A stretch of 64,000 bases of DNA from assembly GCA_963924555.1 (NCBI GenBank), contig OZ004594.1, positions 1,705,563-1,769,562 on the forward strand, read 5' to 3'. The DNA comes from Crambe crambe (taxonomy: Eukaryota > Porifera > Demospongiae > Poecilosclerida > Crambeidae). Positions within the stretch are counted from its first letter, which is position 1; each line of letters opens with the position of its first letter. The notes under the pieces are model-generated. The model saw only the letters and a program-made list of their open reading frames with translations. It did not search any database and was not told the DNA's origin. This document shows positions 1-64,000 of this stretch, one piece after another. Both the position numbers and the translations under genes were made by a program.

Positions 1-1690
1 AACGGTAAAGATATGCCCTGACCATCAGAAAGAACTCGTGTTTTATTGCATTTCGTGTACTACCTTGGTCTGCCAAGACTGCATTGCTAGTGAGCACGAA
101 GAACACGACTACTTGGTGCCAAAGGAACGCACACCACGAGAAGAGCAAACAGATCCAAATTTTAAATCAATCAGAAAAGAAGAAAAAGATTTAGAAAATC
201 TTACATTTGGCGTGAGGATTCGAATCGAAGAAGTGAAAGAGCAGGGAAATCATGTGATTAAGAAGGTGAAGGAGGAAATTAAAAAGTTGCAAGAAGCACT
301 GGAAGAGAGGAAAGCTGAGTTAGTGGATGAAGTTGAACAGCTGGTGAAGGAGAAAGTTGATACTCTCTCATTTCAGCAAGACCAGCTGGAAATGCTGAAG
401 AACCAAGTCAAATTTGCCTACAAGAGCATACAGAATGGAACGGAGGAAGACATCAAGACTACTATTGACGAAATTTCATCAAAGAGTCGAAAGATTAAGG
501 AATTACCAGAAATAGAAGCAGATTTATGCTTTGAATCAAAAGAGCTCCTTACCGGGTGTCGACAGTATGGACAAATAAAAGTGAATCCAGCTGACCCTTT
601 GAAATCTTATGCCGAAATTGATGCAGTTAAAATAGCAATCTTGAATGAAGAAACCACACTTTCTGTATATGCATTGAACAAGGAAGGCAAGAAGAATATC
701 TACACATCTGCAAGTACAGATAAATTTACTAGCAAAGTGGTTGCCAGTGGCAAAATTATCGAAAGCAAAGTGGAGAGAAAACTGGGCACAAATGAGTCCC
801 TAGTTATATTTACATCTAATGTCCGTGGGATAAACCAGGTAGTGGTCAAGATGAACGAGGAAAATATCCGAAATATCCCGTGCCCAGTGTACATCTACAC
901 TCCTACCCCTTCCAATACGATCAAAGTTCAGTGTCCAAACATGATAGCAGTTACTGCAGAAAGAATAGTAATTGCCGGAGACGCGTCAGAACATGTTAAC
1001 ATTTACTCAAAAGAAGGTAACGTAATACATTCCTTTATGATTAAAGGGAAAAAAAATCCAGGCCCCAGAGGATTAGCAACTGATGGTGAATTCCTCTTTA
1101 TAACGGATAAAACGAATAACTGTGTGATAAAATACGACCTTGAAGGTAACTTCATCAAATCTGTTGGCACCAGAGGAAACAAACAATTGGAATTCAGTGG
1201 TCGTTGTGGTGTTGCAGTTGACAAGAAGACCAAAAGAGTTTACATAGCCGACCAGTACAACAACAGAATTCAAGTGCTGGATTCTGATCTCAATTTCCTC
1301 CACATGTTCGGTACAAGAGGTTATCAGGAAAGAGAATTCGACCGTCCACGTGATGTAGCAGTGGCTGATAATAGCACTGTCTATGTAGCCGATACGAACA
1401 ATGATCGTGTACAAGTCTTTAAAGGCAGTGGAGAATATATCAGAGAGTTCGGCAGTGATCAGCTTTCTGCACCTGCAGGAATATGTGTCGACTCAAATGA
1501 CCATGTATTGGTTGCTGATCATGATAACCATCGCATATGCGTGTTCAATCCCGAAGGAGAGTTCCTCTTCTCATTCGGCGAAAGTGGAAACAAGCCAGGA
1601 GAGTTCACAGATGTTTATGGCATAGCAGTTGATAGTGATGGAGTGATTTACACAGCTGACTTTGGTAGTGATCGAGTACAAATTTTCTAA
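1..1690 (+). CDS. B-box/coiled-coil/filamin/NHL protein, 5'-partial
   Basis: This is a long open exon already open at base 1, read in the frame starting at base 2. Its beginning is outside the window. It opens inside a B-box zinc finger (CPDHQKELVFYC...CQDC...H...H). A charged coiled coil of about 120 residues follows, then a filamin/ABP280-type immunoglobulin repeat (about bases 570-900) and a C-terminal NHL beta-propeller of about six repeats (VYIADQYNNRIQVLD-type) ending at TAA 1688-1690. No RING is visible. By analogy with the gene at 17174 it probably has short upstream exons encoding a CARD-like domain. TRIM-NHL proteins are usually scaffolds, ubiquitin ligases or RNA binders; without a RING a ligase role is doubtful. 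The part visible is intact. Confidence 0.85.
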   Translation, partial: TVKICPDHQKELVFYCISCTTLVCQDCIASEHEEHDYLVPKERTPREEQTDPNFKSIRKEEKDLENLTFGVRIRIEEVKEQGNHVIKKVKEEIKKLQEALEERKAELVDEVEQLVKEKVDTLSFQQDQLEMLKNQVKFAYKSIQNGTEEDIKTTIDEISSKSRKIKELPEIEADLCFESKELLTGCRQYGQIKVNPADPLKSYAEIDAVKIAILNEETTLSVYALNKEGKKNIYTSASTDKFTSKVVASGKIIESKVERKLGTNESLVIFTSNVRGINQVVVKMNEENIRNIPCPVYIYTPTPSNTIKVQCPNMIAVTAERIVIAGDASEHVNIYSKEGNVIHSFMIKGKKNPGPRGLATDGEFLFITDKTNNCVIKYDLEGNFIKSVGTRGNKQLEFSGRCGVAVDKKTKRVYIADQYNNRIQVLDSDLNFLHMFGTRGYQEREFDRPRDVAVADNSTVYVADTNNDRVQVFKGSGEYIREFGSDQLSAPAGICVDSNDHVLVADHDNHRICVFNPEGEFLFSFGESGNKPGEFTDVYGIAVDSDGVIYTADFGSDRVQIF

Positions 1691-2074
1691 CACAATATCC
1701 CTAACAATAATGCTACACCATTGAGTTATATCTTTTTCATCCGTAACAATAATGTTACACCATTGAAACTGTTCTTTTTCATATTATTATAATGTAGACC
1801 TGCACATGCACCTTTATTTTATTGACACTTTTTATTAAATTGTTGAGATAAATGATTCATGTACTGAGTGAGCGAGCACAGTATGAGTGAGATTCTTGAC
1901 CCATTCGAATTGCCCCAGGTATAATTGGTAATTACATATAATAAGCAATTGAATTTATGGTCTGACATGTGACTTTGATAAATATATTCATGACTTTAAT
2001 ATAATGGGATAGGACTATGGTACAATGTATATATAAACACAACTTTGCTAGTTGTTGCTGTATCTTTGAAGAAC
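1691..2074. other. Intergenic spacer, 3' flank duplicated downstream
   Basis: AT-rich spacer between two TRIM-like genes. Bases 1851-1990 are closely repeated at about 3803-4045, including the landmark ACTGAGTGAG...AGCACAGTATGAGTGAG. The 3' flank of the first gene was therefore copied into the next locus. A TATA-like stretch (TATATATAAA, about 2028-2037) lies about 40 bp upstream of the next start codon and may be its core promoter. Confidence 0.6.
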
Positions 2075-3453
2075 ATGGCTTCCAGCATCGCAACTAACAA
2101 GGCTACCAACAACTATAATACTGAATACACAACTCTGCTGCGCTGCACAGCAGAACTCACTTCAGAATTATCTGCAGATGCTCCCTCTGTTTCGGCAAGA
2201 CTGTTAGCTCAGGGGTTAATCCCACAGGCATTGCACGGCTCACCAAAAGCCAGTGAACTGGTAGAAAAAGTCACCTCAAAAGTGAAAACATTTCCAGAAA
2301 ATTTTGAAGTATTTGTTGGCATCCTCAGTGAGTTTCCCTGGCTTCAAGATATTGCACAGTTGATTCGTAAAACATAATGATGTCAAAGAAGATGAGAAAA
2401 AGGTGAACTCAGGCTAGCCATAATACTCAGTCTAAAATTATTTTATATAGCTATCACCACCACAGAAATTGAAAGATGGAGCAAGTGAGGAGCAAATTTC
2501 CCAGTTGATTCATAAAACATCTGGAGATCTTGAACAAGATAAGGAAAAGGTATATAGCTAGCACATGCATGTTTGTTGATGTTATTGTTGTTGTTGTTGT
2601 TGTTGTTGTTGTTCACTTTTTAAATAGGAAGTAATATCACCAGATTGTGATGAAGCCAAAGGTAGAATCCAATGATGCATACAAGTTTGTGGCATGCAAT
2701 TTTAGTAATCAATTATAATTATTGCAGATGGACTTGGTGAATCAAAGCAAATGCCCCAGTGTAGTAGTAGAAAAAGACCTTCAAAGAGTGATGAGATCGA
2801 GGGTAATGGCTATAGCACACCATGTATGATGCAGCAGCTTACACTTTTTATCAATCCACATGTTCATGCTTAACAAAGGGGAGGGGTAATACACATGTAT
2901 GTGTCATGGGGTATATAGCTATGAGTCCATAATATTAGTCCTTGTTGTATATTTGTACTATTATCAATGGATTTATTTTGTAGGAAAAAAGAGAGTAGCT
3001 AAGATGACATGTTCCCAACATCACAAGGAACTCATAGGTTACTGTGCCACATGTAGTATCAAGATATGCCAAGACTGTATTGATGGAGAGCATTCTCAAC
3101 ATGAGTACTTCATACGACCCAAACCTAAGGAAGAGATATGCAAGTTATATGCAGCACCTGAAGAGAGAAGAAAGGAATTGCTGGCATGTGTAGACCGGGT
3201 AGTGGAAGAAAAAATGAACTTGCTTAAATTTCAGAAGGCTCAGTTGGAGAGTTCATGCACTCAGATAAAAAGTTGCATAGACCTTATATGCAAGACCCAA
3301 TCAAACGGGGGAGAAGAAGATATAAGGACCATTGGTGGTATTTTATCAAGAATTCAAAAAGTTGACAAAGCACCACAACAGAAAGCAGATGCTTTTTTCG
3401 AATCAACAAAAGACCGAGACTTCGTTAATAAATGTCTACAGAGGTTGAAATAA
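2075..3453 (+). pseudogene. Truncated CARD-like + B-box + coiled-coil gene of the cluster
   Basis: Exon 1 (ATG 2075 to about 2402) encodes a helical domain of about 100 residues like the one at 17174 (LLRCTAELTSELSADAPSVS, then SEFPWLQDI). It resembles a CARD of the death-fold superfamily. In-frame TAA 2375-2377 follows RKT, while a +1 frame (NDVKEDEKK) continues to a GT donor at 2403, so a small indel is likely. Further exons are visible at about 2466-2550 (acceptor ccacag), 2728-2803 and 2983-3453. The last carries a B-box (CSQHHKELIGYC...CQDC...H) and a shortened coiled coil, stopping at TAA 3451-3453. Filamin and NHL domains are absent from this reading frame. It is either a decayed gene or a short CARD-B-box-coil product. 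Confidence 0.65.
2583..2612. repeat. (TTG)n microsatellite
   Basis: About ten TTG/GTT triplets in an intron of the truncated CARD-TRIM locus. Confidence 0.9.
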
Positions 3454-3490
3454 AGATAGAAAGTCATATGTCCTAGCACTTATATTTTGA

Positions 3491-3747
3491 TAAAGGAAAA
3501 AATATTTATATAAAAGAGAAGTAGGGATGGCTGTGTGTGGTTCAAAAAAGTTCAGCAAATGAACTTCAGTCAAGTAACCCCTTACCCATCACCAACTACA
3601 AGCCAACTATTCCTCACTCCCATGATGAGATATAAAGGGAGTGAAGTAGGAATAGTTACCTCGTAGCTGGTGATGGGTAAGGGTTGAACTTCGCACACAG
3701 CCATCCCTACTTCTCTTTTTTATTTAGAATAAATATTTTTTCCTTTA
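3491..3747. mobile_element. Foldback (MITE-like) element, 257 bp
   Basis: The two halves are near-perfect inverted copies. The left half starts TAAAGGAAAAAATATTT and continues GAGAAGTAGGGATGGCTGTG. The right half is its reverse complement, ending AAATATTTTTTCCTTTA. The arms also share CTTACCCATCACCA. There is no coding capacity. It lies just after the truncated coiled-coil exon, in sequence derived from a 3' flank. It looks like a non-autonomous inverted-repeat transposon; no clear target-site duplication was found. Confidence 0.75.
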
Positions 3748-4062
3748 CTTGTTCATCATCTTTTTTGTTGTATTGACACTTGTATTAATTATTGTTGAGA
3801 TAATGATTCATGTACTGAGTGAGTGAGCACAGTATGAGTGAGATTCTTGACTCATTCAAATTGCCCAGGTATAATTGGCAAGTATGTTTAAGCTTGCTTT
3901 CTCTCATAATGTGCATGTCTACAAAGGTTGAACTGTAATCTCAGAGAAAGGCAATCCAGTTTTCATGGCAACATATAATCGGAGAGGCCATGAACATAGA
4001 TATCAAAGCGATTGAATTTATGGTCTGACATGTGACTTTGATGAACATTTCTTCATATTCAT

Positions 4063-4827
4063 TCTGAAGATAAGGTAGTCGTAGTGGGAGACTCTGCCAA
4101 ACATGTTAACATCTATTCTAAAGAGTGGGAGCATATTGGTTCCTTCAAACTTGAAGGAGAAAAACATCCAAATCCTAAAGGAGTATCGATTGATGGTAAA
4201 TTCCTATTTATTACTGATAAAAACAATCACTCTGTTTCAAAGTACACCTTTGAAGGTTACTGCATCAAATCTGTCGGTACCAAGGGAAGCAAGCCATTGG
4301 AATTTAATGGCAAATGTGGAATTGCAGTAAATAAAAGAATGGGAAGAGTTTACATAGCAGACCAATACAATAACAGGATCCAAGTGCTGGATTCTGATCT
4401 TGAATTTGTGACCATGTTCGGATCCAAAGGTCAACTAGAAAAAGAGTTTGATAAGCCTCATGATGTAGCAGTTGCCAACAATGGTACCATCTATGTAGCA
4501 GATTCAAATAACAACCGTATACAAGTCTTCAAAGACAATGGAGAATATATCAGAGAGTTTGGAAATAATGACCTCTACTCACCTACAGGAGTATGCGTAG
4601 ATTCCAATGGCCATGTATTGGTTGCTGATCATGATTACTACCGAGTATGTGTGTTCAACCCCAAAGGAGAGTTCCTATTTTCATTTGGTGAAAGCGGGGA
4701 CGGCCTAGGGGAGTTTGTCGACCTTTATGGCATAGCAGTCGATAGTGATGGAAAAATATACACTGCTGATTTTGGCAGTGATCGTGTGCAAATTTTTAAA
4801 CTGGTTACCATTATAGCCTTGCTATAG
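4063..4827 (+). pseudogene. Orphan NHL beta-propeller fragment
   Basis: The open frame (ATG 4084, TAG 4825-4827) encodes only the C-terminal NHL propeller: four to five YxxDxxNNRIQVF repeats, 247 residues. Homology to the gene at 17174 begins abruptly at GAAGATAAG (about 4063), corresponding to about 18644 there. The upstream bases match intergenic sequence, not a filamin repeat. Its normal stop has been lost by a change in the run TTTTTAAA, so it reads 12 residues further (KLVTIIALL). It is probably the severed 3' end of the locus at 2075, separated by a recombination junction. A separate transcript cannot be excluded. Confidence 0.7.
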
Positions 4828-5016
4828 TTTTTCAAATAACCATTGTACTTCCACTACTTCTAGTCTTTGGTACACATCGCACACTATAACCATGCTAGTT
4901 TTACACCTTATACTTCATGTTTTTTTATTACATATCTTTGACATTTTTTGATTGCTGTTTACTATTGGGTTAGAATGTTGAGTCTATTATAAAAGCCATA
5001 AATTTTTAATTGCACC
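4828..5016. other. 3' flank of the orphan NHL fragment
   Basis: AT-rich sequence similar to the 3' flanks at 7707-7960 and 19380-19530 (shared TTGATTGCTGTTTACTATT-like run). This shows that the paralogues were duplicated together with their flanks. No gene is seen here. Confidence 0.5.
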
Positions 5017-6093
5017 ATAGATATAAGAGGTTTTACGGGATTGGAAACCCCCAATGAATTGCACAACCGTGGCGCATTGATAGATGCGCACACACATGCA
5101 GCATTGGTTGTGAAAAGAGATCAATATTCACTCCTTTCAAGGCAGTTAAAGTGATGTTCTGCCACTACAGCTCACAGAATAGTACAAGTAAGCTAAGGGG
5201 AAGGTATTGAAGAAGTGAAGAGTCAGAGAGTTGAAGTTGGAGAGTCTGAGGAAGGAAGTTATTAATTATTCATAACTTTTTTTCCTTGTAATTATAACTA
5301 TGAGTACCTATCATTGCTCATTATACATTAATTTTATGTGATTGATTTGAAAGAAAGGCCAAAATGACTTTTGGTATTAAAATTAGACATAGATTCATTA
5401 TTATTATTATAGCTAGATAATTTTGCCCTGAAGTTATCTGCCAGTTTCTGCTCAGTTCTCCCTCATCAGCATTATTGCAATACTTCCAGCTTTTGGCTGT
5501 TGGATTTTGATACCATTCACCTCAAGAATTCAGCTCAGTCAGCTGTCCTGTGGACCCTATCGATATTAGGGGGGAAATATAGTAAGCTTGCCATCTCCAT
5601 AGGATGACTTGTATAGAAAACAAATGCACCAATTCCATTTACTGTTCTATCCTTTCCCTGAAATAACTAATACAGTTGCAATATTGTTAATCTATTTCTT
5701 GGGAGAGGGATCACAGTTTTAACACCACTTGCAAATGCTAGAGACAATATATGTCAGCTAATACAAAAACTAAAGTTTATATGCCTTTTGATCAGAAAAT
5801 GGGCAACAGCAATTGATTCCATCAAGTGTGAGAGGGAATACAGTCCCATTAACCACTACAGTAGTATTTGTAGGAATAAACTTGAAATTCTGAGCTAAAA
5901 TTTATTTCATACAGTAAATCTATGCCCTAGTGTATTATAATATCATTGGCATAAGTCTTACCTCACGGATCTTGTCAGAACAGCAACTTTGACAAAAGTG
6001 TTATTTCTACAGCTGTCAACGCGCCTCGGTTGTTAGTTGCTAATGAGAGCACGTGATCCATTTCCAATCCCATAAAACCTCTTATATCTATGA
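5017..6093. mobile_element. Non-autonomous DNA transposon with terminal inverted repeats (about 1.08 kb)
   Basis: The ends are inverted repeats: CATAGATATAAGAGGTTTTA at 5017 and its reverse complement ending at 6093. They extend inward as GGGATTGGAAA, and weaker similarity (AACCG[T/A]GGCGC[A/G]TTGA) reaches about 75 bp. Just outside both ends lies ATTGCA, a possible 6-8 bp target duplication. Aligned with the flank after the gene copy at 7706, the element interrupts sequence that is continuous there (GGTCACATGACTCTA). No transposase reading frame is present. TIR start and repeat length would suit a hAT-like element, but the family is uncertain. Confidence 0.75.
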
Positions 6094-6195
6094 TTGCATG
6101 ATGGTCACATGACTCTACCTCATGCTGAATTAATTGCTGTATGCATTATGTGTAATGAATATAATATCCTGATCCTACCAAGTCAGAAAAATTTT

Positions 6196-7706
6196 TTTTG
6201 ATACTGTGATACATGTGAATTCAAGATTTGTGAGGACTGCATTGATGAAGAACATAGTAAACATAATTACTTAGTACCACCTGAACAGAAGGACACTGAG
6301 TCTACTTCAGAGCTAATCAAAAAAGCATTAGCATGTAGTCTATCTGATGTGAAAGATATTAAGAAGGTAGAGAGGAAAAGGGAGAAAATGTGAAAGTGAA
6401 ATTAAAAATTTAAAAACAACACTTGGAGAGAGGTTGCTAACACAAGTAGATAATTTAGTGAAAGAGAGATCAGCTGGAAATGCACCAGGATCAAGTTCAA
6501 TCACATTATTGACCATGCTTGCAAGAATTTATTAAAGAAAAGAAAGAGCACGGCCACCATTGATGATGCTTTATTATCTAACAAAAAATGCCTCAAGTGA
6601 AACCTGATGTTCACTTTGAATCAACAAAATCTCTTGACCACATGTCGACAGTATGGACAAATGCTGACCCTAAACAATCCTATGCTGCTGAAGGTGTTAG
6701 AGCAGCAAACCACAATTCCAATATACACAGTGAATAAAGATGGCGATGAGAATATTTATACAACCAAAAATACAGATAACCTTACCAGCAGAGTGATTGC
6801 CAGTGCTATCGAAATCCAAAGCCATGTGGAAAGAAAAGAGGGAACAAATGAATCCCTGGTTGTTTTCAAATCACACATCCATGGAATGAACTGTGTACAA
6901 GTAAAGGTGAATGGAGAATACATCAAAAATATTCCTTGCGTTGTATACGTCTACAATCCTGTTAAATGTCCTGATATGCTAGCAGTGACTGAAGATAAGA
7001 TGGTAGTAGTGGGAGACTCTACCAAACATGTCAACACCTATTCTACTAAGTCGTGGGAGCTTATCAGTCACTTCAAACTTGAAGTCCCTGAAGGAAAAAA
7101 AAATCCAGGAATATCGACTATTGATAAATTCCTATATATTACCGATAAGATCAATAACTCTGTTTCAAAGTATAACTTTTGGTCACTGCTTATAATCTGT
7201 CGGTAAGAGGGGAAACAAGCCATTGGAATTTAGCGGCAAATGTGGAATAGCAACTAACACAAGAATGGGAAGAGTTTACATAGCAGACCAATACAACAAC
7301 AGGGTCCAAGTGCTGGATTGGATTCGTTACCATGTTCAGATCCAAAGGTCATCGAGAAAGAGAGTTTGACCAGCCTCGCGATATAGCAGTGGCTAACGAT
7401 GGTACCATCTATGTATCAGATTCAAACAACAACCATATACAAGTCTTCAAAGATAATGGAGAATACATCAGAGAGTTTGGAATTGACAATCTCTACTCAT
7501 CTGCGGGAGTATGCGTAGATTCCAACAACCATGTGCTGGTTGCTGATCATGATAACCACCGAGTGTGCATGTTCAACCCCAAAGGAGAGTTACTATTTTC
7601 ATTCGGTGAAAGTGGGGAATTTGTCGACCTTTATGGCATTGCAGTCGACAGTGATGGAAAAATATACACAGCTGACTTTGGCAGTAATCATGTGCAAATA
7701 TTTTAA
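6196..7706 (+). pseudogene. Decayed B-box/filamin/NHL paralogue
   Basis: This copy is closest to the gene at 17698-19379 over its whole length. The B-box remnant (GAATTCAAGATTTGTGAGGA, about 6218), the coiled coil with frame breaks (TGA around 6391-6393), an open filamin-NHL segment (6607-7206) and a second NHL segment (7332-7706) are in order but not in one frame. A frameshift near 7190-7210 and a deletion near 7320 split the propeller. There is no CARD-like exon upstream; a homologous flank precedes it. It is a host-gene pseudogene from tandem duplication. Confidence 0.8.
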
Positions 7707-8558
7707 CTGGTTAGTATTAGACTCTTAATCTTGCTATAGTTATTTTGTACTTCACTATAACCATTGTACTTCATTATTTCAAGTTATTGCTACACATCTT
7801 ATTAACTATCTACTTTCACTATTACTACTACTGGTTTTCTTATAATACACTTCACTATAAACATGTTACTTCTTGTTACACATTTTGATATTCTTTTACT
7901 GCTGTTTACTATTATGGTTGAGAATAAGCCCCATGAATTTTAACTTCTAGGTTGATTGCAGTGATAATTGTGGTCACATGACTCTAACTCAATCATACTG
8001 ATTGATTCTACTGCTGCACGTAATTATGTGTAATGAAGGTCATATCCTGATCCTACTAGCTATTTTCAAATTATATATTGGACGGCTACTACTGTCCACA
8101 TGTTGATGATCTTTACCATATAGTCGGCTGTGCCATAGAAATGACTTTAAGTAAACACTCATTGAGTCAATGGTATCAGAATGATTCGATTAGAAAAGGG
8201 GGAGGAATTCGGCGACATTGAAGTTGAATCAAATACTGTAATGTATAATTTCTGCCACATGGCTATGCATGTTCAACCCCTGGGCCAGGCCCATGCATCC
8301 CATGCAGATGTTGTCATGACTACTGCTACAAACACACATATGATAGACATTCCCCTACTCTCAGATAACTGTTGTTGATAAAAACAGTTATCACTAACAG
8401 ACTGCTGACATGTGTACAACAAATGTGTAAAAACGACCTATTTTAGGTTATTTAAGTTCAAAGTTGGAACTCAGATAACCTAAAAAGGGTTGCTAGTAAA
8501 CATTTGGTTTACAGTGATATGCTAACTTGTATTGCTTTTGAAATGTTTGCTGCTATGA
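7707..8558. other. Intergenic region without a recognisable gene
   Basis: The first 300 bp are homologous to the 3' flanks of neighbouring paralogues (AATTATGTGTAATGAAGGTC..ATATCCTGATCCTAC occurs also near 6150). A short imperfect hairpin lies at about 8436-8490 (ACCTATTTTAGGTTAT against AGATAACCTAAAAAGGGT). A 65-codon open frame at 8181-8378 has no supporting features. Confidence 0.5.
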
Positions 8559-8565
8559 ATATTGC
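8559..8565. repeat. Target-site duplication, left copy (ATATTGC)
   Basis: Seven bases identical to 17113-17119, immediately outside the two inverted-repeat ends of the 8.55 kb element. Classical P elements duplicate 8 bp; 7 bp is what is seen here. Confidence 0.7.
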
Positions 8566-8686
8566 CAAGAGTAAATAAGGGAGGGAGAGTGTTGAACTGC
8601 CCATAGAGCCATACAAACACCATTTGGAAAGTAACGTAACTAATGCTTAAATTCACGTGTGACAATTCCGTCAAAGTACGTAATAA

Positions 8687-9838
8687 ATGACCTATGCCAC
8701 TAAAAGGAAACGAAAAGTGCTAAATAAGACGGAGAAAACTAAGATAATGTTATCGTTGTGTGATGTGGATATTTGCAGTGTTATAAAACATGTAAAATCT
8801 ACTATTGAGGCTGAAAAACACATGGAAGAAGTTCCTGGTAGAATGGAATTTTGGAATGCTTTGGAAAAATCAGAATCCCTGATGAAAGAAATCATGCTCT
8901 CCTTGACAAGTACATTTGCTAGTCTATATAAAAGTTGTGACAAGGGAAAATGTAAGTACTTAAACTTTCAGTTGGAGTGGCATCGGTACTGTAGTGTTTT
9001 CTTATTACCACCTGGCAAAGATGTATCAGATGTTGACTATGATGTTCAGAAACATTCTGAACTTGCCAGGTTGCAACAGAGATGGATTGGGTTTTGTGAA
9101 GGAAAATCAGTTGATAGTGATATTCGATGCTCTGTTATGATTTCACTTTGTAATGCAGTGTACAAGTACTTCCTCAATCTTGTATCATCAGTACAACAGT
9201 CATTGCTTGATGATACCACCAGCAAATCTACCAATATTGAACATGATTCGGATTCAGTGTACTACAGATTTTGTGGAGCTGCTATTGCTGAAATGCTGCA
9301 TGGAAGATACACCAAGCATCAAGCAAGCATCAAGCACAGTTTAAAAGCTTCTATAAATACGGAAATAGAAGTTTTAAAATGTATACAGTGCACTGGAAAG
9401 GATCATATCCCCCAGGAGCTCCGATACCGTGACAATGGTCATATGTATTTCCCTGCAACTGAATATTTACCTTTTCTGCAAGCCCTGGATGAATGTGTAA
9501 TGGAAAATGCCAACAGTATTTCCTTTAAAAAATATGGGTCCCACTTGATTGAAGTGGCTGTTAATCAAATGCAACTTAACCAAGAGCTGCTAAAGCAGTT
9601 TACTGATATCCTAAAAGGGAAAATGTCGGAGCAAAAACTAGATAAAAAGCAGTATGAATGTGAAATCCAAGCAGTTTACAAGGAATTAAGTCGTAAACTA
9701 TGCCATACCCGACTTGGTGAATTTATTAGTGTTGTGCAACAAACTGCTGCAGCTGAACAAGGAAAATCTACTTTAGCTGGTCAGAACTTACGAGATGAAT
9801 TACTAAGTGCCCATATAAAAACAAAAACACAATACTGA
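8687..9838 (+). CDS. Transposon-borne ORF of unknown function, 383 aa
   Basis: Uninterrupted reading frame starting with ATG 120 bp inside the left terminal repeat. The N-terminus is strongly basic (TKRKRKVLNKTEKTK), consistent with a nuclear or nucleic-acid-binding protein. The rest is predicted mainly helical, with Cys/His residues scattered rather than in a clear zinc-finger pattern. A distinctive block around residues 195-215 (VYYRFCGAAIAEMLHGRYTK) would be a good search seed. I do not recognise a family. It runs convergently towards the transposase gene; the two stops are 33 bp apart. It is intact while the transposase is broken, which suggests either recent insertion or a retained role. 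Confidence 0.6.
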   Translation: MTYATKRKRKVLNKTEKTKIMLSLCDVDICSVIKHVKSTIEAEKHMEEVPGRMEFWNALEKSESLMKEIMLSLTSTFASLYKSCDKGKCKYLNFQLEWHRYCSVFLLPPGKDVSDVDYDVQKHSELARLQQRWIGFCEGKSVDSDIRCSVMISLCNAVYKYFLNLVSSVQQSLLDDTTSKSTNIEHDSDSVYYRFCGAAIAEMLHGRYTKHQASIKHSLKASINTEIEVLKCIQCTGKDHIPQELRYRDNGHMYFPATEYLPFLQALDECVMENANSISFKKYGSHLIEVAVNQMQLNQELLKQFTDILKGKMSEQKLDKKQYECEIQAVYKELSRKLCHTRLGEFISVVQQTAAAEQGKSTLAGQNLRDELLSAHIKTKTQY

Positions 9839-9871
9839 ATGCACAATCACAATAATTATCATTAAACAAGT

Positions 9872-12800
9872 TTAGTTTTTTCTGTCTTTTCTATAAATTT
9901 TCTTTTGTAGAGGGTTGTCACTTTCCAGAAATAATGGCATATCTTTGTAATACTTTCCACTATGGTGTATAGGTGCATGATCATGACCAGCATCAACTGT
10001 GCTTTTACACATACATTTCGCCCTTGCTGTTGTGTAGTTGACACTATCCAACTTATTTCCACTCCAATACTTGAACTGGGCAAAAAGTGTTTCTACTGCA
10101 CTTCCTGACATGCGCAAAGGAACCAAGTAGTATCCTGGATAACGATCCAGGAAATTTTCACAGAATCCCCTAAATCCAAATACGTCAATACGTAGATTGT
10201 CCCAAGCTATACATGTAATAGTTATTAACCAAGCGCTAGGTTTGTAGTCAATTATAAGCACGAGGCCCGAGGGCGAGTGCTTATAATTCACTACAAACCG
10301 CACGCGCGCGGTTAATAACTATTTTATAGCCCGCGCGAGTGTACTACGCATGCTCAGTGCTTCTGTCTCTATAGCGATGTTACTTTTTGGCTGCTAACAA
10401 GAATATGGCCATCCCACTTCAACGTCGTGATTCATACGGTACCGAACTATCTTTCAGTCTATAACCCACCCACTCACTGTGCTTTAACTTGTTCGCGTAA
10501 GGTAGGGGCACAGAGTCATAATTATGGTTGGAGCTGAATGGCAAGTAGGGCAGCTAGTGCAGAATACGAGCCACGCTGTTACAGCAGCTCGCAAGTTCTG
10601 CCTTTTATGCTGGCTACTCTCTGAAAAGCTTGTTGGGTTTGAATGTGGAATGTGGTCAATGAATATCTTAAATCTCCTGTTTCTCATCAGCTCCCTCATT
10701 GATTTTTGCCAAAATTGAAAAACACAAACAAAACTTTTTCTCAGTCTAATCATAAATAGCTAATAGAGAGACTCATTGTGAGTAATTTGTGACAGCTGCT
10801 TAAGTTAGGCAACAAAAAAAATGCTCTTTTTAATGGCACACACACTGGCTAGTTAGCAGCTTTATGTAGACCAAGTTAGCTAGGCTGGCTAGCTATTAAA
10901 ATAATCTGGCTACATTACTCTGTGCAGCTGGAAAGTCCTCGTGTTTTTGTTTTTGTTTTCGCATGCAGCATTGGATTTTTCATATTTTTGTGATGAGAAA
11001 CAGGAAATTTAATTGGTTTGGCCTAATATTAAAATTCTTTTCTGAGAGTAGTTAGTATAAGGACAGAACTCTATACTGTCACATACTCACCTTTCAGTCT
11101 GGTCACAACTCCTTAAAAGTGCAATATCAACTTTGCAGAATCTATATCTAACTTTTCCCTGTAAACACCACCCCAGGCTACAATTACATGCACTGTATCA
11201 CATTTATAAATCCATGTAAATCGGTCTGTTACCATGGCAACGGGCTATAAAAAATATTATATATAATTATAGGTCACTATAACCAGTATGTAAGAATACT
11301 TACTTTGCCATGAAATAAATTTTTTTTGTTGAGGGTCAAGAAAGTTGAAGTCTGCATCTTTTAAGGGGTATTATCAGGATACATGCATGGTTACCTTCAT
11401 CTATAATTGATTCCATCCATTTAGAAAAAAAAGATAAACCCTTCTCAATGTTGGTAAATATTTCACTTTCTTTACTACGAATCTTTGTGTGAGATAGAAG
11501 ACCCCTCTCAAATAATTTATTACATGCTTCAAGGTATCTTAAGGTGCATCGAGTAGCAAATGCATCTTCTGGTGGTGGTGACTGCGATACATGATTAAAT
11601 AGTTCAGTTAGAACCTCTTCCTGCTATAATCATGTAGTCATGTCAAATAAGTTACATATTATACTCAGTGTTTCCCCTACATGGCATTAATAAGTCTGTC
11701 CTCTATTCAGTACAGTTATGATAAGTAATCGTTTACCAGGAGATAGTACTACTGTATAAGTGGCATATACCTGCATTATTTTGGCAGGGGAAACATTCAA
11801 TTTTGTCCAGGCATCTCATAAAATATATGCTTCTCTCAATCGGGGTACCATTCTAGCTCTTCCCATACTGCGTCTGGTACATTCCCGCCGATACATACTA
11901 ATAATAGCCTCCCATCCAAAGTTGGCTCCACCAATAGAGAATGATTTAGTCCCCCCATTTTGTGAGGAATATAAAGCGTTGATCATATTTTAAGCTGAAT
12001 GAAAACAAAGAATATGGACTTATAGTGCAAACTTTTGATGTTAAATTTTAATATTTAAAACTTAATTGTGACTACATACCTGGTGACTAGGGCAAATAAG
12101 CCAATGAATAATCGCTGTAGGATTAAAAGGATTCCTGAAGAAAGGTTCGACTTTATTCTTTCCATAAGCACCATGTACACCAGTGGTTCCTTTAATCACT
12201 GAAACGTTGGCAGCAGCTGCATCACATACTAGTAATGATGTTTTGAATCCATAGAGATGAAGGATTTTCACTGTCTCTAGAATACATGAGAGTATGAATT
12301 TGCTTTCTAATGGATCCGAGCTGGTGAAATATGGACCAACCACATCAAAAGGGGATGTCAAATCTCTCCAAAGGAATTGTAGGATATATGAGGTTTGCTT
12401 TGTTTTATCGTCATCTTCCAAAAATCTATACACATCATTAAGGGAGGCCAATTCCTCACGAGTCATAGCAAGTCCTATCAGCTGATGGCTACGCGAATTC
12501 CATATCAAATGGCACACAACTTTTACCTCATCAAAGATTACAACACCATCACCTTGAGGAACTGGTTTTTTATCAACAATTCTCTGTAGTTTAAATTCCA
12601 AAAAACGTTTTGATTGCTCAGCCATTCGATGATGTAAAGCCTCTTTAAGAGAAACTATAAACCCTAATAATATTAATTATACCTGGATCATCACGAAATG
12701 CTCCAGTATATGCCTGCAGTGTAGCCCGTGAAGGTAACTGGATGAGCTCAAAATTTTTCAGAGCATCATAAGCAGATGGACTTCTTGTGTAAACTGCTAA

Positions 12801-13899
12801 GGCCAGTCTGATAGTGATTAAACTCCAGCGATTTCCTCGGTTACCAGTAGCTAATGAATAAAGAAGGAAATTGACACAGACTATTTTTTTGTGTTTTTTT
12901 TTTTGTTGTTGTTGTTGTTTTTTTTGTTTGTTTTTTGGGGGGGGGGGGGATTAATGTACCAAACAGAGTTAACTAACCATTTCTTTCCTGATCATCTCTG
13001 AACTCTTTCTTTATATTTTGCACATCATTTTTCCAGATAGCCCGGACGGCTTGTCCAACCCCTTTCCCATCACCTTCTGTAAGCAAATCATCTAAAGTTT
13101 TAGATCCATCAATTTGTTCAACTACAGTACACATCTGACCATGTTGATCTTCATTCAACGTTACATCTGCATGGCCATATTTCTTTAAAAGCTTTTTATC
13201 ATTTGCCCTTTCATAGTTAACATTCTGACGCTTTTTCTTTAAGCTTTGTGGCGAGAGGTATTTTTCTGGAAAATGGGATCCAGATTTTAATCGATTTTCT
13301 TTATCACTTTGTGTCAAAGTGGCTGCCTTTTTTAAACTTTGTTCCAGATCACTTTTTAGACGCTTACATGAAGAACATAACACAGCACTCATGTCTTTTT
13401 CAAATATACTGGCATTCCTTGAAAGCTGATGCCAAAGAAGACATTTATGTGAATCAATACGGGAAATTGGATGTGTTTGTCGTCTTACACTCTTAAGATC
13501 ATACCGAATTATACTGAAATATTTGGTTTCATACACATCATTATTAATTCCAGGGCAAAGCTTAAAAGAAGAGTTTATATATATCTTTCCACATAGTTTA
13601 ACAAAATCTTCAATATTGCTAATGTTACCTTTCTAAAAAAGGACCTGAAAATCGTAACCTCCATCTTCAGCAACAATAATCCGAACTCTACTTATCATAC
13701 CTATTGGAGGATGATTATGGAGGTCTTTCCTTGTGCAGACAAGGAATTTTTCAGCAGAACTCAAACTATACAAAAGTTCTGGGAAGCGATTTTTCCCTGC
13801 CTCTAATAATTGAGCTAGAGAAGGAGGAGAAATTTTTTGCCGCTTCGGATCATGATCAACAACCGAACCCGTTACAACTCTTTTGCCAAGGACCGACAT
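9872..13899 (-). pseudogene. P-element/THAP9-like transposase, decayed
   Basis: The gene reads on the - strand in about seven exons: 12978-13899, 12683-12850, 12080-12654, 11771-11994, 11395-11620, 11304-11357 and 9872-10206, about 830 codons in all. Splice phases agree between most exons. Recognisable blocks are SLITIRLALAVYTRSPSAYD, an RNase-H-like core (VVIFDEVKVV...GLAMTREEL...LVCDAAAANVSVIKG) and a C-terminal SGSAVETLFAQFKYWSG block typical of P-like transposases. No THAP zinc finger was seen. Breaks: TAG 13633-13635, a one-base deletion near 11985-11990, and TGA 11816-11818 (probably CGA to TGA). The last intron holds a secondary insertion. It is likely inactive. Confidence 0.75.
10218..11252. 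mobile_element. Inverted-repeat insertion in the last transposase intron
   Basis: A hairpin at 10218-10322 (ATAGTTATTAACC against GGTTAATAACTAT, with GC-rich arms GGTTTGTAGT...ACTACAAACC) is followed directly by a second pair of short inverted repeats, TTTTATAGCCCG at 10322 and CGGGCTATAAAA ending at 11252. Together they bloat an intron that is otherwise short in this gene. No coding sequence is recognised inside. It is probably one or two nested MITEs; boundaries are approximate. Confidence 0.5.
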
Positions 13900-13920
13900 A
13901 GCTGTATCATAGATATATCT

Positions 13921-16576
13921 ACAGTCGCGTAGCCACCGTGCAAATTCTATTGCAGACCGGAAGTGACGTCATGGGCCCAAATGGCCAAATTTTGTAAGGC
14001 CGAGGTGGTCAGTTTTATAGTTTCTTAACAGCGTGTAGCGGTGATGGAATGAGAAGTTTCTTACACAATTATTTTGCTAAATGAAAGTATTTTACCGATT
14101 TACCAACTTTTCGATGTAAGACTAGCGCCACGAAGAGAAACAGGCAGCTGACCTTGCTCCTTACCAATTTAGCAAGCTGCCTCGAGCTACGACTTTTGCC
14201 GCTAACATTCAGCAGAAGTATTTTGCAGTTTCAAGATTCAACGAAAGGTAAGTTCAGAGTATATTCTAGAGTATTTGGACAGAAAAAGGTTGAGTGCACG
14301 TTGCGGAATGATTTGTGCCAAGTGATCAGTGTTCGAATGAAGTCATTCCGTCACGTATTTGTGGTTAATCAGCATTCTATTGACCACATCAATGGGAAGA
14401 TGTACTTGAAGGCATTGTGGGCCCTTATTCTTAAGATATACTGGGGAGAACACTGCTTTTTTACACTTGCATCTCTGTTGTACATGTCATTCAACAAGGA
14501 TTCTATATGGTGCACACCTGTTCTTGGGTTCCACTTGCATATACCTTTTATATTGTTTAGCTATGAGTAGATTTCTATCTGGGATGTACTCTCTAATGCA
14601 AACCACCCACTATTTCACTTTCTTTCTTTGTCCTTTTGTCTTTCGGTGAATGTCCGACTCTCAAAGGATTTGTAGGCATGTGGTTTAAGGAGTGATTTAA
14701 GTTACCAATACTTATGATCTATTTATGAAAGAAGCAATAAAAGATGCAAGCGAGTCAGAAATAAGAAGAGATGCTTGCTCAATGCCTTTTTTTGGCATTT
14801 CTGTACATGTGATAGTTGAGGGTAGAAATCAAACTTTATTCACACTTTCTACTTTTGAAAAAAGTTTGAAAGGCAGAAATTTTCATTGTAGAGCATCAAG
14901 GTAAACTTTGACTAAAACATGAATAAATAAATTCTATCCTCGACTGTCACACAGTAAGATCATTGGCACAGATCTCATCACATGCCTAACCAAAACACTA
15001 AGGGGATGGGGGTGTCTTTTGTAATTCTTGAAAAGATACAAGACGATCTCAAAGACCATGAATCTCTAGTACCTATCAGGGTTTCATTATACCAGGGGAT
15101 GAAGGTTGAGAAATATGGGGGAGGGGGCAGCATATCTGCACACTTGTGTGTGGAAAAATTTTGGCCTAACCATGCCCACTTTTGCCTGACCTCACCTTTT
15201 GGATGGACTGTATGATATTAACAATGACTATGTATTGTATGTATTGTCAATGGACATTACATCACCTATCAATATGTGCTCTAAGGACCTTCAGAGCTGG
15301 TACCTATTCCCGGAAATTTGATCTATCTATTCTTTGTAATGTCTCTTAGCCTTGGGGGACTCAGCCATGCTCATCTAACTAAGCATAGTACTATAAATGG
15401 AATAGAAGGCTTGCTGTAACTATGTCATTTAGTTAATTTACTGAAATCCCAAGGGTGAACCCCTGCCTCTTCTTTCACATACTATTATCTATCTCCCTTT
15501 CTGCCCCCACAGAGTTCACTTGTTGAAGTAAATCATCAAGATTGTGATCATGGCTTATGGTTTATGATTGAAAGGTGAGTGTTATAACAGTTAGTGCATG
15601 TATTGTCCTAGTATCGTCTCTTGATGTTTCAATGTCACCATGAGTAGAGAAATGAAGCTAGTGGTTTGGGGATCTGGGTACCGGCAAGGGCGTATCGAGC
15701 CGCAAAGTGGCGAGAGGGCATGCAACTAGTATAGACGGCAAAATATAAATTGTTACTATATTTAACCACAGTTTACTGCAGTATCCGGACATATGCAGAC
15801 GGAACCTAAGCTATTTATAGTAATATTTTACATTACGCCGTCTATATACAGAGCATTGGAAGTTGCATGCCCTCTCGTCGCTTCGCGACTCGATAAGCCC
15901 TTGTAGTGCCTGCTTGGGCCCATAATATATTGTCTACATCGTGGTGCACTGGAATGATGCAGTGATATACATTTCTTTTATATTCCTTTCATATAGCTTA
16001 CAGATACAACTTGCCTCTCTAACTGAAGGAGTTTCTCTATAATTTCATGAAGATGGATGGGAGTAATAGTTTCACTCTTGTTTACAAAGAGAACATGGAC
16101 CATCAGGATGTTGAGGGTGGCAAGGATGAACTTTGGACATGACTAATTTTGATTTTAATGTTCTATTATTATTCAATAAATGAAGCACGCATAACTACTT
16201 GTATAATACTTTTGCAGTTACAGTTTTTGGATATTTGGTGCATCTATCATTAAGCTACTTAGTGAGGGGGGTGACTAATATTGTCTTGCTTGCGGAATGA
16301 TTTGTGCCAAAAGTCTACAGACCTACCTGCTTACTTTACAACGTGGTTAATTACTTCGTACAAGGAAACGAATGAACATTTCAAGAACGATGGGATAGAA
16401 CACTTCTTCCTTGTTATTTTTGTAGCTGCTCTTGTAGCTAACCGTTTTTTTGCGGCCTGTGTACAATTTTTCATGTAGCTCTAACATTATTGATAAATTC
16501 GCGGAATTAAAAATTGCTTTGAAAAAGGAAATGTATTATTTCAATGTCACTTCCGGTCGGGTGGCTACGCGACTGT
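13921..16576. repeat. Inverted-repeat-bounded non-coding segment of the large transposon
   Basis: ACAGTCGCGTAGCCACC (13921) and GACCGGAAGTGAC (13955) recur in inverse orientation at 16560-16576 and 16546-16558. They bound 2.66 kb that starts 22 bp from the transposase start codon. A further direct repeat, TTGCGGAATGATTTGTGCCA, occurs near 14304 and 16290. It is either a nested element or the subterminal repeat system of the large transposon. Short open stretches (14154-14570, 15513-15573) do not join into a convincing gene. Confidence 0.5.
15684..15904. mobile_element. Foldback MITE nested in the large transposon
   Basis: The 43-bp ends are inverted copies with a few mismatches: GCAAGGGCGTATCGAGCCGC..GAGAGGGCATGCAAC on the left, GTTGCATGCCCTCTCGTCGC..CGATAAGCCCTTGT on the right. 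They enclose about 130 bp of AT-rich sequence with a second weaker pair (TAGACGG[C/T] against GCCGTCTA). There is no coding capacity. Confidence 0.7.
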
Positions 16577-17112
16577 ACGTACGTGTGAGCAGCTGCTCAG
16601 CAGCTTTGACGTCAGATCCTGGAATACTGTTAAAACTAGGGTATGTTCGTGCATAGATATATATCTATGGTTCGTGTAACATATTCAATCGGCGAGCGAA
16701 GTAGTTGGTGAAAGTCATTTGTACTTTGACTTACTAAGATATTGCAGCTGCATACATAGGAGGCTGTATAATGCTTACCATAAGCACTTAGAAAGCCAAG
16801 CGCCTACAATCCACTTAGCACCTCTACGACAAAATGCTGTAGAAAACAATAAACTCAAGCTGTTTGTTCCAAGTGCTATGGGCATGTTTCATTTGTGGGG
16901 TCAAAGGTCAAACGAACGTGCGCATGCGTATTATTAATTATGCCCGCTAGCTATTGACGTACGTATATATATCTCGAGCTCCCGTTGACATGACCAGAGA
17001 GAGGCTCGCTTCGCTCGCCAATTACGGAATGAATTACGGATTATATCACGTGAGTGTCATGTTACTTTCCAAATAGTGTAGTTCGACACTCTCCCTCCCT
17101 TATTTACTCTTG

Positions 17113-17119
17113 ATATTGC
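17113..17119. repeat. Target-site duplication, right copy (ATATTGC)
   Basis: This partner of 8559-8565 lies 55 bp upstream of the start codon at 17174. Confidence 0.7.
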
Positions 17120-17173
17120 ATTAGTGCATGCACTTGCATATGCAGAGTTCTTTTCTGTCTGAAGTTTGATGAA

Positions 17174-19379
17174 ATGGCTAACACTGAATATACTACTCTA
17201 CTTCGCTGCACATCAGAACTCATCTCAGAAATATCTGCAGATGCTCTTTCTATTTCAGCAAGATTATTAGCTAAAGGATTAATCCCAGAGGCATTGCACA
17301 GATCACCAAAGGCCAATGAACTGGTACAACACGTCACCTCTAAAGTGAAGTTAAATCAAGAAAACTATGAAGTTTTTATAAGCATTCTCAGTGAGTTTCC
17401 CTGGCTTGGAGACATTGTGAAGTTAATTCGTGATACATATAAAGAAGTCCAAGCTGAGCAAAAGGTACGTTATTAATAACTAGGGAAATCCAAAGCACAC
17501 ACTGTGTAGTGAGCAAAGCCATAATTTATTACTGAACTCCACCACAGAGCAAGGAACATGAATCTGATGAGAAGGAAAAGTCTCAAATAATTGGCAAAAA
17601 AAGACCCTTATCAACCAACAAATGTCAAGGTTTACCTGAAGGTTAGTATTATTATTTGTTATGGGAAACTTAATGTAAATCGACTTCTTTTTTATAGGGG
17701 CTAAGAAGATGTGTCACGAGCACCAAATGGACCTCCTCTCATACTGCAATACATGTGAAACCAAGGTTTGTGAGGACTGCATTGATGGAGAGCATAGTCA
17801 ACACGATTACTTGGTACCACCAGAACGGAAGGACACTCCGTCTAGCTTAGAGCAGATCAGAAAAAAAGAGAAAGAATTAGCATATAATCTATCTGATGTG
17901 AAAGCTAAAATTAAGAAGGTGGAGGAAAAGAGAGAAAATGTGAAAGACGAAGTGAAAAAAGAAATACATGATTTAAAAACAACACTTGAAGAGAGAGAAA
18001 AGGGATTGCTTGCACAAATAGATGATTTAGTGAAAGAGAAACTTGAAACTCTCCAATTTCAACAAGATCACTTGGAAATGCAACAGGATCAAGTTAAAAC
18101 GTATATTGATTTCACTCGCAAGGGATTATTAAACAATAGAAAGAGCACAGCCACAGCTGATGAAGCTTTGTTGTCTAAGATTCAAAGAACGATTGAAATG
18201 CCCCTAGTGAAAACTGATTTTCATTTTGAATCAACGGATCTCCTGACCACATGTCAAAATTATGGACAAATACGAGTTAATCCAGCTGACCCTACAAAAT
18301 GCTATGCTGAAGGTGTTAGAGCAGCATACCTGAATAAAGAAACCACAATTCCCATATACACATTGGATAAAGATGGCAATAAGAATATTTATACATCCAA
18401 ATGTACAGATGAGCTTACCAGCAAAGTGGTTGCCAGTGCCACTGAAATTCCAAGCCGTGTGGACAGAAAAGAGGGCACAAATCAATCCCTGGTTGTTTTC
18501 AGATCACACATCCGTGGAATGAACCATGTACAGGTCAAGGTGAATGGAGAAAATATCCAAAATATTCCTTGCCTCGTTTATGTCTACATTCCTACTCCAA
18601 CAAAAAAGATTACAATTCAACGTCCTTATATGCTAGCAGTGACTGAAGATAAGATAGTCGTAGTGGGAGACTCTGCCGAACATGTCAACATCTATTCTAA
18701 AGAGTGGGAGCGTATTGGTTCTTTCAAACTTGAAGGAAAGGAACATCCCAGTCCCAAAGGAGTTGCAACTGATGGTAAATTCTTATTTATTACCGATAAA
18801 ACCAATAACTCTGTTTCAAAGTACACCTTTGATGGTGACCGGATCAGCTCTATCGGTAAGAAGGGAAGCAAGCCATTGGAATTTAATGGCAAATGTGGAA
18901 TCGCAGTAAATAAAAGAATGGGCAAAGTTTACATAGCAGACCAATACAATAACAGGATCCAAGTGCTGGATTCTGATCTTGGATTTGACACCATGTTTGG
19001 AAAGAAAGGCAATCAGGAAAGAGAATTTGATAAGCCTCGCGATGTAGCAGTGGCCAACAATGGTACTATCTATGTAGCAGATGCAAACAACAATCGTGTG
19101 CAAGTCTTCAAATATAATGGAGAATACATCAGAGAGTTTGGAAATGATGACCTCTACTCACCTGTCGGAGTATGCGTAGATTCCAATGATCACGTGTTGG
19201 TTGCTGATCATGATAATAACCGAGTATGTGTGTTCAACCCCAAAGGAGAGTTACTATTTTCATTTGGTGAAGGCGGAGAAGGACAAGGGAAGTTTGTAGA
19301 CCTTTATGGCATAGCACTCGACAGTGATGGGAAAATATACACAGCTGACTACGGCAGTAATTGTGTGCAAATATTTTAA
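17174..19379 (+). CDS. CARD-like/B-box/coiled-coil/filamin/NHL protein (688 aa)
   Basis: Three exons with matching phases: 17174-17464, 17548-17641 and 17698-19379. Residues 1-97 form a helical domain with CARD-like spacing (LLRCTSELISEIS...LLAKGLIPEALH...FEVF-like NYEVFISILSEFPWLGDIV). A polar linker follows (98-128), then a B-box (CHEHQMDLLSYC...CEDC...H...H, about 132-170), a coiled coil (about 180-310), a filamin repeat (about 335-435) and an NHL propeller (about 450-688). RING and B-box 1 are absent. In animals CARDs assemble signalling filaments and TRIM scaffolds oligomerise through coiled coils, so an intracellular sensor or adaptor is a reasonable inference. All domains are open and intact. 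The start lies just downstream of the right end of the 8.55 kb transposon. Confidence 0.8.
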
Positions 19380-19697
19380 CTGGTTAGTATTAGCCTTCCT
19401 ATAGTTTTTACACTTCACTAAATCATGCTAGTTTTTTTTTGTTTTGTTTTTTTACACCTCTTATTTATCACTATGTTACTTCTACTTATATATACTTCTG
19501 GTTGTAACACATCTTTTTTGATTGCTGTTTTCTAATATTATGGTCACATGACTCTACCTATGCTGCTTGTAACAATTAAAAATTTAGTACAAACAGGAGC
19601 CAGCTATATGACCTTAGTAACCACAGAGTGTCATCACTGATATTTTAAGACCCCAAATAAGGGCATCATGTGTTGGTAGTTAATATTTCAAATCATC
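19380..19697. other. Spacer between CARD-TRIM and RING-TRIM genes
   Basis: AT-rich 3' flank homologous to the flanks of the other paralogues (GGTCACATGACTCTACCT near 19541). No gene is seen; it must hold the promoter of the gene at 19698. Confidence 0.5.
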
Positions 19698-21902
19698 ATG
19701 GCTGACAGCAAACCTAAGGATGTTGTTGCTAACAAAGCCCTCCAGAAGCTGAAAGACCAGATCACCTGCTCCATCTGCTTGGATACCTACTCTGACCCCA
19801 AGGTCCTTCCCTGCCTCCACATCTACTGCCACAAATGCCTAAGACAGCTACAGCTTCGCTCCATTGATGGACACACAATACAATGTCCAACATGTCGAAA
19901 AGAATCGATCGGAGAGGCAGAAAACTTACCACCTGCTTTCTTCATAGGTCACTTCATTGATGGCTATAACACAATGAGGAAAGCACTGCAGTCAGAGAAG
20001 GTCTATTGCGATAAGTGTCCTGATTCTGAAGCAGTAAGCTTCTGCAAAGACTGTGGAAACTTCATTTGTGATTTATGCCAGATGGTGCATAAGAAATGGC
20101 CAGAGTATTCCAGTCACGTGATTGTGAATATGGATGATATGAAAGAAGATGTGGTCAAACATGTTGTGCCAAAAAAAGAGTTTAAAACATGCTCCCAGCA
20201 TCAAAAGAAGCTTAAGATCTACTGTGAGACTTGTCAAATTCTGATATGTCGAGATTGTATCGTTGGGCAGCATCGTCCACACACTTACCAATTGGTGCAA
20301 GAGGTCGTTGCTGAACATAGAGGGTGTATTCTGTCTCGATTGGAACTTATTCGACATCAAGAGGAGGTCTTGGGGGCTGCTCTAGCTGGCATTGGGGCTC
20401 GGATCGGGGAGGTGAGAGGACAGGGGGAACAGATAAAACGGGAAGTGGAGGAAAAGATACGCCAGTTGCATGGAATACTTGAAGGGAGGAAAGTGGAGTT
20501 ACTTGCACATGTGGATCAGCTTGTCAAAGAAAAGGCGAAATCTCTCTCGTGTCAGATGGACCAGCTAGAAATGTTACAGACTCAAGTATCAAGCTGCATC
20601 CAGTTCACCCACGAGAGTCTACGAAGTGGAACGGATGGAGACATTGTCAGCATAAAAACACCAGTCATCCAACGCATTGATGAGATCCTGAACACTATAA
20701 CTGAAGCCAAAAAAGACCCACAGCAGAAAGCTGACATATACTTCAAATCGACGCAGTATTTAGTATCAGAGTGTCAGCAGTTTGGCCACATAAAGATAAA
20801 TCCAGACGAAATCTCGAAATGCTACGTGGAGTCTGACAGGTTCAAAACGGCAGCTATGAATGAAGAGATCATGATTCCCATCTTTTCATTGAACAAAGAT
20901 GGCAGCAAAAGCTTACACACCCCTGCCAATGCTGGCATGCTCACCAGCACACTGGTTGCAAAGGGTGATGTCCTTCCTAGTCAGGTGATCAGGAAAGTAG
21001 AAGAAAATACATCTATGGTTGCATTTAAGCCTGTCGTCCGAGGAGCGAATCGTGTACATATCAAGGAGAACGGAGAAGATATCGAAGGCAGTCCTTTTCC
21101 TGTGTACGTCTATAATCCTACCCCTACCACAACTATCGAAATCAACAAACCTAACTCCATTCAGATAACTGATAAAGAGCTGATAGTTGTAGGAAGCACC
21201 GAGCATGTTAGCATCTACTCCAAGGATGGCAAGACACTCAGGTCTTTCAAGCTGAAAGGAAAAGAGCTGCCGCAGCCTTATGGTTCTTCTATTGATAGCG
21301 AAGGATTCCTGCTGATCACAGACAAGTCGAATTCCTGTGTGACTAAGTGTACGCTGGATGGTATCATTATCACATCCGTGGGTAAGAAGGGAAACCAACC
21401 GCTGGAGTTCAATGGAGTTTGTGGCATCGCAACGAACAAAACAACCGGGAAAGTTTACATAGCTGATCGCAATAACCACAGAATCCAAGTGCTGAACTCT
21501 GACCTTACATTCAGCCATTTTCTAAAGAGAGGGCTCCACCAACCACATGATGTGGCAGTGGGTGGTGATGGCAGTGTGTATGTATCAGATATTTACTACA
21601 ATCAGATACGAGTCTTCAGTCCCAAAGGTGAATATATCAGAGAGTTTGGAAACAGAGAAAACGACAATGGTAATTTGAAATGTCCCACAGGGCTATGCGC
21701 CGACTCTAATAACAATATTTTTGTTTCCGATCATGGCAACCATCGGATCTGCATGTTCGATACCAAGGGAGAGTTCTTTTTTTCATTTGGCAAGCGTGGA
21801 CAAGAGCCAGGAGAGTTTGCAAGCCCTTACGGCATAGCTTCTGATAGCGAAGGGGTGATACATGTAGCCGACTACGGGAACAATAGAGTCCAAATCTTCT
21901 AA
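19698..21902 (+). CDS. TRIM-NHL protein, RING/B-box1/B-box2/coiled-coil/filamin/NHL (734 aa)
   Basis: Single open exon. The RING finger has C24-C27-C39-H41-C44-C47-C63-C66 (CSICLDTYSDPKVLPCLHIY, then CPTC). B-box 1 lies at about 103-141 and B-box 2 at about 165-195 (CSQHQKKLKIYC...CRDC...H). A coiled coil spans about 205-310, a filamin/ABP280 repeat about 365-470, and six NHL repeats run to the C-terminus (VADYGNNRVQIF). This is the complete architecture of the TRIM2/TRIM3/TRIM71 class, whose members are E3 ubiquitin ligases or RNA regulators. Codon use is more GC-rich than in the RING-less neighbours, suggesting it is the older, more constrained member. The assignment to one vertebrate orthologue is not possible from the sequence alone. 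Confidence 0.92.
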   Translation: MADSKPKDVVANKALQKLKDQITCSICLDTYSDPKVLPCLHIYCHKCLRQLQLRSIDGHTIQCPTCRKESIGEAENLPPAFFIGHFIDGYNTMRKALQSEKVYCDKCPDSEAVSFCKDCGNFICDLCQMVHKKWPEYSSHVIVNMDDMKEDVVKHVVPKKEFKTCSQHQKKLKIYCETCQILICRDCIVGQHRPHTYQLVQEVVAEHRGCILSRLELIRHQEEVLGAALAGIGARIGEVRGQGEQIKREVEEKIRQLHGILEGRKVELLAHVDQLVKEKAKSLSCQMDQLEMLQTQVSSCIQFTHESLRSGTDGDIVSIKTPVIQRIDEILNTITEAKKDPQQKADIYFKSTQYLVSECQQFGHIKINPDEISKCYVESDRFKTAAMNEEIMIPIFSLNKDGSKSLHTPANAGMLTSTLVAKGDVLPSQVIRKVEENTSMVAFKPVVRGANRVHIKENGEDIEGSPFPVYVYNPTPTTTIEINKPNSIQITDKELIVVGSTEHVSIYSKDGKTLRSFKLKGKELPQPYGSSIDSEGFLLITDKSNSCVTKCTLDGIIITSVGKKGNQPLEFNGVCGIATNKTTGKVYIADRNNHRIQVLNSDLTFSHFLKRGLHQPHDVAVGGDGSVYVSDIYYNQIRVFSPKGEYIREFGNRENDNGNLKCPTGLCADSNNNIFVSDHGNHRICMFDTKGEFFFSFGKRGQEPGEFASPYGIASDSEGVIHVADYGNNRVQIF

Positions 21903-21959
21903 TGCTAATACTTAAATTATATTATTTGTTGTATCATTGTAAAAACTTGAAAATTTATA

Positions 21960-22200
21960 TTAAAATAATGAGTGTTTTTTTAGTATTGGGACCTACCTTA
22001 ATACTGATTACTAGTTCATAATTATACCAATACAGTACTTAGGATATCATAGTACTGGGACCTACCTTCAAAAACTATGATTACATCTTGAAAATCACTT
22101 TCCATAATAATTACTAGCATTGGGACCTACCTTTGAATACCAAGCAAAACCTATGACTATTATACTAACTAAAGAACTGTAATTAACATGATAATTACTA
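21960..22200. repeat. Dispersed short repeats (TTGGGACCTACCTT) downstream of PICK1
   Basis: The motif AGTA[T/C]TGGGACCTACCTT is found near 21983, 22047 and 22118, at spacings of about 65-70 bp. On the - strand it reads AAGGTAGGTCCCA, containing a GTAGGT donor-like core. The function is unknown. It occupies the place where the remaining PICK1 exons would be expected. Confidence 0.55.
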
Positions 22201-22208
22201 GGGTTTAC

Positions 22209-23751
22209 CTCTATGTGCCTCAGTGAGGGACTTGATTCCAATGAGGAAAGAGCGAGCACGCTGGGCTATACCTGAAAACACACACACCCCAAGCATAACA
22301 GTGAGAGCATGCATGACGGCACACATATCACTCACCTCTATACACCCTGGCATTCTTCTCCAAGTTATCCACCTTCTTCACTAGTTTATCTAAGGAAAGA
22401 ATTAAAGAATGGTAACTACTCAACATTACTCTCTCATCCCAAATATAAACCATCCATGCACACACATAACACACACACAAGTCCATGACATGTCGACGTC
22501 AACAGCATGTGACATCACCTGTACATGTAATCTACATGTTCCATATAACCACAGGCACAGATGCACACACACACACAGAAACAGACAGTTCAGGCATACC
22601 ATTGACTAGTACAGCTCTGCTGAGTCCCAGGGAGTCTGCTGTGCTGTCGTTCATCTTTTCCACCAAACGGTGCTTCACTTTCTTTATCGCTGCAATAGAA
22701 AAACATGAGAATTGTTAATATTAAGTTACAGTTATTGATGATACTTACAAATGTCCATGCCCTTTCCCTTTGGAGGCTCAATCCTATTAAAGTTGATTGT
22801 TATCTTCCCCTACAAATGGAATACAAAGTCACAAGACATTCAATTTGATTGGCCATTATAAAGATTTGGTTGGATTCTGTAATACTTAAAATACTGAGAA
22901 TTTGGTCAGTGACCAGCAGATAGTTACTCAACTGATGGAACAAAAAAAAAGAGAAGAGAATTATGTTATCTTCCCCTACATGAATGGACAGTGAACTATT
23001 TTGAGTCAGTGGCCTAGTAGAATCTTTCCCTCCTGCTTAATTTTTACTGACCTTTTCTCCCTGGATGATGTCAGCTGCTTGTTTCCTGGAGAGACCCCTG
23101 AGGCTGACTCCATTCACCATGACTAGCTCATCTCCAGGACTCAGTGAACCGTCTTCGTACGCTGGAGTCCGATGAAATACCTGGAGGGGAGGGGAGGGGA
23201 GGAAGGGAGGGAAGAGAATGAAAAGAAAGATAGAGAAAGGGAATAAGTACATCATGTGAATGAGCCCAGTAATACTGCTTCCATTGTATGTGATGTGTGA
23301 AAGACTTCCTTAGAATTTGAATAAAAAGTGTCATAAAGTATCTCTATTCAAAGTGCTAGAATAAACGCATGACTTATACACTGAGTTTCATCACTGCTTA
23401 ACGCATGACTTATACACTGAGTTTCATCACTGCTTAAAGCAACTGGACTCCATAAAAAAGATGGCCAAGGCCCAAATACAAAAATGTTTACTAAGGCCAT
23501 GAATGTTGTTAATGTTCATGAATATCACATGGCACACGTGGAATGTCTGTTACTACACTACACTATACTATACTCTGTTGGATTATCAGGGATTTTAGTG
23601 GTCTCACAGCTGAGAATTGAGATAAGAGGTTTTAATGATGCAATATTATTACCTGGACAACGTACAAAACCGGACACATTGGAGCTCCTCCTCCTATGCT
23701 GATTCCTATCATGTTATTCTTCCCCTTCACTAGTGTCACAGACCTCGACAT
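22209..23751 (-). CDS. PICK1: PICK1 orthologue (PDZ + start of BAR domain), 3' incomplete
   Basis: Exons on the - strand: 23653-23751, 23052-23180, 22749-22809, 22600-22689, 22336-22389 and 22209-22271, in consistent phase. Start ATG is at 23749-23751. The PDZ domain begins SVTLVKGKNNMIGISIGGGA and continues VFHRTPAYEDGSLSPGDELV. The BAR-adjacent helix IKKVKHRLVEKM and LGLSRAVLVNG match PICK1 closely. PICK1 links protein kinase C and receptor tails to curved membranes. After EAHRG the known family continues for about 200 residues of BAR domain, but no further exon is visible before the TRIM gene: the next acceptor candidate leads straight to a stop. The gene is either truncated or has distant 3' exons. 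Confidence 0.85.
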
Positions 23752-24055
23752 CACTGTATTAAACTGTCACAACGACTGAGGAACCAAAATATCGTCAGAG
23801 AGATGGAAGTACGAACGACTTTATAGAGTTTGGAGAAAGAGCTTGTTGGTTATTCCACCCCTGTATCTTTATCGCTTCTTCTCGACCAATACCACTAAAC
23901 TGCTATATTGAGAAATGTTTATATTTCTAAATAGAGCCCACCGTTGTAATCCACAAGAGGGCGTGTCTAGTATTATAAGAAGGCGTACCCTAGCAAGGGC
24001 CAGCTGCGAACTCCTGTGATGCACAGGCTGTGAATAAGCACAAATTTACTGTAGT
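23752..24055. promoter_or_regulatory. Divergent promoter region PICK1 / PH-START
   Basis: 304 bp between the two divergent start codons. There is no TATA box and no gene. Both promoters must lie here. Confidence 0.5.
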
Positions 24056-27000
24056 ATGGCGTCTTTAAAAAAGAAGAGAAAGGGCGCTAGCGTTGCATCC
24101 ATGTCTACTGCTGAAACAGGTGAGATCGATCAGCATGTCTACTGCTTTAGCTGGTAGCCATATTAACGTTTGATCCTCCAGGGCTGGGTACTGTGATACT
24201 TCATGAAGGCTTTTGCACCAAGGAGAGTGGCACAGCCTTTCTAGGCAAAACCAACTGGAGGAAGCGATGGTTCAAACTCACCCAAAGGAGAAAAGATGTA
24301 CTCCTAGAGTATTACAAGTAAGAGAGTAATTAATTATTGATCAATGCAGCCTGCAAGTTCTTCCTTCCATTTTTAGCACAATTCAGTGAATGTATTTTTA
24401 TAAACTGGTGTCAGCTTTTTTATAGTGTGCATATCATAACATTTAATGAGCCTGCAAGTTCTTCCTTCCATTTTTAGCACAATTCAGTGAATGTATTTTT
24501 ATAAACTGGTGTCAGCTTTTTTATAGTGTGCATATCATAACATTGAATGGACACTTTACTGTTTTCAATCCAACTGTTACGCTATCTATTTAGCTAACAT
24601 ATGTCATCATTTCAAACCGTGCCTGTCACTAGTAGTCCCCTATCGTAGACAACAGTGTAATGAGTATATGGAGCTAAAGTGGGAGTAGTTGAAACGTGCC
24701 GACAACACTACCAGGGATCTTTCCATATTGATAGCATACCCTCTATTATGGTACATGTGGGTTAGTTATGACATAGGTTCATAAACTGCTGTCAACCAGG
24801 GATCTTTCCATGTTGATAGTATATGATTATATACCTGACCTGACTGCTCAGCTGTTGGTACTAGTTAATTATGACATAGGTTCTGTCAGCCATGGCCTAT
24901 ATTATGATACGCCCACAATAATAATTATGGTTGGTTGTCATTAATATTTTGTTCAGTTATGACATAGGTTCATAAACAGCTTTCCATGTTGATAATACCT
25001 CTTTACGTATTGTGATGCACCCACAATGACACTTTAATGACCACTTCGTCCCTAATTAATTATGACAACACATGGGTTCATCAACAGCAGGGATCTTTCC
25101 ATACTGACGCCCACAATAATGTGGTTCTTATCCAAATGCTCAGCTAATTTTCGACATAGGTTCATAAACTGCTGATCTCTCCATATTGATAGTTAAAGTA
25201 ATAACATTTCACATCGTAATGATCTGTTTGTTATGGTAGTGCAGTAATGGTGTAGGTTCGTAAACCGTCATACATGCATTGCCTCGAAGGCATTTGTAGT
25301 GAAGTACAATGTAGCTATGACTTGCCAATGTTATGACATTGTATGGTTGAGTGTAACACTATGTTTGACATCGTATGGTTGAGTGTAACACTATGTATGA
25401 CATTGTATGGTTGAGTGTGACACTATGTATGACATTGTATGGTTGAGTGTAACACTATGTATGACATTGTATGGTTGAGTGTGACACTATGTATGACATT
25501 GTATGGTTTAGTGTGACACTATGTTTGACATTGTATGGTTTAGTGTGACACTATTATTGCCTGAGTATATTATTATAACTTGCCATTATGACATTTCATG
25601 TTTATTATTTAAAAAAAACAACCTTTCTATTTCAATTCTCTCAGAGGTAAACATGACAGGACTCCCGCAGGATCAGTGAAGTTGGATGTCACATGTGAGT
25701 TCCCAGATACTTATCTACCTTCTGGTTCCTTTAGAGTTGACATACATAATCAGTATGATTACATACAAGGGGGAGCTCCCTCTAATTAAGTGTCATTGTG
25801 TAGCCACCTTACATAGGACGTAATGACTACAAAGGGGAACCCCCTCTAATTAAGATCATTGTGTGAAGAGGCTAAGCATGCACTCACCACCTAAGACTCA
25901 AAGTAGCTAGCTAGTCCTTTGACCTTCCAGAAGTCATTCCTGTTATCCATTTACAGATTGTACTCGGCAGTTGGAGTCCCACGAAAAGCCCTACCCCAAT
26001 TGCTTTGCTGTGGGTCCTTTGATAGACGATGGTGCTCTTCGTACATATTACATCTCCTGTCGTAAGTTGGTAGAGTACAAACTGAGTTACGTAGTAAGTA
26101 GAAATCAGCACACCTTTCCCCTCTTACAATGAGAAGTTTTGTTGCTATTGATGGACACACTCTTGTGGGATATCAAATAAATACCATTATTAAGTGTGAA
26201 TGTGATTAGTGGTTTTTGATTTGCTGTGAAAAAGTGTTGCACCATCTAGAACTCCCCCCAAAAAAAATGCAGTATTGCTTTTCCCCAACAGTTCAGTTTT
26301 ACCAGTTAAAGTAAATACAACAGAAACATTTCATGTGGGGACCGGAGGAAGCTGGCCTAATTGGAGAGGTACTCTGTGGCTTTTGCATTTCAGGAAAAAG
26401 AGATTCCATATGGCATAAACATTCTTTGTTGGGACTGGAAGAAGCTGGCCTAATTGGAGAGGTATACTTTGTGGCTTTTGCATTTCAGGAAAAGAGTGCA
26501 TATATCTACTCATAGAACTTGATTCTAGCAGAACCTTTTCATGCTGACCAGAGGAAGCTGGCCTAATTGGAGAGGTACTCTATTTCAGGAAAAAGAGATT
26601 CCACATGTGCATAAATATTATCTACTTATAGAACTTGATTCTGGTTTAGTATCTTGATATGGAGGTATCCCATGGTTACAAGGGTACTGCTGAAAAAAAT
26701 TCAACTGTAAAATCTGTGGATTTAGTTACTGTGTTATGGAAGGCGTCTCAAATTCTTTGAACTTTTCCTTGTCATGCTGGCTGTAGATTTTGGAAGACCT
26801 ATGTAGTAAAGATAGGAGAGAATGGTTTATACTGATGAACTTTGACCTGATCCAGCAAAACTTCCATCATGTATATAAATACTATTATCTCTACACCAAA
26901 TTTCAAGACCTGAGCTAAAATGTATCAGTGTGGTGCAAAAACATTGACACAGGATCTCTCATTAATACATACATATATGACTAGTTTATCACCTGAGCCT

Positions 27001-29335
27001 ACGTAGAGAGTGCTAATGTACTCTCTCTTTACTGTAATGGCCACACTGGACCATGTGAACTTTTTTATCTACTAAGTTCCTTCCTCTAACCCTATGTACC
27101 ACAGCTAGTGACCTTATTATAACATGGGGTCATTTTCCCTTAGGTTCCAGTACAGTATCCAACCAAAGAACATTAAAAGCTATTTTTTTGAATTTTGTTT
27201 CTACAGCCACTTTGTTAGCCATGCAAGAATGGATGACAGTTATTGATGCGGCCATTCAAGGAGTGCCCGAGCAAGCCAAACGTAGGATGAGAACCGTCAC
27301 CAACCACTTCAGCTTGCGAAAGAAATCTCACGTCCAAAGTGCAAACAGTAAATTGCGATCGCAGAGTAGTATATCTGAGAGTTTGGAAGAGAGAGGAGGG
27401 TTGGACCTCTCGTCAGTGACTGATGGGGCAGTGTTGGGGCAGGAAGAAGCTGCAAGTGTGGCAGTTGTGGATCATCAAGAGTAAGCAATGAATGTTCTAT
27501 AGAGAAGGCTCAGTATTAATTTTGAACAGAGAATAGTCCTCAGGTAGAGAGTGACACAGCAAAAAAAGTGATTTGATATGTGAACACATATTACTGAGAT
27601 TAGCTTGCTACTGACTCATTAAAAGTAGAGGCTAAAAAATTACTATGTTAATTACCCGGCCCCTTCTTACTTATCCTTTGTATGTATGTATGTATGCTGA
27701 TTCTAAAATTCTGTTATCTTTTCTCTATAATGCCAGTGAGGTAATTCAATATTTTGCTTCTTTGTAGACTCAAGCGTGATGACTTGAGTGATGATGAAGT
27801 GTGTGCAGAAGCCGAGATCAGTGACGCTGAAGACGAAGATGAGGAAGATGAGGAGGAAGAGGAGGAGGCGAGAGGAGGAGCGAAGGGGAAAGGGGGAGCG
27901 AGAAGAAAGAACACCAGGAAATACGAGTGTCCGGAGAGTGGTCTCAAACCCTCGTCAAGATTGATACTTTATGATAATCAAGTCTGGAGAATGGAGGTAA
28001 GTGCTCCAATTTACATGAGTCTGAAATCGATGAAGTAAACAACAAGCAAACAAGCAAACAAATACAACATGCAAACAAACAAACAAACAAACAAACACAA
28101 TAAGCAAGCAAACAAAGAAACCTTTCACTGCAGCACTGGAAGGAACTCTGCATCTTGACTCGCACTCTGAGATGGAGTAAGCGGGATACCAAAGATGGCA
28201 TCACTATCAGTCGCACTAAGTTCGGGAGAAGCTCGGGAGGCTACGCTGTGATGAAGTTGGACGGAATCCTAGCCTCCGATCCCGAGACCGTCTTCAACTT
28301 CCTCAAGATCAGCACACAACAGGGAGGGAAGGTGTGAAATTTGTACTGGAGATCTCAATACTACCATTGTACAGATGAGAAATAGAAATAGACAAGCCTG
28401 GTGATGATTTGATAGTCAGCACCAATGCAATCACTGATATTACCAGAAATTAGTCTTAAGTCCATCATGTCCATTTATATTGTCATGGGATAAAATTTCC
28501 ATGGTTTTGTGAACCATATTATAGGTGGGAGAGTCTGATTACATGAAAATTATTTTTGTTTGATGGGTCTTTCCACATACACACACACACACATAGCTGG
28601 ATTACATTTTCAGGAATGAAACTTTGCTGGATGAAATTGAAGGTAAAATGAAAATAACTTTGCAACTCCATGTGATAACAATGAACTGTTTGTACACTTT
28701 GCAGAAGAGCCTAAGGCTACGCTCATCTTCAACCAGTTCCAGCTGCCACTCCCACGAATCTCCACACGGGACGTGGTGGCCATGAAGATGTGGATCCCAG
28801 AATATCTCACCTCTGATGGCACTTGTGGTAAGCATCTCAAAGTGTGTTAGTTTTTACTTGTGCTCTTGAAGCGAGTGCTACTGACTGCAAGAAGAGAAAA
28901 TATTACTGGCTAAAAGATTAACAGAACCTTCGTTACTCATACTAACCATCATCACACGCAATATCCCTTCTCTTTCCCTCTCTCTCTCTCTCTGCAGGTA
29001 TGGTGATGTATTCTATTGATCACCCACAAGCTCCGCCCCCAGAGAAGGTAATAATTGAATTATCTAATTACAAGCAAGGTGAAAAAAAATTTTTCCAACA
29101 ATGTATAGGACTCTAGGAGAATCAACATCAACACTTCAGGTTTAGTTCTCGAGGTTCATCCTGGACCTGGTATGTGCCTACTGGTGTGTCTCATTCTCAT
29201 TCCATTACTATTTTTAAATCTTGTGACAGATGGAGCTTTGCACACACACATGACCATATTGATGAGGTTGGCTCTGTATGGGGCCCTCCATAGAATGCTG
29301 AAAGGAGCATACAATTCAGGTATCGAATACAGTGC

Positions 29336-29426
<91 letters not shown>

Positions 29427-29569
29427 ACCTCTTCTTCTTCTTATCAATAATTATTATAATATAAACTCCAAATAACATCTTTCCAGGTCTGCTGAAGCTA
29501 GGACTGAGAACCACTTTTCAACACATTCAAGAACAGTTACAAAGATTCATCGATCTTACAGACATCTAG
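24056..29569 (+). CDS. PH domain + START domain protein (about 502 aa)
   Basis: Thirteen exons with consistent phases: 24056-24119, 24182-24317, 25645-25694, 25957-26061, 27207-27480, 27768-27996, 28134-28331, 28597-28642, 28705-28827, 28998-29047, 29109-29169, 29230-29319 and 29487-29569. A basic N-terminus (MASLKKKRKG) precedes a PH domain (EGFCTKESGTAFLGKTNWRK to MQEWMTVIDAAIQ), a serine-rich then highly acidic linker (DEDEEDEEEEEEARGG), and a START lipid-binding domain (HWKELCILTRTLRWSKRD to the C-terminal helix TTFQHIQEQLQRFIDLTDI). The order PH-linker-START is that of the ceramide transfer protein CERT, but no FFAT motif is evident in the linker. It probably moves or senses a lipid at a membrane; the ligand is unknown. 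Confidence 0.8.
24340..25560. repeat. Minisatellites in intron 2 of the PH-START gene
   Basis: About 96 bp are tandemly duplicated at 24347-24545 (CCTGCAAGTTCTTCCTTCCA unit). Degenerate repeats around GGGATCTTTCCATATTGATA follow at 24712-25200. A 32-bp unit (GACATTGTATGGTTGAGTGT plus AACACTATGTAT) is then repeated about seven times at 25330-25555. This accounts for most of a 1.3 kb intron in a gene whose other introns are mostly short. Confidence 0.8.
26330..26640. repeat. Tandem repeat, three units, in intron 4 of the PH-START gene
   Basis: Units of 85-105 bp share GAGGAAGCTGGCCTAATTGG..AGAGGTA[C/T]A[C/T]T and TTTCAGGAAAAAGAG, beginning near 26340, 26430 and 26552. Confidence 0.75.
28030..28116. 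repeat. (CAAA)n microsatellite
   Basis: Degenerate AAACAAGC/AAACAAAC repeats in intron 6 of the PH-START gene, ending just before exon 7. Confidence 0.8.
29339..29422. repeat. (CT)n microsatellite, 84 bp
   Basis: Uninterrupted TC dinucleotides in the last intron of the PH-START gene, 64 bp before the acceptor of its final exon. Confidence 0.95.
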
Positions 29570-29815
29570 CTAGCAGTTCTCTACAATATTTTTATGCATT
29601 CATGGCCAGCTATGCAAACAGTCACATGTAGCTTGCTTTTATTCTATTATATCTTTTTATATACAATCTTATAATAATTGAGTTAAAATACTCGTTTAGA
29701 TAATGAGATTAAGTGATATACTGGCAAGGTAATTATATGTATATACATCCCCGGCAGTAAAGTCATGTTGTATTCTTTGGTATGTATGTTGCCATCATTA
29801 TGAAGAGTGTCGTGT
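29570..29815. other. Convergent 3' spacer PH-START / IRSp53-like
   Basis: AT-rich region holding both 3' ends. No gene is seen. Confidence 0.4.
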
Positions 29816-32800
29816 CTAATTGTCGTAAGGAACAAGGGCAGAAAGTTCACTGTTACTCCTGCTGGGTCTACGACTACTTGGGTGTGGTGACAAGTCCTGG
29901 GTTGATTCCTTTGGTGAAGTGGGGTCGGTTGGAACATGCATGATACCGATATCACTCTTCCCACGTCGCTGCATACTGCAATATCAAGAAAAGGAACTTA
30001 GAATGATACATTACATCAGTCACAGGTCTAGACCCTGGAAGTATAAAGAGGTTGGGAATATCACTTCCCAGTTCTGTGAGCGGCCGCACCGAGGAGAAGT
30101 ATTGGTCCATATTATATACTCCCAGGCCCCAAGGGCTTATTATAGGCTCGTACAGTAATTCCCTGGCCCCAATTGCAAGGACTTAGTGAATTCTGCATGA
30201 CCGTAAACTTACGGGTCAGGATTTTCAGGTGGCCACATTTTATGGACGTAGTCCACAGGAAACCATCCAAGACTGCAAGAAATATTCACATTATTGGTCA
30301 CAATTATTGTTGGTTGAATAGCCTATAGCTAGACCTTCCAGTTCTTGTATTTTTCCCAAACTGCCACCCTTCACATGGATCATCTATGGCATCAATGAGG
30401 TCACCCTATTATACAACAGCAAATTATATCTGGTAGACACTATAAGGCTGTAATATAATAGTTTACAGCTCTGAATTCCAGTCTTCCTGGGCTGTCCTGA
30501 TTGTGGGGATAGAGAGCTCTCACTCGGCAACTGGAGTATTAGCATAATAAGCATTTCAAGAGCTACCACACCAAAATGATTATATTCAGTGTTTCCAGCT
30601 ACATTACCTTGTTCGTCTCTCCTTCATAGCTGCAGGTCCTGGCCCCTCTACAGTCTTGTGCTCTCGATCTGGATATTAGATAATAATTATTATAGTCACG
30701 GAAATTGTATCAGCTGTGTAGCTAATAGAGAGAGCTAATATGATTTATAATAGTGGGTTAGTATATTTGCAGCCCCTCTATAATGCATTAGACAATATAT
30801 TATGGTCATAATAAGACTAAGACTCATAATAGTGTTAGTCTACATTCATAGTACAGGCTCTATTCTATGTCAATGAGTCTATTGTAATAGGTGCCAAGTG
30901 GATGCATGGATGTGTGTTACGTAACTTACGTTTTGGCTTCAACTCTATCGGAGAACCAGTAATGGCTAGAGTCGAGGGTGGGAAGGCTCCAGGTGACCGA
31001 GGATCCTGCATGGAGAAAAGAGAGAGAGATAGCTATGTGTAAGTAATGATATGTGTCACTGTGCCACTGAGTTCAATTTGGAACAAGAAAAATTGATGTC
31101 ATAGCTAGAGAGATGATCTTCTTTCATGCAGGAATAGCCATAGCTATGTGTATATAAGACACAAAAATGTAATTTGAGGTATATAAACCTTCAATGATGT
31201 AAAAAGTACACTTGGCTATCAGCTGTTGCTAATTTACACACATGTAGCAGTACAGCACTCTCGGGGAGAAGCTCATTGGGAGATGAACAGAGAGAAGACC
31301 AGGTATTGACCTGTGAAGACATCACCTGATGACTCTATGCATTGATAAATACAGCATTGTCAATATTCTTTGCATGATAAAAACTTCTCTTCTCACAGAT
31401 GAATTGTACGAGATCTGATTATGTAGTGTGGTACAGAAATGATCAATCATGAAGCAGTAGAGCTTTCTTTCATCAATAAGAGCCTGAAATAGTAATTATC
31501 TTGTTTATGTATAGTTACAAAATGCATAGCCATACCTTGCGAAGACCTTCAGTGCATGTTGAATGCAGTTCATCTATATGATCAGCAAGTAAATGCTTCA
31601 GCTACAAAAAAGGGAAAGCCAATTTTAAATAAGTATTTCTTGTCAAATCTTCTAAGCATAGCTACCTGCAGACGTTTCTCCACTTGAGAGTGTGAAAGAT
31701 TACGCTTCTTCAAGTCTCTATCCATCACCTTTTGTGCCTTCTTTACTTTCTGTCAGAGCCGAGGTTAATAATTGTCAGCACTGCAACTTATGTGTACATA
31801 AGAAATCTAAATAAAAAGACGTACAGATAATTTCCTGGAGTAATCCACCCTGTGCTCCTTATGTTCTATCTGTAATGAGGAATATTAGACAATGTCATTT
31901 GAACCAACTTTAACCTACAGCTATTTCCTTCCCCGTCTTCAGCTTCATCTTCATGGGAATGATGAAATCAGTTTTCAGGGATTCAATCTATAGGGAAAAA
32001 AAAAAAAATAGAGAAAGATGCCCGCTAATCTAGCTAGCTCCTTTTGGGTTAATTAAAAAGGTAACTAACCCAATTATCTTGATCAAATTTCACACTTTTA
32101 TGACTGGCTACCATCTCTAATATAGTGTCACCTGATTAAAGACATTCATAATAAAATAGTATCTAAGGGCAGAGTTATATATATATTTTTTGATCCCTGG
32201 CAATGTGGCCAACCACTTCATGATTTGATTGGCCATATGACTAAGTTGGGCAGCCAGCAGGAAAATATATACCGTGCAACAAACAATACAGTGCTTTGCA
32301 AGTTGGTTGGAACTCCCAGCTCTCTACAATACTTAGAACAGAAAGCTCAAGAGTGGACAACTATCTTACAAAGCACTGTAGCTAACTGATGCCATGAGTC
32401 AATATTCAGAGTTGGTTTGGTTGGCCGGAATGACAAACCAGAGTGAGAAATGGTTGGCCATTTGGCAATTTTGCATGGAAAATGGCCAATGGCCAGCAGT
32501 AATTTTTAACTCTGCTAAGGGTCCCAAGGTCTGAAGCAGATACCCCTGCATTTCATGCAAGTGTTTGAATCTATGTAAGAACTCCTTACCAAGTTTCCTG
32601 ACTGCTCCAGGCAGTTTCGAGGCCTTGGCACCCAGAGGAAGCAGTGCAGAGAAAAATCTGTCACCAGCATCTCTCACATCTATCAATGAAAGATGTCATG
32701 ACATGACACACAAACTGTCTTTGTAACTGATTCGAATTGCTCACCCTTCAGGGATTTTCGATATCTTTCTGCTGCTTCCACTATGCCATTCATATCAAGC

Positions 32801-32971
32801 ATGAGCTCTTCAGTGTTCTGAATGCAGGATTAGAGCAACATAGCTTTTGTAGTTAGCTACATATACAATGGACTATGATTGGTCAATTCTCACTCTGAAG
32901 GTTGTGTCTGTCAGTTGGTGCATTTCTTTTATTTTGTCTTTTTCTTGATAACCATCATCTATGGACGCCAT
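29816..32971 (-). CDS. IRSp53/BAIAP2-like protein: I-BAR (IMD) + SH3
   Basis: The multi-exon gene starts at ATG 32969-32971 (MASIDDGYQEKDKIKEMHQL) and stops at TAG 29816-29818. The I-BAR domain is assembled from short exons: VRDAGDRFFSALLPLGAKAS, VASHKSVKFDQDNW, TDFIIPMKMKLKTGKEIA, KVKKAQKVMDRDLKKRNLSH, and the family signature ALIDERKLYCFMIDHF followed by VNTWSSLCSSPNELLPR. After a proline-rich linker comes an SH3 domain (ALYPHNQDSPGRLEF..GDLIDAIDDPCEGWQFGK..LGWFPVDYV) and a serine-rich tail ending LVPYDN. The family bends membranes outward and couples Rac/Cdc42 to actin in filopodia. Start codons of this gene and eIF3b are 172 bp apart, head to head. Confidence 0.85.
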
Positions 32972-33143
32972 TCTTCACTTCCAAGGTTTACTTCAGCTAG
33001 CTCGCTATTTTGTGCCCCACCCACTTCACTTGTACACAAGCTTCAGCAGCCCCACCCACACATATACATGCACGCGTACACGCTGCGCAAGCGCAGCGCG
33101 TGGATCTAATGCGCATGTGCAGAAGCCTCGTGCAGAAAGAAAG
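32972..33143. promoter_or_regulatory. Bidirectional promoter IRSp53-like / eIF3b
   Basis: The 172 bp contain two CCACCCA-type GC boxes (AGCCCCACCCAC at 33048) and two palindromic NRF1-like sites, CTGCGCAAGCGCAG (33083) and TGCGCATGTGCA (33110). There is no TATA box. The NRF1 assignment rests on motif likeness only. Confidence 0.5.
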
Positions 33144-39265
<6,122 letters not shown>

Positions 39266-40473
39266 TAGAACATGTTAATTTATGAAACAATTTTATAATT
39301 ATTAACAGTTTCTACGTATAGATTTTTAAACCTTAATTAAGGAGTAATGGGCAGGACAGATGGAGAGATCGATTGGGCTAGGGCTAGGGCTAGGGCTAGA
39401 AGTCTTCAATTTGTTTCATATACCATGTTATCTGTGTTCAATGGTTCATAAAAGCAAGGTGGTGTGACTTTTCAATTTATGCATACATGACATTCTTGTT
39501 TAATTCATTGGAAATGACTTCTGAAGTCATAACATATGTTATCTAGATTAAGTTTCTGTTTTCATGTAAACAGAATGCCAATATTTACTTGATACAGCCC
39601 ATGCCCCAGTGTGTACATCCTCCTGGAAACAGTTGCCCGATAACATGCATGTGCATGCCTTGCCTAATTAGGTATCAGTTTTTGTGGTAACAACCAGAAT
39701 GCGCTAAATTATTTCCTCTTCATTTTTAATTAATTTAGTGCAAAATATGCACGACATGTGCCACACACGTTTAAGTCTATCACTAATAGTGATAGACTTG
39801 ACTGGACTGGGAAAGGCCAATAATGATAAGTCTTGACTGGGCTGGGAAAGGCCATGAATTAAACTAAAGACTAAATACCGTGCTCAAATTGTACTGATAA
39901 GAGAGTGTGACTATGGAGTTAATAACATATTGGATTTATATGGTTCAGGTGGTGATGACATCAACATTATGTAATGAATACTTTGTTCTTAATAAGTTTA
40001 CACAAGACAGGTTATAATTTCCCCTATACTGTATATCTGGCCAGCAGCTGGCCTGCATGCCGTTATAATAAACAAACCATTAATTTTTAAGTTATTTTTA
40101 AAAATTTAAACCATAAACGCTACCCAGGTGCGCAACTGTTGTTACCATGGAGTTGAGGTGGCACTATACCTGCTAAAAGCTGCACCACAACCATGAATAG
40201 AATACTCTTAAACATCAATTTAAACATACACCATTGGATAGGATAAGAAAATTCATCTCCCAATGAATATGATTTAGTGAGAGTATGTTTTATATATATA
40301 AGGAAGTCTATAAAAAATTGTAATTAAAATTGTATTCGTAAACATTGTTGTTTGCTGAGAATGAAGTGTGTGGTATGACAGCTATTTGTTTGTGTAAAAA
40401 GTGATTCTGCTATCAGTAAACTCGTAAATCTGTTTATGAGAATTGGCTATGACAAAATAATTAATGGAATATG
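39266..40473. other. Convergent intergenic region eIF3b / FMO-like
   Basis: 1.2 kb without a recognisable gene. It contains CTAGGG hexamers in tandem (about 39378-39400), a GTCTATCAC..GTGATAGAC hairpin around 39775-39800, and a duplicated AGTCTTGACTGGGCTGGGAA-like unit (39797-39855). Confidence 0.5.
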
Positions 40474-42321
40474 TCAGATCTTTTTCTTGACAGCAGCTAT
40501 GGAGTTATTGCCGTTCGCAACACTGTGGATACCATTACAAATACCGTTCCTTGCTTCCTGATTCTGAAAGTTCGGATTTATGAACAGTTTTGCTTGCAGA
40601 GAGATGGAATCTCTATCATCAGATACATTGTCGAAAAGGACCTTCTTCGGATAGGTCCAAATTCGATTCAGCATTTCAACGACAAGCAAAGATCTGATAG
40701 TTGGCCACCAAGATGCAGTTTGAACTAGATATTTGATTCCGGAGATTCTATCCAGCCACCAGTCGAACCAGATGAAACGGAGAAAAAAGATCAGTAAATA
40801 TTGTAAGGGCCCCAAAGTCACCTTCCCATGAGCCTTCATCGTCTTGATGGCTTGATCAACTTTGTCCGGCTCATTCAGACGGTACGTTGCTCCGTTGTAA
40901 GGAGAAGTGCAAGCCACAAGCCACTTCCTGGGGCTCTTTTTGAAAAGTGACCAGTAGTCGGGGTAAATCCCTGCATGCTTTGCAATATCGTCGATGTATG
41001 TGAAGCCTTCGACTAACCCTTCGATTCTTTTCGATGAATTTTTGAAATAATCGCTCCAAAAAGCTGTATCCTTGACGACATCCAGTCGTCTCTCCTCGAT
41101 CGGTTTCAATGGGATCTTTTTGGCAAATATTTTAGCAGCCCATCTGCATTGAAGCTCCGATATACCCACAATTGATCCAACGATTGGACGCACGAGACCG
41201 ATATAGGCTATTGATGGATCCTCAACATCAAAAAGCATCTTGTGTTTCTCTCTTAGCTTCAGCTCGCCATATCTCTTTGGGAGGTATGGGTACTCAACGT
41301 TATATCCGGTAGACATGATAATGAGATCAAATTCCTCCTTCGTGCCATCAATGAATGTGATTTCCTTTCCGTTGCATTCCACAATGGCACCTTTGGGAAC
41401 CAGCTTCTCGTAATCGACCAAATCCAACACTTTCCCGTTCTTATTGATGAAGAAGTGGAAGAAGTCTGCATCGTTCTTCCACTCGGGAATCCCGTGGCCT
41501 TGGTAAGAAAGGAGCGAACCGTTCGTGGTCCACTTGCACACCCAAGAGAGCCCGGGTTTGCTCTGCGTGTAAGGGGCAATAAATTTCATCACTCGTGAAG
41601 ACGCCTTATCGAGAGCCTGCGGCTTCCCCCAGGGGACGACTTTGGAAAGCTTGCGAAAGAAATGCTGTCCTCTTGGAATGCTCCAGTAGGTGAACTTGGC
41701 ATGACTGAACCAGTCCAGACAGATATCACTTCCAGTCTCTCCACCACCCAGCACCAACAGCCGCTTATCCTTAAACTCTTCCTTTGGCATCTTTATCTCG
41801 CACGCATGGAAGATTTCCCCACTGAATCCTTTAAGCATAGTCTTTTCCAAGCTTCGATTCGGTTCTTGCACAATACCTGTTGCCACGATTAAGTTTGAAC
41901 TGGTATAGACATCTCCTGAGCAGTCAACTCTCCAAATATCACCTTCCTTCTCAACTTTTGTGACAGCTGTGTTGAACTTAATATGAGGGAGAAGCTTGAA
42001 CTCCTCTGCATATGCTTTTAGATACTTTAAGATGTCAGAATGGTGAGGGAACATCCCGATATCCTGGGACATTGGATAATCGGACATCTCCATTACTGTC
42101 GAAGATGAAGTGGTATTGGTAGACTTCATTACAGTGGTGGTCTGCGGGTCTTCGCTGTAGTACCATGCTCCACCAATGTCGTCTCTTTTCTCGAGTGCAA
42201 TGACGGATAACCCTTCCTCTAACATGTACTTGCAGGCAAGAAGACCTGACCATCCTGCTCCTATTACAGTCACATCATGATGAGTACTCCCATCCTGTTG
42301 ACTTTCTGGTGAGACTGACAT
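40474..42321 (-). CDS. Flavin-containing monooxygenase-like protein (615 aa)
   Basis: Intronless gene on the - strand, ATG at 42319-42321. The FAD-binding Rossmann motif is G21-A-G-W-S-G26 followed by ALEKRDDIGGAW. The FMO signature F166-SGEIFHACEI fits FxGxxxHxxx, the NADPH motif is GGGETGSD (192-199), and ATG/STGY motifs follow (LIVATGIVQ, IIMSTGYNVEYPYL). A hydrophobic segment near the C-terminus (LQYLLIFFLRFIWFDWW) may anchor it to membrane. FMOs oxygenate soft nucleophiles using NADPH and O2, usually at the ER. The lack of introns among intron-rich neighbours hints at retroposition or a lineage-specific intronless family; it is intact. The substrate is unknown. Confidence 0.85.
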   Translation of the reverse strand: MSVSPESQQDGSTHHDVTVIGAGWSGLLACKYMLEEGLSVIALEKRDDIGGAWYYSEDPQTTTVMKSTNTTSSSTVMEMSDYPMSQDIGMFPHHSDILKYLKAYAEEFKLLPHIKFNTAVTKVEKEGDIWRVDCSGDVYTSSNLIVATGIVQEPNRSLEKTMLKGFSGEIFHACEIKMPKEEFKDKRLLVLGGGETGSDICLDWFSHAKFTYWSIPRGQHFFRKLSKVVPWGKPQALDKASSRVMKFIAPYTQSKPGLSWVCKWTTNGSLLSYQGHGIPEWKNDADFFHFFINKNGKVLDLVDYEKLVPKGAIVECNGKEITFIDGTKEEFDLIIMSTGYNVEYPYLPKRYGELKLREKHKMLFDVEDPSIAYIGLVRPIVGSIVGISELQCRWAAKIFAKKIPLKPIEERRLDVVKDTAFWSDYFKNSSKRIEGLVEGFTYIDDIAKHAGIYPDYWSLFKKSPRKWLVACTSPYNGATYRLNEPDKVDQAIKTMKAHGKVTLGPLQYLLIFFLRFIWFDWWLDRISGIKYLVQTASWWPTIRSLLVVEMLNRIWTYPKKVLFDNVSDDRDSISLQAKLFINPNFQNQEARNGICNGIHSVANGNNSIAAVKKKI

Positions 42322-42935
42322 CCCTTCCGAAAGTGACTTCTCTCAGGTGGTGTGAATGTTATTAACAAAACTGTTCTGTGCAAGACTGGTAGTATAAACA
42401 ATCTTGTCAATTAATGTCTCGGGCTTCCCAGAATCTGCATAGTTAAGATAACAATAAGTCTGAGTTATGGAATGCGATATGAAAACATATTGCATTACAT
42501 GTGGCTTGGCAAGGAAAGTTGTAAGCAAAATGAATAAGCGTCCTATCTTTATACAAACTAGCGGCTAGTATGTGGTTAGTTCGCTATGGCTAATGAAAAT
42601 ACTGCAATACCTATGACTTGTACACATGCTGGCTAGTTACAACCTAGTTACAGCAAAAAAAACAACAATAATAACAAAACAACTCACATTCGACTTGGCC
42701 ACTTGTAACCAGCTTTCACGATCAAATGAGATTGTTGATTTACTGGGTATCAATGGCACAGAAAGTCGACTCTCTCCCTGGGCCCTTGCTTTATATCTCA
42801 GCTACACCCACACACGTATGATGCATGATCGCGTTAATGGAATGCGCGTGCGCACCAACTCAGCCCCACCCACCAATTATCTCTGCATAACTTTAATGGG
42901 TAAAGGATCGCGCGTGAGTGTCTTCTATTCTGGAA
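42322..42935. promoter_or_regulatory. Divergent promoter region FMO-like / DUS1L
   Basis: 614 bp between the divergent start codons. Close to DUS1L it holds an NRF1-like palindrome TGCGCGTGCGCA (42843-42854) and AGCCCCACCCACC (about 42862), the same pair of elements as upstream of eIF3b. No gene is seen in the rest. Confidence 0.5.
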
Positions 42936-45763
42936 ATGGCAGTTAAGACTGGTGGATTCGAATTCTGGAATAAAGTTCTCAAAAGTTCCAAGTACGTTGT
43001 CGCACCAATGGTGGATCAATCAGAACTTCCTTGGCGAATGCTGGGTAGAAAATATGGCGCCCAGCTCTGCTATACACCCATGCTACATGCTGCTCTATTC
43101 GGGAGAGACAAGAAGTACAGAAAGGAGAATTTTGTGACCTGTGAAAAGGACAGACCACTCATCGTTCAAGTACGACGATCTTATTCTATATAATGCACAC
43201 CAACAATGTACCCCCTCTGTAGTTTTGTGCTAATAATCCAGAGGTGCTACTAGAGGCAGCAAGATATGTTGCTCCACACTGCGATGCTGTAGATATCAAT
43301 TTGGGCTGTCCTCAGTCAATAGCTAAGAAAGGTGAGAAAGTTTTTTTTTTTGTTTTTTTTTTTGTTTTTTTTTGGAACATAAGGCCACACCAAGTCAATT
43401 ATTAGTTTCTGGTCCCCCGCCCGCGCGCTCACGGGAATTTGAGGACTATAATAATATGCAAAAGAAGTAGAAGAACAGAGGACCTCGTGCGTGTCGTGTG
43501 AAATAATTATTGTGAAATATTGTACTAGTTAGCTCCACCAGCCATGCCTTTGATCAACGTAACTGTTATATCTGAACATCTACCGTGGAAGATTGCAAAC
43601 GTTGCAGCAGCCATAATAGTCGCAATTACCGCCCGCCCGCATGTTAATTTAAAAGGGGAAAGACCAGAAACTAATAATTGACTTGGTGTGGCCTAAAATA
43701 CATATATTTTTTTTTAGGTCACTATGGAGCATTCCTTCAGGATGAATGGGATTTATTGACTTCAATGAGTAAGTTCCGATCAATTAACAGTGCACCCAAT
43801 TCCATTCCTTATTCGCCATTCCCATTCCATAATTTCCCATTCTCTATTCCTGCTCCGAAGTTAGCCTTCTTCACAGAGAGTTGTCGGTTCCAGTGACTTG
43901 TAAAATTCGAGTATTCAGTGATATAAAGAAGACTGTTCAATATGCCAAAATGCTGGAGAAAGCTGGGTGTCAGGTGAGTTGGCTGTAGCATGGCAACTTC
44001 TAGCCTCCAGTTTTTTCCACTCTGTGAAAAAAAACGGATTCAGGCTAGGCAGTTTCCTGAAGGTTCGTTCAATAATGGTGATGGTCTTTTGTGTGTAGCT
44101 GTTGACTGTCCACGGAAGGACACGTGAGCAGAAAGGCGGTCAAACTGGTTTAGCCAGTTGGGAGCACATCAAGGCAGTGAAGTGAGTCACTCAGGAACTA
44201 TAGACAGATATTTCCATAATTATTTAGAGTGCAAAATTCCTCCCATGACATAATATTAATTGATTCAAGTAGAATTAAATGTTAATTTGCTGTGTTGGTA
44301 TTCTTTCGTTCTTGTAGGCAAAGTATTGATATTCCTGTGTTTGCTAATGGGAATATCCAATTTCTGGAGGACGTTGAGAGGTGTGTGCTGGAGACAGGGG
44401 TGGATGGAGTAATGTCTGCTGGTAAGTTTGTACAGTACATCAGTGAAATACTGTCTATAATCCTCTTTCTTGTAGAAACACACCTGTTTAATCCAGCTTT
44501 ATTTGTGGGGGAGCACCCACCATGCTGGAGAATCAGTGAGGAGTATCTCAGTCTAGTCCGACAGTACCCCTGTTCTACTTCCTCCATACGTGGTCATTTA
44601 TTCAAGATATGGCTACAAGTGTAAGATCATGTGATCAAGTCATGTGACTAAGATCAATATGTAATTAAGTCATGTGACTTGAATATCTCTCTATTAGTTT
44701 GAAGGAAGCAGAGTTTTGTCACCTAAGGGAAAAAGTTGGTAGTGCAAAGACATTGGAAGAGTTTGAGGAGATTTCTGCTCTTTTGAAATCCTCACTGCTG
44801 GTACGTAAGTCAAATATAAATAATTATGGTATATAGGTGTTCTTTTTTTTTTTTGTCTAGGAAAGGCTCTCAGAGGAAGATTTGAAGGCAGAATTCACAC
44901 GTGATAGCATCCCATTCTGGAGATGTCAGCCTTACATTCGTCCAAAGTAAGCAACCATCAAGTGGCATGACTTCAAGAATTCTGATGATTAGAATAATTT
45001 TCATCTTTTAGTCGTGGAATTCTCCCTCCCTCTGAGGAGAAGGCGACAGCTGATGGTTCAGAGTCGGTCAAAGTCAAGTTGAAGAAAGCTGCAAGCGAGG
45101 AGAGAGAGAGGAGGAAGAAGAGAGTGGCAGAAATCAAGGCGACCCAAGGTCCCATCAAGAGTGAGTCTGGAGGAAGAGGAAAGGGGAGGGATGGAGAGAG
45201 AGAATAGAATTAGTTCTCATAAAAATTAGCTTTTTGGTGGTTTGTTTCATAAAGCTAATTTTTTATGAGAACTAACTTGCTGAGCAGAGTTAATCCTCAA
45301 TTCTTCTATTGCTGCAGAGAAGAGATGGTTTGGTTGTGACGGGTGTAATGGCAATCCAAAGGTATATTAACAATTCTTTTGATGATGTCATTATGATGTC
45401 ATCTTATTTTCCAGGGTTTGAAGTGTGTGCATAGCATGTGCAAGACTTGTTGTAGACTCAAGTGTCTGAATGAACACGTTAGTTGTGAAGGTGAGCACGC
45501 TTGCAAAACTAGTCCTGGCCTGTAGTGTGTCACTAATGCACCATGCAGATGAGTCTATAGTGATATAAAATGGGGAGCGCCCCAGTCCCCAGAGCACTTT
45601 GGTACACCTCTTTGGGGGAAACACCAGGATAATTATTTTCTTCTTCCTTATAGGCCACAGGTTTACACCAAGACCCTTGGAGTCAGCAAGAAATGAGAAC
45701 ACATATCCTGAAGAATGTACCAGAACTGAGAAGGAATTGCACATAGTACAGAATCAAACTTAA
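42936..45763 (+). CDS. DUS1L: tRNA-dihydrouridine synthase 1-like
   Basis: Thirteen exons, ATG 42936 to TAA 45761-45763, with phases that agree. The FMN-dependent TIM-barrel signatures are complete: [14 protein letters not shown], the active-site block [20 protein letters not shown] with the catalytic Cys, [28 protein letters not shown], and [20 protein letters not shown]. The C-terminus carries a Cys-rich zinc-binding segment ([23 protein letters not shown]), as in animal DUS1L. It reduces uridine to dihydrouridine in the tRNA D-loop. Exon 4 uses the acceptor CTCCGAAG before 43861, inferred from protein conservation. Confidence 0.95.
43383..43693. mobile_element. PIF/Harbinger-like MITE in DUS1L intron 2
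   Basis: 311 bp with about 32-bp perfect terminal inverted repeats (GGCCACACCAAGTCAATTAT..TAGTTTCTGGTC) flanked by TAA on both sides (43380-43382, 43694-43696). A 3-bp TAA duplication fits the PIF/Harbinger superfamily. It is non-coding. Confidence 0.8.
45205..45275. mobile_element. Short foldback repeat in DUS1L intron 10
   Basis: AGTTCTCATAAAAATTAGCT and its inverse AGCTAATTTTTTATGAGAACT surround GGTGGTTTGTTTCAT. The same family lies in eIF3b intron 14 (37436 on), where the arm continues into AACGTTTCGACC. Confidence 0.65.
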
Positions 45764-45872
45764 TTCCATGAATCATGTTCCAAGTTAATGATGACCCTTT
45801 ACTCGATGTCATGGCGTTTCTTAATTGGACGATCCTTTACCTATTAACAATTGAAAACAGCCCTGGTATAAC

Positions 45873-47076
45873 ATGGGTGGCCTTTTCACTAAATTATGCG
45901 CCACTTACTATCTGAAGAAGGTGAAACAGGACTCTACTGTTCTTCATTACAAGCGTAGTCCCACTTGGAGATCTCTAGTCCTCTTCATAGGTAAGAAATG
46001 GAGCTCAAATATTAAATCTTATCTTCTTCTGTTACTCCTTGCAGTCCTGTTTGTATTTATGTACTATATATCAAGTAAAGCACGTGAGTAATACACTTGC
46101 TTGCAGCTAATCTAGCAAAGTAAGACCCTTCGTTCTTTCTTTCTTCAGCATACATTTCCTTACGCGTATTTTGCTATATATTTGGCACTTTCTTTTGCTA
46201 TATCTCCACTGAAAAATATGAGGCAAGTTGAGCTGTGCAGTTGATTTAACTGTGCATATCATGCATGTATAATGTATAGGAAGTGATATTTGATAAGACT
46301 AGTGGAACAGTAACATTGATGGACTCTCGCTTTATAGGGAAACACCTATTTGGATATCGAAAAAAAAGTGAGCGTTTTTTTTTTTAAATAAACTTTTGTG
46401 TATGACATATTTCATGTTACTCCATTAGTTGTGACAGAACTAGAGAGTATTGTCTCTGTATCTGTGGAGTCACAGAAAGTCTATCCAGGGACAGGCTATA
46501 TGGTTAGCTCATTAGTGCGTTAGTAGTAGGGTCACACTCACATTACATAAGCCAGGCCATCAGACTGTCACCCAAATCAGCACGACATATAATGCTGGCA
46601 TTGGTTACATATTCAGGTTGTACTGATAGTATATTCAGGTTGTACTGCTACATTGCAGTTACATATTCAGGTTGTACTGATTGTATATTCAGGTTGTACT
46701 GCTACATTGCAGTTACATATTCAGGTTGTACTGATTGTATATTCAGGTTGTACTGCTACATTGCAGTTACATATTCAGGTTGTACTGATTGTATATTCAG
46801 GTTGTACTGCTACATTGCAGTTACATATTCAGGTTGTACTGATTGTATATTCAGGTTGTACTGCTACTCTTCACTAGCTTGACCTTGTCAATAACAGCAC
46901 AGTGCACATTTGGAGACAAAAAGCAAGTCCTAGGTCACATTTATAGCAAGGAGTGTAGAATAACATGGAACTTCTGGTTTTCATTTGACAGGGAACATGA
47001 AGCTATTGCAAAGGAGATCAGAAAGTTTGTGGGTGTGGGTGGTTCTGATTATTCACGGACAAAAAAGGACAGCTAA
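45873..47076 (+). CDS. CYBC1: EROS / cytochrome b-245 chaperone 1 homologue
   Basis: Seven exons: 45873-45990, 46045-46083, 46149-46222, 46280-46367, 46429-46502, 46855-46922 and 46992-47076. The N-terminus (MGGLFTKLCATYYLKKVKQD) leads to two membrane segments (LVLFIGVLFVFMYYIS and FCYIFGTFFCYIS). The conserved core EVIFDKTSGTVTL, then ESQKVYPGTGYMVV, and finally EHEAIAKEIRKFVG match animal CYBC1/EROS in order. EROS is an ER chaperone for the gp91phox-p22phox NADPH oxidase heterodimer. Two introns begin with GC (GAG|GCAAGT at 46223; AAAAA|GCAAGT at 46923), deduced because they restore the conserved reading frame. The gene starts 110 bp after DUS1L. Confidence 0.8.
46612..46866. repeat. Minisatellite that iterates an exon's 3' splice site
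   Basis: Tandem units of about 53 bp, each ACATATTCAGGTTGTACTGA..TATATTCAGGTTGTACTGCTAC, repeated about five times. The last TATTCAG|GTTGTACTGCTAC is the real acceptor and start of EROS exon 6 (46855), so about nine decoy copies of the splice site precede it. Confidence 0.8.
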
Positions 47077-47276
47077 TATACCTCAAATTTCTATTTTAAA
47101 TTTTGCTTTTAAAAATGTATATAAAAATATATATAAAAATACTTCAGCAATGCTGAAAATTATAAATAAATTTGTGTCTCCCACTATCATAAGAATTGTA
47201 AGTTTTTAGCAACTCCATGGCCACAGTCTGCAGAGTGAAGAACAATAGCAGATAAAAGAACCATTTATATTCTGTA
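47077..47276. other. Convergent spacer EROS / URB1
   Basis: 200 bp, AT-rich (ATATATAAAAATAC). It contains the 3' ends only. Confidence 0.4.
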
Positions 47277-50200
47277 TCAGACAGTGTCATTGATCAGGGT
47301 CACCTTTGTTTTCCTATCTGGAATAGAGGAGCCAGCCAAGGCAGCCACTTGAGAAAACACTTTGTACCTCCTATAGAACTGATAATCTTCCTTGCACTTG
47401 AGTCCGTCAACCAGAACCCTTAACAACCATATTCTCTCATTGTGAGCCTGTGGTGGTGGTGGTGGTGGTGACGTGTATAAATAGAGAAAAATCTCGATAT
47501 GCCATTCTAATTAAAGCACACATACCTGAATACTGGAGCTGTGGAGCATCGTGTAGAACAGGGGAATCTCCCGCACATTCAGGGAAGGCTTATGAACTAT
47601 GTAATGGGCAACCACAGAATAGACAGGACTGTCTATACAGCATAGAGAAAAGATGAAGCTTGGAGGGCTATTTACACAACAAAAGTTTATGTCCAACCTG
47701 CATGCAAGAACAGGTGACAAGCCTTGGAAGCAAAAACTGCAAAGATAGTAGGTAGACGAGCACTCTTCTCTGCCAGTGTGTTCTGAATCACATCCAGTAG
47801 AAGCATAATCTACATAATATATAGCAATGCAACAGATGTACATGATGAATGTGTGTTAATTGTGGAAGTTGTTGCCAAACCAGAGGACTTTATGATGGGC
47901 AGTCAGTCACACACATGCTTAGATACTCACACTTGGACTTTTATGACAGGGCAGCCACACACATACACGCACCAATAGTAATAGTCCACACACCTGGGCC
48001 TTCTCCTTGAATCTATTCTCTTCCAGGTGAGTTCTGAATCTTGTCAGGCAATGGCCAGCAGCCTTGCGCATGTCCTGACACTGAGAGGAAAGAGCAACCA
48101 GCAGGTACCCAAGACAACCGTGCCTTATAAATTGACGACAATCAACACGAGAATCTAGCAATATGAAAGTGTTGGGGGGTAAATGTGTTCATACCCCTTT
48201 AATTATGGATCTACCTGGATCCAAATAGTAACTTAATAGAGGTAGCAGGAAACACTCGTCATACAAGGTGAGATCTCGAGTGCTGGAGTCCATTTCCATA
48301 TATGGATTACAAGGCTGGATATGATAAAACGAGTAAACCCCTTATAATTATTTCTATAGGACTGGGTACAATATCACACGTACGTAGACTTGCTTACTGT
48401 GAGTTTGGTGTCAATGGAGAAGTTGCCGGTGGATCTTATGAGTTTTTGCGAGTCAAGCAACTTCAAGATTTCAACAAGATCCAGTGAATGCCAGTAAACG
48501 TCCTGCTTCAGCCCATACCGCTCCAGGGAAGCTTCTCCCCACAACAAAGGGCTTCAAAAACAACAAGTGTTATAAACACAGCCCTGAGTGATCTCATCTT
48601 TCTTTTAAAATGGTGTCTTTATCCTCACCTTTTTTCTCCTGCGTTGATGCCATTTTCTTCATACTTGTGGATCAAGAATAATAACCCTCGATCTATCGAA
48701 TAAATACAGGGCTCATAATAACAGCCCTGACAATTCAATGCAGTTGGACTTTACCTGATTTACTACGAGTTGCAGAGTAGGAGCCAAGAAACACTGGCAT
48801 GTGAGCAGTTTTGCAGACAGAAGCGTCCAGTTCCACCACAGCTATCAGCAACTCGACCAGTGACTCTACCAAAGGAAAGCATTATTCGACAGCACTTAAA
48901 TTTAGGGGCCCCCAGCCTCCTGATATACACAATGAGATTATCCCAACCTTTTGCTGTTTCTTGGTCGCATGATGAACACATGATATTGAAGAATTCTGAG
49001 TGTGACCAGATCATATCGCATATTGTACTCAAGGGGGTGTGGCTCTTGCGCTTCCGACGACCATATATGGAAGGGAGGAGGAGTGAAAGAAGATGAAGGG
49101 CAGAATCATGCTTGAACTCTGACCTAGAATGTTTCAATCCTTGAAATTAAAACATTTCATAAGCTATTTGACTAACCTCAAAGTATTCACAAGAAATGTA
49201 TTCCACTTCAGAGCTGATTTTCTAAATTTAGAGGCTAGATTTTGGATCCAAGCTGTGTCGGAAGACACTGGAATGGAATCTCCACTGGCTGGAACCAGTT
49301 CAGACTGATCAACAGTATGGGAATCTGATAATTCACGACACACTTTTGGATCCAGGATCCAAGCTGTGTCGGAAGACACTGGAATGGAATCTCCACTGGC
49401 TGGAACCAGTTCAGACTGATCAACAGTATGGGAATCTGATAATTCACGACACACTTTTGGATCCAGTAGAGGATAAAGTTCAGGAATGGAGCAGGAAAAT
49501 TTGAGAGCTGATGGAGGCAAGTGGTGGAGAACAAGTCTGACCAACGATAGGCACTCGTTCAGACTTGATATCAACAAAAAATGAGTCATGAGGTCATGGA
49601 TGAGTGCAAGAACAACACCTGAAGGAAAATATGCATTTTATTGGGAATGGCTTTCCCCTACAGGTACATTTATGCACGTACTGTCATGCCTAAACTCTTT
49701 CAGTACGCATGTCAAGAGATTCAGTCTCATACAATCTCTGATCGAAGCTGCTTCGCAACGACTAACATCTTTCTTGCAATCCTTGAAACTCACATCGGCA
49801 AGATCAAAATTTGGCAACTCTGAATGAAAAAAAGAGGAGAAATTGCTCACACTCTCTTGTTCTTAAAGATCATGATCTGAAAAGAAGACCACACACACAA
49901 CCATTACCCAAGATCTGCTGAAGAGACATCTTTTCCCCTGACTTGTCTCCTTCTAGGAGCTCCCTCACTTCTTCTCTCAATTGGTGTCTGTTCGACACGC
50001 TTCCCACCACAGCACTCGATGCCACTTCGATCAGAGATGCCTTCTCCTCAGGATGAGCCAAGCAGGTCCTTGAAAGACAAGAGAGAAAGACATCCACATC
50101 CGCATCAGAGTGATATGCTGTTCCATCTTCCCCACTCAACAGGATCTGTACACAATATGACAAACAATGACATCACTAAGTAACTTGTTTACCACACACG

Positions 50201-53200
50201 GGAGAGATCAACAACCTTACGAGTGAGAGCATGTGATATTCTTGACACCACTGAATCACTTGACTGTGTCAACAATAGCGAAGTCGATACAGCGCTGCGA
50301 TTCTAATTAAAGCACAGGTATATTGCTCGTAATAATTTTATCGGTGATTTCAAATTCTTACCTGATTCCAACTCCTGCCGTTGCACACATTTAAATTCAA
50401 CCACAAGACTAATACAAGGATATCAGGATCACATGACTCTTTATCGCTGTCATGTGACAATAGAGATGGCAGTAACTTGGCCGGATTGAAGTTCACCTGC
50501 GTGAAAATATCTGGAGATAGTTTTTGATACCCACCAAGAACCTGTAAAGTCAGAGACAAAAGAACAGAGTTCCCAGCCAAATCTGAAAAGGAAGATATTG
50601 TGAATTTAACTCCAATTCTGGACCCTATTTTCTGATTCTTCACTTACTGGCATTCTTTAGCTTGTCTTCTGCTGTCAAGTATTCCAATTTCACGGAAGGA
50701 GTAGAGGGATCAGTTCCCCCTTTGTCCCGTTGTAGCCGCTGGTACAGTGACACAATCGTCCTAATATCCGGCAAGCATTTCAGGACACCATCACAATACT
50801 CCACCAGGAAGGAGGTTACTAAACATGCAAAGAGAGTTTGAAAAGTGACAGGAAAACAAACTCAATGGGTATGACGGCAGTGTTTCCCCCAGTATACTAA
50901 ATGCAGGGTGTGATATAGAACTTCAAAGAAAGTGGGCTGGGTCTATGGCATTATTGAATTATATTCTCATGGATATACTTAAGCACCCTGTTTGAAAGTA
51001 CAGCTAGGGGAGACTCTGGACGGGTATGTACTTGAATGGAGGTTTCTATTGACAGGACCCCAACAGTCCACAACGGAGCTTGCTCTCTTCAGCACTGCAT
51101 TGATTAGCTGAAGTGTGCAGTGTTTCACAAGAGGTACAGGATGCTGCATAGAGGATGTCAGAAGGAACACACACACACACACCAAAAACAAACAAACAAA
51201 CAAACAAAATGGAATTTAGTACTTTATTTTGAAATTGGGAGGGGGGGGGGGGGTCCTTAGTCATTTATTCTTGGGTTCAGAGTAACTATGACAACAATGT
51301 GTGCACTCAAAGGGAGCAGTGAGCCAAGACGGTTCACTATAACCTCCCATCATGAAATGAAGAACAAAAAACTCATCATTAACCCAAGTACAGCAGAGTT
51401 TGGAATGGAATATTGAAATATTCTCCTCACTTGAAGTCCCAGATTGAAGTAGGTTCTGTTGACAGGAAGAGGTGTAGTGATACCAACAGCTACATCGGAT
51501 AAGGTCTGGGAAGGCTGGTCTTCACTTCCACCAGTTAGAATCTCAGGCACAGAAGAAAAACTGCCAAACAGCTATAACAAGTATACAAGTTCACTACATT
51601 CGATCCAAATAATTATGAAAATCTATAATTTTTGGATCCAAAATTTTTTAGAGACCTGCCAACAATTCATTATATTGGATCCAAAATTAATACATACATA
51701 CTTTGGATCCAAATTCTTATACTTTTGGGTACTAACCAAACCTTAGCTAAAAATGTCATGGCAACCACCCACTCTGAGGTAGGTTGGGGTTCAAAGGTGA
51801 GTGCAAGCGACTTGAGGTAGGAGAGGAGCAGGTCGGGACAGGAAGACATAGTTTTGAAGACAAGTTCCTGAGCAACAGGGTCTTCCAGGTGGCCCGAGAG
51901 GAAGAGTAAGTAATGGAGGAGGACCGGATTATTCGTCCTATAGGTAATGATCATAAAGAGAGTGAAATGGACTAAAGTATGAACGAGTCTTACTTCTCCA
52001 GTCCTGCTGGCAAGTCCTTCGACTTATAGCAGATGCCAACTTGAAAGTCGGTGCAGAGAGTGATTATCATCCTGTGAGCAATATCCAACACTTTCTTGAC
52101 CGTCTCCAAGTGTTTATCACCATCACCAGAGGAAGCAGGAGTTTCCAGCTGATGGTCCTCGAGTAGCAGCATTGTCGTCTGCTTCAGGACGTACTGGTTG
52201 AAAAACAATGACTTCACCTTCTTGGCTATTTCAGGGTTCATTACTACCTGAAAAGGAGTACAGATACTCATCATTGGCAGGTTTCATGTAACTGTATACC
52301 TTATCAAAGACGGTAGTAAGAAATACGAGGATGTTTTCTGCTTCGTCTTTCGGAAGAAGTGTGAAAAAGCTTGACAGGAATCCTAAGATTGAACAATTTG
52401 TTGAGAGGTGCTTGAAAAATGATCAAGGATATGGCTGCATTGGCTCACCTTTGTACTGCAAAACTGCTGTGATGACATCAGCGTCTCCAACAACGAGGAA
52501 GGACAGAGAAAACCTCATCAAACTCTGCCTCACAGATTCAGAATGTCCCTAAAGAAGAGAAAAATATGAAATTACACTGGAGGTACCTTTTGGGATGGGG
52601 AAGAGAGAGAGAGACTAAATTTCGCTTGTGACTATCAAATTAGACTTCCCCTTACTGAAATTGGATCAGCAATGGATGTAGTCTTGTTCGGGAAAACTGC
52701 CAACGGCTTGTAGCCAAAATTGAAAAGGAGTTGCAGTCCCTTTGCTGATTCTGGTCCCTGCATCACCATGGCAGTGAGTAGCCTGAGACAAGACCCCACC
52801 AGTCTCAGTGGCATATTTGACCGAAGGGAATGGTACACACATTTCAGGTGGTTGGCCAATATCTGCTGGACAAGTCTGTTTCCAACACTGTGGAGATGCT
52901 TGCTTTGGGGAGTGGAAGAGGATTGGGGAAGGTTTGGAGCTGTGCATAACAAAATTTGCTCTAGGCACTTGAAACACAGGAAAAGCTGAAAATGGTAAAG
53001 AAAAAATACGATCAAAAGAATGAGATTTCATGATCCACCTATGATATACCACATCAAACGTCCTCTTCTCTTTATCCCATTCCAGCGGAGTCAGAACATG
53101 GTCACATTCTGGAAACTGATTCAAGTAATTGTGAATCAGTTCAATTCCAGTTTCAACTTCTTCGTGAGAGGAATCATATTTGAGGACAGTATTTAGAAAA

Positions 53201-53421
53201 TATGTCAAGCCTGGTAAAAAAGAAAGAAAAAATCAATGAAGAAAGTGATGAGCAGTCTATGAACCTGCAATCAGTGAATTATCATTCTCAAGTAAAGACA
53301 AGAGCTTCGTAAAATGTTTCTGACTTGACTGCTTTATTTTTTTGCTTGATGGCGGCAAGCTCTCCTCTTCTGATTCATCCACCGGTTCATTCTCTCCTCC
53401 TGCTCTTATTCTTTTCGCCAT
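47277..53421 (-). CDS. URB1: URB1 (NPA1), nucleolar 60S assembly factor
   Basis: The multi-exon - strand gene runs from ATG 53419-53421 (MAKRIRAGGENEPVDESEEE) to TGA 47277-47279. N-terminal blocks: TYFLNTVLKYD and LRLVGSCLRLLTAMVMQGPE. Middle: NNPVLLHYLLFLSGHLEDPV, LTFEPQPTSEWVVAMTFLAK, HPVPLVKHCTLQLINAVLKR. C-terminal: HNERIWLLRVLVDGLKCKED, YQFYRRYKVFSQVAALAG. All are in the order of URB1, a large helical-repeat protein of early pre-60S particles. The C-terminus is shorter than the vertebrate protein after DRKTKVTLINDTV. One exon (about 49200-49580) contains a perfect 111-bp in-frame tandem duplication. Exact intron borders in the middle were not all resolved. Confidence 0.85.
49250..49466 (-). 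repeat. In-frame 111-bp tandem duplication inside URB1
   Basis: The 37-residue unit beginning LDPKVCRELSDSHTVDQSEL is present twice, back to back, with essentially identical DNA. The serine-rich, low-conservation context suggests a disordered loop. It is a recent duplication, possibly polymorphic. Confidence 0.85.
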
Positions 53422-53499
53422 AATCTGGACCACGTGGCGGATACTCACGTCACACGTGTGGAGCTCTTTAACCCTTTAATTGGAAATCAAAAAGTGAAG
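53422..53499. promoter_or_regulatory. 78-bp bidirectional promoter URB1 / mitoribosomal bS18m
   Basis: Only 78 bp separate the two start codons. They contain two CACGTG E-boxes (53431-53436, 53453-53458) and an overlapping CRE-like CACGTCAC (about 53446). CACGTG is the MYC/MAX and USF-type consensus; the regulator here is inferred. Confidence 0.6.
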
Positions 53500-54351
53500 A
53501 TGGCATTGCGACTTTTCATGCTTGAGAATAGCTTAGCAGGACTCTTTAGATCATCAGAAAAGAAGTGTCTTCCCAGCATCTCCATATGTCGAAGGAGAGG
53601 AACAAGAGTGAAAAAATTTCCTTTGATAGAACATGTAAGTATAGTTATGGTGCAGCTGGCTACAGTTCATGTTGTCACCTCTGACTGTGCCAAAAAAGCA
53701 TCCTGATTTCATGTCCTCATTTCAGGACAGCTCTTTTACATTTTGATGCAGCTTCGTGAGGAAATGGCTATGAAGAGAATCAGTGGTGTGAGTGATTGCC
53801 CAAAGAATTGCCTTTGTTCTCAAAAAGTTGAAATCACTTATAAGGTAATAATTAATGACTCAAATTATTGGAGCTAACATGTACAGAATTAAGGGTCTTC
53901 CCCTAAGGAGGTGTGCTTAATTAACAGCATTCCTTTATCTCAACTATGTGATGTTTATTTCTTATCCTAGAATGTGCGCCTTCTCTCTCAGTTCACTTCT
54001 CATCAGACGGGATGTATTCTCCCACGAAGTATCACAAGTGAGTGTTATTAGCCCCCTGTAAAAAATTATCTAATCCTGTGGATTTTTAGAGGTATGTATG
54101 AAAAAGCAGAAAAAGATCGCAAAAGAGGTGAAGAGGGCTCGTATCATGGGTAAGCAATTTCCTTCTTGACCATCTCATCTGATTACTGCCCACTTTTAAT
54201 TACAGGGTTTCTCCCATATACTGAGTCCTTGGAAGAGTATCTCAAAGATCCAAGGTTATTCAACTTATCTCGGAGTAGAAGTGAAAAGCTGTTGCAAGCT
54301 CAGAAAGAACAACAACAACATCAAACTACTGCTTTCAATTTTTCAAATTAA
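53500..54351 (+). CDS. MRPS18C: Mitochondrial ribosomal protein bS18m
   Basis: Five exons: 53500-53634, 53731-53844, 53971-54037, 54090-54149 and 54206-54351. An arginine-rich amphipathic N-terminus (MALRLFMLENSLAGLFRSSE) is typical of mitochondrial import. The S18 core is clear: CPKNCLCSQKVEITYKNVRL, LLSQFTSHQTGCILPRSIT, KKQKKIAKEVKRARIMGFLP, YLKDPRLFNL. The pattern is closest to MRPS18C among the three animal bS18m paralogues, though the assignment among A/B/C is tentative. Exon 2 uses the second of two nearby acceptors (GGACAG|CTC), because the first leads to a stop. Confidence 0.85.
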
Positions 54352-54618
54352 TCACTTCATCATATAAACTAGAATGTTTGTGGGTGCTGGACATACCGTA
54401 AATCCTTGAGCCACGTGTCTACTTTCTAATTATGGAAAATAGCTAGGAAATTTTGAAATTGTAACGGAGTTTTTCAGATTCGGAGTAGCATCATTAAAAG
54501 TAGTCGTGTGTGTTTGTGTGTGTTTTTTTATATTATAACATAAAGGTAGGTTTCTCTTATATTGTAACTGTGTCACTCTCAACCGTCTACGCTATTTCAG
54601 TTCAGAGCCAGCGGGACA
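54352..54618. other. Spacer bS18m / UBC9
   Basis: Short AT-rich spacer with a (GT)n-like run (about 54505-54525). It is the presumed UBC9 promoter; no clear motif is seen. Confidence 0.4.
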
Positions 54619-56373
54619 ATGTCAGGCATTGCCTTGGGGAGACTGGCTGAAGAAAGAAAAGGTTGGAGAAGAGACCATCCTTTCGTAAGAGATTAGTATC
54701 TAATAGCTGCTTACCTGAATTTACTAGTAGTGAAAAAGTTGCTTTTCTTTATAAGGGATTTGTAGCCAAACCGACAAAGAATGCTGATGGGACTCTGAAT
54801 CTGGTGAACTGGGAATGTGGTGAGTTTTCACTTTTTGTTTCAGTTGGCTAGTTTCTACTGTTATGCATCCTCTCTAATAAAGGTGCCCACAAACAGAGTT
54901 AACTAGTCATTTTTGTGGTTGATTTTTAAGGAAATAGCGACCACAATTTTGCGGTTTTTGTACAGTTCTCTCATTCTCTCTCTCTCCCCTCTTCTTGCCT
55001 ATTTCTATCCATTGCCACTGTCACTAGTAATTCTTGTTCATATGACCTGATAGCATGGTCATGGTAATTCCATAATAGGGATAATCTCTCTTGTAATGAC
55101 ACATGTATCATATCCTTGTAAAGCACCAACTAAATTGTTAAAAGGAGTGTACATTATTTTGTGGTGGCAGGAGTGCTGCAGTGCTGTGTGCGTTTTGTGA
55201 AGGAGAGGGAGAGAGGAAGGGTGGGACTACAGTTCAACCATAAATGGCTGCATTTGCATACCTGTGGTTTCATGATTATGATCAATAATTCGATCAACAG
55301 GGGTTCAGCTAGCTTGATAAGGGTCTGGGACAACTGGTTAGAATTTTGTTGAGTAGGCAATACTCAATAATGTGGTCATTCCTTGAAACTGCTGGGGTTT
55401 TTTTTGTGATCTTTCTTGTTTTTCTGTAGCAATTCCAGGAAAGAAGGGTGTAAGTCAACACAAAACTGATTTAATTTCATGATGTGATTAATGACTTTTT
55501 TCCCCCCACTTCAGACACCTTGGGAAGGTGGGCTTTTCAAGCTAAAGATGATATTTAAGGATGACTATCCAACCTCCCCACCAAAATGTTAGTTTTACAC
55601 ACAGTGGAACCAGTACGGTAGAACCTCTGATAAAGGACACTCCAATAGGGCTCTCAACAAAGGACAATCTTGTATATACACTCTATACGAAATAACCTCC
55701 AAGAGGACAACCTCTCTATAAAGGACAAAGGTTGGGTTCCAAGTGTGTCCTTTCTTTGAAAGTTCCATTGTAGTCTTAAGTTTCATAGTGTTGTAAGCAT
55801 AGCCTTTAGAGTTTTGAGTGTATGTACCATGAACAGTGGACAACAACCTTCAAGATGTAGCCTTCCTTGTACACAGCAACAATCTGTGAAAGCAAAGAAT
55901 CCCCTTTATTCACCTCTGAAAGAAAAAACAACTTGTCTGGTCCCTTCCCCTCCATCTGTTGTGGTTGCACTAAATGTGTTCATTTTCTACGATTATAGGC
56001 AAATTTGACCCTCCTATTTTCCATCCGAATGTGTATCCATCAGGAACAGTGTGTTTATCGTTACTAGACGAAGACAAAGACTGGAGACCGGCAGTTACTA
56101 TCAAACAAGTACGTCGTATGATGCCTACGCACTCTCTAATCTTTATGTTATGACTACCCCTTACCAGATTTTATTAGGAATTCAAGACTTGCTCAATGAC
56201 CCCAATGTCAGAGATCCTGCCCAGGCAGAGGCATACACAATATACTGGTAGTTATTACACATTATTGTAGGGGGTAGAGTTAATTAATTCTTTCCTTTTC
56301 CCCATTCAGCCAAAATAGAGCAGAATACGTGAAGAGAGTTAAACAACAAGCACAACAACACGCACCACAGTAA
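54619..56373 (+). CDS. UBE2I: SUMO-conjugating enzyme UBC9
   Basis: Seven exons: 54619-54684, 54757-54819, 55430-55449, 55515-55587, 55999-56108, 56168-56248 and 56311-56373; 158 codons, the usual length. [20 protein letters not shown] begins the protein. The catalytic region [20 protein letters not shown] contains the active-site Cys (of TVCLS). The C-terminal [23 protein letters not shown] is nearly identical to human UBC9. It transfers SUMO to substrates in the nucleus and cytoplasm. It lies 268 bp after bS18m, same strand. Confidence 0.98.
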
Positions 56374-56585
56374 CTGACTCCAATTAATGCCCATTCCCTC
56401 CACCCACTAATTATATTCTATGATTTTATTATAGTACAAGTCATTCTCTGTCTTGGTAAGATGGTAGTTAGGTTAGCAAGTGTTCTGTCATTGTCACCAA
56501 GTGAGAGAGAGGAAAACCATGTATCTTAAAACTGGAGAATGTCTGAACTAGTTGTCAATTCTGTTTGGTGAAGAGGAAAGTACAC

Positions 56586-57242
56586 TTAAGATTCATGCAA
56601 TAATTCTGGGTCATACTTCTCCCATAGCTGTTCAAACTGCTTGCAGAAGGGATTGACCATCTCTGCATTGTTGGTTATGACGACGTTTTCCTGGTTGCCA
56701 CATATCCCTTGGAGGGTCCAGTTGAGTGAGCCGTTAACAAGAACTTGATCATCGATCACTGTAAATTTATGATGCATGAAGTACGACGTGCTATCATTTC
56801 TGACTTGTATTCCTGCTCTTCTTAGCCTTTCTATCTGTGAACCTGATGCTAATAACTGCTCGTTATCGCTGATCACCCGAACAATCAACCCATTATGGTG
56901 GGCATTAATAAGAACATCACCCAGTTCCTTGCAGGAGATTGTGAAGACACAAACGTCCAGAGACTTTCGAGCCGTTTGCAATGTGCTCATCAGGACGAAG
57001 AGACTACCTTCTTCCATGGTGTCCACAGGAAGCTTCAATGCAGACGAGAGTGAGTGTGCAGTTGCTTCATCTGGAAAAAAGAGAACCTTGCATATTGCTT
57101 CAGCTTGAACACGAGACTCCAATGTCGTTTTTTCTACTTGCTTCATCCTGTGATAAAGTTTCCATAGCGCCAGTCCCGAAAGCAGAGCTGTAGGTAGAGC
57201 AACACAAGCAACGACACTCGAACAGCTACTGCATCTTAGCAT
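56586..57242 (-). CDS. PLD6: PLD6 / Zucchini-like mitochondrial phospholipase D nuclease (218 aa)
   Basis: Intronless. An N-terminal hydrophobic segment (VVACVALPTALLSGLALWKL, about 10-29) would anchor it in the outer mitochondrial membrane. A single HKD motif, H157-x-K159-x4-D164 (HHKFTVIDD), is followed by VLVNGSLNWT and NQENVVIT, as in PLD6. Two copies dimerise to form one active site. In animals PLD6/Zucchini makes piRNA 5' ends and hydrolyses cardiolipin. The Cys-rich start (MLRCSSCSS) and the length fit the family. It is convergent with UBC9 and head to head with sphingosine kinase. Confidence 0.92.
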   Translation of the reverse strand: MLRCSSCSSVVACVALPTALLSGLALWKLYHRMKQVEKTTLESRVQAEAICKVLFFPDEATAHSLSSALKLPVDTMEEGSLFVLMSTLQTARKSLDVCVFTISCKELGDVLINAHHNGLIVRVISDNEQLLASGSQIERLRRAGIQVRNDSTSYFMHHKFTVIDDQVLVNGSLNWTLQGICGNQENVVITNNAEMVNPFCKQFEQLWEKYDPELLHES

Positions 57243-57411
57243 AATTAGCTATACTGCTAACCACGTGTCCTAGCTAGCTAGCTTACACGTTGACTAGAAA
57301 TGCACGTGCTTTGATCTTCGTACAAAGTTCACCACAGGAATTCTTCGGATAGTGAATCTTGTTATAATTATTATTATTGCCAATGAATTCTGTTTGAGCA
57401 ACATCAAGCGC
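57243..57411. promoter_or_regulatory. Bidirectional promoter PLD6 / sphingosine kinase
   Basis: 169 bp between start codons. CACGTG occurs at 57262-57267 and 57303-57308, a paired E-box arrangement like that upstream of URB1. A CTAGCTAGCTAGCT run lies between. Confidence 0.55.
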
Positions 57412-61943
<4,532 letters not shown>

Positions 61944-62046
61944 TTATTTCATATCATCCCAGTCACCCTCTATTCAGGAAACATGAGGGCTATCACAAAG
62001 ATTATTAAATTAATATTCTACTGTTTTATGCAATATATTTAAAATT

Positions 62047-62538
62047 TTAATCTTCCTTAGTTCTGACGTTTTTTGTCTTGCCAGAAGTTGGTTTTGTTTT
62101 GACATCAGCTGGTAGACTTGAGATAAATCTGTCACAAGTAGGTAATAGTTAAATGAGGGTGACTTAGCATGCACTATGTACTTACATATTGATTCCAATC
62201 ATCAATCCAACAGTTAAGATGCTCATGATGATAAGATGTACATTGAAGCCAATGAGAAAAGATTGAGCTATGAGAGTTATCAGTAAGAGAACGAAGATGA
62301 TGTTGAGGAAAAGTAGTACAGATTTATTCACTCCTGGTTCAATAGCATTCAAGATGATGTCGGATACAAAGCCACGAGGTTCCTCCTTTCTTTGTACGCT
62401 TGCTGAAGCACCACTAGATGACTGAGATGGCGGTAAAGTATCACCGGATGGCGGTGAAGTCTCACCAGATAACGGTGAAAGATTACCTTCGCCTACGTCT
62501 TCTCTTTCTCGCTTGCTCTTTCTGCGACGTCGTCCCAT
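62047..62538 (-). CDS. Small ER membrane protein, Pkr1-like (144 aa)
   Basis: Two exons, 62186-62538 and 62047-62128. The basic N-terminus (MGRRRRKSKRERED) and a Ser/Pro-rich stretch precede two hydrophobic helices (VLLFLNIIFVLLLITLIAQS and FNVHLIIMSILTVGLMIGIN). The C-terminus is a short lysine-rich tail (KTKPTSGKTKNVRTKED). The layout (EPGVNK, two helices, FI-S-L) resembles the Pkr1 family, which helps assemble the V-ATPase in yeast ER. The resemblance is by memory of the family pattern and needs a profile check. Start codons are 200 bp from the next gene, head to head. Confidence 0.6.
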
Positions 62539-62738
62539 CCTTCAAATAATGCACTCCTTCAAGGTTAAAGTTCAAACGCCTAAAAGTTCAAAAGTTCAAT
62601 ATCTCCAAATAGAGCACTCCAGAGCATTAGTCTGCAAAAAAAATAAAATGGAGGACCCGAAAAGTTGCTGACCGAAGCCTTATTATTGGGTAGAGGGTGA
62701 ACTGAAGCTAAGTATGAGACGTGTTACATAGGTTTTTA
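62539..62738. promoter_or_regulatory. Divergent promoter Pkr1-like / RRM-CCCH
   Basis: 200 bp between the divergent start codons. AAAGTTCAAA direct repeats lie near 62563-62600. No E-box or NRF1-like site is seen. Confidence 0.4.
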
Positions 62739-64000
62739 ATGGCTGAGGCTCAGCGTGGTGTTAAGAACCCGCACACTTACCCAGTTTGGGTTGGTGACTT
62801 ACACGAGGCTGTGACCGAGAAAGAGTTATTCGGCATTTTCTCGCAGTGTGGAAGGGTATTTCGCTGCAAAGTGATGCAAGATGAAAGGACAGGAAAGTCA
62901 AGGTGAGATATTATATAGGACTATATTCTTCATTTATTTCCCTCCCTTTTTATTTCATAGGGGATTTGGTTATGTTAATTTCTTGTTGGAAAAGGAAGCT
63001 GAACTCGCTGCTCAAAGGTTGAATGGTTTCCAGTTGTGGGGCATGACCATCAAAACAAAGGGACCGCACGTTCTTCGGAGTGAGGGTCACTTAGTCGAGT
63101 CTCCGCCCAAAGTCCAGATGGATGCAGTGGACTATCGCCCCTTTACGGATTGCGCTTTCTTCATACAAAGACTCATGTGCAAAAATGGAAAGAATGTAAG
63201 TTCCCAACTCTAAATAGCTTTTGGGTCTTGAATACTGATTTTTAGAAGTGTCCCAAATTTCAGACATAATGCTAAGTAATTTTGGGAGTCTGGTAAATAT
63301 CAATGTACATCCATTAATGACAGCATAAACAGCAGCGCTCATGACAAGCAAGGGAACATCTTCCATCTGTTAAGCGGATATCAGTATTCATAGTTTTGTG
63401 TTTAGCGGATATCAGTATTCATAGTTTTGTGTTTATAACTAAATGTTACTGCTAGAATAACATACACATCCTCTCTATCACATTAATTGCAAATTTGGCA
63501 AGAAATATAAATAACACTCAACATCTATTTATTATTCATTATCTCATCCCTGGAAATTGGGACTTTATTAAAATCTGAGCACTAATAAGGTGCACACGAT
63601 ATCAAAACTTAAATATTTATTTTATTTTACTCAGTGTCCATATAGACACAGTAAAGTGGCCCTTGATACTACTGCAAAGTGTCCAGGATGGAAAGAGAAG
63701 AAGTGTCTGAATTCTGGCTGTCCTTATAGACACCCTGGAGGAAAGGAAGCCCTCAAAGGTACTTTCAGGGGTTTTTTTTAGGGAAAATCCCTGCTATGCA
63801 GGATGTTGACCATGGAAACCAAACTACTTTGATGGCCAAATCATCGTGGTTGAATATTAATAGCATTTGCAACACTCAGCAGGAAGATGGCCTGCTGTTT
63901 GGCCTGGACATTAATTTTGTCCTGTATTGATTAACCCCTGCAAAATTTTTAGCTTGAGCCTGTCCTGAATTGTATTCTCTATTCTGTGACTCAGTAAATA
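62739..64000 (+). CDS. RRM + CCCH zinc-finger RNA-binding protein, 3'-partial
   Basis: Exons 62739-62902, 62961-63195 and 63635-63758; the gene continues past the window. MAEAQRGVKNPHTYPVWVGD opens an RRM with RNP2 (VWVGDL) and RNP1 (RGFGYVNF). After it come CCCH fingers: CAFFIQRLMCKNGKNCPYRH spans the exon 2/3 junction, and CPGWKEKKCLNSGCPYRH follows. Proteins with CCCH fingers and an RRM act in mRNA processing or decay. Which orthologue is unclear without the C-terminus. Intron 2 (63196-63634) contains a 31-bp direct duplication (GCGGATATCAGTATTCATAG, near 63373 and 63404). Confidence 0.75.

Follow-up and report, generated by a model that had tools for sequence, protein, structure and literature searches.

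A CARD-like head on a B-box/filamin/NHL protein without detected RING, encoded by a tandem gene family in the sponge Crambe crambe

Pyrin (TRIM20) is a TRIM protein with a PYD in place of the RING (PMC4455283), and this PYD is described as recruiting ASC (PMC6698799). Death-fold heads have also been reported on other C-termini. Kaur et al. 2021 describe lineage-specific expansions of proteins with Death-like and TRADD-N domains in Amphimedon and Crassostrea, name B-box and beta-propellers among the oyster C-terminal domains, and report TRIM ligase fusions in another TRADD-N clade (PMC8195603). In the passages of the open-access literature that were searched (including PMC3503706, PMC8242945, and PMC12909245), we found no description of a CARD-B-box-NHL protein.

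Within the window, a 64,000-nucleotide stretch of the Crambe crambe genome, we analyzed a three-exon gene in which such an order of domains is predicted (Table 1). Only two of 36 GT/AG combinations near the proposed junctions leave one open frame: 17464/17548 with 17641/17698, which encodes 688 aa plus a stop, and the same combination with an acceptor 6 bases later. The original prediction that exon 1 is joined in phase to B-box, coiled coil, filamin repeat, and NHL propeller is therefore borne out at the DNA level, by this single open frame and by a splice architecture common to five intact genes, the window gene among them. The second exon resembles, by eye, that of paralogue G3. Judged by eye against the usual ligand pattern, the B-box carries all of its Cys/His ligands (8/8 positions). 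It is followed by a long coiled coil, as in TRIM proteins (B-box from Pfam, coiled coil from a predicted helix), and then, as in TRIM-NHL proteins, by a filamin repeat, here just under the cut-off, and an NHL propeller, for which Pfam counts five repeats and likeness to TRIM NHL structures suggests six blades.

Table 1 Coordinates of the window gene, its relatives in the C17 array, and the RING-type neighbour
Feature	Position	Strand	Detail
Window gene	17174..19379	+	ATG at 17174, stop ends 19379
Exon 1, 97-aa CARD-like six-helix domain (predicted) filling the whole exon	17174..17464	+	Phase-0 donor
Exon 2, charged 31-aa linker with split codon at end	17548..17641	+	
Exon 3, B-box, coiled coil, filamin repeat, NHL propeller, and stop	17698..19379	+	
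Single B-box	17703..17810	+	Pfam PF00643, E 1.4e-7, over Pfam cut-off
Helix of ~95 residues, predicted TRIM-type coiled coil	17847..18131	+	AlphaFold model H50-144
Filamin/Ig-like repeat	18282..18569	+	Pfam PF00630, 25.1 bits (cut-off 26.9); beta domain in model
NHL propeller	18591..19376	+	Pfam E 1.6e-35, over cut-off
Intact paralogues G1-G4	C17:1695959-1698361, 1699140-1701369, 1702031-1704316, 1704942-1707252		Fifth intact gene is the window gene
Third exon of intact paralogue G4	1..1690	+	Its first two exons fall immediately before the window
Exon 1 of decayed paralogue ("2075" copy)	2075..2374	+	75% identical, two stops at end
Broken third exon of decayed "2075" paralogue	2890..4827	+	
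Second decayed B-box/filamin/NHL relic	6184..7706	+	6 stops in matched part
RING-B-box-B-box-filamin-NHL neighbour, single frame	19698..21902	+	Pfam

No RING was matched by Pfam in exon 3, and a Cys/His pattern search for RING, in which the neighbouring RING gene served as positive control and was detected, found none upstream of any of the six exon-1-bearing genes (386 to 9464 bases) or in the introns of the window gene. The N-terminal RING of the TRIM (RBCC) definition is thus missing, and the protein is classed as TRIM-like or RING-less, as is TRIM20. This agrees with the original prediction, which had also set the gene apart from RING-bearing TRIM-NHL proteins; that contrast holds for the RING but omitted the pyrin precedent, the Amphimedon and oyster expansions as far as these are described in the sources above, and L008 (C9:803044-806127), a further B-box/NHL open frame (604 aa) in this genome in which neither RING nor CARD was matched.

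The proposal that exon 1 encodes a helical, CARD-like domain is supported by its predicted structure, a six-helix death fold nearest to CARDs, and by profile relationships. CARDs stand above all else in the structural ranking of the model. In profile comparisons against CARD and Death sets, the latter shallow, 17 close relatives of exon 1 gave 83.3% for CARDs and 0.1% for Death, and all 46 family members gave 94.8% and 0.8%, respectively. The window exon has no match to Pfam CARD (PF00619) at E<=5 and does not reach the curated score, and it is therefore filed as CARD-like and not as a Pfam CARD; its only Pfam match when searched alone was a sub-cut-off one (7TMR-HDED). Ten of the 46 family members match Pfam CARD at E<=1 (best 1.8e-4), and L056 (C20:5033738-5033953, - strand) both exceeds the Pfam cut-off as a CARD and matches the head-family profile. 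It is very improbable that exon 1 is a six-helix bundle that resembles death folds without being related to them. Such a reading could draw on the lack of a significant CARD match from the window sequence alone (phmmer against PDB: RAIDD at E 1) or from the close-relative profile in PDB (unrelated helical proteins rank above RAIDD, E 0.27), and on some chance Pfam matches of comparable strength (FumaraseC_C), but it is opposed by the top ranking of CARDs specifically, by profiles that match CARDs and not the Death set, and by the bridging CARD L056. The wide-profile PDB list was headed by a designed PPR protein, rejected as six repeats of ~5 bits each, and by Pst1 (0.0041) in its second row, also not a CARD. 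The exon-1 case would point to heads that score under the CARD cut-off, as the window head does, and that Pfam-based immune surveys overlook for this reason.

A genome search with exon 1 gave 70 matches at E<=1, a count that includes the query; six of them lie in a tandem array on C17. After stitching of overlapping loci, this array comprises five intact genes, one decayed exon-1 copy, and a relic for which the exon-1 search detected no exon 1. The intact genes encode 688-706 aa. All have a phase-0 donor at the end of exon 1 and an identical split codon into exon 3, and the middle exon that scores best in each (home-made splice score) is 26-31 aa long; in alignment, the third exons show 57-93% identity. 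The B-box exceeds the Pfam cut-off in all four paralogues G1-G4, and the filamin repeat does so in G2 (28.3 bits) but scores under its cut-off in G1 and G3; for G4 it is not listed at E<=0.01. Given five intact genes with a common splice architecture, the union of exon 1 and the B-box exon is not a chance join but a family trait, as had been proposed from a decayed second locus at 2075 bearing the same exon, which was itself recovered here with its broken third exon. Exon 1 is constrained like the rest of the gene (dN/dS 0.17-0.46 vs 0.14-0.20 in 10 pairs); the ratios of many exon-3 pairs are rough, since their synonymous divergence exceeds 1. In the window gene against G2 and G3, synonymous divergence was lower in exon 1 (0.49, 0.57) than in exon 3 (1.51, 1.33), which could reflect gene conversion of the head exon. 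The frame of exon 1 in the window gene meets a stop three codons past the donor, so that a retained intron would yield a CARD-only product, and this might be taken to mean that exon 1 is a separate CARD-only gene and the B-box exon a RING-less gene of its own. We consider this highly unlikely in view of the phase-matched splice sites and short middle exon found in all five paralogues, and of G1, G2, and G4, where exon 3 has its first Met only well past the B-box, so that the B-box requires the upstream exons. Transposase-like remains (window 12062-13632, - strand) that include a TNP-like RNase H match (E 1.4e-9, 12065-12676) separate the decayed copies from the window gene, and long simple repeats coding RE/LS runs occur at window 38823-39221 and 60184-60803.

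Fused genes and relic aside, the closest relative of exon 3 among the matches listed is the RING-bearing TRIM-NHL neighbour immediately downstream (41% identity; the next among the matches listed has 29%). The fused genes retain sequence from just before the second B-box of the RING-type gene onward. Since the protein, apart from its head, is closer to this neighbour than to any other of the matches listed, the fusion would be independent of pyrin. The likeliest course is the following: a TRIM-NHL gene with RING, belonging to the local array, would have lost this RING and its first B-box, a CARD-like exon and a short linker exon would then have been captured just before the second B-box, and the fused gene would have multiplied in tandem. 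In a head-family tree (47 rows), the six C17 heads fall under one fork with four C9 and C6 heads. This is compatible with one capture, and because the fork is open, a single origin of the head/B-box fusion is likely but not proven. We judge it probable, with real room for doubt, that the genes arose by such loss, capture, and tandem copying and that the protein works as pyrin does in outline.

Elsewhere in the genome, relatives of the head adjoin domains of signalling type. Three of ten open frames flanking nine head relatives have a Pfam match over the cut-off; L036 and L037 match Death domains, and L022 matches a TRAF zinc finger. Two further loci, whose domain orders are those of putative exons on one strand, involve caspases: in L099 (C1:541500-545900) a 343-aa caspase frame precedes a head of the exon-1 family and a Death match under the cut-off, and in L098 (C20:132800-136400) a distant exon-1-family head is followed by at least two Ig domains over the cut-off (E 3.7e-9, 1.5e-12) and a caspase-type domain (Peptidase_C14, E 2e-20). 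MALT1 has the order death fold, Ig domains, and paracaspase, and L098, a relative of the head and not of the window gene as a whole, is alike in this order. From these Death, TRAF, and caspase-type neighbours, we place the exon-1 head in a domain family of signalling type in this genome, which also encodes possible partners with the same head. In L020, L022, L025, L029, and L032 the heads are followed by a common region of ~250-300 aa with no Pfam name over the cut-off, possibly the unit of TRADD-N type that Kaur et al. describe. The C12 head L015 is followed, in L097 (C12:6012823-6018822), by a long unnamed frame and a Lipase_3 match under the cut-off. By eye, none of the 64 head matches outside the C17 array lies within 10 kb of an NHL or B-box match among those listed. 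This comparison used the best 150 of 1503 NHL candidates and, for the B-box part, 132 of 320, from which the B-box of the decayed copy is missing, so that it does not prove the combination absent elsewhere.

TRIM coiled coils dimerise. If the window protein follows suit, its coiled coil, perhaps with the B-box, would form dimers or higher clusters while a ligand or client docks on the filamin-NHL end; the N-terminal death-fold domains would thereby be gathered and could recruit partners with a like domain, with an immune or cell-death output. We put such an activation-type adaptor first, ahead of inhibition and plain scaffolding. A fuller version, in which NHL-driven clustering nucleates CARD assemblies that recruit CARD/Ig/caspase-type (MALT1-like) or CARD-Death proteins and start NF-kB-like or cell-death signalling, making the protein an independently arisen invertebrate counterpart of the pyrin inflammasome, is more tentative and on balance doubtful. 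It is unlikely that the head instead acts as a decoy or brake, with the RING-less protein binding CARD proteins and blocking their assembly as CARD-only inhibitors do. The two best Foldseek rows for the exon-1 model both belong to the CARD of the apoptosis repressor ARC (Foldseek alone is not significant), and with no RING detected the protein is left without a known enzyme domain; selection, however, retains the entire long coiled coil, filamin repeat, and propeller, beyond what a simple decoy needs. We rate it slightly less likely again that the protein acts as a scaffold or as a regulator that binds RNA, in the manner of other TRIM-NHL proteins, and that its head only docks and sends no clustering signal. 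Structures of NHL domains with RNA exist for Lin41, TRIM71, and Brat (by their titles), but the five propellers are net acidic by simple residue count (Lys+Arg 28-33 vs Asp+Glu 34-37; RING neighbour 28 vs 29), a weak argument against RNA, and the relatives of the head adjoin Death, TRAF, and caspase-type exons.

Compared with known systems, the preferred reading, an activation-type adaptor, brings the window protein closest to vertebrate pyrin (MEFV), in which a death-fold head likewise replaces the RING and is followed by a linker, B-box, coiled coil, and C-terminal beta domain (PMC4455283, PMC6698799). The head is a PYD in pyrin and CARD-like here, the C-terminus is B30.2 in pyrin and filamin plus NHL here, and the linker, given as 60 or 280 aa for TRIM20, here comprises a 31-aa exon and a few further residues. 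With NHL at its C-terminus in place of B30.2, the protein is pyrin-like in outline and not a member of the pyrin family. From TRIM-NHL proteins (TRIM2, TRIM3, TRIM71/Lin41, Thin) it differs in that no RING was detected, the head is CARD-like, and there is one B-box against two in the RING neighbour. The Amphimedon and Crassostrea expansions are alike in joining a Death-superfamily unit to varied C-terminal sensor or adaptor domains (PMC8195603). They differ in the TRADD-N that, as described there, follows the head; between head and B-box exon the window gene has only the linker exon, and exon 3 matches no TRADD family at E<=5 (Pfam). The oyster head is a DED in that account, in contrast to the CARD-like head here, and B-box and NHL are not among the Amphimedon C-termini named in section 10 of its text. 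If the preferred reading is true, the TRIM ligase head was traded for a death-fold oligomeriser outside vertebrates too, on another chassis, and the product was retained and multiplied, making pyrin one instance of a repeatable design.
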